A stretch of DNA of 64,000 bases, taken from positions 1 to 64,000 of the forward strand of contig UEGR01000008.1 in assembly GCA_900465685.1 (NCBI GenBank), read 5' to 3'. The translations under genes and the position numbers were made by a program. Below, piece by piece: positions 1 to 64,000 of this stretch. Position 1 is the stretch's first letter, and each line of letters begins with the position of its first letter. Below the pieces are notes generated by a model. That model was not told the origin of the DNA, made no database searches, and saw only the letters and a list, made by a program, of their open reading frames with translations. The DNA is from Hyphomicrobiales bacterium (GTDB lineage Bacteria; Pseudomonadota; Alphaproteobacteria; Rhizobiales; Rhizobiaceae).

Positions 1-20
1 AGGGGAATAGGGGAATAGGG
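1..20. repeat. G-rich 8-bp tandem repeat, 2.5 copies, cut by window edge
   Basis: The unit AGGGGAAT occurs twice and then as a half copy (AGGG). The array may continue upstream of the window. It is purine-rich and faces the pyrimidine-rich array at 81-152, so the two could pair imperfectly. Confidence 0.6.
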
Positions 21-80
21 TGGGAACTCGGAGCCTCTGAAAAAATCGTTTGCGCTGAACAAGCGCCCGCGATCCTCTTC

Positions 81-152
81 CCTTACTCCCTTACTCCCTT
101 ACTCCCTTACTCCCTTACTCCCTTACTCCCTTACTCCCTTACTCCCTTACTC
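81..152. repeat. 8-bp tandem repeat (CCTTACTC), nine perfect copies
   Basis: Nine uninterrupted copies of the octamer CCTTACTC lie 160 bp before rsmH. No copy has a substitution, which suggests recent slippage and copy-number variation between strains. Variable 8-bp repeats are well known typing loci in Brucella; that this is one of them is an inference. It lies in non-coding DNA, so length changes would alter only the spacing or folding of the leader. Confidence 0.9.
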
Positions 153-314
153 CCCTCAATATTCCTGTGCGCTCACGTAAAGGATAACGCTTCATTAAGC
201 TTAATATCCGATAACTGACGAACGAATCCGCCTGATCGTCGCCATGACGGGAAAAGGCCGGAATCCACAGACATAACACAGGATAGCGGGGGCAACTCCC
301 GGGAAAGGAACGGA
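153..314 (+). other. Non-coding leader upstream of rsmH
   Basis: No gene is recognised here. A perfect 12-bp palindrome, ATTAAGCTTAAT, lies at 194-205. A purine-rich Shine-Dalgarno stretch (GGAAAGGAACGG) directly precedes the rsmH start. The mraZ gene usually found before rsmH is not inside the window. Confidence 0.5.
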
Positions 315-1358
315 ATGATGGCGAGCCTCGGCGGAGACAAATCTCAAGCCGAAGGGGCTGAAGTCCGTCACGTTCCGGTGTTGATTTCCGAGGTGATTGA
401 CGCTCTCAAGCCTCGGCCCGGCGAAGTTATCGTCGATGGCACCTTCGGGGCAGGCGGCTACACCCGTCGCATATTGGATGAAGGCGCCGAAGTGATCGCG
501 ATAGACCGCGATCCAACGGCCATCGAAGCCGGGCGCGCCATGGAAAAGCAGTTTCCGGGGCGTCTGCATCTGGTGGAAAGCCGGTTTTCGGCGCTGGATT
601 CAGCTGTAGCGCAAGTGAAGGGAGCAGGCAGCAAAGTGGATGGCGTTGTGCTCGATATCGGTGTTTCGTCGATGCAGATCGATGAAGCCGAGCGCGGCTT
701 CTCCTTCCAGAAGGATGGGCCGCTCGACATGCGCATGTCCAGCAAGGGGCCCAGTGCTGCCGATGTCGTCAATCGTCTGAAAATGGGCGATCTGGCGCGC
801 ATCTTCAATTTCCTCGGCGAGGAGCGTCATGCAGGGCGCATCGCACGGATGATCGAGAAGCGTCGCGAGGCGCAGCCTTTCAGCCGCACGCTTGATCTCG
901 CCAATGCGATTGAATCGCTGGTCGGGCGTAATCCCAAAGTGCCTATTCATCCCGCGACACGCGTGTTTCAGGCGCTGCGCATCTATGTGAATGACGAGCT
1001 GGGCGAACTGGCCCGCGCGCTTTTGGCAGCAGAACAGGTTTTGAAGCCCGGCGGACGGCTGGTGGTGGTGACATTCCACTCGCTCGAAGACCGCATGGTA
1101 AAACGTTATTTCGCGGATCGCGCAGGCGGTAGCGCGGGTTCGCGACACATGCCCGAAACGCATGTGCGTCATCCGAGTTTTACGCCCGCCGTCAAAGGTG
1201 CTGTTGGGCCGACGGCGGAGGAAGAAGCCAGCAATCCACGTGCGCGCTCGGCGAAGCTGCGCGCCGGACTGCGGACTGTAAATCCGCCGCTTGAAGATGA
1301 TCTTTCGCTGTTCGGGCTGCCCAAATTGCCTGAAACGCATGAACTGAGCCGGAGTTGA
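315..1358 (+). CDS. rsmH: 16S rRNA (cytosine(1402)-N(4))-methyltransferase RsmH (MraW)
   Basis: RsmH transfers a methyl group from S-adenosylmethionine to N4 of C1402 in the decoding centre of 16S rRNA. The 347-residue protein has the family's usual layout: substrate loop HVPVL near residue 19, SAM motif [11 protein letters not shown] at 41-50, the [10 protein letters not shown] block near 113, [11 protein letters not shown] near 218, and the [10 protein letters not shown] block near 252. The C-terminal [10 protein letters not shown] signature is intact. Two ATG codons are adjacent at 315 and 318; the first is used here. It is the first gene of the dcw cluster in the window, and the ftsL start lies only 4 nt after its stop, so the two are almost certainly co-transcribed. 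Confidence 0.97.
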
Positions 1359-1362
1359 ACGA

Positions 1363-1767
1363 GTGCTGCGTACTTTTGATCTCATCATGATTGCGGCGAT
1401 GTTGGTGGCAGCAGCTGTCACCTACACCATCAAGTATGACGCCGAAAAACAGGTCGCGGTCATCGCCAAGCTGACGCGCCAGATCAATTCCGAGCGCGAT
1501 ACGATTACGCTGTTGCGGGCAGACTGGGCGCTGATGACACAGCCGGGCCGCCTGCAAAGCCTGACCGGCGTCTATGAAAAAGAACTCAACCTGCAGCCGA
1601 TCGTGGCCGAGCAGCTTATCCTGAGTGCTGCCGATATTCCGGAACGTCCGCTGGACGACATTCAGAAAATCATTTCCGGCACGGATGAACTGGTCGCAAG
1701 CGGTGTCCTCGAACAGGACAAGATCACCACCGGCAGCATCAAGAAGAAGAGCGGGGCAAAGCACTGA
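1363..1767 (+). CDS. ftsL: Cell division protein FtsL
   Basis: This is a small bitopic divisome protein that, in other bacteria, forms a complex with FtsQ and FtsB and helps activate septal peptidoglycan synthesis. The 134-residue product begins with a short cytoplasmic tail, a single membrane helix at about 5-23, and then a heptad-like segment (about 28-60) typical of the FtsL coiled coil. Sequence conservation in the family is low, so the call rests on size, topology and position between rsmH and ftsI. Translation starts at GTG 1363, with a GGAG Shine-Dalgarno at 1351-1354 overlapping the end of rsmH. The stop is 2 nt before the ftsI start. Confidence 0.88.
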   Translation: MLRTFDLIMIAAMLVAAAVTYTIKYDAEKQVAVIAKLTRQINSERDTITLLRADWALMTQPGRLQSLTGVYEKELNLQPIVAEQLILSAADIPERPLDDIQKIISGTDELVASGVLEQDKITTGSIKKKSGAKH

Positions 1768-1769
1768 TC

Positions 1770-3593
1770 ATGCGGCTGAAACTCGGTCTCTCGAAGAAGA
1801 AGAACAAAAATGCGATGGACGGTCTGGAGCCGGTCGGCGATGAAAAGCTGGCTGGCAACATGGCTTTTGTCGGGTCCCGTAAAAAGCACGGCAATCGTGC
1901 TCGCAACCGTTTGTGGATGGCGATTGCCTGTTTCGTTGGCATCTATGGCGTGATTGGCGGCAAGCTCGTCTATTTCGGCATGATCGGCGGTGAGGATGAA
2001 GACGCTTCCGGCCCGGCGGTGCATCAGCTCGCCTCGCGTCCGGATATTCTGGATCGCAACGGTGAAATTCTCGCGACCGACATCAACACCGCTTCGCTTT
2101 ATGCCGAACCGCGCAAGATCGTTGATCCGGATGAAACCATCGAAATGCTGTCCACGGTGCTGCCCGATCTGGATTGGGAAGCGACCTATAAGCGCCTCAA
2201 GAGCGGTGCGGGCTTCGTCTGGATCAAGCGCGGCCTGACGCCGAAGCAGCAGAGCCAGATCATGGCGCTCGGTGTGCCGGGCATCGGCTTCCGCACCGAA
2301 AAGCGCCGCTTCTATCCGGGCGGCCCGACCGCATCGCACATCCTCGGTCTGGTCAATGTCGATAACCAGGGCATTGCCGGTATGGAAAAATATATCGACA
2401 GCCAGGGTCTGACCGATCTTCGTCTTGCCGGTCTTGCGACCGGTCAGTCGCTTGAGCCGGTGCGCCTGTCCATCGATATTCGCGTGCAGCACATCATGCG
2501 CGACGTTCTGGTCAAGGCCATGGAGCGCTATCGCGCCATTGCCGCCGGTGCCGTCGTTCTCAACATCAAGACCGGCGAAGTGATCGCCATGGCCTCGGTG
2601 CCGGATTTTGATCCGAACAACCCGGTTAATGCCCTCGACAAGGACCGCCTCAACCGTATGTCGGCGGGCACCTACGAAATGGGCTCGACCATCAAGACCT
2701 TCACCACGGCGATGGCGCTCGATTCCGGCAAGTTCACCTTGCAGTCGAAGCTCGATGCAACACGTCCGCTGGTGTTCGGTCGCCAGAGCATCCGCGACTT
2801 CCACGGCAAGGGCCGCTGGCTGACGCTGCCGGAAGTGTTCATCTTCTCGTCGAATATCGGCTCCGGTCGCGAAGCCGATGCCGTTGGCATCGAAGGCCAT
2901 CGCGCCTTCCTCAAGAAGATGGGTCTTCTCGACCGCATGCAGACGGAACTGCCGGAAGTGGCGCGTCCGGTCGAGCCGCGCGTCTGGAAGAAGGTTCATT
3001 CGATGACCATCTCGTTTGGTCACGGCATGATGACGACCCCGCTTCAGACGGCTGTGGGTGCGGCAGCACTTATGAATGGCGGAAAGCTGTTCAACCCGAC
3101 CTTCCTGATGCGTTCTCAGGCTGAAACGGTTGCGCTCGGAGAGAAGCAGGTCGTTCATCCACAAGTTTCTGCTGATATGCGTTATCTCTACCGTCTCAAT
3201 GCCACCGCTCCGGGCGGTTCGGGCAAGCGCGCGGCGGTTCCGGGCTATCGCGTCGGCGGAAAGACGGGTACGGCTGAAAAGGTAGTTCACGGTCGCTATT
3301 CGAAGGATTCGCGCTTTAACGCCTTCCTTGCCTCATTCCCGATCGAAGATCCGGCCTATGTCGTGCTGACCATCATCGATGAGCCGAAGCCGGAACAGGG
3401 CAAATTCGGCGCGACCGCGGGCTTCAATGCTGCGCCGATGGTCTATGAAATCATCAGCCGCTCGGCATCCTTCCTGGGCGTCAAGCCTGACTTCGAACTG
3501 GATGCGCAACCGGCAACTGTTAGCAATATGAGTGGCGGGCCTGATTTAAAACAGGAATTGCCGCCAGCAATGGTTTCCAACGAATACGACTGA
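1770..3593 (+). CDS. ftsI: Septal peptidoglycan transpeptidase FtsI (PBP3)
   Basis: FtsI is a monofunctional class B penicillin-binding protein that cross-links septal peptidoglycan together with FtsW. The 607-residue protein has a basic cytoplasmic tail of about 48 residues, one membrane anchor (about 49-71), a pedestal domain, and a C-terminal transpeptidase domain with all three active-site motifs: STIK with the nucleophile Ser at about 306, SSN at about 360-362, and KTG at about 498-500. The gene follows ftsL with a 2-nt gap. The cytoplasmic tail is rich in lysine, and the C-terminus extends past the KTG domain by about 100 residues, as is common in Rhizobiales. Confidence 0.97.
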   Translation: MRLKLGLSKKKNKNAMDGLEPVGDEKLAGNMAFVGSRKKHGNRARNRLWMAIACFVGIYGVIGGKLVYFGMIGGEDEDASGPAVHQLASRPDILDRNGEILATDINTASLYAEPRKIVDPDETIEMLSTVLPDLDWEATYKRLKSGAGFVWIKRGLTPKQQSQIMALGVPGIGFRTEKRRFYPGGPTASHILGLVNVDNQGIAGMEKYIDSQGLTDLRLAGLATGQSLEPVRLSIDIRVQHIMRDVLVKAMERYRAIAAGAVVLNIKTGEVIAMASVPDFDPNNPVNALDKDRLNRMSAGTYEMGSTIKTFTTAMALDSGKFTLQSKLDATRPLVFGRQSIRDFHGKGRWLTLPEVFIFSSNIGSGREADAVGIEGHRAFLKKMGLLDRMQTELPEVARPVEPRVWKKVHSMTISFGHGMMTTPLQTAVGAAALMNGGKLFNPTFLMRSQAETVALGEKQVVHPQVSADMRYLYRLNATAPGGSGKRAAVPGYRVGGKTGTAEKVVHGRYSKDSRFNAFLASFPIEDPAYVVLTIIDEPKPEQGKFGATAGFNAAPMVYEIISRSASFLGVKPDFELDAQPATVSNMSGGPDLKQELPPAMVSNEYD

Positions 3594-3641
3594 TTCGTGC
3601 AGCATAGCTTGGGTACGCAACGAAATTTGGATTTGATTGCC

Positions 3642-5108
3642 ATGAAACTGAAGGAAATCGCTCTTTTTACGGAACTGGCCTCCGGCACCGACGGTGAGGT
3701 GGAAATCACGGGCGTGACCTCGGATTCCCGCAAGGTCGAACGCGGTTTCCTCTTCGCTGCGCTGAAAGGCGTGAAGGCGGATGGCGCGGCATTTGCTGCG
3801 GATGCAATCAAGCGCGGTGCAGCCGCCGTGATCGCGGCCAAGGATGCAGCCATCGACAATGCGAGCGTTCCGGTTCTGCATGTGGACGATCCGCGTCATG
3901 CGCTGGCAACAGCTGCGGCACAGTTTTATGGCAAGCAGCCGGAGATCATGGTTGCCGTCACGGGCACCAGCGGCAAAACTTCCGTTGCTTCCTTCACGCG
4001 TCAGATCTGGGCTTATGCAGGTTTTCCCGCTGCCAATATCGGTACGACGGGCGTGTTTTCGCCGACCCGCAGTGACTACAATTCGCTGACGACACCCGAT
4101 CCGGTGGAGCTGCAGCGCGTTCTGGCTGAACTGGCCGACGAGGGTGTAACCCATGCCGCGATGGAAGCCTCGTCGCACGGGCTTGATCAGCGTCGTCTCG
4201 ACGGCGTGAAGCTGTCTGCTGGAGCCTTCACCAATCTCGGTCGCGATCACATGGATTATCACTCGACCATCGAAGAATATCTTGGCGCGAAGATGCGCCT
4301 GTTCGATACGCTGCTGCCGAAGGGCGCGCCTGCGATCATCTTCTCCGACGATCATTTCTCGCAGCAGGCCATCGATGCCGCGACCGCTGCTGGTTGTGAT
4401 GTGAAGACCGTTGGCCGCAAGGGCAATTTCATCAATCTGAAGCGCGTTGAGCATGAGCGTTTCCGCCAGCATGTCGAAGTGCGCATTGGCGACGAAATCT
4501 TTGAAATCGAGCTGCCGCTGGCCGGTGATTTCCAGGTGGCGAACGCACTGGTTGCCGCTGGTCTCGCTATGGTTACGGGCGTGCCTGCTGCCGCTGCCAT
4601 GCGCGCACTGGAACGCCTGAAGGGCGCGCTGGGTCGTCTTGATCTGGTGGGGGCGACGGAAGATGGCGCACCGGCCTATGTGGATTATGCGCATAAGCCG
4701 GAAGCGCTTGAAAATGTTCTGACTTCGGTTCGCCCATTCACCACGGGTCGCGTGATCGTCGTGTTCGGCTGTGGCGGCGATCGTGACAAGGGCAAACGCC
4801 CGATCATGGGCGAAATCGCCTCGCGCCTTGCCGATGTGGTGATCGTCACTGACGACAATCCACGTTCGGAAGTACCGGCGCAGATCCGCTCGGAAATCAT
4901 GGCTGCGGCGACTGGCGCGACTGAAATCGGCGATCGTCGTGAAGCGATCTTCACGGCTGTGTCCATGATGATGCCGGGCGACACGCTTGTGGTTGCGGGC
5001 AAGGGACATGAGGAAGGCCAGATTGTCGGCAGCATCACCCTGCCATTCTCCGATCATGCGGAAGTCGCAGCCGCACTGGCCGCCCGTCTTGAGGAGCGTC
5101 AGGGATGA
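3642..5108 (+). CDS. murE: UDP-MurNAc-L-Ala-D-Glu:meso-DAP ligase MurE
   Basis: MurE adds the third residue of the peptidoglycan stem peptide in the cytoplasm, using ATP. The ATP loop GTSGKTS is present near residue 122 of the 488-residue product (the usual Asn after GT is Ser). The DNPR motif in TDDNPRSE near residue 405 indicates specificity for meso-diaminopimelate rather than lysine. The carbamylated-lysine region and the C-terminal Mur ligase domain are complete. I chose ATG 3642; an in-frame GTG at 3597 would add 15 residues, but it has no Shine-Dalgarno and family proteins begin near MKLKEIALF. The end overlaps murF by 4 nt (ATGA), which suggests translational coupling. Confidence 0.94.
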
Positions 5109-6538
5109 AAGACTGGCTGTGGTCATCGGCTGATATGGTTGACGCCATGGGAGGCAGGCCTTTCGGCAAGCTCCCTAAAGGCATCACCGGCATTTCCATC
5201 GACAGCCGCACGCTGAAACCCGGCGAGGCGTTTTTCGCGATCAAGGGCGACCTTTTCGACGGCCACGACTTTGCTACGGCCGCAATGGCCGCTGGCGCGG
5301 GGCTTCTGGTGGTGGCCGAGCATCGTCTGCCTGCATTCGGCAATCTCAAAGTGCCGATGATCGTCGTGGAAGATGTGCTTGAAGCGCTGATCAAGCTGGG
5401 CATCGCATCGCGTGCGCGCTCAAAGGCGCAGATCATTGCAGTGACGGGTTCTGTCGGCAAGACGACGACCAAGGAAGCGCTGCGTCATGTGCTGTCCGGC
5501 GTCGGCAAGGTTCATGCCTCGGTCGCATCCTTCAACAATCATTGGGGTGTGCCGCTGACGCTCGCCCGCATGCCAGCCGATACCGATTACGGCGTGTTCG
5601 AAATCGGCATGAACCATCATGACGAAATTCGTCCGCTGGTGAAGATGGTGCGCCCGCATGTGGCTCTGATCACGCTGATTGCACCTGCCCATCTTGGTCA
5701 TTTCGCCAATCTGGAGGAAATCGCGGTCGCCAAGGCCGAGATTTTCGAAGGCATCGTTCCCGGCGGCTATGCGCTGCTGAACCGCGACGACAAGCGTTTC
5801 AAGCAGCTGGAAGAACTGGCGGAGAAAGCTGGCGTCGAACATATTTCGACCTTTGGCGAAAATGTCCGCGCTGAGTATCGCCTGCGCGAAGTCAAGCTGC
5901 ACCCGACATGCTCCTGCATGACGGTGAAGATTGGCAATCACGAAGCTGTCGTGAAGGTCAGCATACCGGGCCGTCACATTGTACAGAACATGCTGGCGGT
6001 TCTTGGCGCTTGCGACCTCGTCGGTGCTGATCTCGCCAAGGTGACCATGGCCATGGCGACCCTTTCGGCAGAAGGCGGTCGCGGTGCGCAGCATGTGCTG
6101 CAACATCCCGATGGCGGCGCGTTTACGCTGATCGACGAAAGCTACAATGCCAATCCTACATCCATGCGTGCGGCGCTGGCACTGCTCCAGTCGTCCAAGC
6201 CGGAGGGTCCGAAAGGACGGCGTATCGCCGTTCTTGGCGACATGCTTGAACTTGGTCGCCAGTCCGGAAAGCTGCATGCCGACCTCGCACGGCCCATCGT
6301 GGATGCCGAAGTGAGTTCACTTTTTATCGGCGGCCCTGAAATGTCAGTGCTTAAAAACGCCTTGCCGGTTGAAATTCACACCGAATACAGGCAGAGCACC
6401 GAAGAATTACTGCCGCTGGTGATAAAGGCGGTCCGTCCTGGCGATGTCATTATGGTGAAATCGTCCAAGGGAATCGGCTTCTCCAAAATCGTCAAGGCTT
6501 TCACTAACCAGTTTCCGCCGGTCGAGCCGGCGGAATAG
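5105..6538 (+). CDS. murF: UDP-MurNAc-tripeptide:D-Ala-D-Ala ligase MurF
   Basis: MurF completes the UDP-MurNAc-pentapeptide by adding the D-Ala-D-Ala made by Ddl. The 477-residue protein has an N-terminal substrate domain, a central ATPase domain with the loop [10 protein letters not shown] near residue 117, the [11 protein letters not shown] block near 167, and a C-terminal domain with [11 protein letters not shown] near 347. These are standard for the family. The start codon overlaps the murE stop by 4 nt. The gap to mraY is 26 nt. Confidence 0.97.
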
Positions 6539-6564
6539 GCGATGGTCGAGGGAATTTTCTCCAC

Positions 6565-7647
6565 ATGCTGATGCTTCTCACCTTCTTCGCAGAACACATG
6601 ACACCGCTCAACGTGTTCCGCTACATCACCTTCCGCACCGGCGGCGCAATGATTACGTCGGCGCTGATCGTGTTCCTGTTCGGCCCGGCGATCATCAACT
6701 CGTTGCGCGTCCGTCAGGGGAAGGGGCAGCCGATCCGCGCGGACGGCCCGCAGACCCATTTCAAGAAAGCCGGTACGCCCACCATGGGCGGTCTGATGAT
6801 CATGACCGGCATTCTCATTTCGTGCCTGCTGTGGGCCAATCTTGCCAGCGTCTATGTCTGGGTTGTGCTGCTGGTCACGGTGGGTTTCGGCGCCATCGGT
6901 TTCTATGACGATTATCTGAAAGTGACGAAGCAGTCCGACAAGGGCTTTTCCGGCAAGGCGCGTCTGGGCATTGAATTCCTGATCGCAGCGATTGCCGCCT
7001 TCGTTATCATGCGCGCAGGGCAGGAGCCTTTTTCCTCCTCGCTGACCTTTCCATTCGCCAAGCAGTTTGTCATCAATCTGAGCTGGTTCTTCATTCCGTT
7101 CGCAGCCTTCGTGATGGTCGGCGCGGGCAATGCCGTGAACCTGACGGACGGTCTCGACGGTCTGGCGATCGTGCCGGTCATGGTTGCCGCCGCTTCCTTC
7201 GGTTTCATCGCCTATCTTTCCGGTAATGCGATCTTCGCAGATTATCTGCAAATCCATTTCGTGCCAGGCACGGGTGAACTCGCCGTGGTGCTGGGTGCGG
7301 TGATCGGTGCAGGCCTTGGCTTCCTGTGGTTCAATGCGCCGCCTGCCGCTATCTTCATGGGCGATACGGGTTCGCTGGCGCTGGGCGGCATGCTCGGCAC
7401 CGTGGCCGTTGCAACCAAGCATGAAATCGTGCTCGCCATCATCGGCGGTCTGTTCGTGATGGAAGCGCTTTCGGTGATCATTCAGGTTGGCTCGTTCAAG
7501 CTGACCGGCAAGCGCGTCTTCCTGATGGCGCCAATCCACCACCATTTTGAAAAGAAGGGCTGGACCGAGAGCCAGGTCGTGATCCGTTTCTGGATCATCG
7601 CCATCATTCTCGCGATGATCGGCCTTTCCACCCTCAAGCTCAGATAA
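6565..7647 (+). CDS. mraY: Phospho-N-acetylmuramoyl-pentapeptide transferase MraY
   Basis: MraY moves phospho-MurNAc-pentapeptide from UDP onto undecaprenyl phosphate to make lipid I at the inner face of the membrane. The 360-residue protein is polytopic, with about ten hydrophobic segments. Family motifs visible are TPTMGGL near 72, the acidic FYDDYLK near 113, [10 protein letters not shown] near 192, [10 protein letters not shown] near 268 and the HHHFEKKGW loop near 324. All carry the catalytic Asp and His residues. A second ATG at 6571 is possible. The GAGGGAA at about 6548 is a reasonable Shine-Dalgarno for either. Confidence 0.97.
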
Positions 7648-7677
7648 CAACAAGACCAGTATCGACAGGCAAGAAGA

Positions 7678-9081
7678 ATGATCCCGATCACCGCCCTTAA
7701 AGACAAGACTGTCGCCCTCTTCGGATTGGGCGGGTCGGGCATCGCCACGGCCAAGGCCATTGTGGCCGGGGGGGCGAAGATCATTGCCTGGGACGATAAT
7801 CCCGACAGTGTGGCCCGCGCACAAGGCGCAGGCATTGCAACGGGCGATCTGAGGCAGGCGGACTGGTCACAGTTCGCTGCTTTCGTGCTTTCGCCCGGTG
7901 TTCCGCTGACCCATCCGAAGCCTCATTGGACGGTCGATCTTGCCCGTGCTGCAGGCGTCGAGATCATTGGCGATGTGGAGCTGTTCGTGCGCGAGCGCAA
8001 TCATATCGCACCTGATTGCCCGTTCATCGCCATTACCGGCACCAACGGCAAATCGACCACCACGGCGCTGATCGCCCATATCATCAAGGCGTCTGGTCGT
8101 GACATGCAGCTCGGCGGCAATATCGGTACGGCAATCCTGACGCTCGAGCCGCCAGCGGCAAACCGCTTCTATGTGGTTGAATGCTCGTCCTACCAGATCG
8201 ATCTGGCGCCTTCGCTGAACCCGACTGCCGGAATTCTGCTGAACCTGACGCCGGATCATCTCGACCGTCACGGCACGATGGAAAACTATGCGGCCATCAA
8301 GGCGCGGCTGGTTGCGGCCAGCGGCACGGCGATTATTGGCGTTGACGATCTTTACTGCACGGCGATTGCCGAAAATCTGGCGGCGAACGGCGTCAATGTC
8401 GCGCGGATTTCGAAGGAAAAGCATCTCGACAACGGATATTTTGCCGACGGTTCTACCCTGATGCATGCTGAAGCAGGCGAGGTTGACGAATTGGCTTCGC
8501 TGGCCGGGATCGGTTCGCTGCGCGGCGCGCATAATGCGCAGAACGCGCTTGCAGCTGTGGCAGCCTGCCTTGCGGTTGGCCTGTCGCTCGATGAAATTCG
8601 CGCTGGACTGAAAAGCTTTCCGGGCCTGGCGCACCGCATGGAGCAGGTGGGGCGGCGCGGCAAAGTGCTGTTCGTCAACGATTCCAAGGCGACCAATGCC
8701 GATGCGACCGCTCCGGCGCTCTCGTCCTTTCCGAATAACATCTACTGGATCGCGGGCGGCGTGCCGAAAGCGGGCGGGATCGAATCTCTCGGCGGGTTCT
8801 TCCCGCGCATTGCGAAAGCCTATCTGATCGGCGAGGCGGCGGCGCAGTTTGCCGCGACGCTCGGTGACAGCGTGCCGTTCGAGATTTCGGATACGCTGGC
8901 CGTGGCCGTCGATCATGCCGCGCGCGATGCGGGCAATGATGCAGCCCCGGAACCGGTTGTGCTGCTCTCGCCAGCCTGCGCCAGCTTCGATCAATTTCAG
9001 AATTTTGAAAAACGCGGCGATGCCTTCCGCAGCGCCGTATTGGCACTTCCCGGTATCATGCCAATTGGAGGAGAAAGCTGA
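7678..9081 (+). CDS. murD: UDP-MurNAc-L-Ala:D-Glu ligase MurD
   Basis: MurD adds D-glutamate to UDP-MurNAc-L-alanine. The 467-residue protein starts with a Rossmann-like nucleotide domain (FGLGGSGIA near 14), then the Mur ligase ATP loop GTNGKSTT near 121, the [10 protein letters not shown] block near 188, and the C-terminal domain with [11 protein letters not shown] near 334. It overlaps ftsW by one nucleotide (TGATG). The C-terminal segment [12 protein letters not shown] near 427 is the usual MurD signature, which separates it from MurC. Confidence 0.97.
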
Positions 9082-10244
9082 TGGTAAGCCGTGTCGATCG
9101 CGGTCCTGTCGCCAACTGGTGGTGGACAATAGACCGCTTCTTTCTCGTAGCCTGTCTGGCCCTGATGGGGCTTGGCATTCTGCTGTCCTTTGCGGCAAGC
9201 CCGGCTGTGGCGTCGCGTATTGGTCTCGATAGTTTCCATTTCGTCGAACGTCAGATCGTTTTCATGATCCCGGCGGTCATCGTCATGGTGGGCGTGTCGT
9301 TCTTTTCACCGCGGCAGATCAGGCGTTTCGCACTGATCCTGCTTGCCGTTTCCATGGTGCTGATGGTTGCGGCGCTCTTCTTCGGTATTGAAGTGAAAGG
9401 TGCGCGCCGCTGGGTCAATCTGGCCGGTATTTCCATCCAGCCGTCCGAGTTCATGAAGCCCGCCTTCGTGGTGGTTTGCGCATGGCTTTTCTCCGAGCGC
9501 GAACGCGGCGGCGACATGCCGGGCTATTTCCTTGCCATGATGCTGTTTTGCGCCGTTGCTGGTCTTCTGGTGTTGCAGCCCGATCTTGGTCAGACCATGC
9601 TGACCACCGGCACATGGGGCGCGATGTTCTTCCTCGCTGGCCTGCCAATGTTCTGGATTCTGGTTCTTGGCGGCCTAGCCATCTGCGGCGGCTTCAGTGC
9701 CTATTTCGTGTTCGACCACGTGGCCGGTCGTATCAACCGCTTCATGACGGGCGAGGGTGATACGTTCCAGGTCGATGCCGGGCGCGAAGCCATTCTGCGT
9801 GGCGGCTGGTTCGGGCAGGGTCCCGGCGAAGGCACTGTCAAGCGCATCATTCCCGATAGCCACACCGACTTCATCTTCTCGGTGGCTGCGGAAGAATATG
9901 GCATCATCCTGTGCATGATCATCATGTTCCTGTTTGCCTTCATCGTGGTGCGCGGACTTTCCATCGCGCTCAAGGAACGCGATGCGTTTACGCGTCTCGC
10001 CGTGTCGGGCATCGTGATCCTGTTCGGCTTCCAGTCGATCATCAACATGGCGGTGAACCTGCACCTGATGCCCGCAAAGGGCATGACGCTGCCGTTCATT
10101 TCCTATGGCGGCTCGTCGCTGGTGGCGATTGCCATCACCATGGGCATCCTGCTGGCGCTCACCCGTCGCCGTCCGGAAGCGCGCATGACGCATACGGTCG
10201 GACACATGGGTTCAAGTCGAGGCGAGCGCATTCCTGCGCTGTGA
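9081..10244 (+). CDS. ftsW: Septal peptidoglycan glycosyltransferase FtsW
   Basis: FtsW is the SEDS-family polymerase that works with FtsI to build septal glycan strands from lipid II. The 387-residue protein has about ten membrane segments. SEDS motifs are visible: [18 protein letters not shown] near 110-127, LQPDLGQTM near 165 with the catalytic-region Asp, and [14 protein letters not shown] near 334-347. The start overlaps the murD stop by 1 nt and has a strong Shine-Dalgarno (GGAGGAG at about 9067). Confidence 0.97.
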
Positions 10245-10251
10245 GGGGCTG

Positions 10252-11379
10252 ATGGGTAAAGGTGTTATCGTATTGGCCGCCGGGGGAACGGGCGGCCATC
10301 TTTTTCCAGCGGAAGCGCTGGCGCATGAGCTGAAATCACGCGGCTGGGACGTGCATCTGGCGACGGATGCGCGTGCGCAGCGTTTTGCGGGCGCCTTCTC
10401 GGAAGACCATGTGCATGTGATCCGTTCCGCGACCATTGCGGGCCGCAATCCCTTTGCGCTTCTCAAGACATTCTGGTCGCTGTGGCAGGGCAACCTCGAT
10501 TCACGTAAATTGTTCCGCCGCCTGAAACCACAGCTGGTTGCCGGTTTCGGGGGCTACCCGACCTTGCCGCCGCTTTATGCCGCGAGCAACATGCATATTC
10601 CAACGCTGGTGCATGAACAGAACGCCGTCATGGGCCGCGCCAACAAAGGGCTTGCGGGACGCGTCAAGGCTATTGCAGGCGGCTTTCTGCCGGAAACAGG
10701 CGGTGCTTTTTCCGAGAAGACCGTGACGACCGGCAATCCGGTGCGCCCGCCTGTACTTGCGGCAGCTGCCACGCCTTACATGCCCGCAAAGCCTGATGAA
10801 CGGTTCCGTCTTTTGGTTTTCGGCGGCAGTCAGGGCGCGCAGTTCTTCTCGAATGCGATACCGGCTGCGGTCGCTCTTCTGCCGGAAAAGGAACGTGCGC
10901 GGCTTCTAATTACCCAGCAGGCGCGCAAGGAAGACGAAGCTTCGGTGCGCGAGGCTTACAAGGCGCTTGGCATTCCAGCCGATGTGGCTCCCTTCTTCAA
11001 CGATATGCCCGCACGGATGGCGGATGCGCATTTCGTAATTTCGCGCTCGGGCGCATCGACCGTTTCAGAAATCACCGTGATCGGTCGTCCGGCCATTCTG
11101 GTGCCGTTCCCCCATGCGCTCGATCACGATCAGGCGGCCAATGCTGCTGCACTCGCCAGCGCTGGCGGCGGCGAGGTTGTGCGACAGGCGGATCTTTCCC
11201 CCGAACGCCTTGCGCAAATCCTGCAATCGGCGATGAATGAGCCGGAAAGGCTCGAAAATCAGGCAAAAGCCGCAAAAAGCGTCGGTAAGCCAGATGCTGC
11301 GCGGTTGCTTGCCGATCTGGCAGAGGCTATTGCAGCAGGAAAATCTGTCCAGGAATTTAAAAAAGGAACTCGGTCATGA
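10252..11379 (+). CDS. murG: Lipid II synthase MurG (GlcNAc transferase)
   Basis: MurG transfers GlcNAc from UDP-GlcNAc to lipid I on the inner face of the membrane, giving lipid II. The 375-residue GT-B enzyme shows the N-terminal glycine loop [12 protein letters not shown] at about 6-17, the GFGGYPTLP loop near 100, the second glycine motif [10 protein letters not shown] near 189, and the UDP-GlcNAc site [10 protein letters not shown] near 263 followed by [10 protein letters not shown]. Start ATG 10252 has GAGGGG 4 nt upstream, overlapping the ftsW stop. Its end overlaps murC by 4 nt. Confidence 0.97.
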
Positions 11380-12791
11380 AAATGCCGCTGAACATCGGGC
11401 TCGTCCATTTCATTGGAATTGGCGGCATCGGCATGAGTGGCATCGCCGAGGTGCTGCACAATCTCGGATACAAGGTCCAGGGCTCGGATCAGTCGGACAG
11501 CGCCAATGTGCAGCGTCTGCGCGAGAAGGGCATCGAGGTCTTTGTCGGTCACAAGGCGGAAAACCTTGGCGACGCGGAAGTCATCGTTGTTTCTACGGCT
11601 ATCAAGAAGACCAATCCCGAGCTGGCCGCTGCACGCGAAAAGCTGCTACCCATCGTGCGTCGCGCCGAAATGCTGGCCGAGCTGATGCGCTTCCGTCGTG
11701 CGGTCGCCATCGGCGGTACGCATGGCAAGACGACCACCACCTCGATGGTGGCGGCGTTGCTTGATGCAGGGCATCTCGATCCGACCGTTATCAATGGCGG
11801 CATCATCAACGCCTATGGCACCAATGCCCGCATGGGTGACGGCGACTGGATGGTGGTGGAAGCCGACGAAAGCGACGGCACCTTCCTCAAGCTGCCCGCC
11901 GATATTGCGGTTGTAACCAATATCGATCCGGAACATCTCGACCATTACGGCAATTTCGACAATGTGCGCGCTGCTTTCGCGCAGTTCGTGGAGAATGTGC
12001 CATTCTACGGTTTTGGCGTCATGTGCCTCGATCATCCGGAAGTGCAGGCGCTTGTCAGCCGTATCGAAGATCGCCGCATCATCACCTATGGTCAGAACCC
12101 GCAGGCGGAAGTGCGCTTCGTCAATCAGCGCATGGAAGGTGCAGCGAACCTGTTCGACGTCGTCATCCGTTCGCGCAAGGGCGAGACGGTCGAAATCAAG
12201 GATCTGCGCCTGCCGATGCCCGGCCAGCATAACGTATCCAACGCCACGGCTGCCATCGCTGTCGCGCATGAACTGGGCATATCCGCCGACGATATCCGTC
12301 GCGGCCTCGGCTCATTCGGTGGCGTGAAGCGCCGCTTCACCCATACGGGTTCGTGGAATGGCGTCGAAATCTTTGACGATTACGGTCACCACCCGGTGGA
12401 AATCCGCGCAGTGCTGAAAGCCGCGCGCGAAGCCACAAGCCAGGCAGGCGGTCGCGTGATCGCCATTGTGCAGCCGCATCGCTATACGCGCCTGCACAGC
12501 CTGTTCGACGAATTTGCTGCCTGCTTCAACGATGCTGACACCGTCATCGTTACGCCGGTCTATACGGCTGGTGAAGACCCTATCGAAGGCGTGAACTCCG
12601 AAACGCTCGTCAGCCGCATCAAGACGGCGGGCCATCGCGATGCGCGTTATGCCAGCGGACCGGAAGCATTGGCTCCACTCGTTGCTTCTATCGCACAGCC
12701 GGGCGACTTTGTGGTCTGCCTCGGTGCGGGCAACATCACGCAATGGGCTTATGCGCTGCCCAAGGAACTCGCCGAACAGGGTAAGAAGTAA
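11376..12791 (+). CDS. murC: UDP-MurNAc:L-alanine ligase MurC
   Basis: MurC adds the first amino acid, L-alanine, to UDP-MurNAc. The 471-residue protein has the Rossmann glycine motif [12 protein letters not shown] at about 12-23, the ATP loop [12 protein letters not shown] near 113, [10 protein letters not shown] near 164, the [10 protein letters not shown] block near 184, and [10 protein letters not shown] near 335. The order and length are standard. The start codon overlaps the murG stop (ATGA), and the stop overlaps the murB start by 1 nt. Confidence 0.97.
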
Positions 12792-13768
12792 TGGACTATC
12801 ACCCGATGGAAAGCGGCGAGACGCTTCTCAAGAAGCTCGACGGCAAGCTGTCGGGCCTGCGCGGGCGTCTGACGCCCGATACGGGCATGGACAAGATCAC
12901 CTGGTTCCGTGCCGGTGGTCCGGCACAGGTTCTGTTCCAGCCTGCCGATGAGGAAGACCTGTCGAATTTCCTGAAGGCAGTGCCGGAAGAAATTCCAATC
13001 CTCGTGGCCGGTATCGGTTCCAATCTACTCGTCCGCGATGGCGGCGTGCCTGGCTTTGTTGTCAGGCTCTCCGCAAAGGGCTTTGGCGAGGTGGAGCGCG
13101 TCTCCGAAACGCAGCTTAAGGCAGGCACAGCGACGCCAGACAAGCGCGTGGCTGCGGCGGCGCTTGAGGCGGGGCTTGCGGGCTTCCATTTCTACCACGG
13201 CATTCCTGGTGGCATTGGCGGGGCGTTGCGCATGAATGCGGGCGCCAATGGCGTGGAAACACGCGAGCGCGTCGTGGAAGTTCGGGCGCTTGACCGCAAG
13301 GGCGAGCTGCATGTGCTTTCCAATGCCGATATGGGCTATGCCTATCGCCATTCTTCGGCATCGCCGGAGCTGATATTCACCTCGGCGCTGTTCGAGGGCG
13401 TTCCGGGTGACCGCGAGGATATTCAGCGCGCCATGGACGAGGTGCAGCATCATCGTGAGACGGTGCAGCCTGTGCGTGAAAAGACCGGCGGTTCAACTTT
13501 CAAGAATCCTGAAGGCACATCTGCCTGGAAGGAAATCGACAAGGCTGGCTGTCGTGGATTGCGCGTCGGCGGTGCCCAGATGTCGGAGATGCACTGCAAT
13601 TTTATGATCAATACCGGCACCGCGACCGGGCATGATCTGGAGACTTTGGGCGAGACAGTTCGCGCAAAAGTTTTCGAGAACTCGGGGATTCGCCTCCACT
13701 GGGAGATCAAGCGTCTCGGTTTGTTCCGCGACGGCGAGCGCGTAGAAGAGTTTCTCGGCAAAGTTTAA
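12791..13768 (+). CDS. murB: UDP-N-acetylenolpyruvoylglucosamine reductase MurB
   Basis: MurB is the FAD-dependent enzyme that reduces the enolpyruvyl ether with NADPH to give UDP-MurNAc. The 325-residue protein shows the FAD-binding segments [12 protein letters not shown] near 76-87 and [16 protein letters not shown] near 137-152, the YAYRHSS region near 183 with the substrate-binding Tyr/Arg, and GGSTFKNP near 233, which contains the catalytic serine region. It is the last gene of this operon: a strong terminator follows 10 nt after the stop. ATG 12806 is an alternative start. Confidence 0.96.
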
Positions 13769-13778
13769 TAAAAAAAAT

Positions 13779-13813
13779 GCCCGGATTTTCTGCCTGAAAT
13801 TCCGGGCTTTTTT
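13779..13813 (+). terminator. Rho-independent terminator after murB
   Basis: The arms GCCCGGA (13779-13785) and TCCGGGC (13801-13807) form a 7-bp stem followed by six T. A run of seven A precedes the left arm, so the same structure could also end transcription from the minus strand. It divides the dcw genes into a rsmH-murB unit and a ddl-ftsZ unit. Confidence 0.9.
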
Positions 13814-14017
13814 GCCTTCGCAAGCGACGCGTAAGCTTCGTCCCTTTTGATAGGGTCTTGTCACGGAATCAATCCTCTGATTCTTTATGGTTAACCACAC
13901 AGTGATTTGATTCGGCAGGATTTTCCTGCCGTGGGTGTCTGCGGCCTGCGCCGCTGGACTGTTCGGACTCTGTTCTTGATTCACCGCGCAGGGGATTGCG
14001 CAGAGGGGATGCTTAAC

Positions 14018-14944
14018 ATGACGGGAAAACACGTCGCCGTTTTGATGGGTGGATTCTCCTCCGAGCGTCCTGTCAGCCTGTCGTCTGGCGCGGCCTGTTC
14101 AAAGACCCTCGAAGAGTGCGGTTACCGCGTGACCCGCATCGATGTGGATCGCAACGTCGCAAGTGTTCTCGCCGAGCTGAAGCCTGATGTCGCCTTCAAT
14201 GCGCTGCATGGTCCGTTCGGTGAGGATGGTGCCATTCAGGGCATCCTCGAATATCTCCAGATTCCCTACACGCATTCCGGCGTTCTCGCTTCGGCGCTCG
14301 CCATGGATAAGGATCGCGCCAAGAAGGTTGCTGCGGCCGCTGGTGTGGCTGTTGCGCCGTCGCGTCTGATGAACCGTTTCGACATCGGTTCCGAGCATCC
14401 GATGGAGCCGCCTTATGTCGTCAAGCCGGTGCGTGAAGGCTCCAGCTTTGGCGTCGTGATCGTCAAGGAAGACCAGACCCATCCGCCGCAAATCATCGGC
14501 TCTGCCGACTGGAAATATGGCGACGAAGTTCTGGTCGAAAGCTACATCGCCGGGCGTGAACTGACCTGCGCCGTGATGGGTGATCGTGCCATGGACGTCT
14601 GCGAGATCGTTCCGGTCGGTCATCAGTTCTACGATTATGATTCAAAATATGTTGCAGGCGCATCAACTCACGTGTGTCCGGCAAAAATTTTACCAAATAT
14701 TTACCAAAAAATACAAACAATGGCCCTTACGGCGCATCGGGCAATCGGGTGTCGGGGCGTAAGCCGGTCGGACTTCCGTTTCGATGATCGTTTTTCAGAA
14801 GAAGGCGAAGTTATCTGGTTGGAAGTTAACACCCAACCGGGAATGACCCCCACATCGCTCGTGCCTGATATCGCCAAAGCGGCTGGTATCTCTTTCGGTG
14901 AATTGTTGAGTTGGATGGTGGAGGACGCGTCTTGTTTGCGTTGA
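14018..14944 (+). CDS. ddl: D-alanine--D-alanine ligase
   Basis: Ddl joins two D-alanines with ATP, giving the dipeptide that MurF uses. From ATG 14018 the product has 308 residues, the normal length. It shows the ATP-grasp layout: [17 protein letters not shown] near 8-24 at the N-terminus, [14 protein letters not shown] near 65-78, [15 protein letters not shown] near 131-145, and the metal-binding end [16 protein letters not shown] near 270-285. The frame stays open upstream to 13907, but AGAGGGG at 14002-14008 is a good Shine-Dalgarno for 14018; ATG 14009 is less well spaced. The 249-nt gap after murB implies its own promoter. Confidence 0.95.
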
Positions 14945-15864
14945 ACGGCAAAAATGATGGATATAGGCGCTCGGGCGCGATGCGAGACGCATCGGCGATG
15001 AATGTCGCATTCGTCCTGCCACGCTTTCTGCGCAAGCCGTTTCGCTTCGCCGCCCGTCTGTTTCAGGGCAATGTCAGCATTCCGCGCCATGCTGGCACGA
15101 TCGGCATGCTGGGCTTCCTCGGCGCTACCGGCCTTTATGGCATGGTCATCGGCAATCATTCTCAGGAGGTGGTGAAGGCCACGGCCTCGACGCTCGGTTT
15201 CGCTATCGAGGATGTTAAGGTTGTCGGCAATCACGAGACCTCCGATATCGATATTCTGGGTCAGCTTAACCTTGATGGCGAGACGTCGCTGGTGGGCTTG
15301 AGCGCTGAAGAAGCGCGCGCCTCCATCGCGCAGTTGCCGTGGGTTGAAAGTGCGGAAGTGCGCAAGGTTTATCCGGGCACGGTTCAGGTTGCGCTGCACG
15401 AGCGTCAGGCTTTCGCCATCTGGCAGAACGACAAGGAACTGTCGCTGATCGATGCCGAAGGCGACACCATCGTGCCTTTCCGCGCCGGTCGTTACAACAC
15501 ACTGCCGCTCGTCGTCGGTGACGGCGCCCAGAAGGTCGTCAAGGGCTTTGTCGACGAGGTCGCAAACTATCCGGCGCTGGCTGGCAAGGTTCGCGCCTAT
15601 ATCCGCGTTGCGGACCGTCGCTGGGACCTGCTGCTGGACAACGGCGTGCGCGTGATGCTCCCGGCGGAAGACCCGTTGAAGGCTTTGGCGCAGATCCAGA
15701 AGCTCGATGAAGAAAAGCATCTTCTGACTCGCGATATCATGGCGGTCGATCTCCGCCTGGATGATCGCATCACCGTTCAGCTGACGGCAAGCGGTATGGA
15801 ACAGCGCCAGAAGTTCCTGGCGGAGCGTAAGAAAGAATTGGCCCGCACGGGGAAGCGCGTATGA
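14932..15864 (+). CDS. ftsQ: Cell division protein FtsQ
   Basis: FtsQ is a bitopic scaffold of the divisome. The product (310 residues from this start) has a basic cytoplasmic tail, a membrane segment at about 57-75 ([17 protein letters not shown]), a POTRA domain beginning [15 protein letters not shown] near 88, and the FtsQ beta domain. No ATG lies near the 5' end except 14911, inside ddl and without a Shine-Dalgarno. TTG 14932 is preceded by GAGGA at 14921-14925 with ideal spacing, so I chose it; it overlaps ddl by 13 nt. The end overlaps ftsA by 4 nt. Confidence 0.92.
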
Positions 15865-17183
15865 GTATTCTGGGCGGTAAGGGATCATCTCAAGGCGGAA
15901 CTGCAGGGCGCAAGGTGCGCCTGCTCACGGTTCTGGATGTTGGCTCAAGCAAGGTGTCCTGCGTCATCGCAAGGCTGCGTCCGCATGAAGGCGGCGCGCT
16001 TCTGCCAGGCCGCACGCACCGCATGGAAGTGCTCGGCATCGGCCATCAGCGTTCGCGTGGCGTAAAGTCCGGCGTGATCATCGATCTCGATGCCGCCGAA
16101 CAGTCCATCCGTCTCGCAGTGGATGCCGCAGAACGCATGGCCGGTCTGACGGTCGACAGCCTGATCGTGAATATTTCGGCTGGTCGCCTCAAGAGCGAAA
16201 GCTTCACCGCGAGCGTCAATCTCGGCGGTCATGAGGTCGAGCAGACCGATATTCGCCGTGTTCTCGCAGCTGGTGCGAAGCAGGCTCTGGCCGCAGAACG
16301 TCACCTCGTTCACTCGCTGCCCATCGGCTATACGCTCGATGGCGAGCGTGGCGTGCGCGACCCGCAGGGCATGCTGGGCGACAGCCTGGGCGTCGATATG
16401 CACGTGCTGACGGCTGACGCGGCTCCGCTGCGCAATCTCGAGCTTTGCATCAATCGCTGCCATCTGTCGGTCGAAGCCATCGTCGCAACGCCTTATGCAA
16501 GCGGCCTGTCGGCTCTGGTCGGCGATGAAGCCGAAATGGGCGCAGCCTGCATCGATATGGGCGGCGGCACGACGACGATATCCGTCTTCTCCGAAGGCAA
16601 ATTCATTCACGCCGATGCGGTTGCCATCGGCGGCAATCACGTCACGATGGACGTGGCGCGCGGTTTCTCCACTCGTATGGAAGACGCCGAACGCCTGAAG
16701 GTCATGTACGGCTCGGCGCTGTCCAGCGCTGCCGATGACCGCGATCTCATCTCCGTCTCGCCGATTGGCGATGACGAGCGTGATGTACCCAATCAGTATC
16801 CGCGGTCGGTTTTGACGCGGATTATCCGTGCAAGAGTGGAAGAAACGCTGGAACTGGTTCGCGACAGGCTGAACCAGTCAGGCCTCGGACACATTGTCGG
16901 CAAGCGTGTGGTTTTGACCGGTGGCGCAAGCCAATTGCCGGGAATGCCCGAAGCAGCCAGACGAATCCTTGCAAGAAATGTACGAATCGGGCGTCCTCTA
17001 GGAATAGCGGGATTGCCTGAGGCGGCTAAGGGGGCAGCTTTTGCCGCGACCGTCGGACTTCTGATCTACCCGCAGGTGGCCGGGATAGAAGAACGGTCGG
17101 TAAAAGCAGCTTCCTCCGGTCTCATGACCGGTACGGGTGGGCGCATTCAACGTGTCAGCCAATGGCTGAGGGAGAGTTTCTGA
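15861..17183 (+). CDS. ftsA: Cell division protein FtsA
   Basis: FtsA is the actin-fold ATPase that tethers FtsZ to the membrane and links it to later divisome proteins. The 440-residue protein has phosphate-1 motif LDVGSSKVSCVIA near 25-37, phosphate-2 motif ACIDMGGGTTTISVF near 229-243 and the adenosine loop VVLTGGASQLPGM near 351-363. The last residues (GRIQRVSQWLRESF) form the amphipathic membrane-targeting helix, so the protein is complete. The start overlaps ftsQ by 4 nt; ftsZ follows after 115 nt. Confidence 0.97.
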   Translation: MSILGGKGSSQGGTAGRKVRLLTVLDVGSSKVSCVIARLRPHEGGALLPGRTHRMEVLGIGHQRSRGVKSGVIIDLDAAEQSIRLAVDAAERMAGLTVDSLIVNISAGRLKSESFTASVNLGGHEVEQTDIRRVLAAGAKQALAAERHLVHSLPIGYTLDGERGVRDPQGMLGDSLGVDMHVLTADAAPLRNLELCINRCHLSVEAIVATPYASGLSALVGDEAEMGAACIDMGGGTTTISVFSEGKFIHADAVAIGGNHVTMDVARGFSTRMEDAERLKVMYGSALSSAADDRDLISVSPIGDDERDVPNQYPRSVLTRIIRARVEETLELVRDRLNQSGLGHIVGKRVVLTGGASQLPGMPEAARRILARNVRIGRPLGIAGLPEAAKGAAFAATVGLLIYPQVAGIEERSVKAASSGLMTGTGGRIQRVSQWLRESF

Positions 17184-17298
17184 GTAACCGATCTTTGAGT
17201 GAACAGTCGAATTTTCCGGGACGTGACCATCTGGGTAACAACCAATCAGCACCGCAGCGGCGAAAAGCGGTGACGGGCTTTAAGAGGAACAAGGACCA

Positions 17299-18996
17299 AT
17301 GACTATCAATCTGCAAAAGCCGGACATCACCGAGCTGAAGCCCCGCATCACCGTATTCGGTGTCGGCGGTGGCGGCGGCAATGCAGTCAACAACATGATC
17401 AATGCCGGTCTGCGCGGCGTGGATTTCGTTGTGGCCAACACCGACGCGCAGGCTTTGACCATGTCGAAGTCCGACCGGATCATCCAGCTTGGCGCTGCCG
17501 TGACGGAAGGTCTGGGCGCAGGTTCCCAGCCCGAAGTCGGTCGTGCCGCTGCTGAAGAGTGCATCGACGAAATCGTCGATCACCTCAATGGCACGCATAT
17601 GTGCTTCGTCACCGCAGGTATGGGCGGCGGCACCGGCACCGGTGCAGCTCCGGTCGTAGCCCGCGCAGCACGTGAACGCGGTATCCTGACCGTCGGCGTT
17701 GTGACCAAGCCTTTCCATTTCGAAGGCGCGCGTCGCATGAAGACGGCGGACCTCGGCATCGAAGAACTGCAGAAGAACGTCGATACGCTTATCGTCATTC
17801 CGAACCAGAACCTCTTCCGCATCGCCAACGACAAGACCACCTTCGCCGACGCTTTCGCGATGGCTGATCAGGTGCTCTATTCGGGTGTTGCCTGCATCAC
17901 CGACCTGATGGTCAAGGAAGGCCTCATCAACCTCGACTTTGCTGACGTTCGCTCGGTCATGCGCGAAATGGGCAAGGCGATGATGGGCACCGGCGAAGCT
18001 TCCGGCGAAGGCCGTGCAATGGCTGCTGCCGAAGCTGCGATTGCCAATCCGCTGCTCGACGAAACCTCGATGCGCGGCGCAAAGGGCCTGCTGATCTCGA
18101 TCACCGGTGGTCGCGACATGACCCTGTTCGAAGTCGACGAAGCTGCAACGCGTATCCGTGAAGAAGTCGATCCGGAAGCAAACATCATCCTCGGCGCAAC
18201 CTTCGACGAAGGTCTCGAAGGCGTCATTCGCGTATCCGTGGTTGCTACCGGCATCGACAAGCAGATCGGAGATGCGGCGCCTGCGCCGCTGGAATTTCGC
18301 CAGCCAGTAAAGCAGCCGACCTCGCAGGCCAAGCCTATGGCACCGCACGGCGCTCTGCGTCCTCCGGTCGTTGAGCAGCCGCGTCAGGTTGACCCGATTG
18401 CTCAGGCAATCCAGTCTGCCGAAGTCGATATGCCGATTGCAGCTGCGCCAGTCGCACCTGCTGCTTCCGCAGAGCCTGATTTCCGTCCGCAGAGCCGCAT
18501 TTTCCAGGCTCCTGCACCGGAAGCTTTCGAACGTGCACCGGTCGCTCGCGCACCGATGCCTCAGGCTCAGGCCACTCAGCCACAGGCTTACCAGCAGCCG
18601 CAGCAGATGCATGCAGAACCGGCACCACGCCCGGCTCCACGTATGCCAGCTGTTTCGGACTTCCCGCCGGTTGCACAGGCTGAAATCGCTGCCCGTCGCG
18701 CTCCGCAGCAGCCACAGCCTGCCCAGGAAGAGCCACGTGGCCCGATGAGCCTTCTCAAGCGTCTGACCCATGGTCTGTCGCGCCGTGAAGAAGAGCAGCC
18801 TGCAGCGCGTCTGGAGCCCGCTCAGCATCGTGAACCTGGCATGCGTCCGGCCGAACGCCGCCCGATGCAGCAGGATGGCTCGATCTACGCGCCGCGCCGT
18901 GGCCAGCTTGACGATCAGGGCCGCCCGCAGCCGCGTGCAGCTTCTGAAGACGACCAGCTCGAAATTCCGGCCTTCCTGCGCCGCCAGTCGAACTGA
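17299..18996 (+). CDS. ftsZ: Cell division GTPase FtsZ, long-linker form
   Basis: FtsZ is the tubulin homologue that forms the Z ring. The 565-residue protein has a GTPase core to about residue 320, with [13 protein letters not shown] at 21-33, the tubulin signature [10 protein letters not shown] at 109-118, and the T7 synergy loop [11 protein letters not shown] near 212. A Pro/Gln/Ala-rich linker of about 220 residues follows, then the conserved tail peptide LEIPAFLRR at the very end, which binds FtsA and other partners. The linker is far longer than the roughly 50 residues of E. coli FtsZ, as is usual for Rhizobiales. A strong terminator follows. Confidence 0.98.
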
Positions 18997-19343
18997 TCGA
19001 ACGCTGATGTAAAATCCCAAAAAGCCCGCCTGAAACAGGCGGGCTTTTTGCTTTTGAGGGCAAATACTGGAATAAAACGCGGTTTATGGTAATAGAGCGT
19101 AAGAAAGCGTGATTTTGTCACGGCGAGCCGGCTCACTATTTTAAGCGTGGTCGGTTGTATCGGGGCTCACACGGGGTTGTGATTCTTTTTGTCTTCCCTG
19201 CCGCTAATTTTGCCATATCTAACGGATTAATCGCGTTTGCGAATTAGATTGTGCGATTGCGGGAGCAGGGTACGCCAGCGAGCAAGTGCGGCCTGTTTAC
19301 GCCTTACGCGTATATTCTGGATTATGAATAGATTGGAACAGCC
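18997..19343. other. Intergenic region between ftsZ and lpxC (347 nt)
   Basis: It contains the ftsZ terminator (19024-19049). The rest, about 290 nt, should hold the lpxC promoter. I could not pick out a convincing -35/-10 pair or any open frame with coding character. Confidence 0.5.
19024..19049 (+). terminator. Rho-independent terminator after ftsZ
   Basis: A perfect 9-bp stem, GCCCGCCTG and CAGGCGGGC with loop AAA, is followed by five T and preceded by three A. It lies 27 nt after the ftsZ stop and ends the division-gene transcript. Confidence 0.95.
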
Positions 19344-20282
19344 TTGAGCGCTTATCAGAAGACAATTGGTCGTGCGGTGACCCTCTCCGGTGTAGGCGTA
19401 CACGGCGGTGCTCCGGCATCGGCCACATTTATTCCTGCTGATGCGGATACGGGCATCGTCTTTCAGCGCTCGGACCTGAAGGGCAGTGCACGCGAGATCC
19501 GCGCGCATGTTTCGGAAATTGGCGCGACGGACCTGTGCACGTCGCTTGGACCGAAAGAAGCGAAGATCGATACGGTCGAGCATCTGATGGCCGCTGTGGC
19601 TGCACTCGGCATCGACAATCTGATCGTCGAGGTTGATGGCCCGGAAGTGCCTATTCTCGATGGCACCTCGGCGCGCTTCATTGAAGCGCTTGACGAGGCA
19701 GGCATTGTTACGCAGCAAGCCAAGCGTCGTTTCATCCGTATTCTCAAGACGGTTCGTGTGGAAGCTGGCGGTTCCTGGGGCGAATTCCGCCCGTTTTCTG
19801 GCACGCGTTTTGAAGTCGAAATCGATTTCGAATGCCCGCTGATCGGGCGCCAGAAATTTGCGAACGACATGGACGAGGCGGTTTTCCGCAAGGAAATTTC
19901 CACGGCTCGCACCTTTGGCTTCATGAAGGACGTGGAGCGTCTTTGGGCCTCCGGTCATGCGCTGGGTTCGTCGCTCGACAATTCGCTGGTTATCGGCGAC
20001 GACAATTCGGTCATCAATCCGGGTGGTCTGCGCTTCAAGGACGAGTTCGTGCGTCACAAGACGCTGGATGCCGTGGGTGATCTGGCGCTTGCCGGTCTGC
20101 CGTTCATCGGCTGCTTCCGCTCCTATCGTAGCGGTCACCGCCTGAATGCAGAAACGGTCAAGGCGCTTCTTGCCGACAAGAGCGCTTTCGATATCGTTGA
20201 GGCATCCGGCGTGCGCCGCAATGCCAAGAGCTCGGATTTTGTTGCGGTGAAGCCGAATATTGCTGCACCCTGGGCTCTTTAA
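19344..20282 (+). CDS. lpxC: UDP-3-O-acyl-N-acetylglucosamine deacetylase LpxC
   Basis: LpxC is the zinc amidase that commits UDP-acyl-GlcNAc to lipid A synthesis. The 312-residue protein has both halves of the fold. Zinc and catalytic residues are visible: His at about 80 in TVEHLMAA, and the HKTLDAVGD motif with His238, Lys239, Asp242 and Asp246. The catalytic Glu lies near 79. Translation starts at TTG 19344; the nearest upstream ATG (19324) is out of frame. GGA at 19335 is a modest Shine-Dalgarno. The gene's place directly after ftsZ is conserved in many Gram-negative bacteria. Confidence 0.96.
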   Translation: MSAYQKTIGRAVTLSGVGVHGGAPASATFIPADADTGIVFQRSDLKGSAREIRAHVSEIGATDLCTSLGPKEAKIDTVEHLMAAVAALGIDNLIVEVDGPEVPILDGTSARFIEALDEAGIVTQQAKRRFIRILKTVRVEAGGSWGEFRPFSGTRFEVEIDFECPLIGRQKFANDMDEAVFRKEISTARTFGFMKDVERLWASGHALGSSLDNSLVIGDDNSVINPGGLRFKDEFVRHKTLDAVGDLALAGLPFIGCFRSYRSGHRLNAETVKALLADKSAFDIVEASGVRRNAKSSDFVAVKPNIAAPWAL

Positions 20283-20646
20283 GCCTTCGCCACTTAGTCC
20301 ACAATAATTTGGATGATCCCGGAGCACGGCCTTAATTGAGCCGTGTTCGCCGGTTCACCATCACGATGCGAGTCGGTTGTCGTTTTGCGGCGGGCCGATG
20401 AGGGGACCAATCTTCTCGGTTCACACGTTGCGACGGAGCCGTCCGGACAGTGTTTCGGCCAAAATCTGGCGATTGAAGAGCTAGACGATTGCGCCTGCAT
20501 GTGGTTTATGGACGGCCAAAACAGCCTTGGCACTGTTTAATCTTTGCCAAAGTTGAATGATTTGGATGGATGAAGCACGGTTGCAATGCTACAAGCGCGC
20601 ACGTTGCTTCAAACAGGAATGACGCTGCCAGAAGGCCGGAGACCGC
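20283..20646. other. Intergenic region between lpxC and bamD (364 nt)
   Basis: A 9-bp hairpin with one G-T pair (GAGCACGGC at 20322-20330, GCCGTGTTC at 20340-20348) lies 40 nt after lpxC. No T-run follows, so it is only a possible lpxC 3' end. The remainder should carry the bamD promoter; no gene is recognised, and a short open frame at 20343-20540 looks spurious. Confidence 0.45.
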
Positions 20647-21510
20647 ATGACGAGTTTCAAATTCACGGGTGTGACGAAAACCGCGCTGTTGACTGGCGCT
20701 ATCGCCGTTCTTATCCCGCTCGCCGGTTGTGCCAGCAAGAACGACGATATCGATCTCACCAAGTATGTTGAGACGATCGATCCTGCCGACAAGCTCTACA
20801 ATGAAGGTCTGGCCAATCTGGATGCGGGTCGTCTCGACGAAGCCTCCAAGAAATTCGCTGCCATCGACCGTCAGCATCCCTATACGGAATGGGCTCGCAA
20901 GGCGCTTGTGATGGCTGCCTTCACCAATTACCGCAAGGGTAACTACGAAGAAGCGATCAGCATGGCGAAGCGTTACAACACGCTTTACCCGACGTCGCCC
21001 GAATCGGCTTACGCCTATTACATCATCGGTCTTTCCTATTTCCGTCAGATTCCGGACGTGACGCGTGATCAGGCTGCCAGCCGCCGCGCCATCGCCGCGA
21101 TGCAGGAAGTGGTCGATCGCTTCCCGGATTCGGAATATACCGACGACGCGAAAGCCAAGATCCGCTTCGCCCGCGACCAGCTCGCCGGCAAGGAAATGCA
21201 GGTCGGTCGTTACTATCTGGAACGCAAGGAATATCTGGCCGCCATCAAGCGCTTCCGCGGCGTGGTCGAGGAATATTCCAACACCCGTCAGGTCGAAGAA
21301 GCTCTGGCGCGTCTGGTCGAAGCCTATTATGCGCTTGGCCTGACCTCGGAAGCCCAGATGGCCGCTTCGGTTCTCGGCAAGAACTTCCCGGATAGCCAGT
21401 GGTACAAGGACAGCTACAAGCTGCTGCAGAGCGGTGGTCTTGAGCCACGCGAAAACGGCGGTTCATGGCTGGCCAAGGCTTCGTCGCTCATCACGGGCGG
21501 CGGTTCATAA
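20647..21510 (+). CDS. bamD: Outer-membrane assembly lipoprotein BamD (ComL)
   Basis: BamD is an essential lipoprotein of the BAM complex, which inserts beta-barrel proteins in the outer membrane. The 287-residue precursor has a signal peptide ending in the lipobox LAGC with the acylated Cys at about 28. Tetratricopeptide-like helices follow from [20 protein letters not shown] near 52. The repeat region is complete, with paired motifs such as [12 protein letters not shown] near 115 and [11 protein letters not shown] near 162. recN follows after 15 nt, so the two are probably co-transcribed. Confidence 0.95.
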
Positions 21511-21525
21511 ACAGTTGAGCCCGAC

Positions 21526-23205
21526 ATGCTGTCGCACCTCTCGATCCGCGATATTGTCCTGATTGAAAGGCTCGACATCGAGTTCAAGACCGGCTTGTCC
21601 GTGCTGACGGGCGAGACCGGTGCCGGTAAATCCATTCTGCTTGATTCGCTGTCGCTGGCGCTGGGTGCGCGCGGTGACGCTTCGCTGGTTCGCCATGGTG
21701 CGGACCAGGGGCAGGTGACGGCGGTATTCGATGTGCCGGGTGGTCATCCGGCCCGACTTTTCCTTCGCGAAAATGGTTTTGATGATGACGGCGACGTTAT
21801 CCTGCGTCGTCTCCAGATGGGCGATGGGCGCACGCGCGTTTTCATCAACGATCAGGCGGCAAGCGTTGCACTGTTGCGCGATCTGGGCCGCAGGCTGGTG
21901 GAAATTCACGGCCAGCACGATGATCGTGCGCTGATCGATACCGACCTTCACCGCACATTGCTGGATGCTTTCGGTGGTCTCGACGCCGAGACGATCGTGG
22001 TGCGCGAACGGCACAAGGCGTGGCGCGATGCTGAAACCGCATTGTCGCGTCACCGTGCTCGCGTTGAAGCGGCTGAGCGCGAGGGCGATTATCTGCGCTC
22101 TTCCGTTGAAGAACTGACCAAGCTCGATCCGCAGCCCGGCGAGGAAGATGAACTCGCCGAACGCCGTGCGGTGATGATGAAATCCGAAAAGATTGCCGGT
22201 GATGTGAATGAAGCGGGCGAACTTCTGTCGGGCAATGGTTCGCCGGTGCCGACGCTGGCAAGTCTGGTGCGCCGTCTGGAACGTAAAATTCCGGAAGCGC
22301 CGCATCTGCTTGAGCCAGTCTGCAAAGCCATCGATGAAGCACTGAACAGTCTGGCTATTGCGCAGGATGGCATCGACCACGCTATGCGGGAGATCGATTT
22401 CGATCCGCGTGTGCTGGAGCAGGTGGAAGAACGCCTGTTCGCGCTGCGTGCGGCTGCGCGCAAATATTCGGTCGCGGTGGAAGGCTTGCCTGCTCTGCGC
22501 GACAAGATGGATGCCGATCTTGCAGAGCTGGATGCAGGTGCGGAAAAGCTGGTGCAGCTTGAAGCGCAGGCAACCGAGACACGCGCCGCCTATGACGCGG
22601 CGGCGGCGGGGCTTTCCGCCCGACGCAAGGATACGGCCGAGCATCTGAAAGCGGCCGTTATGGCGGAACTTCCGGCGCTCAAGCTGGAACGTGCCGAATT
22701 CCTCGTCGAGATGATCACGGACCCGCAGGCGCGTGCTGCCGAAGGCATCGACACGGTGGAATATTGGGTCCGCACCAATCCGGGCACGCGCGCCGGTCCG
22801 ATGATGAAGGTTGCTTCCGGTGGCGAGCTGTCGCGTTTTCTTCTGGCGCTCAAAGTGGCGCTGGCGGATCGTGGTTCTGCGCCGACGCTGGTTTTCGACG
22901 AAATCGATACGGGTGTGGGCGGTGCCGTGGCGGATGCCATCGGCCAGCGTCTGGCGCGGCTGTCGTCGCGAGTGCAGGTGCTGTCCGTAACCCATGCGCC
23001 GCAGGTGGCGGCCCGTGCATCGACGCACTTCCTCATCGCAAAGTCTGCGACCAACGAAGACCGCATGTCGACATCGATCCGGTCTATCGGCGTGGATGAG
23101 CGGCAGGAAGAAATCGCCCGTATGCTCGCCGGTGCCAGCATTACCGACGAAGCGCGCGCGGCAGCAGAACGTTTGCTGGCGGAAAACAGCGCTCTGGCCT
23201 CCTGA
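21526..23205 (+). CDS. recN: DNA repair ATPase RecN
   Basis: RecN is an SMC-like ATPase acting early in double-strand break repair by recombination. The 559-residue protein shows Walker A GETGAGKS at about 29-36 and the Q-loop region EIHGQHDDRALID near 126. A coiled-coil arm runs through about 155-340. The ABC signature VASGGELSRFLLALK lies near 425-439, and Walker B LVFDEIDTGVGG near 456-467. This is the full family architecture. It follows bamD closely. Confidence 0.96.
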   Translation: MLSHLSIRDIVLIERLDIEFKTGLSVLTGETGAGKSILLDSLSLALGARGDASLVRHGADQGQVTAVFDVPGGHPARLFLRENGFDDDGDVILRRLQMGDGRTRVFINDQAASVALLRDLGRRLVEIHGQHDDRALIDTDLHRTLLDAFGGLDAETIVVRERHKAWRDAETALSRHRARVEAAEREGDYLRSSVEELTKLDPQPGEEDELAERRAVMMKSEKIAGDVNEAGELLSGNGSPVPTLASLVRRLERKIPEAPHLLEPVCKAIDEALNSLAIAQDGIDHAMREIDFDPRVLEQVEERLFALRAAARKYSVAVEGLPALRDKMDADLAELDAGAEKLVQLEAQATETRAAYDAAAAGLSARRKDTAEHLKAAVMAELPALKLERAEFLVEMITDPQARAAEGIDTVEYWVRTNPGTRAGPMMKVASGGELSRFLLALKVALADRGSAPTLVFDEIDTGVGGAVADAIGQRLARLSSRVQVLSVTHAPQVAARASTHFLIAKSATNEDRMSTSIRSIGVDERQEEIARMLAGASITDEARAAAERLLAENSALAS

Positions 23206-23295
23206 CAGCTATCTGACAGTATCCTCTGTTCGTAAAGTCAGGCGGCTGTAGGCTAAATGACATTTCTTGGATATGTTTCTGCTCGATTCAGATAG

Positions 23296-25476
<2,181 letters not shown>

Positions 25477-25480
25477 TCGA

Positions 25481-26191
25481 ATGGCGCCATTCAAGGGTTT
25501 TGGTGACAAGGCTATTCCTTTTCTGAAGGCGCTCGATTTCCACCAGAACCGGGAATGGTTTGTGGAAAACAAGGATCTGTTTGAAGAGCACCTGAAAGAG
25601 CCGCTTGGCGATCTGATTGAAGAACTGAGCGCGCGCTTCGAACAGGCGGGGCTGGGCTTCAAGGGCGACCGCGTGAAGTCGCAGTTTCGTATCAAGCGCG
25701 ATACACGCTTCTCGAAAGACAAGGCGCCGTATAACCGGCACCTGTCGGCGTTGCTTTCACGCTCGGGTACGAAATGGGACGAAAGCGGCTGTTTTTATGT
25801 CTGCATCGGGCTGCCGGGTGTACGCGATTGCTATGCCGGGGTTGCCTGGTGGGGACCGAAACCGAAGCTCCTGCTGGCCATCCGCAAAGCGATTGTGGAG
25901 AAGCCGGATGAGTATCGCGCCGTGGTGGCAAAGCTGAAGAAGAATGGTTTGCAGATCAGCGATAGTGACCGGCTGAAGCGCACGCCGCGCGGCTTTGAAA
26001 ACGTGACCGAACCGGATCTTGTCGAAGCCATTCGCAATCGTCATTTCGCGGTGCGGATGGAAATCGATCCGGAGAGCATCACGCAGGCAGCGCTTGCGGA
26101 CCGTCTGGTCGATTTTGTCGAGCGCTCGCGCCCTCTGGTCGACTGGATCAGAAAGATTGAAGGTACGCTGCCTCCAGATCAACCGGATTGA
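25481..26191 (+). CDS. DUF2461 domain-containing protein
   Basis: The product (236 residues) begins MAPFKGFGDKAIPFLKALDF and matches the DUF2461 (TIGR02453) family: the FHQNREWFVENKDLFEEHL block near 20, FRIKRDTRFSKDKAPYN near 69-85, and CFYVCIGLPG near 104. Its molecular function is unknown. ATG 25481 was chosen because GGAGGA at 25467-25472 gives good spacing; the open frame runs further upstream inside ligA but without a start signal. It follows ligA by 4 nt, so it probably shares that transcript. Confidence 0.9.
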   Translation: MAPFKGFGDKAIPFLKALDFHQNREWFVENKDLFEEHLKEPLGDLIEELSARFEQAGLGFKGDRVKSQFRIKRDTRFSKDKAPYNRHLSALLSRSGTKWDESGCFYVCIGLPGVRDCYAGVAWWGPKPKLLLAIRKAIVEKPDEYRAVVAKLKKNGLQISDSDRLKRTPRGFENVTEPDLVEAIRNRHFAVRMEIDPESITQAALADRLVDFVERSRPLVDWIRKIEGTLPPDQPD

Positions 26192-26345
26192 TCGCCGTAT
26201 CAATTATCTGCATGAGTGATGCCTAAATGTTGCGTGCGTCAGATAAACTGACCGCAGCGTCTCTATTTGTATGATTTTTGCCGGACACCTATTCCAACGC
26301 GTCATGGAATTGCCTAATGACTCCTCGTCTGGAGGAGGGGATTCC

Positions 26346-27068
26346 GTGGACCAGGGTTTCAGGCCGGCTAAGGCCTCTGCGAGCAGTGAGTTTCTGCACG
26401 GCGCGAAACGCGGCGTGCCCATCGTGCTGGCGGGCACACCTTTCGGGGTGCTGTTCGGCGCTGTTGCTCTCGATCACGGCCTTTCGGTCGGTGAAGCGGT
26501 ATTCATGAGCGCAACGCTCTATGCCGGTGCCAGCCAGATGGTTGGCCTTGATATGTTCGGGCAGAATATTGCTCCCTGGATGATCGTTCTCTCCATCTTT
26601 GCGGTCAATTTCCGCAATGTGCTCTATTCGGCGACGGTGGGGCGGCGCATCCGTCACTTCTCATTCTTGCAGAAGGCAGTCGCCTTTTTCGTGCTGGTTG
26701 ATCCGCAATATGCGGAGGTCGAGATTCGCAGCGAGGCAGGCAAGAAGATCACCTTCTCCTGGTATATGGGGCTGGGGCTGATGACCTATGTCTGCTGGAT
26801 ACTGGAAACCTGGGTTGGCGCCATGTTTGGCGACCTGATTTCCAATCCTTATGCGATTGGTGTCGATTTCCTGCTGCCGATTTACTTCCTCGGCATGGTG
26901 ATGAGTTTTCGTCATCGCAAGCACTGGTGGCCGGTGGTTGTCGTCAGCGCGATCTCGGCCATTGCCGCCTATAAATTTGTTGGTTCGCCCTGGCATGTGA
27001 CGCTGGGGGCAGCTGGTGGCGTAGTGCTGGCAGCCATTCTTGCCAAGCCACAGAATGTGAAGGCGTGA
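26346..27068 (+). CDS. azlC: AzlC family branched-chain amino-acid exporter, large subunit
   Basis: AzlC is the larger membrane subunit of a two-component exporter for branched-chain amino acids and analogues. The family start GAKRGVPIVLAGTPFGVLFG and the block SATLYAGASQMVGLDMF are present, with about seven to eight hydrophobic segments over 240 residues. GTG 26346 is preceded by an excellent Shine-Dalgarno (GGAGGAGGGG at 26331-26340), so I chose it. ATG 26304 and ATG 26271 are in-frame alternatives that would add a Ser/Gly-rich tail. Its end overlaps azlD. The transported substrate is inferred from the family only. Confidence 0.88.
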   Translation: MDQGFRPAKASASSEFLHGAKRGVPIVLAGTPFGVLFGAVALDHGLSVGEAVFMSATLYAGASQMVGLDMFGQNIAPWMIVLSIFAVNFRNVLYSATVGRRIRHFSFLQKAVAFFVLVDPQYAEVEIRSEAGKKITFSWYMGLGLMTYVCWILETWVGAMFGDLISNPYAIGVDFLLPIYFLGMVMSFRHRKHWWPVVVVSAISAIAAYKFVGSPWHVTLGAAGGVVLAAILAKPQNVKA

Positions 27069-27373
27069 CGCCCATGGACACCACGACCTGGATCATCATT
27101 GTCGCCGCGTTCTTCACCTATCTGACCCGTATTGGCGGGCATCTGGTACTGTCGCGCTTTGAGCGTCTGCATTTTCGTGTAGAGGCGGCGCTGAATGCCG
27201 TGCCTGCGGCGGTGCTGACGGCGATTGTCGCCGCACCTGCATCGGATCATGGCTGGCGGGAGCTGCTCGTGCTCGTCGTTTGTGTCATCCTGTCCCTGCG
27301 GGTCAGCATGCTAACGATGTTTTTTGCAGGCGCAGCGCTGTTGATCGCGCTGCGCCATTTCTTTCCAATTTGA
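27065..27373 (+). CDS. azlD: AzlD family exporter, small subunit
   Basis: This small membrane protein of about 102 residues has four hydrophobic segments and the AzlD pattern TYLTRIGGHLVLSRF near 19-33 followed by NAVPAAVLTAIVAP. It partners AzlC in branched-chain amino-acid export. GTG 27065 overlaps the azlC stop by 4 nt, a coupled arrangement; ATG 27074 is an equally plausible start, three codons shorter. Its stop lies 2 nt from the convergent aminopeptidase gene. Confidence 0.9.
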   Translation: MTPMDTTTWIIIVAAFFTYLTRIGGHLVLSRFERLHFRVEAALNAVPAAVLTAIVAAPASDHGWRELLVLVVCVILSLRVSMLTMFFAGAALLIALRHFFPI

Positions 27374-27375
27374 AC

Positions 27376-29202
27376 TTATAGCGGCGCGGTTGCCGTTTCG
27401 AGCCACTTGCGTTCGGCATCCTTCAGATGGCCGGACAGCTTTGCACGCACGCTGGCGTGGTAATTGTTGAGCCAGTCCAGCTCTTCCTGCGTCAGCAGCG
27501 ACTTATCGATCAGACGACGGTCGATCGGGCAGAAGGTTAGCGTTTCGAAGCCCATCATCGGAATGTCACCACCTTCCGGCACTTCCGGTTCGGTGACGAT
27601 GATCAGATTTTCGATGCGGATGCCAAACGAGCCTGGCTTGTAATAGCCCGGTTCGTTGGACAGGATCATGCCCGGCAGCAGCTCTTGCGAACCCGTCTTG
27701 GCAATCCGCTGCGGTCCTTCATGCACTGAGAGATAAGCGCCGACGCCATGGCCGGTGCCATGGGCATAATCGAAGCCGTTTTTCCAAAGCGCGATACGCG
27801 CGAGCACATCGATATCCTGCCCACGCGTACCAGCCGGGAAGCGCGCCGTGCTGATGCCGATCACGCCTTTCAGAACGAGCGTGAAGGCCTTGATGGTTTC
27901 AGGCGCAATCTTGCCCACCGGAACCGTGCGGGTAATATCGGTGGTGCCGTCGCGATATTGTGCGCCGGAATCGACCAGATAAAGCTCGCCATCCTGTAGC
28001 GTGCGGTTGGTGTCGGTGTTGACGCGGTAATGGATGACTGCGCCATTCGGACCGGCACCCGAAATCGTGTCGAAGGACACGTCTTCCAGCGGCATCTGGA
28101 AATCGCGTCCGGCATTGGCGCGAGATTCCTCCAGCTTTTGGGCTGCGCCGATTTCATCCACGGTACCGGGCTTTTGCCCATCAACCCAGGACAGGAAATT
28201 GACCATGGCCACGCCGTCGCGTTCATGCGCGGCACGCGAACCGTCAAGCTCGGCCTTGTTCTTCACCGCACGTGGAATGCGGGCAGGGTCCTTGCCGTCA
28301 ATCACGGAGCCGCCTGCACCGGTGACGATCAGGCGTAGCTTTTCGGCCGCAAGCGCAGGATCGAGCAAAATGGCTTCACCCTTTGCGGCCCGCGCGCTGA
28401 GATGGCCTTCCAGATTGCTGGGGGTCGAAAGCTTGGCAAGCTGGGTGAGATAGGCGCGGGGCTCGATAGCGAGCTTGGCTTCGTCGATGAAGATTTCCGG
28501 CTCGCCCTTGGCCGGAATGATGGCGAAGCTCAAGGGCAGGGGCGTGTTGGAAACATCCTTGCCGCGAATGTTGAACACCCATGCGACGGATGACGGATCG
28601 GTCAGCACAGTGGCCGTAGCACCGCTTGCCGCAACGGCCTTCTGCATTTCCTTGATCTTGTCCTTGGCCTCATGACCGGCAAAACGGGCGGGCTGGATGG
28701 TCACGGCGGCGGTCGGTGCCGCTGGCTGATCATCCCACACCGCATCGACCAGATTGGTCTCGACCGGAACCAGCTTTCCGCCCTGCTTTTCCAGTGCTTC
28801 GCGAAGCGCATGGGCTTCGGAAATGGTGTGCAGCCATGGATCGAAGCCGATGGTCAGGCCCTTGCCATTCTCGGCCAGCCATGCAGCAGGCGGCGTGCTG
28901 ACAAGACTTTCGTAAGAGAAAATCTTCGGGTCGGTCTGAGCGCGAACCTGCAATTCGTAACGTCCGTCGATGAAGACATAGGCAGACTTCTTCAGGATGA
29001 GGGCTGCACCTGCCGAACCGGTGAAGCCGGTCAGCCATGCAAGGCGCTGCGCATGGGGCGGCACATATTCGCCCTGATGCTCGTCGGCGCGGGGCACCAG
29101 AAAACCATCAAGGCTGAGCGCTGCCATCTTCTCACGCAGCTTCGCCACGCGAGGCGCGCCATTGGCCGGGTTGGTGGTGACGTCAAAGGTCTGAAAAGCC
29201 AT
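27376..29202 (-). CDS. Xaa-Pro aminopeptidase (M24B family)
   Basis: The 608-residue protein is a metal-dependent aminopeptidase that removes N-terminal residues preceding proline. It has the long three-domain form. Two N-terminal creatinase-like domains (GFLVPRADEHQGEYVPP near 33-49, LTGFTGSAG near 57) precede the C-terminal pita-bread domain. Metal ligands are visible: Asp pair in VDSGAQYRDGTTDITRT near 425-441, His in GTGHGVGAYLSVHEGP near 488-503, Glu in LSNEPGYY near 521 and Glu in IRIENLIIV near 535. It is the last of three minus-strand genes (SCO protein, prmA, this one). Confidence 0.94.
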   Translation of the reverse strand: MAFQTFDVTTNPANGAPRVAKLREKMAALSLDGFLVPRADEHQGEYVPPHAQRLAWLTGFTGSAGAALILKKSAYVFIDGRYELQVRAQTDPKIFSYESLVSTPPAAWLAENGKGLTIGFDPWLHTISEAHALREALEKQGGKLVPVETNLVDAVWDDQPAAPTAAVTIQPARFAGHEAKDKIKEMQKAVAASGATATVLTDPSSVAWVFNIRGKDVSNTPLPLSFAIIPAKGEPEIFIDEAKLAIEPRAYLTQLAKLSTPSNLEGHLSARAAKGEAILLDPALAAEKLRLIVTGAGGSVIDGKDPARIPRAVKNKAELDGSRAAHERDGVAMVNFLSWVDGQKPGTVDEIGAAQKLEESRANAGRDFQMPLEDVSFDTISGAGPNGAVIHYRVNTDTNRTLQDGELYLVDSGAQYRDGTTDITRTVPVGKIAPETIKAFTLVLKGVIGISTARFPAGTRGQDIDVLARIALWKNGFDYAHGTGHGVGAYLSVHEGPQRIAKTGSQELLPGMILSNEPGYYKPGSFGIRIENLIIVTEPEVPEGGDIPMMGFETLTFCPIDRRLIDKSLLTQEELDWLNNYHASVRAKLSGHLKDAERKWLETATAPL

Positions 29203-29261
29203 GGGTCTAACTCACAACAGATGAAAGATAACCGTTTCTGGGTTCTGGTTCCGGAATCACA

Positions 29262-30119
29262 TCACTTCAGATGGATCGCCACCCAGCCTTCGCGATGAAG
29301 CGTCTTTTGATGCGTCAGGCCCTGTGCCTGATAAGCGGCGAGCACCGCATCGTGCTGGCTTTCCAGAATGCCGGAAAGAACAATCGAGCCGCTTGTGGCC
29401 AGATGCTGCTTCAACGAAGGCGCAAGTTCAATCAGCGGATTGGCAAGGATATTCGCCACGATCAGATCGAAAGGCGTATAGGACCGGAAGATCGAATGGT
29501 CGAAACCTTCCGCCGTCGCCGTAATGACGTGCTCGGCAACGCCATTCTTGGCGGCGTTTTCTGCCGCTACGGTAACCGCGATGGGGTCGATGTCGGTGGC
29601 GAGAACCGGGATCGGCGCGAGCTTTGCGATGGCGATGGCCAGCACGGCGCTGCCGGTTCCAAGATCAAGCGCATTGGTCGGATGTTCGGTCTCAACGACC
29701 TCCTCGATCAGTTCGAGGCAGCCTGCCGTCGTGCCGTGATGGCCTGTGCCGAAGGCCAGACCTGCATCGATTTCAATCGGAATGTCGTTCGGCTCGATCT
29801 TGTCGCGGTCATGCGAGCCATGGACGAAGAAACGTCCGGCGCGAACCGGTTTCAGGCCCTCGAGCGAATGGGTGACCCAATCGATATCCGGCAGTTCCTC
29901 GGTTTCGAATTTGTCGGCGCCAACCAGCTCGTCCACACGGGTCGCGACCTCTTCAGCACCGTCTTCGACATAGACCGAGACTTCGAAAATCTGCCGGTCT
30001 TCATCGATTTCGGTGATGGCGATTGGAAAGCCGTCATCCTCGAAAGCCTGTTCGAGAATATTATAAACGCGCTCGGCTTCCGCCTTGTTCGCCGAAAAGA
30101 AAAGTCGTGATTGGGCCAT
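29262..30119 (-). CDS. prmA: Ribosomal protein L11 methyltransferase PrmA
   Basis: PrmA trimethylates amino groups of ribosomal protein L11. The 285-residue enzyme has an N-terminal substrate-recognition domain and a C-terminal SAM methyltransferase domain: [15 protein letters not shown] near 128-142, SAM motif [18 protein letters not shown] near 154-170, and the catalytic-loop motif [13 protein letters not shown] near 220-232. The length is normal. A 59-nt gap separates it from the downstream aminopeptidase gene. No Shine-Dalgarno stands out; an inverted repeat lies just upstream. Confidence 0.95.
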
Positions 30120-30163
30120 GAGGTAAAAAGCTCTCTAAAAGTTCAAGAGCTTCTGTTTAGCTG

Positions 30164-30207
30164 TCGGAGCGCCGCGCGTCCATCCGAACACATAAATGGC
30201 GCTCCGA
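30164..30207. repeat. Ten-bp inverted repeat between the SCO gene and prmA
   Basis: The arms TCGGAGCGCC (30164-30173) and GGCGCTCCGA (30198-30207) are perfectly complementary with a 24-nt loop. Two smaller hairpins lie at 30128-30152 and 30227-30240. None has a T-run on either strand, so termination is doubtful; an mRNA-stabilising or processing role is possible. Confidence 0.45.
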
Positions 30208-30270
30208 ATCTTTGGGATTTACATGCCCGCCAAAGGGCGGTTGCCATAGAAAGCAGATATCGGTTCAGGA

Positions 30271-30861
30271 TTAGCCGGCAGAAGCGCCCTTGGCGAGGTT
30301 CTTCAGCTTTTGCAGCGCGGTATCCGGGTTTTCCTGATAGGCGATGGTGCTGCGGAACCGCCCGCCCTTGTCGAGCAGGAAGACCGATGCGGTGTGATCC
30401 ATGCTGTATTCGCCGTCTTCACCCGGAACCTTCTTGGCATAGATGTGGTAGGACTTGACCATGTCGGCGATGTTTTCCGGCGTGCCGGTGATGCCGACAA
30501 TACGCTTCGAGACATTGCCCACATAGGTCTTCATGATGTCCTGCGTGTCGCGTTCCGGATCGACGGTGATGAAATAGGCCTTGAGGTCCTGTCCGTCGTT
30601 GCCAAGCTGGTTCAGCCAGCCGTCCAGTTCGTAAAGCGTGGTGGGGCAGACATCAGGGCAATGGGTGAAGCCAAAAAACACGACAGCCGGTGTGGCGCGC
30701 AAGTCTTTTTCGGTGAAAGGCTGTCCATCCATCGTGACGAGATTAAGCGGTCCGCCGAAGGGTTCCTTCGCAGCCTCGCGATCACGAAACATGTTGAAAC
30801 CAGCAGCGCCGACAATCACGACGATGAAGGCAATGATGAAGATGGGCAGGAATTTTTTCAT
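30271..30861 (-). CDS. SCO family protein (copper chaperone for cytochrome oxidase)
   Basis: SCO/SenC proteins deliver copper to the CuA site of cytochrome c oxidase or act as thiol reductases. The 196-residue product has an N-terminal membrane anchor at about 4-24, then a thioredoxin fold with the copper-binding CPDVC motif (Cys68 and Cys72) and the conserved His in DHTASVFLLD near 158. ATG 30861 was chosen because it puts the basic residues and anchor at the N-terminus. The frame is open to 30975. No oxidase genes are nearby. Confidence 0.92.
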   Translation of the reverse strand: MKKFLPIFIIAFIVVIVGAAGFNMFRDREAAKEPFGGPLNLVTMDGQPFTEKDLRATPAVVFFGFTHCPDVCPTTLYELDGWLNQLGNDGQDLKAYFITVDPERDTQDIMKTYVGNVSKRIVGITGTPENIADMVKSYHIYAKKVPGEDGEYSMDHTASVFLLDKGGRFRSTIAYQENPDTALQKLKNLAKGASAG

Positions 30862-31212
30862 GTCCAGTCGACCTTGCATATCCGAACGGCATTCGCGCGC
30901 CGCTTTATAAACTATTTTCCTGGTGCGGGCAGAACCGTCATCATAGCCGTATTCCGCGATCACGAAGAGCAACATTTTCGAGATTGGTTTAATCTCGAAC
31001 CGGGGCGAATCCGCCGAACCTGTAGGTCGCTCTTCAGACTGGGCCTAATCTACGGTTCTTTTTCTAATTTTCAATAATTTCTGAAACTTTTGCCGGTTCG
31101 TTTGTTTGCCGGACAACCAAAGTTGAATGAGAAAGTCGGCTATTTCGTTTGGATTCACCCAAGGGATTGTTATATTTCCGTAATAAAACTGCAATATTTT
31201 AAGAGAATCGTT
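30862..31212. other. AT-rich spacer between the SCO and Stealth genes (351 nt)
   Basis: The stretch from about 31040 to 31220 is clearly richer in A and T than its surroundings. The genes on either side diverge, so both promoters should lie here. I recognise no gene, and a minus-strand open frame across 31045-31677 is the antisense shadow of the Stealth gene. Confidence 0.45.
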
Positions 31213-32235
31213 TTGGAAATCGATTATGTAATCGCGTGGGTGGACGGTCAGGACCCCGCGCATAAGTCTTCCCGGCAGCGATTTGCGCCAGATTCCGAAA
31301 AGACCCATTTCGAAGCGGTGACCAGTGAGCGCTATTTCGACAATGGCGAGATTTATTACAATATTGCATCGGTCATTCAGTTCGCGCCGTTCATACGGCG
31401 TATTTTCATCATCACTGACAATCAGAAACCGCGGCTGCTCGATGCTTTCGCCGCGGAGGGCAAGTGCGATCCATCCTTCATCCAGATTGTCTCGCATGAC
31501 GATATTTTCAAAGACCTGCCAGCGGCGCGGCCATCCTTCAATGCGAGAGCAATCGAGGGGGCAGTGTGGCGCATACCCGGCCTGTCGGAACACTTTATCT
31601 ATTCCAACGATGATTTCTTCCTGAATGCTCCGTTGGACGTGTCCGATTTTTACGAGAACGGACGGCCCAGACTGCATGGTGACTGGGTGCGACCGGAAAA
31701 TACCCGTTTGAAATACAAGCTGCGGCGCTTTCTCGGGAAAATTTCGCGATACGAATATACGTTCCCAAAATTCCGCCTTGCGCAGTGGAAGGGCGCTGTC
31801 ATAGCCGGAGTGAAGGACAGGTTTCTAAGCATCCATCACCATCCGCATCCGCTGAGACGCAGCACACTGGCCTCGTTCTTCGCGGCAAAGCCAGATGTGT
31901 TGAACCGTCAGGTCGGGTTTCGCTATCGCAATATCGAGCAGTTCAACACGGTTTCCCTCGCCAACCATCTGGAAATCGCGCAGCATCACACGCCGGTCCA
32001 TGGCGTGCGGGAGCTGGCCTATCTCGATTTTGTGCAGGCCAAGCACTGGGGTGATGAGCTGGATAAGATCAGAAACGGTTCGGCCCCCTTTGGTTGCGTG
32101 CAGGGCTTTGAACGGTTTGAGCCAGAGTTCAGGGCACAAATTCATGCGACATTGATCGCGAAGTTTGACGATGTTCTGCCGAATGCTATCAAGGCATACT
32201 TATCGAGCGAACAGAGTTCGCAGCAGGCGGCCTAG
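31213..32235 (+). CDS. Stealth-family polysaccharide phosphotransferase, orphan
   Basis: Stealth proteins are sugar-phosphate transferases that build phosphodiester-linked capsules or exopolysaccharides. The 340-residue product starts with conserved region 1 (EIDYVIAWVDGQDPAHK). It then has region 2 (NGEIYYNIASVIQFAPFIRR near 50, ITDNQKPRLLD near 72), EHFIYSNDDFFLNAPLDVSD near 128, and the later HHHPHPLRRSTL block near 204. No ATG exists in this frame near the 5' end, so I use TTG 31213, preceded by AAGAGA and placing region 1 at the N-terminus; TTG 31090 would add 41 unrelated residues. No capsule genes flank it, and its upstream DNA is AT-rich, which suggests lateral gain. Confidence 0.84.
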   Translation: MEIDYVIAWVDGQDPAHKSSRQRFAPDSEKTHFEAVTSERYFDNGEIYYNIASVIQFAPFIRRIFIITDNQKPRLLDAFAAEGKCDPSFIQIVSHDDIFKDLPAARPSFNARAIEGAVWRIPGLSEHFIYSNDDFFLNAPLDVSDFYENGRPRLHGDWVRPENTRLKYKLRRFLGKISRYEYTFPKFRLAQWKGAVIAGVKDRFLSIHHHPHPLRRSTLASFFAAKPDVLNRQVGFRYRNIEQFNTVSLANHLEIAQHHTPVHGVRELAYLDFVQAKHWGDELDKIRNGSAPFGCVQGFERFEPEFRAQIHATLIAKFDDVLPNAIKAYLSSEQSSQQAA

Positions 32236-32243
32236 GTCGCTTT

Positions 32244-32308
32244 AGAGCACATCCCGAAAAGCGTGAAACGGTTTTCGGACAAGATGTGCTTAAAAACAAA
32301 CGCGCTCT
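32244..32308 (+). repeat. Palindromic repeat element, copy A (short form)
   Basis: This 65-bp element is related to those at 37849-37948 and 43941-44043. It contains the first hairpin module: outer arms AGCACATC and GATGTGCT, inner arms CCGAAAA and TTTTCGG. It ends in CGCGCTCT but lacks most of the second module. It ends 20 nt before the start of the hexapeptide transferase gene. Palindromic elements of 103-105 bp are described in Brucella; membership is inferred. Confidence 0.8.
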
Positions 32309-32328
32309 GAGCAACCTTGAGACTTTTG

Positions 32329-32958
32329 ATGGCCAATTCCGACGATCTTCGTTTCCAGAATAGTGAGCCGCGCATTCATTCGACGGCGCAGCTCAAATCC
32401 TCCAAGCTGGGGCGCTATGCCGATATTGGCGAGCGGGTTATCCTGCGCGATGTGATGGTCGGCGATTTCACCTATTTCGAGCGAAATGGTGAGGGCATTT
32501 ATGCCGAGATCGGCAAGTTCTGCTCCATCGCGGCCAATGTGCGGATCAATGCGCTGGAACACCCGATGGAACGGCTGACCACGCATAAGCTGAGCTATCG
32601 TCCCAACGAATATTTCCGTTATCTGGGTGTTGATGGCGAGTTTCGCGCGCGCCGTCAGGCAAAGCGGGTGGTGATCGGCAATGATGTCTGGATCGGGCAT
32701 GGCGCAGTCATCACGCCGGGCGTGACGGTTGGCCATGGTGCGGTGATCGGCGCCAATGCTGTCGTGACGAGGGATGTCGCGCCCTATACGGTGGTTGGCG
32801 GCGTCCCGGCCAAACTCATTCGCAAGCGCTTCGATGACGCCATTATCGAACGGCTGCTGAAACTCAACTGGTGGGACTGGCCGGTGGAAAAGCTGTTTGA
32901 GGCTGTGCCCGATATTCAAACCATGGCGATTGGCGACTTCCTCGTCAAATGGGAATAG
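32329..32958 (+). CDS. Left-handed beta-helix (hexapeptide) transferase, phosphonate-type (TIGR03308-like)
   Basis: The 209-residue protein is a hexapeptide-repeat acyltransferase. It has early strands [20 protein letters not shown] near 17-36, the block [20 protein letters not shown] near 65-84, then typical hexapeptides [17 protein letters not shown] near 119-135 and [14 protein letters not shown] near 159-172. This pattern matches the family often found in phosphonate-use operons, but no phn genes are in the window and the substrate is unknown. ATG 32329 was chosen over TTG 32317. A short copy of the palindromic element ends 20 nt upstream and may supply its 5' leader. Confidence 0.85.
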
Positions 32959-33044
32959 GCGGTTCGGCGGCGGGTGTTTTTCAGTAAGCTCTTGCAAAGA
33001 CAGGCCAGCCGCGCCACTTCTCCTCACAGGTTTTCAGGGAGAAC

Positions 33045-33530
33045 ATGATGAAGCAGACTTTCGCCGCTTTCGCTCTTCTTGCCGTTTCGGTCCTGCCGGC
33101 CACTGCCGAGCAGGTTGGCAAGGTTGGCGTGGACTGGGTCGGCAATGATATCGTCATTGACGCGGTGCCCGATCCGAAGGTCAAAGGTGTGACCTGTCAT
33201 CTTGCATCCTTCTCGCGCAGCATGATCGACCGGTTGCAAAAGGGGAAGTGGTTTGAAGATCCTTCCAATGCGTCCATTTCCTGCGAGCAGACCGGACCGG
33301 TTTCAATCGGCGATATTGAGCTGAGCCAGAAGGGTGAACGGGTCTTTTCAGAGCGCACCAGCCTGATCTGGAAGAAGCTGGTCATCACCCGCATTTACGA
33401 CAAGCAGAACAATACGCTGCTCTATCTCGCCCACGCCAGTCAGGTGCAGGACGGCTCGGCCAAGACTTCGCTCTCGACCGTGCCGCTGTTCAGGGGTGAT
33501 GTGACTTGGGAAAAGGGCAAGCCGGAATAA
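33045..33530 (+). CDS. creA: CreA family periplasmic protein
   Basis: The 161-residue protein has a clear signal peptide (FAAFALLAVSVLPATAEQ, cleavage near residue 21) and a conserved CreA body: VGNDIVIDAVPDPKVKGVTC near 32-51, GDIELSQKGERVFSERTS near 90, KLVITRIYDKQNNTLLYLAH near 112-131. The function of CreA is not known. ATG 33045 and 33048 are adjacent; a GGGAGAA Shine-Dalgarno precedes the first. The gene converges on the helicase gene with a 22-nt gap. Confidence 0.92.
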   Translation: MMKQTFAAFALLAVSVLPATAEQVGKVGVDWVGNDIVIDAVPDPKVKGVTCHLASFSRSMIDRLQKGKWFEDPSNASISCEQTGPVSIGDIELSQKGERVFSERTSLIWKKLVITRIYDKQNNTLLYLAHASQVQDGSAKTSLSTVPLFRGDVTWEKGKPE

Positions 33531-33552
33531 CCCGGCTCGCTTTTGTCGCGTG

Positions 33553-36084
33553 TCAGGCAGGCTGGACAAAGCCGTCGAGAACGCGCTTTTGTCCTGCTTT
33601 GTCGAAGTCGATGGTCAGCTTGTTGCCGTCGATGGCGGCGACTTTGCCATTGCCGAATTTCAGGTGGAACACGCGGTCGCCAACCTTGAAAGCCGAGGGC
33701 TTGTCGGCAACCGACTTCGCGACCAGTTCGCCTTCGATCGTGCGGCCCTTGACCGAGCCGCGCCCGGCACCGAAGCCGGAATCCGTTTCGCCATAGCCAA
33801 CGCGTTCCACACGGCTGCCGGAGCGTGAACCCCAATTGTTGCGCGTGGCTTCTGAGCGATTCTGCTGCGCGCGCTGCCAGCCTGGCGTCGAATAGCTATT
33901 CTGGAAAGGATCGGCCCGGTCGAAGCGGGACTGGCCGTAACCCCCGCCATAGCCGCCGTAATTGCCTTCCAGCTCGGCGACTTCGACATGCGCTTCCGGC
34001 AGTTCTTCCAGAAAACGCGACGGAATGGTCGATTGCCACATGCCGTGGATGCGACGGTTGGACACGAACCAGATATGCAGGTTCTTCTTGGCGCGAGTGA
34101 CGCCGACATAGGCGAGGCGGCGTTCTTCCTCCAGCCCGGAGCGTCCGCCTTCATCAAGCGCGCGCTGGTGGGGGAACAGACCTTCTTCCCAGCCGGGCAG
34201 GAATACGGTTTCGAATTCCAGACCCTTGGCCGAATGCAGCGTCATGATGTTGACGGCATCCATGTCTTCATTCTGTTCGGCATCCATCACCAGAGCGATA
34301 TGCTCCAGGAAGCCGCGCAGGCTTTCATAATCCTCCATGGAACGGATCAGTTCCTTGAGGTTTTCCAGCCGTCCCGGCGCTTCCGCCGATTTATCGTTCT
34401 GCCACATCGCGGTGTAGCCGGATTCGTCGAGAATTGTCTCGGCAAGCTCCGTATGCGGCGTATTGTCGAGCAGCGACTGCCAGCGGAGGAAGTTCTCCAC
34501 GACTTCGCGCAGGGCCGAGCGTGGCTTTGGCTTCAGCTCTTCCGTTTCGATCAGATCGCAGGCAGCAGAGAACATCGAAATGTCGCGGGCGCGAGCGTAA
34601 TCATGCACCTGACGGATGGCAGCTTCGCCGAGACCGCGCTTCGGCGTATTGATAATACGCTCCAGCGCCAGATCATCGGCAGGCTGCGCGACAACGCGCA
34701 TATAGGCCAGCGCATCGCGGATTTCGAGGCGTTCATAGAAGCGCGGGCCGCCGATAACACGGTAGTTGAGACCAAGCGTCACGAAACGATCTTCGAATTC
34801 GCGCATCTGGAAGGAGGCGCGCACGAGGATCGCCATGTTGTTCAAGAGATGGCCCTGACGCTGCGCCTGTTCAATCGCTTCGCCAACGGCACGGGCTTCT
34901 TCTTCCGAATCCCAGGCCGCATGCACTTTCACGCGCGGATCATCGGGATTCGGCGCTTCGGTGAAAAGCGTCTTGCCGAGACGGCCCTCATTATGGGCAA
35001 TCAGATGAGCGGCAGTGCCGAGAATATGTGCTGTCGAGCGATAGTTTCGCTCAAGTTTGATGACAACTGCGCCGGGAAAATCCTTGTCGAAGCGCAAGAT
35101 GTTGTCCACTTCCGCTCCGCGCCAGCCGTAGATCGACTGGTCGTCATCGCCGACGCAACACAGGTTCACTTTGTTTTCGCTCGCGCCGGTTCGTGCCTGC
35201 TGGCCGTCTGCCGAAATTGGGGCAGGAGCGGTGCCTTTGGCTTGCGGTCTTTGTGCGAGCAGACGCAGCCAGAGATATTGCGCGGTGTTGGTGTCCTGAT
35301 ACTCGTCCACCAGAATATAGCGGAACTTGGCATGATATTCGCGCAGGATATCGGGGTGGTTGCGGAAGATGCGGATCGGGTGCAGCAGAAGATCGCCGAA
35401 GTCGCAGGCGTTCAGCGTGCGCAGGCGTTCCTGATAGGCCTGATACAATTCGCGGCCCTTGCCATTGCCGAACGAGCGTGCATCTCCTTCCGGAATGTCG
35501 GAGGGGCCAAAGCCCTTGTTCTTCCAGCCATCGATCATATTGGCGAAGGTGCGGGCAGGCCAGCGCTTGTCATCCAGACCTTCCGCCTGAATGAGCTGCT
35601 TGATCAGCCGGATCACATCGTCGGTATCGAGAATGGTGAAATCGGATGTGAGATTGACCAGTTCTGCATGACGGCGCAGCAATTTCACACCGATGGAGTG
35701 GAACGTGCCGAGCCATGGCATGCCTTCCACCGCGCCGCCGACCAGATGGCCGATACGCTCTTTCATTTCGCGCGCGGCCTTGTTGGTAAAGGTCACGGCG
35801 AGAATCTGGCTGGGATAGGCAAGGCCGGTGGTGATGATGTGGGCGATGCGGGTGGTCAGAACGCGGGTCTTGCCAGTGCCTGCACCCGCAAGCACCAGAA
35901 CCGGGCCTTCGGTCGTCAGTACAGCTTGCCGCTGTTCCGGGTTCAGCCCTTTCAGGTAATCGGGCTCGCCGCGCTGCTGGTTGCGTGCGGCCATGGCGCG
36001 CGCAGCAATACCGCCGGTAGCTGGCGCGCGGCCAGCCGGTGCATCATCGCCGAAAAACGGCATATCGTCGGGAAAATCGGACAT
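33553..36084 (-). CDS. uvrD: ATP-dependent DNA helicase, UvrD/PcrA type
   Basis: This is an 843-residue superfamily 1A 3'-5' helicase for nucleotide-excision and mismatch repair. An N-terminal extension of about 40 residues precedes the Q motif LNPEQRQAV near 46. Walker A GAGTGKT lies near 67-73, the DEYQDTN Walker B near 256, motif III CCVGDDDQSIYGWRGA near 309-324, motif V NIMTLHSAKGLEFETVFLPG near 612, and motif VI AYVGVTRAKKNLHI near 658. A Gly/Tyr-rich linker near 705-725 leads to a Tudor-like C-terminal module beginning VGDRVFHLKFGNGKVAAIDG. It lies 63 nt downstream of the kinase-like gene and probably shares its transcript. Confidence 0.95.
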   Translation of the reverse strand: MSDFPDDMPFFGDDAPAGRAPATGGIAARAMAARNQQRGEPDYLKGLNPEQRQAVLTTEGPVLVLAGAGTGKTRVLTTRIAHIITTGLAYPSQILAVTFTNKAAREMKERIGHLVGGAVEGMPWLGTFHSIGVKLLRRHAELVNLTSDFTILDTDDVIRLIKQLIQAEGLDDKRWPARTFANMIDGWKNKGFGPSDIPEGDARSFGNGKGRELYQAYQERLRTLNACDFGDLLLHPIRIFRNHPDILREYHAKFRYILVDEYQDTNTAQYLWLRLLAQRPQAKGTAPAPISADGQQARTGASENKVNLCCVGDDDQSIYGWRGAEVDNILRFDKDFPGAVVIKLERNYRSTAHILGTAAHLIAHNEGRLGKTLFTEAPNPDDPRVKVHAAWDSEEEARAVGEAIEQAQRQGHLLNNMAILVRASFQMREFEDRFVTLGLNYRVIGGPRFYERLEIRDALAYMRVVAQPADDLALERIINTPKRGLGEAAIRQVHDYARARDISMFSAACDLIETEELKPKPRSALREVVENFLRWQSLLDNTPHTELAETILDESGYTAMWQNDKSAEAPGRLENLKELIRSMEDYESLRGFLEHIALVMDAEQNEDMDAVNIMTLHSAKGLEFETVFLPGWEEGLFPHQRALDEGGRSGLEEERRLAYVGVTRAKKNLHIWFVSNRRIHGMWQSTIPSRFLEELPEAHVEVAELEGNYGGYGGGYGQSRFDRADPFQNSYSTPGWQRAQQNRSEATRNNWGSRSGSRVERVGYGETDSGFGAGRGSVKGRTIEGELVAKSVADKPSAFKVGDRVFHLKFGNGKVAAIDGNKLTIDFDKAGQKRVLDGFVQPA

Positions 36085-36147
36085 CTGACCCCGAATGTAA
36101 TGATTCGCTCACAAAAAACAAAGACCCGGACGGGCTTGTCTATTTGA

Positions 36148-37224
36148 CTACTCTAATTGAGTAACACGCCGATCCGTAAAGTTCAGGCGATGGGCGGCCA
36201 GCGCTTCCACAAGGCCGCGCAGTTCCGGCTCGCGCTGCAATAGATCGTCCAGCTCCGTCATCTGGTTCATGGCGATCAGTCGCAGAATATCATCGCGAAC
36301 GGTGCCGTCTTCACGGCGCGGCAGATGAGCGACCGGCTGGATCAGCTCCAGCTTTTGGCTTTTCAGGCGTGCCCGCAGGCTTTTCTCGTCCGCATCCAGC
36401 GTTTCAACAAAAGCATAGAGACCGACGCCCTTGGCTGGCAGCGAATAAAGCGCCAGCGCCACGTCCTTGACGCGCGGATCAGACTTGAGTGCAGCCAGAA
36501 TTGCCGGACCTTCATTGTCGATGCGGTCGCCCGTACCTTCGCCATCCGACCAGCTGAAAATGCCGCGGGTGATGAAGTTGTAGACCTTCTTGCCGGTGGC
36601 CAGCCAGATGCGTGACGGCAGCGAACGGCGGGCCAGAATGCGCTTTTCCGTCGGCGTCATCAAATCCTTGGCAAAAGCCCGCTTCTGCTTGATGAGGTGG
36701 CGGAAGTCTTCATAGGCCATCAGACGATAAAGCGCGCCGCGACGGCGATGGACGCTGGCAAGCTGGAAGTCGATGACGGCTGCTTCGCCTTCTGGTGTCA
36801 TCAGCCAGTTCTGTGGCTTGGCAAGATCGTTATGCGTAACGCCAAGACGACGCATATCGCGCAAAACCCGGTGCGCGGTGCGATACCATTTCGGATCGGA
36901 GGGGCGCGCAAGATGCAGCGGCGTGCCTTCGGTCCATGAACGATAAAGGCCGTCGCGGTCAGTTGCGATCAGCTGCGGAACGCCTTCGATGCCGCGCACG
37001 GTCTTCAAACCGCGAATTTCGCGCCGGGCAAGAATCCACGCCAGCGGGCTCGACCACCAGGGCGCGGCACTCACCACACGGCGGATAATGCGCGTGTCGG
37101 GATCGTTCGCAAAATAGCCCGCGCGCGTTTCGGAAAACACGTCGCGCTTGAACACGGCTGTTTCCACAAACGGGGGAATTTGGTCGCCCTTCAAAGGCAC
37201 ATCGATATTGGGGTTCTGAGCCAT
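36148..37224 (-). CDS. Protein kinase-fold protein (RIO/lipopolysaccharide-kinase type)
   Basis: The 358-residue protein carries a compact kinase catalytic core: the loop VTHNDLAKPQNWL near 137-149 fits the H-x-D-x(4)-N pattern, and IDFQLASV near 159 stands for the metal-binding DFG. The glycine-rich ATP loop and the VAIK lysine are not obvious in the short N-terminal part, a feature of RIO-like and Kdo-kinase-like proteins. The rest (about 230-358) has no motif I can name. It is annotated as a serine/threonine kinase in relatives as far as I recall, but neither substrate nor activity can be stated. It precedes uvrD on the same strand. Confidence 0.72.
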   Translation of the reverse strand: MAQNPNIDVPLKGDQIPPFVETAVFKRDVFSETRAGYFANDPDTRIIRRVVSAAPWWSSPLAWILARREIRGLKTVRGIEGVPQLIATDRDGLYRSWTEGTPLHLARPSDPKWYRTAHRVLRDMRRLGVTHNDLAKPQNWLMTPEGEAAVIDFQLASVHRRRGALYRLMAYEDFRHLIKQKRAFAKDLMTPTEKRILARRSLPSRIWLATGKKVYNFITRGIFSWSDGEGTGDRIDNEGPAILAALKSDPRVKDVALALYSLPAKGVGLYAFVETLDADEKSLRARLKSQKLELIQPVAHLPRREDGTVRDDILRLIAMNQMTELDDLLQREPELRGLVEALAAHRLNFTDRRVTQLE

Positions 37225-37352
37225 AAGGTTCCACTAGCGCCTTGTGTACCATCAATCAAGTTTGCCGATGAACATCGGTGGATATCCGTTGTTGCAAACA
37301 TGCGAATGAAGGGGCACAAGAAACGCATATGAGTTTCCAAGGAGCGATAGAC

Positions 37353-37850
37353 GTGGCGCAAAGCGATGACATCAAGCAGATCATCCGTCAGGAACATGCA
37401 CTGATTTTTTCGTCATTCGACGAGAACGAGGCCTTTGCGCTGGGCCAGAGAATTCGCGATATTGCCGTGAAGGAAAAGCTCGGTATCGGCATTGATATTT
37501 CTCTGTGGGATCGTCGCCTGTTCTTCGCGGCCACTGTCGGCACCACAGCGGATAATACGGAATGGCTGCGCCGCAAGTTCAATGTCGTGCGCCGTTTTCA
37601 TGCTTCGACCTATCGTCTCGTTCTGGAACAAAATCGTGAAGACCGGATGTTTGCGCCGCACAAGGCGCTGGATGTAAATGATTACGCACTTGCAGGCGGC
37701 GGATTTCCGATCCGCGTTGCGGGTGCTGGTGTGATCGGCGCGGCCATCGTTTCCGGTTTGCCGCAGCGCGAGGACCACAATCTCGTCGTGCGTGCAATCG
37801 CCTTGCAGCTGGGGCAGGACCCTGCGGCGCTCGCGCTTCCTGCTAATTAG
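37353..37850 (+). CDS. UPF0303 / heme-degrading (HbpS-like) domain protein
   Basis: The 165-residue protein belongs to the UPF0303 group, whose fold (DUF336, HbpS/GlcG-like) is linked to heme binding or degradation. Conserved blocks are ALGQRIRDIAVKEKLGIGID near 28-47, NTEWLRRKFNVVRRFHAST near 72 and ALAGGGFPIRVAGAGVIGAA near 115-134. The start is GTG 37353 with AAGGAG at 37339-37344; ATG 37329 would add eight residues but lacks a Shine-Dalgarno. The stop codon TAG overlaps the first two bases of the palindromic element copy B. Confidence 0.88.
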   Translation: MAQSDDIKQIIRQEHALIFSSFDENEAFALGQRIRDIAVKEKLGIGIDISLWDRRLFFAATVGTTADNTEWLRRKFNVVRRFHASTYRLVLEQNREDRMFAPHKALDVNDYALAGGGFPIRVAGAGVIGAAIVSGLPQREDHNLVVRAIALQLGQDPAALALPAN

Positions 37851-37948
37851 AGCGCCTCCCGAAAACTGTGAAACGGTTTTCGGAAAAGATGCGCGTTAAA
37901 ATATGGGTTAGAGCGCCGATCTGGATCAATCAGATCGAAACGCGCTCC
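37849..37948 (+). repeat. Palindromic repeat element, copy B (full length)
   Basis: This 100-bp element has two hairpin modules. Module 1 contains CCGAAAA and TTTTCGG arms; module 2 contains GAGCGC and GCGCTC around the inverted pair GATCTG and CAGATC. It begins inside the stop codon of the upstream gene and ends 28 nt before the oxidase start. It has one mismatch (CCTC against GATG) in the outer stem that the other two copies lack. Confidence 0.85.
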
Positions 37949-37975
37949 AAGGTTTTGAAATTCGGAGAATGAACA

Positions 37976-39385
37976 ATGTCGCTTGAGCATGTGATCGCGC
38001 TTCCACGCAATGAAGAGGGTATCGCCGCTGCTGTCGGTATCCTCAAGCAGCGTTTTGGCGAGCGGGCGCAGACCGGTCAGGCCATTCGCGAGCAGCACGG
38101 CCACACGACCAGCTATGTGCCGACGCAAGCGCCGGATATTGTGGTGTTCGCCGAAAACACGCAGGACGTGCAGGATGTGGTGCGCATTTGCGCCGAACAT
38201 CGCGTGCCGCTGGTGGCTTTCGGTGCAGGGTCTTCGCTCGAAGGTCAGGTGAATGCGGCGGCAGGCGGTGTATCGCTCGATCTGACGCATATGAACCGCA
38301 TTCTGGCCGTTCATGCCGAAGATCTCGATTGCGTTATCGAGCCGGGCGTGACGCGCCGCGAGCTGAACGAATATCTGCGCGATACCGGCCTGTTCTTCCC
38401 CATTGATCCGGGTGCAAATGCAACGCTCGGCGGCATGGCCTCGACCCGCGCTTCAGGCACCAATGCGGTTCGCTATGGCACCATGCGCGAGAATGTTCTG
38501 GCGCTGAAAGCCGTCATGCCGGACGGTCGCCTGATCGAAACCTCCAAGCGTGTGAAGAAGACCGCCGCCGGTTACGATCTCACCCGCCTGCTGATCGGCG
38601 CGGAAGGCACGCTTGGCATCATCACGGAACTGACCTTGAAGCTTCAGGGCATTCCGCAGGCGATTTCCGGTGGCATCTGCCCGTTCCCGGATGTGGAGTC
38701 GGCCTGTCGCGCGGTGATCGATACGATCCAGATGGGTGTTCCTGTGGCGCGTATCGAGCTGGTCAACAAGCTCCAGATGGAAGCGCTGATCCGTTATTCG
38801 AAGCTTCCTTACGAAGCGCAGCCTTATCTGTTCGTAGAGTTCCACGGCACGGATGCCGGTGTTGCTGAACAGGCCGAGATTTTCGGCGAAATTGCTGCGG
38901 GACATGACGGCGGACCGTTCCACTGGACGCAGGATGCCGAGGAGCGTGACCGTCTTTGGCGCGCGCGCCATGACGCCTATTTCGCCTCGTGCCAGTTGCG
39001 TCCCGGCTCCAAGGGCGTCTCGACTGATCTCTGCGTGCCGATTTCACGTCTGGCCGATTGCATCACCGAGACGGAACGCGACCTCGCAGAGAGCAAGATC
39101 ATCGCGCCTATCGTCGGTCATGTCGGTGATGGCAATTTCCATCTGCAGCTGCTGCTCAATACGGAAGACCCGGAAGAAATGGAACGGGCAGAAGCTTTCA
39201 TGGACCGGCTCGTGATGCGGGCACTGGCCATGGAAGGCACGTGCACAGGCGAACATGGTATCGGCCAGGGCAAGATGAAATATCTGGCCAAGGAGCTTGG
39301 TGAAGCGACCGATTATATGCGCATGATCAAAAAAGCGCTCGATCCGCTCAATATCATGAACCCCGGTAAAATCCTGATTTCGTGA
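37976..39385 (+). CDS. FAD-linked oxidase (GlcD / D-lactate dehydrogenase type)
   Basis: The 469-residue flavoprotein oxidises a 2-hydroxy acid such as D-lactate or glycolate. The PCMH-type FAD domain is at the N-terminus: PDIVVFAENTQDVQDVVRIC near 46-65, VPLVAFGAGSSLEGQ near 71-85, LGGMASTRASGTNAVRYGTM near 144-163 and GAEGTLGIITELTL near 204-217. The C-terminal domain has GHVGDGNFHLQLLL near 380 and the signature EGTCTGEHGIGQGKMKYL near 419-436. Because glcE and glcF are absent, a single-subunit D-lactate dehydrogenase is more likely than glycolate oxidase. The substrate cannot be decided from sequence. Confidence 0.9.
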   Translation: MSLEHVIALPRNEEGIAAAVGILKQRFGERAQTGQAIREQHGHTTSYVPTQAPDIVVFAENTQDVQDVVRICAEHRVPLVAFGAGSSLEGQVNAAAGGVSLDLTHMNRILAVHAEDLDCVIEPGVTRRELNEYLRDTGLFFPIDPGANATLGGMASTRASGTNAVRYGTMRENVLALKAVMPDGRLIETSKRVKKTAAGYDLTRLLIGAEGTLGIITELTLKLQGIPQAISGGICPFPDVESACRAVIDTIQMGVPVARIELVNKLQMEALIRYSKLPYEAQPYLFVEFHGTDAGVAEQAEIFGEIAAGHDGGPFHWTQDAEERDRLWRARHDAYFASCQLRPGSKGVSTDLCVPISRLADCITETERDLAESKIIAPIVGHVGDGNFHLQLLLNTEDPEEMERAEAFMDRLVMRALAMEGTCTGEHGIGQGKMKYLAKELGEATDYMRMIKKALDPLNIMNPGKILIS

Positions 39386-39627
39386 GTCAAATCAGCTGTC
39401 TGCACCGCTTGGTTCAGACGGCGATTCAATGAGCGCGCATATTTAGATCCGTTGGGCGGCAGCTTGCCTTGTTGTCGCCGAACCGATGCTGTTTTTTGTT
39501 GGCGCGCAATCCTGAAAACCGCTTCGCACTTTGTGCGATGATGCACTATGTTGCGTTGGTAAATATGGCGTGATTCACCCGTTGTGTTGCGCGTAACCGA
39601 ATTCACCTGACTGACCGGAGCTGCTTC

Positions 39628-42600
39628 TTGGGCCGCATATTCGTCATTGTCGGCGGGCTTCTGGTGCTGCTTTTGACAGCCGCGCTGGTGGTGCCGCCTT
39701 TTGTCGACTGGAGCGGCTATCGGGCCGATTTCGAGCGCGAGGCAAGCCGTATTCTGGGACGTCCGGTCAAGGTGGCGGGCGATGTAAATGCGCGACTGCT
39801 GCCTTTCCCATCCGTGACCTTTTCCGATGTTCGCGTCGGGGCCGATGCAACACATCCGGTCATGACGCTCGACCGGTTCTCGATGGATGCGGAGCTGATG
39901 CCTTTCCTGCGCGGTCAGGTGCTTATTTTCGACATGCGCGTCGAGCGTCCACGCGTTTCGATCTCGCTGGACAAGGATGGCAAGGTCGATTGGGCCATTC
40001 GTCCGTCCACGCCGCTCAATCCATCGCAGATCAAGGTCGAACGGCTCTCGATCAACGACGGCTCAATCACGCTGCATGACGTGGCGAGCGGACGCATTCA
40101 CGAGGCGACCGGCTTGAATGCCGTTTTGTCGGCCAACAGTCTAGCCGGACCGTGGCAGGCGCAAAGCAGTTTCAACCTTGAAGGCCGCAGGCTGGCGGTC
40201 GATCTGACGAGCGGTGAGGCCAAGCCCGACGGTTCGCTGCGCTTGCGGGCGCGTATTTCGCCGGAAGCCATTCCTGCCGCATTCGAGACGGATGGCGATA
40301 TCGTCCTGAAGGATGGCCGGTTGAATTATGCGGGCGATTTTTCGCTCCGCTCTTCCGATATGGTGGCCCAGAATGGCAAAAGCCAGAAAGACGCATCTGC
40401 GGACAAGCCGTTTTTCAGCGGTCTGCGCCTGACCGGAAAGTTCACCGCCGATACCAATCGCTTCGATGCGAGCGAGTTTCGCATGGAGCAGGGGCCAGCC
40501 GACAATCCTTATGTCGTCAATGGCAAGGCTCTGATCGATTACGGCAATGTACCGCGCTTTGAAATCAGCGCCGATGGGCAGCAGATTTTCTGGGGGCCAA
40601 GCGAGACGGCGGAAGACCAGCAGGTTACGTCCGTCATGCCGCTGACGGACCGCATCGCCATTGTACGCCGGGTTCTGGAGCAATTGCCGATCCCGACCAT
40701 ACCGGGCCGCATCGACCTCCGTCTGCCAGCGGTTGTTGCGGGTGGAACCACCATTCGGTCGGTGACGATCAATGCCGAACCCGATGGCGGGGACTGGAAT
40801 ATTCGTCAGTTCGCCGCCGATCTGCCCGGGCGCACCAAAGTCGAGGCCAAGGGCAAGCTGTCCGTTGGCGATGATTTCGGTTTCCAGGGCGAGATGCTGG
40901 TAGCATCCCGCCAGCCGTCCGGTCTTGCCACATGGTTGAATGAGACAGTGGATGAATCGATCCGCACGCTCGACGGGGCGGGTTTTTCCGGCAAGGTTGA
41001 TCTGCGCGACGGCATGCAACGCATTGACGATCTTGAAATTGGTCTGGGCAAGACGTCGCTCAAAGGGTCGCTCCTGCGACAGGTCAATGGCGCGGCGCAG
41101 CCGACTATCGACGTCAATCTTCAAGGCGGTGCGGTGGAAAGCGACGCCTTGCAGGCTTTCGTTTCCTTCTTCTCCGGCGGTGAGGGGCTGGCGCTTCTGG
41201 ATGCACAGACGCTCAATGTCAGCTTCAAGGCCGGGCCTGTTCGTTTCAAGGATATGGAAGCGGCCAGCGTCGATCTGGCCATGCGCCTTCATGACGGACG
41301 TTTCGATTTCGACCGGTTGATGATCAATGATGTCGCTGACGCGACGCTGACGGCAACCGGCGCTTATGAGCCATTCGCTAATTCACCATCGGGAAAGCTG
41401 GACGCGACGATCCTGTCTGGAGATCTGTCGCGCTTCATCTCCCTGATGGCCAATCGTTATCCGCAGCTGCCGCTGTTCCGCGCCCTGTCGGCGCGCGCGG
41501 CGAACTTCCCCGGCCTGTTTGATGACAGCGAGATCAACGTGATCGCCAATGCGGTCGCGCCAGTCAGGCCGGAAACGCAAGCCAATCCCGCGAAGAATGG
41601 TGCAGCAAAGGGCAAAAGCGCCCGCCCGGCTGATACGAAGGGCAAGACTTCACCCGGCAGCGGCGAGTTTTCGTTCAGCGTTACCGGCAAGACCGGCGGA
41701 ATGAAGCTCGATCTGTCAGGAACTGCCAGCGGCGGCGAGACGGACGCTGACCCCTTGCAGATGCAGCTCAACGGTACAGCCGAATCCGATCAGGGAGAGG
41801 CCGTTCTGGCCTTGATCGGATTGCCGTCATTGCCATTGGGGCTTGCCGGTGAGTTGACCGCCGATCTGACCATGCAGGGCGCGCCGAGCGCCGGGATGCG
41901 GACGCTTCTCAAGCTGACAGCGCCTGACGGTACAGCTTCGGCTGACGGGGTAATTTCGCTGATCGGCAGCGATATTGCCGCAAGCGGCAAGGCGCAGGTC
42001 AAATCCGCCGACCTGCAACCGTTCATCGCGACGGCAGGCTATGCATTGCCGGGGTATGGTGCGGGCCTATCTGCCAATCTTTCCAGCGATTTCCAGTTTG
42101 CCAAGGGCATTCTGCGCTTTCCGAACCTTGCCGGTCAATTAGGCGGCGAAGATGTCTCGGCGCGGCTGGAGGCTAATTTTGCCGATAGCGGGCTGCCGCA
42201 GCTGAAGGGTGAGGCGAAGCTCGCTTCGCTTGAGGTCGATAGTCTGGCGGCGATCATGCTCGGTCAGGATGCATTCGAACCGGCCAAACCGACAGAAAAA
42301 TCCATATGGCCACGCGGGGCTTTTGCGGTTCGTCCATCATTGCCGCTGCTGATTGACGTGAAGCTCAATGTTGCTCAGGCGCATATGCAGGGCTTTGGTA
42401 CGGCGACAGAATTTTCGACACGCCTGCAAAAGACAATCGACAGTCTGAGCCTGACGGAGCTGACCGGAAATTGGGCCGGGGGCTATCTCGCTGGCAATCT
42501 GTCGCTGCGCAACAGCGACAAGAATGCGCTGCTTTCGACCGATCTCAAATGGAGCGGTGCCGATCTCGCCAATTTCTACCATCTGGAAGATGGTTCAGCG

Positions 42601-43485
42601 CCTTTGGGCGGTGTCGTCAAGGCAGCGGTGACGCTGAATGGCAGTGGCGAAAACGCTGCCGCGCTGGTCAGTTCGCTGGCGGGAACGGCGACTGTGGATG
42701 TCGAGAAATTCGCGGTGGCTGGTCTGGACGGTGCAGCACTGCCCGCCATGGTCGCAGCCGCTGATGACATTGGCGATCAGCCTGCCGGCGACGAGAAACT
42801 GGATGCGAAGCGATTTGCCGCCATTGCGGATAAGGCAGTTGCGCCGGATGCACGCTTTACGCCGGGCGATGCACGCTTCGAATTCACGGTGGCGGGCGGT
42901 ACTGCGCGCATGACAGCGGCCAATCTGTCCGATGGCAATGCGGCTTTGTTGAGCGACCTGCAATTCGATCTGTCGACGTTTGGCGTTGGCGGCAGCGGAA
43001 CGTTTACATTCCAGGGCGACGAGGGCGCCCAGACCGGCCTTTCGCCGCAGGTGGCTTTCACCATCGGCGGAGCTTATGACCGGCCCGAAGTGCGGCTTGA
43101 CCGTCAGCCGCTTGTGCAGTTCCTGACCCAGCGTGCACTGGAGCGTGAACAGGAGCGTGTCGAGGCCATGCAGGCCAGCCTGATGGAAAAGCAGCGTCTG
43201 CGCCGTCAGCTTGGCGTTCTGGAAGCCGATGCCGCGGAACGCGCACGTGCCCAGCAGGAAGACGAGACACGCCGCCGCACGGAAGCGGCAGCCCGCGTCG
43301 CGGCGGAAAAACAAGCCGAGGAGAAGAAGCGGCTGGAGTCGCAACAGCCCCAGCCAGCCAATCCGGAAGGCGGAGCAACAAATGGTGCAACTGCACCGTT
43401 GACCAGCCCGGAAGGTGGTCAGTCGCTCAATGAATTTCTGAAAACACTGGAGCCCACACCGACCGCGCCCGCTCAGCAGCCCTGA
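39628..43485 (+). CDS. AsmA family protein (large, envelope-associated)
   Basis: The 1285-residue protein has an N-terminal membrane anchor (about 4-24) followed by the AsmA start VDWSGYRADFEREASRILGR near 29-48, then long beta-rich repeats. The family is thought to form grooves that carry phospholipids across the periplasm and to affect outer-membrane composition. Residues about 1160-1285 form a charged coiled coil rich in Glu, Arg and Gln, ending in a low-complexity Pro/Gln/Gly tail. Translation starts at TTG 39628, with GGAG at 39617-39620; no ATG is available nearby. Its stop is 2 nt from the convergent RHH gene. Confidence 0.9.
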   Translation: MGRIFVIVGGLLVLLLTAALVVPPFVDWSGYRADFEREASRILGRPVKVAGDVNARLLPFPSVTFSDVRVGADATHPVMTLDRFSMDAELMPFLRGQVLIFDMRVERPRVSISLDKDGKVDWAIRPSTPLNPSQIKVERLSINDGSITLHDVASGRIHEATGLNAVLSANSLAGPWQAQSSFNLEGRRLAVDLTSGEAKPDGSLRLRARISPEAIPAAFETDGDIVLKDGRLNYAGDFSLRSSDMVAQNGKSQKDASADKPFFSGLRLTGKFTADTNRFDASEFRMEQGPADNPYVVNGKALIDYGNVPRFEISADGQQIFWGPSETAEDQQVTSVMPLTDRIAIVRRVLEQLPIPTIPGRIDLRLPAVVAGGTTIRSVTINAEPDGGDWNIRQFAADLPGRTKVEAKGKLSVGDDFGFQGEMLVASRQPSGLATWLNETVDESIRTLDGAGFSGKVDLRDGMQRIDDLEIGLGKTSLKGSLLRQVNGAAQPTIDVNLQGGAVESDALQAFVSFFSGGEGLALLDAQTLNVSFKAGPVRFKDMEAASVDLAMRLHDGRFDFDRLMINDVADATLTATGAYEPFANSPSGKLDATILSGDLSRFISLMANRYPQLPLFRALSARAANFPGLFDDSEINVIANAVAPVRPETQANPAKNGAAKGKSARPADTKGKTSPGSGEFSFSVTGKTGGMKLDLSGTASGGETDADPLQMQLNGTAESDQGEAVLALIGLPSLPLGLAGELTADLTMQGAPSAGMRTLLKLTAPDGTASADGVISLIGSDIAASGKAQVKSADLQPFIATAGYALPGYGAGLSANLSSDFQFAKGILRFPNLAGQLGGEDVSARLEANFADSGLPQLKGEAKLASLEVDSLAAIMLGQDAFEPAKPTEKSIWPRGAFAVRPSLPLLIDVKLNVAQAHMQGFGTATEFSTRLQKTIDSLSLTELTGNWAGGYLAGNLSLRNSDKNALLSTDLKWSGADLANFYHLEDGSAPLGGVVKAAVTLNGSGENAAALVSSLAGTATVDVEKFAVAGLDGAALPAMVAAADDIGDQPAGDEKLDAKRFAAIADKAVAPDARFTPGDARFEFTVAGGTARMTAANLSDGNAALLSDLQFDLSTFGVGGSGTFTFQGDEGAQTGLSPQVAFTIGGAYDRPEVRLDRQPLVQFLTQRALEREQERVEAMQASLMEKQRLRRQLGVLEADAAERARAQQEDETRRRTEAAARVAAEKQAEEKKRLESQQPQPANPEGGATNGATAPLTSPEGGQSLNEFLKTLEPTPTAPAQQP

Positions 43486-43487
43486 TT

Positions 43488-43724
43488 TTAGCAGGCTGGT
43501 GGTATCTGTGATTTGAGCCAGTTCAACACGTGAAGCCGCAGCGCCGATGAGAGATTGGTGGTGCGCTCACGCTTGCTGTCCACCTCTGCGACCAGTGCTG
43601 CAATCGACTGGCCGCGTGTTTCGGCGATTTGGTTGAGAATTTCGAAGAACTCGTCTTCCAGCGTATAGCTGGTTGCATGGCCGCGAATGCTAACGGAATG
43701 TTTGCGCAGGCCGCCGGTGCTCAA
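43488..43724 (-). CDS. Ribbon-helix-helix domain protein
   Basis: The 78-residue protein fits the ribbon-helix-helix family (RHH_4-like): a predicted strand KHSVSIRGHATSYTLEDEFF near 8-27 followed by helices ILNQIAETRGQSIAALVAEV near 29-48. Such proteins bind DNA as dimers. Its start overlaps the stop of the DUF4169 gene by 4 nt, so the two are translated together. No target is known, and the low-complexity tail has no other motif. It resembles neither a known toxin nor an antitoxin pair. Confidence 0.85.
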   Translation of the reverse strand: MSTGGLRKHSVSIRGHATSYTLEDEFFEILNQIAETRGQSIAALVAEVDSKRERTTNLSSALRLHVLNWLKSQIPPAC

Positions 43725-43921
43725 CGGTCGCCATCCGTATCGTCTTTACGCTCCAGGCGGTTCATATCCAGAAAGCGCTCGCTCTTGCGGGTCTCTTCGC
43801 GTGCGAAGTCTTTTTCAGTCTTGGTGCGCCCGAAAAGTACGCGGTTTTGATCCGCCTGCTTTTCCTTGGCATCACGCGCTTTCTTTTTCTTGAACTGCCG
43901 CAGATTGACGATGTCGCTCAT
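43721..43921 (-). CDS. DUF4169 family small basic protein
   Basis: The 66-residue protein starts MSDIVNLRQFKKKKARDAKE and is almost entirely charged (Lys, Arg, Asp, Glu), predicted as a helix. This matches the short DUF4169 family of alphaproteobacteria, whose function is unknown. It is coupled by a 4-nt overlap to the RHH gene downstream. A full copy of the palindromic element ends 19 nt upstream of its start codon. Confidence 0.85.
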   Translation of the reverse strand: MSDIVNLRQFKKKKARDAKEKQADQNRVLFGRTKTEKDFAREETRKSERFLDMNRLERKDDTDGDR

Positions 43922-43940
43922 GTCGATGTCTCGGATGCTT

Positions 43941-44043
43941 TAGAGCGTGTTTCAATCTGATTGAATCAGATCTGCGCTCTAGTCCTTTGTTTTAACGCGC
44001 ATCTATTCCAAAAACCGTTTCACACTTTTCGGGATGCGCGCTC
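43941..44043 (-). repeat. Palindromic repeat element, copy C (full length)
   Basis: On the minus strand this 103-bp element begins GAGCGCGCATCCCGAAAA and follows the same two-module plan as copy B. Module 1 arms are GCGCATC and GATGCGC; module 2 contains CAGATCTGATT-type inverted halves between AGAGCGC and CACGCTCTA ends. Relative to its downstream gene (DUF4169, minus strand) it has the same orientation as copies A and B. Confidence 0.85.
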
Positions 44044-44105
44044 AGTGCTTTTCAACGCCCATTTATAACGCGGTGCTCCGATGACCTGCAAGCTGTCGGC
44101 TTGGC

Positions 44106-44282
44106 TTACTGTCGGGGTTCCTTGGGATTGGTGAACCACCAGATGGCGACCGAAACGGCTACGAGCAGCAAAAGGCCAACCGTCAACTGCCAAAGAGGAA
44201 AGTTTGGCGCATCACTCGCCATGAAGAACGCAGCGATAACGCCGCTTAACCAGAGAACTGCCTGCGCTAACAAACGGACCAT
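44106..44282 (-). CDS. Small membrane protein, 58 residues, unrecognised
   Basis: This short frame is easily missed. It encodes 58 residues starting MVRLLAQAVLWLSGVIAAFF and ending FTNPKEPRQ. Two hydrophobic segments (about 3-21 and 32-50) flank a short polar loop (MASDAPNFPLWQ), so it should be a hairpin-type inner-membrane protein with both ends on the same side. A strong Shine-Dalgarno (GTGGAGG then CGGGA) lies 5-17 nt before the ATG. It sits between DUF4169 and sspB on the same strand. I do not recognise a family, and function is unknown. Confidence 0.72.
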   Translation of the reverse strand: MVRLLAQAVLWLSGVIAAFFMASDAPNFPLWQLTVGLLLLVAVSVAIWWFTNPKEPRQ

Positions 44283-44433
44283 GAAATTCCCGCCTCCACT
44301 TAAATTACCGTGTTGTCTGCCACTATAGCATTTTCAACTTCGGTTGCCTTGATCGAAGTCAAAACGCGTAGTCTAGCCATCGATATACTATGAAATAGTG
44401 CGTCGTTCGACCATAGCTTTGTACAAACGGCTT

Positions 44434-44463
44434 CTGCGCCGCAGCATTATGCTTGCGGCGCAG
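44434..44463 (-). terminator. Possible terminator hairpin after sspB
   Basis: A perfect 10-bp stem, CTGCGCCGCA and TGCGGCGCAG, encloses a loop GCATTATGCT. It lies about 40 nt past the sspB stop on the minus strand. The T-run that follows is poor (AAGCCGTTTG), so termination is uncertain. Confidence 0.45.
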
Positions 44464-44504
44464 TCAGTGTTTTCAGGATTGCAAGCAGAGTTGGGAGAGA
44501 AATT

Positions 44505-45080
44505 TTACTTCTTGCGGAAGGCGTCGAGAGAGACCACGTCGGCAGATGGCTTGGGCGTATCTTCGCCTTCAGCATTGTCCTTCGCGGCAGCTGCCTGCTT
44601 TTCAGCGGAAGACTTGCGCGACTTTGCCTTTGGCTTTTCCGGCTTTTCGGGCGCGGATTCGACCGGCATCATCTCGATTGGCGCGATATTGTTCTCTTCG
44701 TCATTGTCGCTGGTCGGCTGAACTGCGGCGACATCGAACTCAAGCTCGAAATTGACGGACGGATCGTAGAAGCCGCGTACTGCCGAGAACGGAATGACCA
44801 GTTTTTCAGGAATATCGCCGAAAGACAGGCCGACTTCAAAGAGCTGATCCGTAACATTCATGTCCCAGAACTGGTGCTGCAACACGATTGTCATCTGCTC
44901 GGGATATTTCTCTTTCAGGCGCGAGGAAATACGCACGCCCGGCGCCCCGGTGAGGAACGTGATAAAGAAATGATGATTGCCCGGCAGGCCAGCCTTGGCC
45001 ACCTCCGCAAGAACCTTGCGGATGACGCCACGAAGCGCTTCCTGAGCGAGAATGTCGTAACGGATCAAATCCTGTACCAT
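44505..45080 (-). CDS. sspB: ClpXP adaptor SspB (alphaproteobacterial type)
   Basis: SspB delivers ssrA-tagged proteins to ClpXP. The 191-residue protein has a conserved N-terminal substrate-binding domain: IRYDILAQEALRGVIRKVL near 6-24, NHHFFITFLTGAPGVRISSR near 35-54, and VLQHQFWDMNV near 65. A long acidic and Lys/Ala-rich linker follows (about 120-175), then the C-terminal peptide VVSLDAFRKK. In SspB proteins that terminal peptide docks on the ClpX zinc domain. The tmRNA gene that produces its substrates lies about 2.4 kb away. Confidence 0.92.
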   Translation of the reverse strand: MVQDLIRYDILAQEALRGVIRKVLAEVAKAGLPGNHHFFITFLTGAPGVRISSRLKEKYPEQMTIVLQHQFWDMNVTDQLFEVGLSFGDIPEKLVIPFSAVRGFYDPSVNFELEFDVAAVQPTSDNDEENNIAPIEMMPVESAPEKPEKPKAKSRKSSAEKQAAAAKDNAEGEDTPKPSADVVSLDAFRKK

Positions 45081-45178
45081 GGGTTTCTTATCCCACGGAT
45101 TCGCAGGCAGATGTCAAGTTCGTTCTCGCAGGAAACGATGATATATATCGCGAAAGTGAGGCAGCGCTGCTCGATCTG

Positions 45179-45916
45179 TCAGGGGTGAGGGGTCGCTTCC
45201 GGCAACGATTCAGTCACACCAAATGCCAGCAGGAATGTTCTGACACCATTGATGGCGCTGCGTTCGATGATATCATCATCGATGGCGCATCCGTGCAACG
45301 CATGCAACTGTGTGTCGGCGTTGATCAACGCCATGAAATGCAGTGCCGCCAGATCGGGATCGTCGAGACGTAAATGCCCGGCGAGCGCGAGGCGGGAAAG
45401 GCATGCGGCAACGGCTGGAATGGCCTGCGCTGGGCCTTTGGTCTTGCAGATATAACCCGCGAAGGACAGATCGGGTGAACTGGACTGCACGAGTTTGCGC
45501 AGAAACGCGCCCGATGGATCGTAAACGCAGTTTCGGCTCATGCGGATCGCGAAATCTGTCAGGTCCTGCTCAAGGTTGTCACCGGTCTGTGGAAAAGTGG
45601 AAAGCACGGCAAACAGGCTCGCATTCATGCGGTCCAAAGCGTCTTCCACCACGGCGGCCAGCAAGGCTTCCTTGTCGCGATAGTGGTTGTAGATGGTCTG
45701 GCGCGAAACGCCTGCCTCGTTTGCAATAAGATCGATGCTGGCGCCCTGAAACCCGTCGCGCGAGAAAACGCGCGCCGCAGAACACAGGATGAAATCGCGT
45801 TTCATGCACTGTCCCGGCTTCATTGCGGCAGAGCCAGCCGCGGCATTCAGCCCTTTTCCGGTGGTGCTACGCTTCACCGGCGGGGCGGCCATTTCGATTA
45901 TGTCAGTAGGTTTCAT
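45179..45916 (-). CDS. TetR/AcrR family transcriptional regulator
   Basis: The 245-residue protein has an unusually long N-terminal lead of about 40 residues before the TetR helix-turn-helix domain: ILCSAARVFSRDGFQGASID near 43-62, then IANEAGVSRQTIYNHYRDKE near 64-83. The C-terminal ligand domain resembles the AcrR-type form. The start is uncertain: ATG 45916 has no clear Shine-Dalgarno, and ATG 45823 and 45805 are in frame and closer to the usual family length. It is divergent from a drug efflux gene with a palindrome between, so it most likely represses that pump and itself. Confidence 0.9.
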   Translation of the reverse strand: MKPTDIIEMAAPPVKRSTTGKGLNAAAGSAAMKPGQCMKRDFILCSAARVFSRDGFQGASIDLIANEAGVSRQTIYNHYRDKEALLAAVVEDALDRMNASLFAVLSTFPQTGDNLEQDLTDFAIRMSRNCVYDPSGAFLRKLVQSSSPDLSFAGYICKTKGPAQAIPAVAACLSRLALAGHLRLDDPDLAALHFMALINADTQLHALHGCAIDDDIIERSAINGVRTFLLAFGVTESLPEATPHP

Positions 45917-45959
45917 AAGCCCAACATAAGATGACTTGACGTTTTGGACAATGGTGTCT

Positions 45960-45981
45960 AATTTGACATCAATGTCAAATT
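45960..45981. promoter_or_regulatory. Palindromic operator candidate between the TetR and efflux genes
   Basis: Perfect 10-nt arms AATTTGACAT and ATGTCAAATT are separated by CA. Each arm contains TTGACA or its complement, so the site would cover -35 boxes on both strands. A TTGACG/TAATTT pair with a 17-nt spacer (45936-45964) would also start transcription next to it. Size and symmetry fit a TetR dimer site. Confidence 0.68.
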
Positions 45982-46209
45982 CCTTTTGGCATTTCGTCTA
46001 GACAATAGACTGTGACAATTATTTCAGAGGTCAGGTTTGCCCGTTTTTGGGCGCATATCCCGGACCGAATCTGAAAAGGTGTTGTAGTTCCATGTAGTTA
46101 TCAGTCCTGTACCGGTTTTGCGAGCCCAGCGATCCATCCTCCCAAGCGAAGTTGGCGATCCGAAACCGGTGTGGGCACCTCACGAAACATTGATGAAAGC
46201 GCGTCTCCC

Positions 46210-47421
46210 ATGGCTTCGAGTCTTGTGCGCAATGCGATTGTTCTCGGTCTTCTGTCCGCAGTTGGCCCCTTCGCGATCGACATGTATCTGCCTGCCTTGC
46301 CGACCATTGCTGCCGATCTCCATGCGGAGACCGGTGCTGTACAGATGAGTCTGCTTGCCTTTTTTATTGCTTTGGCGATTGCCCAGCTTTTCTGCGGTCC
46401 TTTGTCGGACATGGTCGGGCGCAAAATCCCGCTTTACGGCGGCCTGATTCTCTTCGCTATTGGCAGTGTTGGTTCTGCGCTGGCGACCAATATCGATGTG
46501 CTGGTGCTGTTCCGCTTCCTGCAAGGGCTTGGTGCGGCGGCAGGCATGGTGATTCCACGCGCCGTGGTGCGTGATTTGCACACTGGCGTCGAAGCCGCGC
46601 GGCTCATGTCGCTCCTGATGCTGGTCTTCTCGATTTCGCCGATTCTGGCACCGCTTACAGGCTCGGTCATCATCAGCTTCTTTGGATGGCGTGGTGTGTT
46701 CTGGGCCGTTCTGGTCGCTGCGCTTATCGGCATCGTGCTGCTTGCCACCGCCCAGCAGGAAACGCGAACGCGTGAAGCGCGGCTTGAAAGCAGTATCGGC
46801 AGCGCTCTGCGTGGCTATGGCCGCTTGCTCAAGGACCGCTATTTCCTTGGACTGGTTTTCGTCGGCGGCTTCGGCATCGCGTCGTTCTTCGTCTATCTGG
46901 CCAATTCGTCCTTCGTGCTGATTGACCATTACGGCTTGACCCCGAACCAGTATGCGCTGGCTTTCTCGGCCAATGCGGTGTCGTTCTTCGGCGTTTCGCA
47001 GCTGAATGGCTTGCTTGGCGCTCGCTTCGGCCTGCGCCGTGTGATGCGCGTTGCCGTATCCGGTTTCGCAGCCGCCATGCTTGCCATGTTCGCAGCCGTG
47101 CTGATGGGGCACCAGTCGCTGTGGCTGATCGCAGCCTTCCTGTTCGTCGGCTATGGCTTCCTTGGACTGGTGATTCCGACCACGGCGGTTCTGGCGCTGG
47201 AAGATTACGGCGCGATTGCCGGTACCGCTTCAGCGCTGATGGGCACGCTGCATTTCGTGATTGGCGGTCTGGCAATCGGCATAACGGGCTCGTTCTTCGA
47301 TGGAACGGCTGTGCCTATGGTCGGCGGTATCGCTGGCTGTGCTCTGACCGCATTCGTGTTGACGCAGATCGTCCTCTCTCGCAAGGCGAGTGACGTCGAA
47401 ACAGAAGCGGCAGCAGCCTGA
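46210..47421 (+). CDS. Bcr/CflA family multidrug efflux MFS transporter
   Basis: This is a drug:proton antiporter of the 12-helix major facilitator superfamily. The 403-residue product opens with the family signature VGPFAIDMYLPALPTIAADL near 18-37, followed by the loop 2-3 motif GPLSDMVGRKIPLYGG near 65-80 and the antiporter motif C region near 145. About twelve hydrophobic segments are visible. The GTG at 46171 is an alternative start adding 13 residues; neither start has a strong Shine-Dalgarno. It is divergent from the TetR gene, which likely controls it. Substrates are unknown. Confidence 0.9.
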   Translation: MASSLVRNAIVLGLLSAVGPFAIDMYLPALPTIAADLHAETGAVQMSLLAFFIALAIAQLFCGPLSDMVGRKIPLYGGLILFAIGSVGSALATNIDVLVLFRFLQGLGAAAGMVIPRAVVRDLHTGVEAARLMSLLMLVFSISPILAPLTGSVIISFFGWRGVFWAVLVAALIGIVLLATAQQETRTREARLESSIGSALRGYGRLLKDRYFLGLVFVGGFGIASFFVYLANSSFVLIDHYGLTPNQYALAFSANAVSFFGVSQLNGLLGARFGLRRVMRVAVSGFAAAMLAMFAAVLMGHQSLWLIAAFLFVGYGFLGLVIPTTAVLALEDYGAIAGTASALMGTLHFVIGGLAIGITGSFFDGTAVPMVGGIAGCALTAFVLTQIVLSRKASDVETEAAAA

Positions 47422-47439
47422 TTTAAAGAGAGTCTGGTT

Positions 47440-47783
47440 TGTAAGGGAAAGTGGAGGCTTCTGTTGCCAGGTGCCTCCGAACCCCGCCTTAAGGTGCTAA
47501 CCCTAAGGGCTTTAGAGTGGGTTTCCCGCACCGCCATTAGGCAGCGAGAGCATAACCCTGAGCTTTGTTGTCATTTGCAACTACTCAATTGACCCGATAA
47601 CGGTGGTATCATGCCGAGTAAAAGAGCGATCTTTACACCCTTGTCGATCCTATTTCGCCCCCGCCACAGCACAGACTAACGATACAGCCTGTGTTCTGGT
47701 GGAGGCGCCGGGTACCGCCCCCGGGTCCAATGGGTTTATTACACCGTCCGTTTATCACCATAGCTGGCTTGCGCCAGCGAGAC
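47440..47783 (-). ncRNA. ssrA: tmRNA, circularly permuted two-piece form
   Basis: tmRNA rescues stalled ribosomes and tags the product for proteolysis. On the minus strand the acceptor piece comes first, with a GNRA-loop hairpin GCTGGC-GCAA-GCCAGC at 47763-47778 and 3' end CGCCTCCACCA ending at 47697. After about 34 nt of intervening sequence the coding piece begins GGGGGCG at 47662. The two ends pair as a 7-bp acceptor stem with a G3-U70 wobble, the alanine identity element. After the resume context TAGTTGCA the tag reads ANDNKAQGYALAA (47578 down to 47540, TAA at 47539-47537). The 3' end near 47445 is an estimate: a GGAGGC/GCCTCC hairpin lies at 47453-47478. Confidence 0.93.
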
Positions 47784-48423
47784 GTATATAGGCGTGGTCG
47801 ATCCATATTGGAAGAGGGGCGGTTACATTTGTCAGGGGCAAATCTGCTCCCGAATCTTCTGAAGCCCGAATAAAGCGGCCCTTTCGTTGCCGTCGGAAAG
47901 ATGAGATGTTGATCGTCTCATTTTCCTTAAGCGCGCCCGCGCTCCACGGCCCCAATCCCTCGATGCTTGCCTTCACACTGGGCATGACACAGGAAATATC
48001 CGCATCGCTACAGTCCTTCGGAGCTGTCGCCTTGAGTATAGCCCGCAATATTTTCTGCAAGACATCAACGGATGCCGGAAGTGCTCGGGTAGAATGAGGG
48101 AAAATTGCAGCGCCGTGAGAATTTACAAAGGTCCAAACATAATAAAACGCGTTGTGAAACTGTAAGTAAATTTAAAAAATTAATCAGAATGACGCTATTC
48201 ATTATGAATAAGTGTTGCGTGGAGAATATGTGAGATCGTATTTTGTTCTTTGCAGGACAAAAGATCATTGTTGTGTGTTGCTTCCCTAAAATGTCGTTGA
48301 CAGCTTGCTCGCACTGGTCAATCTTGGCTGCATATATATTGGAAAGGCTGGGGTTTTCTTCCGGTCGATCGGGATTTGCAGTTGATATTGGGCGGTGTGC
48401 CCATACTGAAGGAGAGCCGATAT
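47784..48423. other. Long non-coding region between ssrA and the DUF2853 gene (640 nt)
   Basis: On the minus strand the ssrA promoter should lie at its left end: TATATA at 47785-47790 fits a -10 box, with a weak TTCCAA at 47808-47813. The part from about 48100 to 48260 is AT-rich and holds a palindrome, TATTCAT-T-ATGAATA, at 48196-48210. A minus-strand frame of 101 codons (48060-47755, TTG start) runs into ssrA and has no Shine-Dalgarno, so I do not call it. Confidence 0.5.
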
Positions 48424-48735
48424 ATGAGTGAATACCTCGCAGATGTCCGTCGCTATGATGCTGCTGCCGATGAGGCGGTTGTCGAGAAGATCGTCAAGCA
48501 TCTGGGCATTGCGCTTCGCAATCGCGACTCCTCGCTCGTTTCGGCGACCGATCCGGAAGAAATGAAGCGTGTGCGCGACAGCTGGGTTGGCAAGAAGCTC
48601 GGCGTCACCGACGCGGCCAAGGCTGAAGAAGTGGTGAACCACGTCGCGGAAGTCATGAAGGGCGACCGCAACAAGCACCGCGTGACCTTCTACTATCTGG
48701 TTGCCAAGCAACTCGGCAAACTCGGCGATCTCTGA
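48424..48735 (+). CDS. DUF2853 family protein
   Basis: The 103-residue protein begins [20 protein letters not shown] and matches the DUF2853 family, small helical proteins of alphaproteobacteria and Bacteroidetes with no known function. Conserved segments include [20 protein letters not shown] near 22-41, [13 protein letters not shown] near 49-61 and [17 protein letters not shown] near 84-100. AAGGAGAG at 48409-48416 is a strong Shine-Dalgarno that fixes the start. A terminator follows 26 nt after the stop. Confidence 0.92.
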
Positions 48736-48761
48736 TCGGTGCATATTGCCTGTGGAATTCG

Positions 48762-48789
48762 AACCCCGGTGCCCTGCGCCGGGGTTTTT
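48762..48789 (+). terminator. Rho-independent terminator after the DUF2853 gene
   Basis: The arms AACCCCGG (48762-48769) and CCGGGGTT (48779-48786) form an 8-bp stem and the right arm runs into five T. It separates this gene from thyA. Confidence 0.9.
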
Positions 48790-48844
48790 CCTTATAGTAG
48801 GGGTGAACCGAATCGATCCCGAAAACCCCATCTGGGAACATCCC

Positions 48845-49639
48845 ATGCGCACCTATCTCGATCTTCTCCAGTATGTGCTCGATAATGGCACCGATCGCGG
48901 CGACCGCACGGGAACGGGCACGCGCTCGGTTTTCGGCTATCAGATGCGCTTTAATCTGGAGGAGGGCTTTCCGGTCCTGACCACCAAGAAGCTGCATCTG
49001 CGCTCCATCATCTATGAACTGTTGTGGTTCCTGAAGGGCGACACCAATATTGCCTATCTCAAGGAAAACGGCGTTTCGATCTGGGATGAATGGGCAGACG
49101 AAAAGGGTGATCTCGGCCCGGTCTACGGCTATCAGTGGCGCTCCTGGCCAGCGCCTGACGGTCGCCATATCGACCAGATCGCCAATCTCATGAAGATGCT
49201 GCATGGCAATCCGAATTCCCGCCGCCTGATCGTTTCGGCCTGGAACCCGGCGCTGGTCGATGAAATGGCTCTGCCACCATGCCATTGCCTGTTCCAGTTC
49301 TATGTCGCGGATGGCAAGCTGTCCTGCCAGCTTTATCAACGCTCGGCGGATATTTTCCTCGGCGTGCCGTTCAACATCGCCTCCTATGCGCTTTTGACCA
49401 TGATGATCGCGCAGGTGGCGGGTCTCAAGCCCGGCGAATTCATCCACACGCTGGGCGATGCGCATATCTATTCCAACCATTTCGAACAGGCTCGTCTGCA
49501 ACTGACCCGCACGCCGAAAAAACTGCCGGTCATGCGTATCAACCCGGATGTGAAGGACCTGTTTTCCTTCCGCTTCGAGGATTTTGTGCTGGAAGGCTAT
49601 GAAGCCGATCCGACGATCAAGGCGCCGATTGCCGTATGA
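48845..49639 (+). CDS. thyA: Thymidylate synthase ThyA
   Basis: ThyA methylates dUMP to dTMP using methylenetetrahydrofolate, which becomes dihydrofolate. The 264-residue protein has the same length as E. coli ThyA and the nucleophile Cys146 in [10 protein letters not shown]. Other motifs are [12 protein letters not shown] near 20-31, [12 protein letters not shown] near 122, and the dUMP loop [20 protein letters not shown] near 194-213. The start ATG 48845 fits family length; a longer open frame upstream overlaps the terminator. The stop overlaps folA by 4 nt, coupling the enzyme to the one that recycles its product. Confidence 0.97.
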
Positions 49640-50172
49640 GTAACAGCGTGAGCACGGACAAGCCCGTCGTTTCGATTATCGTGGCCGCAGCCGAGAATGG
49701 CGTGATCGGACGTGACAACGACATGCCATGGCGGCTCTCAACCGATCTGAAGCGTTTCAAGGCGCTGACGCTGGGCAAGCCGGTTATCATGGGACGTCGT
49801 ACCTGGGAATCGATCGGGCGGCCTTTGCCGGGACGACCCAATATTGTCGTGACCCGCGATGCGAATTTTCAAGCCGAGGGAGCCCACATCGTCGGTTCGC
49901 TGGAAGAGGGCATTGCGCTTGGGCGCAGGCTTGCGGAAAAGCTTGGCGTTGGCGAAGTCTGCATCATTGGCGGCGGCAAGATTTATGCGCAGGCCTTGCC
50001 GCTGACGGGCCGGGTGCATCTGACACGCGTTCTGGCGGAAATCGACGGGGATACGCATTTCCCGGAAATTAAGCCGGATGCATGGCGTCTGGTGTCGTCG
50101 GAAGACGTGCCAGCCGGGGAAAAAGACAGCCATCCGACCCGTTATATGGTTTACGAAAAGCGTGATGCGTAA
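49636..50172 (+). CDS. folA: Dihydrofolate reductase
   Basis: FolA reduces dihydrofolate to tetrahydrofolate with NADPH and is the trimethoprim target. The 178-residue protein shows [21 protein letters not shown] near 12-32 with the Met20-loop region, the substrate-binding Asp in DLKRFKALT near 37, the NADPH motifs [12 protein letters not shown] near 51-62 and [15 protein letters not shown] near 112-126. An N-terminal lead of about ten residues precedes the core. ATG overlaps the thyA stop (ATGA). Confidence 0.96.
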
Positions 50173-50355
50173 AGCATAACATAGGAATTTTATTGCGCTT
50201 CCGTTGAAAGCGCGCCTCCCGATGCCTATAAAACGGTAACATTAGTTGATGACGGGGGTTTGCGCCTTGCTTTCCCGTCTTCCGGGAGCATCTCCGTTAG
50301 AAGCGCTGACGCGTTTTTTGCCGGAGATGCGGGAAACAGAAGCTTAGAGGTGAGG

Positions 50356-51537
50356 ATGCCCTGGAGCAATCAGAATGGCGGCGGCGGCCCATGGGGTGGC
50401 GGCGGCGGTGATAACAATAATAATAACAACAATAATAACGGCCCCTGGGGACAGGGCCCAAAGGGCCCGCGCGGCGGCGGACAGAACACGCCACCTGATC
50501 TCGAAGATATTTTGCGCAAAGGCCAGGACCGCCTGAAGCAGGTATTCCCCGGTGGCGGTGGTCGCAGCGGCGGCAATCGCCCGATCTATCTGTTGATCGG
50601 CGCGGCCTTGCTTGGCTTCTGGGTTTTCCAGTCCGTCTATACGGTGCAGCCTGATGAGCTGGCGGTTGAACTTCGTTTCGGCAAGCCGAAGGATGAAGTT
50701 TCCGAGCCGGGCCTGCACTTCCATTGGTGGCCGATTGAAACCTATGAAAAGGCGCAGATCGTCGAAAAGCAGATCAATATCGGCGCTCAGGGTTCCCGTA
50801 CGGCGACGCAGGGTCTCATGCTGACTGGCGACCAGAACATCGTAAACGTCCAGTTCTCGGTTCTTTACCGCGTCTCCGATCCGCGCGCCTATCTGTTCAA
50901 TGTCGACAGCCCCGATGCGATGGTGCAGCAGGTGTCTGAAAGCGCGATGCGTGAAATCGTCGGTCGCCGTCCGGCACAGGACGTTTTCCGCGATAATCGT
51001 GCCGAGATCGCGCAGAGCGTTCGCAATATCGTGCAGCAGACGCTCGACAGCTATCAGGCCGGTATCCAGATCAACGCCGTGTCGATCGAAGATGCGTCGC
51101 CGCCGCGTGAAGTGGCTGATGCCTTTGATGAAGTGCAGCGCGCTGAACAGGACGAAGACCGTTTCATCGAGGAATCGAACCAGTATTCCAACCAGAAGCT
51201 CGGTCAGGCCCGCGGTGAAGCGGCTCAGGTTCGCGAAGAGGCAGCAGCCTATAAGAACCGCGTTGTTCAGGACGCCGAAGGTGAAGCGCAGCGTTTCAGC
51301 TCGGTTCTCGGCCAGTATGAGAAAGCGCCGGAAGTGACCCGCAACCGTCTCTTCCTCGAAACCATGGAACAGGTGCTGAAGAGCACCAAGAAAGTCATTG
51401 TGGAACCCGGAAAGGACGTCGTGCCCTATCTGCCGCTGAACGAACTGATGCGCCAGCAACCGCGCGCAGGCGCAACGGGCGCTACTCCGGGCGCTAATGT
51501 GACCACGACTCCCTCGACCGGCGGAGGTACCCAGTAA
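50356..51537 (+). CDS. hflK: FtsH protease modulator HflK
   Basis: HflK and HflC are SPFH/band-7 membrane proteins that surround the FtsH protease and modulate its activity. The 393-residue protein has a Gly/Asn-rich cytoplasmic N-terminus, including nine successive Asn residues (20-28), then a membrane segment near 77-95 (PIYLLIGAALLGFWVF). The band-7 domain follows, VQPDELAVELRFGKPKDEV near 98. A Glu/Arg-rich helix covers about 250-330 and a Gly/Thr-rich tail ends the protein. AGAGGTGAGG directly precedes ATG 50356; the frame is open further upstream but without a start signal. It overlaps hflC by 1 nt. Confidence 0.95.
   Translation: MPWSNQNGGGGPWGGGGGDNNNNNNNNNGPWGQGPKGPRGGGQNTPPDLEDILRKGQDRLKQVFPGGGGRSGGNRPIYLLIGAALLGFWVFQSVYTVQPDELAVELRFGKPKDEVSEPGLHFHWWPIETYEKAQIVEKQINIGAQGSRTATQGLMLTGDQNIVNVQFSVLYRVSDPRAYLFNVDSPDAMVQQVSESAMREIVGRRPAQDVFRDNRAEIAQSVRNIVQQTLDSYQAGIQINAVSIEDASPPREVADAFDEVQRAEQDEDRFIEESNQYSNQKLGQARGEAAQVREEAAAYKNRVVQDAEGEAQRFSSVLGQYEKAPEVTRNRLFLETMEQVLKSTKKVIVEPGKDVVPYLPLNELMRQQPRAGATGATPGANVTTTPSTGGGTQ
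50413..50439 (+). repeat. Asn-codon triplet repeat inside hflK
   Basis: Nine in-frame AAT/AAC codons encode Asn 20-28 of HflK. Triplet slippage here would change length without a frameshift. Confidence 0.8.
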
Positions 51538-52439
51538 TGGCTCAGAACAGACTTCCGATCATTGCGGGTATTATCGCTATCCTCGCCTTCCTGCTCTATT
51601 CCGCGACGTTCATCGTTTCGGAGCGCCAGCAGGCAATCGTTCTTCGTTTCGGTCAGATCGTCAGTGTGAAGACCGAGCCGGGCATCTATTTCAAGCTGCC
51701 ATTCGGCTTCCTTGACGCCGATACGGTGCAGATGATCGATGACCGTCTGCTGCGTTTCGATCTGGACGATATCCGCGTTCAGGTTTCGGGCGGTAAGTTC
51801 TATGACGTCGACGCGTTCCTCGTCTATCGCATCACCGATGCCCGCAAGTTCCGTGAAACGGTTTCGGGCAGCACGCTCCTTGCCGAACAGCGTCTGCGCA
51901 CCCGTCTGGATGCAGCGCTGCGTGGTGTCTACGGTCAGCGCGGCTTTGAAGCCGCTCTTTCGGAAGAGCGTGGCGACATGATGCGTGAAGTGCGCGATCA
52001 GCTTCGTCCCGATGCAACATCGCTTGGTCTGACCATTCAGGACGTTCGTATCCGTCGCACGGATCTGACGGCTGAAGTCTCGCAGCAGACCTATGAGCGC
52101 ATGAAGGCGGAACGTCTGGCGGAAGCCGAGCGTCTGCGTGCCCGTGGCCGTGAAGCCGCCCAGCGTATTCGCGCCGTGGCCGACCGTCAGGTGGTGGAAA
52201 CCATTGCCGAAGCGCGCAAGGAATCGGAAATCCTTCGCGGTGAGGGCGATGCGCAGCGCAGTGAAATCTACGCAGCCTCTGCATCGAAGGATCCGGGCTT
52301 CTTCGCCTTCTATCGTTCGATGGCCGCTTATCGTGAAGCGCTCGAAACCCCGGATACGACGCTGGTTCTCTCGCCGGATTCGGAGTTCTTCAAGTTCTTC
52401 CGTGATGCTGGCGGCAAGCTGGCAACGCCTTCCCAGTAA
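51537..52439 (+). CDS. hflC: FtsH protease modulator HflC
   Basis: This is the HflK partner. The 300-residue protein begins with a membrane segment (about 7-24, PIIAGIIAILAFLLYSATF) followed by the band-7 domain: VSERQQAIVLRFGQIVSVK near 25-43, EPGIYFKLPFGFLD near 45, and the helix RMKAERLAEAERLRARGREA near 187. The order hflK-hflC-DUF2065-degP is typical of Rhizobiales. The start overlaps hflK by 1 nt. Confidence 0.96.
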   Translation: MAQNRLPIIAGIIAILAFLLYSATFIVSERQQAIVLRFGQIVSVKTEPGIYFKLPFGFLDADTVQMIDDRLLRFDLDDIRVQVSGGKFYDVDAFLVYRITDARKFRETVSGSTLLAEQRLRTRLDAALRGVYGQRGFEAALSEERGDMMREVRDQLRPDATSLGLTIQDVRIRRTDLTAEVSQQTYERMKAERLAEAERLRARGREAAQRIRAVADRQVVETIAEARKESEILRGEGDAQRSEIYAASASKDPGFFAFYRSMAAYREALETPDTTLVLSPDSEFFKFFRDAGGKLATPSQ

Positions 52440-52457
52440 AGCACGGGAACAGCTCTG

Positions 52458-52643
52458 ATGAGCGATTTTCTAGCCGCCGTAGGACTTCTCTTCGTTATCG
52501 AGGGGCTGCTCTACGGCGGCTTTCCTTTTTTCGCCAAGAAACTCGCACGCGAAGCGAGTGAAGCGCCGGAAAGCGCATTGCGCATTGCCGGTATCGCGGC
52601 GCTGGCCATCGGCGTCGGCATCGTCTGGCTTGTCAGGGGATAA
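52458..52643 (+). CDS. DUF2065 family small membrane protein
   Basis: The 61-residue protein has two hydrophobic segments, AAVGLLFVIEGLLYGGFPFF near 6-25 and IAGIAALAIGVGIVWLV near 43-59, separated by a short charged loop. This fits DUF2065, a family (YjeT-like) usually found next to hflKC. Its function is unknown, but the conserved position points to FtsH-related quality control at the membrane. It lies 18 nt after hflC. Confidence 0.9.
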   Translation: MSDFLAAVGLLFVIEGLLYGGFPFFAKKLAREASEAPESALRIAGIAALAIGVGIVWLVRG

Positions 52644-52763
52644 GCCCCCTCCGTTCCGTTATTTATGGCCCTTCGTCTATACGGGGCCGTAAACAGGCCT
52701 TAATTTGCGGCGATCTAACCTTTAGGTTATTTGCGTAGATATTCAGGATCGGAGCAGAGCTTT

Positions 52764-54353
52764 ATGGCAATCGTACCGAAGGCGGGGTTCGCTCGCACCC
52801 TATTCGCAACCGTGGCAATGGGCGCGCTGGCTGTCACCGGAACGCTAACGGTCGCAACACCGCCAGCCTTTGCTCAGGACGCACCTGTGAAAGGCATTCA
52901 GGGTCCAGGTTCTGTTGCCGATCTTGCAGAAGGCCTTCTGGATGCGGTGGTGAATATCTCCACCTCGCAGACCGTAAAGGACGATGGCGGCGAGGGCGAT
53001 GGCCCCGTACCCATGCCGAAGGTGCCGGAAGGCTCGCCGTTCCAGGAATATTTCAAGGATTTCTTCAACAACAAGGACGGTGAGCAGAGCGACGAATCCC
53101 GCAAGGTGCAGTCGCTTGGATCGGGCTTCGTCATCGATGCCGAAAAGGGATTCATCGTCACCAACAATCACGTCATTGCGGATGCTGACGAGATTGAAGT
53201 CAATTTCAACGACGGCACCAAGCTGAAGGCCGAGCTGGTCGGCAAGGATATCAAGACCGATCTGGCTGTCCTGAAAGTCGATCCCACCAAGCACAAGTTG
53301 AAGGCCGTGCAGTTCGGCAATTCAGAAAAGGCGCGCATTGGCGATTGGGTTCTGGCGATCGGCAACCCGTTCGGATTGGGCGGAACGGTAACGGCTGGTA
53401 TCATTTCGGCGCGCAAGCGCGACATCAATTCCGGCCCCTATGATGACTTCATCCAGACAGATGCCGCCATCAATCGCGGTAATTCGGGCGGCCCGCTGTT
53501 CGACATGAACGGTCAGGTAATCGGGATCAACACGGCGATCATTTCGCCCTCGGGCGGCTCTATCGGCATCGGTTTTGCCATTCCGGCTGAAATGGCTGTT
53601 GGCGTGATCGATCAGCTGAAGGAATTCGGTGAGGTCAAGCGCGGCTGGCTCGGTGTGCGCATCCAGCCGGTGACGCAGGATATTGCGGATAGTCTTGGCC
53701 TGAAGGATCCGAAAGGCGCTCTGATTGCCGGACTGATCGAGAATTCCGGCGTGGACAACACGGCGCTGAAGGCCGGTGATGTTGTCATCGGCTATGAAGG
53801 CAAGCCGGTGGATACCGCGCGCGATCTGCCACGCCTTGTTGCCGAAAGCCCAGTTGGCAAGGAAGTGGAAATCAAGGTTGTTCGCGATGGCGCGGAGCAA
53901 ACCGTTAAAGTGAAGCTTGGCCGCCTTGTCGAAGATGACAAGAGCACGGATGCTGCAACCGAAGATCAGGCGCCGGTTCCGGATGGAACAGAGGGCGAAG
54001 ACGGACAGGAAGCGCCAGCAAAGCCGAAGAAAGAGCAGAAGAGCGAAGCCACGGGTCCGACCGTGCTTGGCATGAAGCTTTCCGAACTCAATGACGATGT
54101 GCGCGGCGAATTCGGCATTGCCGAAGACGTGCACGGTGTTGCCATCCTTTATGTGGCTCCAGGTTCGGCTGCGGGTGACAAGCGGGTCGAGACGGGCGAT
54201 GTCATCGTTGATATCAATCAGGTCACCGTCAAAGCGCCCGAGGATGTGAAGAAGCGCATCGACGCACTGCGGCGGGAAGGGCGCAAGAACGCGCTGCTCA
54301 TGCTGGCGTCGCGTTCCGGCGAGTTGCGTTTCGTGACTGTTCGGATCGACTGA
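52764..54353 (+). CDS. degP: Periplasmic serine protease DegP/HtrA
   Basis: DegP is a periplasmic protease and chaperone for misfolded envelope proteins. The 529-residue precursor has a signal peptide ending PPAFAQD near 39. The trypsin-like domain has the catalytic triad His136 (VTNNHVIAD), Asp166 (TDLAVLKV) and Ser241 (GNSGGPLF). Two PDZ domains follow, starting near RGWLGVRIQPVTQD 302 and in the last 100 residues. A charged, acidic segment of about 40 residues separates the PDZ domains. ATG 52764 has GGAG at 52751. The gene lies 120 nt after the hflKC-DUF2065 unit. Confidence 0.96.
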   Translation: MAIVPKAGFARTLFATVAMGALAVTGTLTVATPPAFAQDAPVKGIQGPGSVADLAEGLLDAVVNISTSQTVKDDGGEGDGPVPMPKVPEGSPFQEYFKDFFNNKDGEQSDESRKVQSLGSGFVIDAEKGFIVTNNHVIADADEIEVNFNDGTKLKAELVGKDIKTDLAVLKVDPTKHKLKAVQFGNSEKARIGDWVLAIGNPFGLGGTVTAGIISARKRDINSGPYDDFIQTDAAINRGNSGGPLFDMNGQVIGINTAIISPSGGSIGIGFAIPAEMAVGVIDQLKEFGEVKRGWLGVRIQPVTQDIADSLGLKDPKGALIAGLIENSGVDNTALKAGDVVIGYEGKPVDTARDLPRLVAESPVGKEVEIKVVRDGAEQTVKVKLGRLVEDDKSTDAATEDQAPVPDGTEGEDGQEAPAKPKKEQKSEATGPTVLGMKLSELNDDVRGEFGIAEDVHGVAILYVAPGSAAGDKRVETGDVIVDINQVTVKAPEDVKKRIDALRREGRKNALLMLASRSGELRFVTVRID

Positions 54354-54377
54354 GACTTCTGTAAGATGGAATTGGAG

Positions 54378-54408
54378 CGGCGCTGCGGATCATCCGCCGC
54401 GCCGTTTT
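54378..54408 (+). terminator. Rho-independent terminator after degP
   Basis: A GC-rich hairpin (CGGCGC and GCGGAT against ATCCGC and CGCCG, with one interruption) is followed by four T, 24 nt past the degP stop. Confidence 0.75.
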
Positions 54409-54460
54409 CATTTGCGATTTGAATCAAATAGCGGCAAGTGCTGAGAATGAGATTCAGGAT

Positions 54461-54480
54461 TGAAGCGCCAAAACGCTTCA
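54461..54480 (+). repeat. Hairpin next to the flavoprotein start
   Basis: TGAAGCG and CGCTTCA pair as a 7-bp stem with loop CCAAAA, ending 1 nt before the GGAG ribosome-binding site of the next gene. It could limit ribosome access. Confidence 0.45.
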
Positions 54481-54484
54481 TGGA

Positions 54485-55687
54485 GTGGTGTGCGAGTTGG
54501 AAACTGTCGATATTGTCGTGATAGGCGCGGGCGCAGCCGGAATGATGTGCGCCATCGAAGCGGCCAAGCGCGGACGCTCGGTGCTGGTTGTCGATCATGC
54601 CAAGTCGGCGGGTGACAAAATCCGCATCTCCGGCGGCGGCCGGTGCAACTTCACCAATATCCATGCCAGCCCGAAGAACTATCTGTCGCGCAATCCGCAT
54701 TTCTGCATCTCGGCCTTAAGCCGCTATACGCAGCGCGATTTCATCGCATTGGTCGAGCGGCATCGCATTGCTTATCATGAAAAGACGCTGGGGCAGCTGT
54801 TCTGCGACGGCTCGGCAACGCAGATCATCGATATGCTGCTCGGCGAGATGAAGCGTCACAGCGCGCGGCTGAAACTCTCCTGCGGTGTCGAGAATGTGGC
54901 CAAGACCGGCGACGGGTTTGAACTGCGGCTGATGGAAGGCGGTGTTCGCACGACGGTCAGATGCCGTTCTGTGGTCGTCGCCTGCGGTGGCAAATCCATT
55001 CCGAAAATGGGCGCAACGGGCTTCGGCTATGACCTTGCCGAACAATTCGGGTTGCGGCTGGTTGAGACGCGCCCGGCACTGGTCCCGCTTACCTTTGAGC
55101 CGAATACGCTGGAACGTCTGAAGCCGTTGGCCGGTATCGCTGTTGATGCGGTGGTGTCATGTGGCAAGACGAGCTTTACCGAGGCCATGCTGTTCACGCA
55201 TCGCGGCATTAGCGGCCCGTCCATTTTGCAGATATCGTCCTATTGGAAAGAGGGCGATGAAATCCGCATCAGCATGTTGCCCGGTACGGACCTGTTCGAA
55301 GCCTTGCGCGCACAGCGCACGCAGAATGGCAAGCAGGCCTTGCAGACCGCGCTTGGCCTGCATCTGCCGAAGAAGCTTGCGCAGACCATCGCCGAGGAAA
55401 ACGGCGCCAGCGGGCATCTCGCCGATATGTCCGACAAGCTGTTCCGCCGCGTGGAAGCTGTCGTCAATGACTGGCGCATCAAGCCTGCCGGTTCGGAAGG
55501 CTATCGCACGGCAGAAGTAACGCTGGGCGGTGTCGATACTCGTGATCTCGATTCGCGCACCATGGAGGCCAAGTCCGTGCCGGGTCTCTATTTCATCGGC
55601 GAAGTGGTCGATGTTACCGGCTGGCTCGGCGGGTATAATTTCCAGTGGGCGTGGTCTTCCGGCTGGTGCGCCGGTCAGGTGGCGTAA
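54485..55687 (+). CDS. HI0933-type NAD(P)/FAD-dependent flavoprotein (BaiN/YhiN-like)
   Basis: The 400-residue flavoprotein has an N-terminal Rossmann FAD motif VVIGAGAAGMMCAIEA near 10-25 and the family signature GDKIRISGGGRCNFTNIH near 43-60. It also has VVACGGKSIPKMGATGFGY near 160-178, and the C-terminal FAD-contact block YFIGEVVDVTGWLGGYNFQW near 370-389. Family members are poorly characterised; some are linked to bile-acid reduction or RNA modification. GTG 54485 is used, GTG 54488 and TTG 54497 are alternatives. It overlaps the convergent GNAT gene by 13 nt. Confidence 0.88.
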   Translation: MVCELETVDIVVIGAGAAGMMCAIEAAKRGRSVLVVDHAKSAGDKIRISGGGRCNFTNIHASPKNYLSRNPHFCISALSRYTQRDFIALVERHRIAYHEKTLGQLFCDGSATQIIDMLLGEMKRHSARLKLSCGVENVAKTGDGFELRLMEGGVRTTVRCRSVVVACGGKSIPKMGATGFGYDLAEQFGLRLVETRPALVPLTFEPNTLERLKPLAGIAVDAVVSCGKTSFTEAMLFTHRGISGPSILQISSYWKEGDEIRISMLPGTDLFEALRAQRTQNGKQALQTALGLHLPKKLAQTIAEENGASGHLADMSDKLFRRVEAVVNDWRIKPAGSEGYRTAEVTLGGVDTRDLDSRTMEAKSVPGLYFIGEVVDVTGWLGGYNFQWAWSSGWCAGQVA

Positions 55688-56217
55688 GCGCGATAAACGA
55701 CGAGGCGTTTCAGGTGATGTGTTTCGTCCGGTACGCGCGGATGATTGAAATCGCTTGAGGCATCGCGCACCATGCCGATGCGCTGCATGACGCTCGTGGA
55801 GCGGTCATTAGCCTCCACGGCGAAGGATACAACCTCAGACAAGCCCAGCGGCCCGAAGGCATAGGCCAGAAGGGCTTTGCCAGCTTCGGTCACAAAGCCC
55901 TTGCCCCAGAAGGGACGGGCAAGTCGCCAGCCTATTTCCACTGTTCCATCCGGAAAATGCGGTTCAAGATTGGTGCGCAATAGCCCGGCGAAGCCGATGC
56001 ATTCGCCGCTTGCCTTCTCTTCGAGTGCGTAGAAACCAAGGCCGGTTTCCGAGATCATCGTGCGCAACCGGTCGAAAAACTCGTCCGATTCTTGGCGGTT
56101 ACGCCGGAACGGGAAGAAATGCATGACCTCTTCATCGGAATTGATCGTGTGAAAGAGATCGCGGTCGCGATCCTCCCAATTCCGAATGACAAGCCTTGGC
56201 GTTTCCAGAATCATCAT
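55675..56217 (-). CDS. GNAT family N-acetyltransferase (RimJ/RimL type)
   Basis: The 180-residue protein fits the RimJ/RimL-like acetyltransferases: ETPRLVIRNWEDRDRDLFHT near 5-24 at the start, VEIGWRLARPFWGKGFVTEA near 92-111 (acetyl-CoA binding loop), and FAVEANDRSTSVMQRIGM near 132-149. The acceptor is unknown. Two ATG codons, 56217 and 56214, compete. Its start overlaps the end of serB (same strand) by 4 nt, so it is probably co-translated with serB. Confidence 0.9.
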   Translation of the reverse strand: MMILETPRLVIRNWEDRDRDLFHTINSDEEVMHFFPFRRNRQESDEFFDRLRTMISETGLGFYALEEKASGECIGFAGLLRTNLEPHFPDGTVEIGWRLARPFWGKGFVTEAGKALLAYAFGPLGLSEVVSFAVEANDRSTSVMQRIGMVRDASSDFNHPRVPDETHHLKRLVVYRAYAT

Positions 56218-57113
56218 TCGACGAAGTCCGTTTTCCTGTAACCCTGAATGTAGAGAAGTGCAGTCAGGTCGCCATGGTCGATGCGCACCTTGGCTTGCGC
56301 TGCCACCGCCGGTTTGGCATGGAGCGCCACGCCCGTTCCCGCGAGCTGGATCATGCCGAGATCGTTGGCGCCATCGCCCACCGCGATTGCGTCGTCGGGT
56401 GAAAGACCCAGACGATCAGCAATTTCTTCCAGCCGTTCCACCTTGGCTTCGCGACCGAGAATCGGCTCCGCGACAACGCCTGTCAGCTTGGCGCCATCAT
56501 CCAGAAGAAGATTGGCGCGGTCTTCGTTGAAGCCGATCATTTCGGCAATGCGGTGGGTGAAGGATGTGAAGCCGCCCGAGACAAGCGCGGTATAAGCGCC
56601 GTGCTTGCGCATGGTGCGCACCAGTTCCGGTCCGCCGGGTGTGAGCGTGATGCGGGTGGCGATCACCTTGTCTATAACCTGAAGGGGCAAGCCTTTCAGA
56701 AGGGCAACGCGTTCACGCAGGGCCGGTTCAAAGGCGATTTCGCCATTCATGGCGCGGGCGGTAATTGCGGCCACATGCTCGCGCAAGCCTGCTTCTTCGG
56801 CGAGTTCGTCGATGCACTCCTGCTGAATCATGGTCGAATCCATGTCGGCAATCAGGATTTTCTTGCGGCGGCGATCCTGCTCTTGCACAACGACATCAAC
56901 CGGTGCGCTATCGAGTGCCGCGCGCAGCGCAGCGTCGGCGTCATCGGCGCTCAGGCCGCTTGGCAGGGGGATATCGCAGGCAATACCGTCTGCAAGCCAA
57001 TAAAGTCCTGTTGCATTCACTGCCGCTGACGCTTTAATCCCGAGCGATGGAACAAGAGCGGCCTTGGCCGGGTTGGCGATCAAAGTGGCAATGAGCGAAG
57101 CGGATGCAGACAT
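56214..57113 (-). CDS. serB: Phosphoserine phosphatase SerB
   Basis: SerB performs the last step of serine synthesis. The 299-residue product has an N-terminal regulatory region of about 80 residues and a haloacid-dehalogenase core with the nucleophile motif [11 protein letters not shown] near 89-99, the [12 protein letters not shown] motif II near 180-191, and the metal-binding [14 protein letters not shown] near 248-261. ATG 57113 fits family length; upstream extension to 57209 would run across the divergent miaA start. Only 18 nt separate the serB and miaA start codons. Confidence 0.95.
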
Positions 57114-57131
57114 GAGGGAGCGATTCCTGCG

Positions 57132-58058
57132 ATGAGTGAGGAGGCGATCAAGAATGCCATCCTGATAGCTGGCCCAACGGCCAGCGGCAAGTCGGCACTT
57201 GCTGTTCATATGGCAAGGGAGACCGGCGGTTTCATCGTAAACACCGATTCCATGCAGGTTTATGACGTGCTCGATCTGCTGACGGCGCGTCCGGGGGCAG
57301 ATGATCTGGCTTCAGCCGAGCATCATCTCTACGGCCATGTCGCGCCGTCCGTGTCCTATTCCACCGGCAAATGGTTCGCCGATGTGGCGGCACTTCTGGC
57401 GCAGCCGGAGTTGATAGGACGGACACCGATTTTCGTCGGCGGCACGGGGCTATATTTCCGTGCTCTGCTGGGCGGTCTGTCGCAAATGCCGGAAGTATCG
57501 CCGGATGTGCGCAACCATTGGCGCGCACGTATGGAGGCGGAAGGCGCAGAAGCGCTGCATCGGGCACTGTTCGAGCGTGACCCGCAGATGGCCGCAACGC
57601 TTCAACCAACCGACAGCCAGCGCATCGTGCGGGCGCTGGAGGTAATCGAGAGCACCGGAAAATCCTTGAGCGCGTGGCAGCAAACCAAGGGGCGTGTGCT
57701 GGTGGATGACCAGTCGGCACGCAAGGTTGTGCTTTTGCCAGAACGGGGCTGGCTTTCTGAGCGCATTGCGCGGCGCTTTGCCCTGATGTGGAACAATGGC
57801 GCTATCGATGAGGTGAAGGCACTGTTGGCCTTGCAGCTCGATCCGACGCTGCCCGCCATGAAGGCCATTGGCGTTCGGGAGATCAGCGCTTTCCTCGAAG
57901 CTACGATGAGTGAAGACGAAGCCATCGAACGTTCGGTGATTGCAACGCGGCAATATGCCAAGCGCCAGTCGACCTGGTTTCGCAATCAGCTTGATAAAAG
58001 CTGGAATTTTTTAAGTAATTCTGATGAAGCACTACTTCAATTAACGACACTGAAATAA
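57132..58058 (+). CDS. miaA: tRNA dimethylallyltransferase MiaA
   Basis: MiaA adds a dimethylallyl group to A37 of tRNAs that read codons starting with U. The 308-residue protein has the P-loop [12 protein letters not shown] near 14-25, [20 protein letters not shown] near 36-55, and [20 protein letters not shown] near 101-120. It also has the [11 protein letters not shown] block near 161 and the C-terminal [15 protein letters not shown] near 275-289. The start has GAGGGAG at 57114-57120. It is divergent from serB with an 18-nt spacer. Confidence 0.96.
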
Positions 58059-58097
58059 CTCGCTGGCAATCTCCGAAAAGAGAGGCGGGCGCGAAAT

Positions 58098-58889
58098 ATG
58101 CGGTTTCATAAATCGGAGCGGGCATTTTTCATTCTGATTATTTTGATGTGCGGGATAGGCATATTGCTTTATCGCGTGCATGTGGATTTGGGCTTGCTTG
58201 CAGCTAGCCCTCTCGATGCGTCCGCTGCCGAACTGGTGGCCGTTCTCGGACGGCTCAATCACGCGGCGATCTGGGTTCTGATCGCTTCCATCGTTTGCGG
58301 GCTTTTGCTGATCTATCCGCAGATACGCACCGAGGCGCTGGATCGCGGCAAGTTGCAGATCATCACGCAGGATTTGTCCGAACGGTCGCAAACGCTCGAA
58401 CATGCGGCCCTGACCGACAGCCTCACTGGCATGCAGAACCGGCGCTATTTCGATGAAGCGCTGAGGGAATATCTGGTTCAGTTCGATCGTATCCAGCGAC
58501 CGGTCGGCCTGATGATTATTGATCTGGACCACTTCAAGTCCGTCAACGACACCCATGGACACGATATTGGCGACGTGGTGTTGCAGGAAGTCGCGCGCTG
58601 CCTGCGCGATTATACCCGATATCACGATGTGGTTGCGCGTCTCGGCGGCGAAGAATTCGCCGTGCTGGCTCCGAATATGGATGCGGAGCTGATGATCAAG
58701 CTCGCCAATCGTATCCGCAAGGCCATTGCGGGGCTGGAAATAGATCTTGGCGATGTGAAGCTGACGGTGACCGTCAGTATCGGGCTTGCCGTATGGGACA
58801 GGCGCGAAACGTCGAAGGACCTTTATCGCCGCGCCGACAAGATGCTCTATGCCGCCAAGAATATGGGGCGCAACCGCGTCTGCGCTTGA
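58098..58889 (+). CDS. Membrane-bound diguanylate cyclase (GGDEF)
   Basis: The 263-residue protein makes cyclic di-GMP. Two membrane helices (about 10-28 and 50-70) precede a GGDEF domain: DSLTGMQNRRYFDEALREYL near 109-128, the metal-binding DLDHFKSVNDTHGHDIGDVV near 144-163, and the active-site GGEEF near 186-190, a functional GGDEF variant. The last block is ADKMLYAAKNMGRNRV. No obvious inhibitory site (RxxD) precedes the active site. It lies 39 nt after miaA and converges on the ATPase gene. Confidence 0.92.
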   Translation: MRFHKSERAFFILIILMCGIGILLYRVHVDLGLLAASPLDASAAELVAVLGRLNHAAIWVLIASIVCGLLLIYPQIRTEALDRGKLQIITQDLSERSQTLEHAALTDSLTGMQNRRYFDEALREYLVQFDRIQRPVGLMIIDLDHFKSVNDTHGHDIGDVVLQEVARCLRDYTRYHDVVARLGGEEFAVLAPNMDAELMIKLANRIRKAIAGLEIDLGDVKLTVTVSIGLAVWDRRETSKDLYRRADKMLYAAKNMGRNRVCA

Positions 58890-58913
58890 TGCTGTGTCGC
58901 TGGGGGCCGTGTA

Positions 58914-60788
58914 TCAGCCCTCAAAATCCTTACGGAAATTGCGCACCAGATCGCCAAGCTTTTTCATGCTTTGGGCTGTCTCGCTGTTATGAGACACGAC
59001 TGGCGCTGGTCGCTCCGGTGCAAGTGCTGCCGCCGTGACGGTTTCCAGCCTGCTGATTGTCGAAGGCTTCTCCAATAGATCGCTGTCTTCGGACGGTTTT
59101 TCAGGAACGCCGGTTTGCGCATTATTTTCAAAGGAGCGAAGCCGATCCACGATGCGGTCCAGCGCGATCTTGTCGTCGACCTGCCAGGATGCGGTGGGGT
59201 TTTCGGCTTTGCGGCGTCCCGGCAATTGATGCGGTGGGACTGTTTCGAAGGTCAGTCGCATCGGCGTTGAGAACGCTTCGCCAAAGGCGATGGCTTCACG
59301 GTTGGCAATTGACGAGAGAAATCCTGCCATACTGCGGGCGCCGCCGCGCAATGCGCCCTTGATGATTTCCTGATCGCGCTCATTGCCGAGGCGCATCGCG
59401 AAGATGGAGTTGCACTGCGAGAGAATGGTGGCGTCCAGCTCGCCGGGGCGCTGGCTGATCACGCCGAGATAGGAGCCATATTTGCGCCCTTCCTTGGCGA
59501 TGCGGGCAATGGCCTGTCGTGTCGGCCAGAAACCGGCATCCTTGTCGGCGGGAATATAACGGTGCGCTTCCTCGCAGATGACAAGGGTTTGCAGGCTGCC
59601 TTCGCTCGACATGGCAATGTCGAAGGAGAGGCGGCACAGAACCGACGCAACCGCATTGACCACCTCGGATGGCAGGCCTGCGAGCTGGAAGGTGCAAATC
59701 GGCTTGCCATTGTGCGGAATGCGGAAAATGCGGGCGATGGCCTGACGCATGGTTTCCGGGCCGCCGGTAACAGCAAACATGAAGCGAAAGCGCGGATCGC
59801 TGGCGATGGATTCCAGCCGCGCTTTCAGGTTGCGCAGATAGGGGCGCTCGGCCTTGCTGTCGAGAAGGCCGATCCTGTCTTCGATCAGGGTCAGGAGATC
59901 GCGCAGGCGATAGGCAATCGGCGTATCGACGCTGACCGTTCTGTCCGATAATTTGCGCCGCAAGGTCTGGCGGCCGCCGGTCTCGCTGTCATTGGTCTTT
60001 TCGCGGGCAAGCTGCACAAGGTCGCGCAATATGTCGTATTCGGTTGGCTCGGGGGGGCGACCACGAAAGATGACATCCGCAAACTCGTCCAACCGCAACA
60101 TCCAGAACGGCAATTCGATATTGGTCTGGTCCACCGCGATGGCAAGATCCGGAAATGCGCCAGCAAATTCATTGTGCGGATCGAGGATGAGGATGCGCAG
60201 ATCGGGCCGCTGCAAGACGATGCGGCGCAGCAGCAGCATGACGGCGCTGGATTTGCCCACGCCCGTGGTGCCGACAACGGCAAAATGGCGCGAGATGAGG
60301 TCTTCCACCGAAACATAGGCGGGAACGGAGGTATCCTGCGTCAGCGCGCCGATGGGGACGCTTGTCTGCCCCATCTGGGCATAGACAGCAGACAGGTCGG
60401 TGGCGCGGATGCGGTGGGCGATGGCGCCGGGATAAGGATATCTGGAAATACCGCCGCTAAACGACATAGCGCCATCCGGTTCGCCGCGGACTTCTCCGAG
60501 AAATTCGACATGGACGTGGACGATGTTGTCGCCGCCGCGTGCCCAGGCATTATCGGGCACGGTGACATTATGGACGAGGCCGACCAGACGGTTGCCGCCG
60601 GACTGTATCGAGATGAGCTGGCCTACAGTCCAGTAGTCATCGGAAGCCGTGGAAGAGGGGCCGGACAGAGCCGCGATGATCGCGCGCTCGCCGTCGCACT
60701 GGATGACATGGCCTTCCGTGCGGTTGCGCTGTACAAAGCCGCGGTCTTTCATCTCGGCATTGCCGTCAATATCCCCGCCCATGTTCAT
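58914..60788 (-). CDS. HerA-like hexameric ATPase (DUF87)
   Basis: The product (624 residues from ATG 60788) has an N-terminal beta-barrel (HAS-barrel) region and a RecA-like motor. Walker A GTTGVGKSSA lies near 173-182, LRILILDPHNEFAGAFPD near 201-218 as Walker B, and the VICEEAHRYIPADKD block near 416-430. The C-terminal tail is Pro/Glu-rich. HerA proteins move DNA at ends or forks, but the usual partner nuclease NurA is not nearby. A TTG at 60827 would add 13 residues; ATG 60782 is another option. The start diverges from the ilvB leader. Confidence 0.82.
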   Translation of the reverse strand: MNMGGDIDGNAEMKDRGFVQRNRTEGHVIQCDGERAIIAALSGPSSTASDDYWTVGQLISIQSGGNRLVGLVHNVTVPDNAWARGGDNIVHVHVEFLGEVRGEPDGAMSFSGGISRYPYPGAIAHRIRATDLSAVYAQMGQTSVPIGALTQDTSVPAYVSVEDLISRHFAVVGTTGVGKSSAVMLLLRRIVLQRPDLRILILDPHNEFAGAFPDLAIAVDQTNIELPFWMLRLDEFADVIFRGRPPEPTEYDILRDLVQLAREKTNDSETGGRQTLRRKLSDRTVSVDTPIAYRLRDLLTLIEDRIGLLDSKAERPYLRNLKARLESIASDPRFRFMFAVTGGPETMRQAIARIFRIPHNGKPICTFQLAGLPSEVVNAVASVLCRLSFDIAMSSEGSLQTLVICEEAHRYIPADKDAGFWPTRQAIARIAKEGRKYGSYLGVISQRPGELDATILSQCNSIFAMRLGNERDQEIIKGALRGGARSMAGFLSSIANREAIAFGEAFSTPMRLTFETVPPHQLPGRRKAENPTASWQVDDKIALDRIVDRLRSFENNAQTGVPEKPSEDSDLLEKPSTISRLETVTAAALAPERPAPVVSHNSETAQSMKKLGDLVRNFRKDFEG

Positions 60789-60901
60789 TTCGCTAACTTT
60801 CAAAAGAGTGTTGAACGAAACTAACAAATCCGGGTTGAAATAAAGTTATCGAAAGGGTGGGGTGAATCTTAAGAAAATATCGCAGGGCCCGTATTTATGC
60901 G

Positions 60902-60930
60902 TTGACGGCTCGTTTTCAGGCGATTAGTGT
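60902..60930 (+). promoter_or_regulatory. Candidate promoter of the ilvBH operon
   Basis: TTGACG at 60902-60907 is a near-perfect -35 box. With a 17-nt spacer the -10 would be TAGTGT at 60925-60930, a weak match. The predicted start point, about 60937, lies 2 nt before the leader-peptide ATG. Confidence 0.45.
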
Positions 60931-60938
60931 CCCGCCCC

Positions 60939-60992
60939 ATGAACACGTTTATTATTCTTGTGGTACGGGCGCGCATGGGCAGGATGGTGTAA
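60939..60992 (+). CDS. ilvL: Branched-chain amino-acid leader peptide of ilvBH
   Basis: The 17-residue peptide MNTFIILVVRARMGRMV contains five consecutive branched-chain residues (Ile-Ile-Leu-Val-Val) and is followed by a 10-bp hairpin and an attenuator. This is the layout of ilv attenuation leaders. No Shine-Dalgarno precedes the ATG (the upstream bases are GTCCCGCCCC), and the predicted transcript would start about 2 nt earlier, so it may be translated leaderless. The Ile codons are ATT, the Leu CTT and the Val GTG and GTA. Confidence 0.84.
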   Translation: MNTFIILVVRARMGRMV

Positions 60993-61018
60993 CCATCCGG
61001 CGAAAGCTCCCATGCGCG
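60970..61018 (+). promoter_or_regulatory. Ten-bp pause/anti-antiterminator hairpin in the ilv leader
   Basis: CGCGCATGGG (60970-60979, inside the leader peptide) pairs perfectly with CCCATGCGCG (61009-61018). A smaller GGATGG/CCATCC stem lies inside. A ribosome stalled at the Ile-Val codons would cover the left arm and free the right arm region. Confidence 0.8.
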
Positions 61019-61044
61019 AAAGACAGGCTCCCTCGGGGGCCTTT
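61003..61044 (+). promoter_or_regulatory. Predicted antiterminator pairing
   Basis: AAAGCTCCC (61003-61011) can pair with the terminator's right arm and first T residues (GGGGG then CTTT, 61035-61044), leaving one bulged C. This excludes both the 10-bp hairpin and the terminator. Confidence 0.55.
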
Positions 61045-61047
61045 TTT
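61026..61047 (+). terminator. Attenuator of ilvBH
   Basis: GGCTCC and GGGGCC (one G-T pair) form a 6-bp stem with loop CTCG, followed by six T, 67 nt before the ilvB start. Its position between a leader peptide and the structural gene identifies it as an attenuator rather than an end-of-operon terminator. Confidence 0.8.
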
Positions 61048-61113
61048 ATTATCCAAAAAAGCCCGATGCGGCTAAATCTAACACCGAAATATCGACTAGA
61101 CGGGAAGAGAACG

Positions 61114-62937
61114 ATGACTGCAGGTAAACAAGAGGCGGAAGCAACCGCCGCAGGATCACAGGAAACAAGCCATCCGCGCGAGATGACCGGCGCGGAAATG
61201 GTTATCCAGGCCATGATTGATCAGGGCGTGGAAAGCATTTTCGGCTATCCGGGCGGCGCAGTGCTTCCGATCTATGACGAACTGTTCCAGCAGGACAAAA
61301 TTCAGCACATTCTCGTGCGTCACGAGCAGGGCGCAGGCCATGCCGCCGAAGGCTATGCCCGCTCCACGGGCAAGGTTGGTGTGTTGCTGGTGACCTCCGG
61401 TCCCGGCGCAACCAATGCGGTTACGCCGCTTCAGGATGCGCTGATGGATTCCATCCCGCTCGTCTGCATTTCCGGTCAGGTCCCAACCTCCTTGATTGGC
61501 TCCGATGCTTTTCAGGAAGCCGATACCGTTGGCATCACGCGTCCCTGCACCAAGCACAACTGGCTGGTGAAGGACGTCAACGACCTGTCGCGCGTTCTGC
61601 ATGAAGCCTTCCATGTCGCATCCACGGGTCGTCCCGGCCCGGTTCTGGTCGATATTCCGAAGGACATCCAGTTTGCAAAGGGCATCTATACGCCGCCGCA
61701 GACCACGCCGCGTACCACGTACCGTCCGGTTCTCGACGGCAATGCGCAGGCGATTGCCGACGCTGTTCGTCTGCTCGCCACGGCGAAGAAGCCCGTCATC
61801 TATTCCGGCGGTGGCGTGATCAATTCCGGCCCGGCAGCTTCCCGTCTGCTGCGCGAGCTGGTTGAACTCGGCAATTTCCCGATCACCTCTACCCTGATGG
61901 GCCTCGGCGCTTATCCGGCTTCCGGCAAGAATTGGCTCGGCATGCTGGGCATGCACGGCACCTACGAAGCCAATATGACCATGCATGATTGCGACGTCAT
62001 GCTGTGCGTCGGCGCGCGCTTCGATGACCGTATTACTGGCCGCCTCAATGCCTTCTCGCCGAATTCGAAGAAGATTCACATCGATATTGATCCGTCGTCG
62101 ATCAACAAGAATGTCCGCGTGGATGTGCCGATTATCGGCGATGTTGCGCATGTTTTGGAAGATATCGTTCGCCAGTTCCGCGCTTCCGACAAAAAGCCGG
62201 AAAAGAAGACCATCGCGGCCTGGTGGGAGCAGATTGACCGTTGGCGCGCCCGCAATTCGCTGGCCTATACGCCGAACAAAGACGTCATCATGCCGCAATA
62301 TGCTATTGAGCGGCTGTATGAACTGACCAAGGATCGCAAGACCTACATCACCACGGAAGTTGGTCAGCACCAGATGTGGGCTGCGCAGTTCTACGGTTTT
62401 GAAGAACCGAACCGCTGGCTGACCTCGGGCGGTCTGGGCACTATGGGTTATGGCCTGCCTGCCGCGCTCGGTGTGCAGATCGCACATCCGGATGCGCTGG
62501 TTATCGACATTGCTGGTGATGCATCGATCCAGATGTGCATTCAGGAAATGTCGGCGGCTATCCAGCATAATGCGCCGATCAAGATATTCATCCTGAACAA
62601 CCAGTATATGGGCATGGTCCGCCAGTGGCAGCAATTGCTGCATGGCAATCGTCTGTCGCATTCCTATACGGAAGCGATGCCGGATTTCGTCAAACTGGCG
62701 GAAGCCTATGGCGCGCATGGCATCCGTTGCGAAAAGCCGGGCGATCTGGATAGCGCCATTCAGGAAATGATCGACATCGACAAGCCGGTCATCTTCGACT
62801 GCCGCGTTGCCAATCTGGCGAACTGTTTCCCGATGATCCCGTCCGGCAAGGCGCATAACGAAATGCTGTTGCCTGACGAAGCTACGGACGAAGCCGTTGC
62901 CAATGCCATCGACGCCAAGGGCCGCGCGCTCGTCTGA
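61114..62937 (+). CDS. ilvB: Acetolactate synthase large subunit
   Basis: This is the catalytic subunit for the first common step of valine, leucine and isoleucine synthesis; it uses thiamine diphosphate and FAD. The 607-residue protein has the ThDP motif VESIFGYPGGAVLPIYDEL near 39-57, the catalytic Glu in LVRHEQGAGHAAEG near 69-82, and the metal/ThDP motif GDASIQMCIQEMSA near 469-482 with NNQYMGMVRQWQ near 496. ATG 61114 is preceded by GGGAAGAGA. The start codon follows the attenuator. It is in an operon with ilvH. Confidence 0.96.
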   Translation: MTAGKQEAEATAAGSQETSHPREMTGAEMVIQAMIDQGVESIFGYPGGAVLPIYDELFQQDKIQHILVRHEQGAGHAAEGYARSTGKVGVLLVTSGPGATNAVTPLQDALMDSIPLVCISGQVPTSLIGSDAFQEADTVGITRPCTKHNWLVKDVNDLSRVLHEAFHVASTGRPGPVLVDIPKDIQFAKGIYTPPQTTPRTTYRPVLDGNAQAIADAVRLLATAKKPVIYSGGGVINSGPAASRLLRELVELGNFPITSTLMGLGAYPASGKNWLGMLGMHGTYEANMTMHDCDVMLCVGARFDDRITGRLNAFSPNSKKIHIDIDPSSINKNVRVDVPIIGDVAHVLEDIVRQFRASDKKPEKKTIAAWWEQIDRWRARNSLAYTPNKDVIMPQYAIERLYELTKDRKTYITTEVGQHQMWAAQFYGFEEPNRWLTSGGLGTMGYGLPAALGVQIAHPDALVIDIAGDASIQMCIQEMSAAIQHNAPIKIFILNNQYMGMVRQWQQLLHGNRLSHSYTEAMPDFVKLAEAYGAHGIRCEKPGDLDSAIQEMIDIDKPVIFDCRVANLANCFPMIPSGKAHNEMLLPDEATDEAVANAIDAKGRALV

Positions 62938-62953
62938 TCCGGAGGATTTAATT

Positions 62954-63526
62954 ATGAATGCACAGAACCTAGCTTCCGGATCGGCTTACTTCATCGCTGC
63001 CGAAACCCAGACCCCGGAAACCCACACGCTTGCGGTCCTCGTCGATAACGAGCCGGGTGTTCTTGCCCGTGTGATCGGACTTTTCTCCGGTCGCGGTTAC
63101 AACATCGAAAGCCTGACGGTTTCGGAAACCGAGCACGAGAAGCATCTGTCGCGCATCACCATCGTGACGCGTGGCACGCCGCATGTGCTTGACCAGATCC
63201 GTCACCAGCTGGCGCGCATCGTTCCGGTGCACCGCGTGGTGGATCTGAGCCATCGTGCGAGCGAACTTGGGCATGATCGTCCGATCGAGCGCGAGCTGGC
63301 GCTGGTTAAGGTGGCTGGCAAGGGTGAAGCCCGCGCCGAAACTCTGCGTCTTGCCGATGCGTTCAAGGCCAAGGTGGTCGACGCGACGACGGATCACTTC
63401 ATTCTGGAGATCACCGGCAAAACCGCCAAGATCGACCAGTTCATCTCGATCATGAAGCCGCTCGGCCTTGTCGAAATCTGCCGCACTGGCGTGGCGGCAA
63501 TGAACCGCGGTCCTGAAGGCATGTAA
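62954..63526 (+). CDS. ilvH: Acetolactate synthase small (regulatory) subunit
   Basis: The 190-residue regulatory subunit mediates feedback inhibition by valine. An ACT domain spans about 21-95 (LAVLVDNEPGVLARVIGLFS near 25, GYNIESLTV near 47), and a C-terminal ACT-like domain follows (VKVAGKGEARAETLRL near 118). ATG 62954 has GGAGGA at 62941-62946, a strong Shine-Dalgarno. It lies 16 nt after ilvB. A terminator follows. Confidence 0.95.
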   Translation: MNAQNLASGSAYFIAAETQTPETHTLAVLVDNEPGVLARVIGLFSGRGYNIESLTVSETEHEKHLSRITIVTRGTPHVLDQIRHQLARIVPVHRVVDLSHRASELGHDRPIERELALVKVAGKGEARAETLRLADAFKAKVVDATTDHFILEITGKTAKIDQFISIMKPLGLVEICRTGVAAMNRGPEGM

Positions 63527-63572
63527 GTATAGTTTCTCTGCCAAGGGCAGAGGATCGATACAATAAGGCTTA

Positions 63573-63607
63573 AAACCGGCACAATGTTTCGATTGTGCCG
63601 GTTTTTT
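63573..63607 (+). terminator. Rho-independent terminator after ilvH
   Basis: AACCGGCACAAT (63574-63585) and ATTGTGCCGGTT (63592-63603) form a perfect 12-bp stem with loop GTTTCG, followed by a T-run. Confidence 0.95.
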
Positions 63608-63644
63608 ATTGAGCTAATTTGTGCGGGTAAATCGGGTTCATCAT

Positions 63645-64000
63645 ATGTCTGTCGAAATATTTCTGGCGCTGATCGCCTTCGCTTTCGTTTCTTCCATAAC
63701 GCCGGGTCCGAACAATCTGATGCTTCTGGCGTCGGGGGTGAACTTCGGTTTTCGCCGCACGATCCCGCATATGCTGGGTATTGGCGTCGGCTTTTTCGGC
63801 CTGCTTCTGGCGGTCGGGTTCGGATTGGGCATGTTGCTTGAAACTGTGCCGGCCTTCTACACCAGCCTGAAATTCGCTGGGGGCGCATATATGCTCTATC
63901 TCGCATGGAAAATCGCGACATCGCGTTCCATCGGCGAGGCAAAGGGCAATCGTGACGACAAGCCGATGACGTTCATGCAGGCCGCAGCCTTTCAGTGGGT
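63645..64000 (+). CDS. LysE family amino-acid exporter, cut by window end
   Basis: The partial product (118 residues visible) starts MSVEIFLALIAFAFVSSITP and has the LysE/RhtB signature SSITPGPNNLMLLASGVNFG near 16-35 and a GGAYMLYLAWKIATS segment near 79-93. About three membrane segments are complete. It exports an amino acid or derivative that cannot be named from sequence. The C-terminus lies beyond the window. Confidence 0.88.
   Translation, partial: MSVEIFLALIAFAFVSSITPGPNNLMLLASGVNFGFRRTIPHMLGIGVGFFGLLLAVGFGLGMLLETVPAFYTSLKFAGGAYMLYLAWKIATSRSIGEAKGNRDDKPMTFMQAAAFQW

What the first reader, a model, noticed from the sequence alone, without database searches (positions are those of the whole stretch)
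60939..61047. Leader peptide with Ile-Ile-Leu-Val-Val and an attenuator ahead of ilvBH
Seen: a 17-codon frame with five branched-chain codons in a row, a perfect 10-bp hairpin whose left arm overlaps the frame, an alternative pairing (61003-61011 with 61035-61044) and a T-tailed terminator. Known: proteobacterial ilv operons use ribosome-stalling attenuation. Inferred: stalling at the Ile-Val codons frees the right arm and prevents termination, so starvation for any of the three amino acids raises ilvBH. Such small frames are usually not annotated.
Basis: partly seen in the sequence, partly recalled or inferred. Interest (0 to 1): 0.75.

Follow-up and report, generated by a model that had tools for sequence, protein, structure and literature searches.

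The report
Amino-acid-sensing leader before ilvBH genes
A short RNA ahead of the ilvBH genes, carrying a tiny reading frame full of isoleucine, leucine and valine codons and ending in a stop signal for transcription, is an ordinary member of a known kind of amino-acid switch, but in related soil bacteria the same element also sits, shifted towards valine codons, in front of a membrane transporter gene.

Summary
In detail: a 17-codon frame with Ile-Ile-Leu-Val-Val, a 10-bp hairpin and a T-tailed terminator lie at 60939-61047, ahead of ilvB and ilvH. The element matches Rfam RF02502 (Atu_C8, filed as an sRNA) at 116.8 bits. In relatives it is an ilvB leader: 155 of 157 matches examined precede ilvB on the same strand. 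Control residues, hairpins and terminator are conserved, with covariation. Alphaproteobacterial ilvB leader attenuation is already in print (passages), so the window feature is ordinary.

(3) A valine-shifted copy precedes a Bcr/CflA-type MFS transporter gene in 71 of 80 related loci, 8 of which supplied the query. I saw no report of this in my ten literature searches.

The parts
60902..60907 (+). -35 box TTGACG
   Evidence: TTGAC lies 35-38 nt before the ATG in 91 of 93 ilvB leaders of the window's family
60922..60929 (+). -10-like region GATTAGTG, placing the transcription start at or next to the A of the leader ATG (inferred)
   Evidence: similar position in relatives by eye; no mapped 5' end available here
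60939..60992 (+). leader peptide frame MNTFIILVVRARMGRMV plus stop; inferred leaderless
   Evidence: no Shine-Dalgarno core in 92 of 93 family ilvB leaders
60951..60965 (+). control codons Ile-Ile-Leu-Val-Val
   Evidence: conserved run
60970..61018 (+). P1 (60970-60979 with 61009-61018) enclosing P2 and P3
60982..60998 (+). P2 hairpin, stop codon in and beside its loop
   Evidence: 5 of 7 pairs with changes on both sides in A1
60999..61008 (+). P3 small hairpin, weakly supported
   Evidence: 74.4% of cells paired in A1
61025..61047 (+). intrinsic terminator: 7-bp hairpin and T run
60938..61058 (+). match to Rfam RF02502 Atu_C8, 116.8 bits
   Evidence: own model R1 60936-61057, 123.7 bits, built with this sequence among others
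61114..62937 (+). ilvB, acetolactate synthase large subunit
62954..63526 (+). ilvH, acetolactate synthase small subunit

Best explanation
A cis-acting, ribosome-dependent transcription attenuator of ilvBH. Transcription starts at or next to the leader ATG (inferred from promoter spacing), so ribosomes begin on a leaderless frame. With charged tRNA-Ile, -Leu and -Val plentiful, the peptide is finished, P1/P2 fold behind the ribosome, and the terminator stops RNA polymerase, leaving a small RNA of about 110 nt (Rfam's Atu_C8). When one of these tRNAs is short, the ribosome stalls at I-I-L-V-V, covers the left part of P1, and transcription reads into ilvBH. Shown here: the frame, conserved control residues, conserved covarying P1, P2 and terminator, and near-constant linkage to ilvB. 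Inferred: stalling, readthrough and the start site. Not found: the RNA pairing that would cancel the terminator.
For: 155 of 157 matches lie upstream of ilvB, same strand. 381 of 394 genomes of the window's family (374 above Rfam's cut-off) and 131 of 249 of its order (38 above the cut-off) have a match at E up to 0.001; 0 of 14 control genomes do. All 93 family ilvB leaders have an I/L/V run of 3 or more, under a picking rule that prefers such runs. A model built from family leaders scored the element in all 99 non-family loci tested, which had been chosen by their Rfam match. On that alignment 24 of 27 pairs have both-side changes, 412 cells against 108 in shuffles. Caulobacter ilvIH attenuation through a leader CDS is described in print (passages of PMC4117421).
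Against: No antiterminator helix supported in all families: covariation shows none, and swapped-partner tests give only small effects, while the terminator, P1 and P2 controls are positive. Folding with the 5' part masked as if by a stalled ribosome leaves the terminator intact in all 6 sequences tried, one of them an MFS leader. 118 of 249 order genomes had no match (stricter filters); I did not inspect their ilvB leaders. No expression data.
Confidence: 0.85

Rival explanations
1. The switch: a stalled ribosome frees the right arm of P1, whose flank pairs with the terminator's 3' arm and stops termination.
For: The helix can be drawn in the window. In the window's family this region pairs with arm 4 better than swapped controls (-9.10 vs -8.65 kcal/mol, P 1e-4), as large an effect as the P1 control there.
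Against: No pairing above shuffles and 1 compensatory cell in 54 family leaders; no such effect in other families; several other regions give similar small effects with arm 4, so the signal is not specific; it needs the last-made arm, which the local hairpin would take first (inference). Odds raised from 0.2 to 0.25 on rechecking the size of the P1 control.
Confidence: 0.25
2. A dual-function RNA: besides attenuating ilvB in cis, the short RNA or its peptide acts in trans, as rnTrpL/peTrpL does in S. meliloti.
For: Rfam files it as an sRNA; rnTrpL is likewise a leaderless attenuator-derived sRNA with trans functions (passages of PMC7298713, PMC10117765).
Against: Tied to ilvB in 155 of 157 cases; every resolved second copy has a gene behind it; conservation is explained by the cis function.
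Confidence: 0.25
3. A constitutive small transcript: the terminator works regardless of translation, and the frame is an untuned uORF.
For: No antiterminator could be established.
Against: I/L/V residues kept across the order with synonymous change; the same run travels with a second gene and shifts towards valine there.
Confidence: 0.07

Closest known systems
Alphaproteobacterial ilvB leader attenuator (Vitreschak 2004, not held; cited as previously described in PMC1273637, passage; Caulobacter ilvIH/ilvBN leader in PMC4117421, passages)
   Same: Gene, leader peptide, Ile/Val control codons, terminator, class of organism.
   Different: The leaderless start in the window's family and the lack of a supported antiterminator are not in the passages I read.
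Rfam RF02502 Atu_C8
   Same: Same RNA, matched over model positions 1-122 of 122 at 116.8 bits.
   Different: Filed as an sRNA gene; here it is a cis leader of ilvB in 155 of 157 cases.
trpL / rnTrpL attenuator of S. meliloti (PMC7298713, PMC10117765; passages)
   Same: Leaderless leader frame, terminated small RNA, product amino-acid codons.
   Different: Ile/Leu/Val in place of Trp; trans action not shown.
E. coli ilvBN and ilvGMEDA leader attenuators (recalled)
   Same: Branched-chain codons and terminator before acetolactate synthase genes.
   Different: The antiterminator pairing recalled there has no counterpart established here.

Membership tests
Ribosome-mediated transcription attenuator of an amino-acid operon | short leader frame with several codons for the pathway's products | tested here: met
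   frame and I/L/V run conserved; translation itself not tested
Ribosome-mediated transcription attenuator of an amino-acid operon | intrinsic terminator between leader frame and first gene | tested here: met
   terminator pairs in 99.7% (A1) and 98.6% (A3) of cells, covarying
Ribosome-mediated transcription attenuator of an amino-acid operon | mutually exclusive antiterminator pairing | tested here: inconclusive
   no covarying alternative helix; a small native-over-swapped effect in the window's family only; a short invariant pairing cannot be excluded
Ribosome-mediated transcription attenuator of an amino-acid operon | readthrough rises on starvation | not testable with these tools
   no expression data
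Rfam RF02502 Atu_C8 | match above gathering score 50 | tested here: met
   116.8 bits, model 1-122 of 122
rnTrpL-type leaderless attenuator RNA | transcript begins at the leader AUG | tested here: inconclusive
   promoter spacing and lack of a Shine-Dalgarno fit; start site not mapped
Trans-acting sRNA | regulates targets elsewhere | not testable with these tools
   no target data

The most novel reading that the evidence does not exclude
Atu_C8 is one branched-chain attenuator module with two kinds of target. Ahead of ilvB it carries I/L-I/L-V-V; a copy has been captured by a Bcr/CflA-type MFS transporter gene and shifted towards valine, so that shortage of charged tRNA-Val would switch on a transporter in Rhizobium, Mesorhizobium, Phyllobacterium, Devosia, Pelagibacterium and Roseibium. 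The module may also work without a conserved antiterminator helix.
Probability: 0.6. Interest if true: 0.6.

Novelty: new member of a known kind. Interest (0 to 1): 0.42.

Why it matters
For the window itself: an unannotated control element of branched-chain synthesis is placed, and an Rfam family labelled sRNA is explained as an ilvB leader. Beyond it: the RNA leader suggests a role for an uncharacterised transporter group. Its members sit under a branched-chain attenuator, while two more distant relatives sit under a TPP riboswitch, as if the leader marked the substrate class (inference). The lack of an established antiterminator makes the ilvB leader of rhizobia a test case for how a stalled ribosome can cancel a terminator.

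Tried and rejected
None gave an alternative helix supported in all families. Results that lean the other way: (36 region tests, no correction for their number or for kinship) several regions pair with arm 4 slightly better than swapped (nt 19-36 in both sets, by 0.18 kcal/mol; nt 29-44 and 61-76 in the window's family, by 0.12 and 0.45), and one isolated column pair (27 with 185, a terminator-arm column) scores 25.3. In the non-family set, pairing of terminator arm 3 with regions from nt 45 to 80 is weaker than swapped (P 0.004 to 7e-6), the reverse of what an antiterminator with that arm needs. In the window's family the test has little power because P1 hardly varies.

An idea that a second ribosome starting at the ATG in P1's right arm (61012-61014, in frame with ilvB in the window) translates through the terminator was dropped by reading A1 and L327: several relatives have a stop codon directly after ATG-CGC.

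An orphan-sRNA reading of the second copies was dropped once a gene was found behind each resolved one. Trees: the leader tree (100 rows, few columns, quick method) needs 2 changes for the MFS label, against 26.7 in shuffles; the MFS protein tree (80 rows) needs 5 changes for attenuator presence, against 6.8, and warns of long branches, so neither settles how often the leader was captured.

Literature: ten searches. No title or abstract start listed there reports a branched-chain attenuator before an MFS gene; lists were cut at their limits. ranks papers with both terms first and listed none holding 'Atu_C8'. In-text look-ups for ilv terms gave nothing in PMC4201532, PMC2245857 and PMC3927594 and nothing on ilvB/ilvI in PMC3738593. 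Wilms 2012 (source of Atu_C8, recalled) and Vitreschak 2004 were not seen.

Full report
What is there. The window holds, at 60939-60992, a frame MNTFIILVVRARMGRMV, followed by a structured stretch and a T-tailed hairpin ending at 61047, 66 nt before ilvB. ilvB and ilvH are confirmed by NCBIfam. The RNA folds into P1 (10 bp) enclosing P2 and a small P3, then the terminator (-47.5 kcal/mol, z -3.64). Rfam matches it over the whole model as RF02502 Atu_C8, "Rhizobiales sRNA".

Conservation. At E up to 0.001 the family was found in 31 of 40 relatives (26 above Rfam's cut-off), 131 of 249 genomes of the order (38 above it) and 381 of 394 genomes of the family (374 above it); 0 of 14 control genomes in each search. 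Of the 13 family genomes without a match, 11 are of 2.4 Mb or less and the other two are 81% complete. I loaded 157 matches: 134 of the 135 places (that of G100 was left out) plus 23. 155 of 157 have ilvB downstream on the same strand; the other two precede a transporter gene. With 30 loci (of 32 matches) and 40 family leaders chosen one per genus from the listed part there are 227 leaders. A frame was picked in all but L065, with an I/L/V run of 2 in one (L084) and 3 or more in the rest. The picking rule prefers such runs; the first-start frames, picked without it, show the same core.

Codons. In 65 distinct family ilvB peptides the run reads I/L, then I/L (one V), then V in 59, then V in 65, while the codons vary, for example GTG 36 and GTA 29 at the last Val. 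This is what attenuation needs; that selection acts on the residue read is inferred.

Start of the frame. In 93 family ilvB leaders (5 second ilvB copies included), TTGAC lies 35-38 nt before the ATG in 91, and a Shine-Dalgarno core is seen in 1. In 121 non-family leaders a core is seen in 70 (no chance rate was computed). With a looser -35 motif, 92 of 93 family leaders have it near; of the 121 others, 81 have it 50-68 nt upstream (56 of them with a core), 18 near and 22 in neither place. So the family's leader looks leaderless, like trpL of S. meliloti (passages), while other families often place a Shine-Dalgarno and about 20-30 nt more between promoter and frame. The start site is inferred, not mapped.

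Structure. On 54 family leaders (A1, thinned at 90% identity, including 4 second ilvB copies), 94.8% of cells pair against 91.1% in shuffles, with both-side changes mainly in P2. On 102 rows aligned to the family model (A3: 99 of 121 non-family leaders, thinned at 85% identity, L002, and two spurious weak rows that I did not remove), 24 of 27 pairs have both-side changes, 412 cells against 108 in shuffles; the alignment was fitted to the structure, so this leans towards it. The 15 highest covarying column pairs all belong to P1, P2, P3 or the terminator; below them only scattered single pairs appear.

The missing step. Swapped-partner tests detect the terminator, P1 and P2, but no upstream partner of the terminator arms with a clear effect in both sets. 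The best hint is nt 61-76 with arm 4, in the window's family only: 0.45 kcal/mol, as large as the P1 control there (0.46), since P1 hardly varies in that family.

Second targets. Eighteen of the 394 family genomes had two matches (stricter filters, so a lower bound). Their second copies precede a Bcr/CflA-type MFS gene in 10, a second ilvB in 5 and an ABC transporter gene in 1; one is a contig-end fragment and one is weak, and these two were not resolved. By TIGR00710, one of two proteins tested is above the Bcr/CflA cut-off (217.1 against 200.9) and one below (163.4). The 11 MFS proteins (10 plus that of G150, another family) share 41-90% identity and lie in varied neighbourhoods. A scan of named genomes with their alignment kept the best 80 of 162 relatives. 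The model R1, built without any MFS leader, found the element just upstream in 71 of 80 (82-126 bits). Two more were weak (18.6 and 17.5 bits) yet carry valine-rich frames with a Shine-Dalgarno. The remaining 7 are L280 (cut at the contig end), three Variovorax, L314, L318 and L321; L318 shows a diverged leader-like stretch by eye. L314 and an Agrobacterium plasmid relative (L328) carry a TPP riboswitch instead.

Shift of codons. In 56 distinct MFS peptides the residue two before the run's end is Val in 46, against 1 of 65 in ilvB leaders; three or more Val in all but the last 8 residues occur in 51 of 56 against 14 of 65. The shift is not complete: 42 of 56 still hold an Ile and 36 of 56 a Leu in that part. 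The MFS leaders have the same promoter spacing (72 of 73 hold TTGAC in the 70 nt upstream, 67 of these at -36 or -37) and covarying stems (two weak rows included). Their nearest solved relatives by sequence profile are multidrug resistance protein D and MdfA, so export is the default guess; the substrate is unknown. In the window's own genome one RF02502 match was found, and its best MFS relative (window 46177-47298, 134.6 bits) has no such leader.

Known and new. Alphaproteobacterial ilvB leader peptides were in print by 2005 (passage of PMC1273637), and attenuation of Caulobacter ilvIH through a leader CDS is described in a ribosome-profiling study (passages of PMC4117421). The window element is therefore a member of a known kind. 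What I did not see in print, in the ten searches named under Tried and rejected, is the identity of Atu_C8 with that leader, its leaderless form, and its valine-shifted use before an MFS gene. The organism's name was not given; from recall of genome size and kin I take it to be of the Ochrobactrum/Brucella group, untested, and I propose no bench work in it.

Noticed in passing
L039, L059, L174-L176, L181-L183, L185-L187; L243-L322: Valine-shifted copies of the attenuator precede a Bcr/CflA-type MFS transporter gene in 71 of 80 related named loci, 8 of which supplied the query.
   Followed up: yes
L314:2297-2413, L328:469-585: Relatives of that MFS transporter sit under a TPP riboswitch instead, as if the RNA leader marked the substrate class.
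   Followed up: partly
L184 / L199 (G533:C10:1141-1260): A further copy of the attenuator precedes an ABC transporter gene (PF00664, PF00005).
   Followed up: partly
L058, L163, L166-L168, L102-L103: Second ilvB copies carry their own attenuators; G246 has two such units close together.
   Followed up: partly
window 61012-61014: An ATG in P1's right arm, in frame with ilvB in the window and invariant in A1, but followed by stop codons in several relatives.
   Followed up: partly
window 47450-47817: tmRNA on the minus strand (RF01849, 313.6 bits), also matched by the permuted tmRNA family.
   Followed up: no
window 58914-60785: HerA-like ATPase gene on the minus strand, divergent from ilvB (below curated cut-offs); a DUF87 gene holds the same place in the S. 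meliloti record (L327).
   Followed up: no
window 60938-61058: The matching Rfam family RF02502 is typed as an sRNA gene, whereas the matches examined are almost all ilvB leaders in cis.
   Followed up: yes
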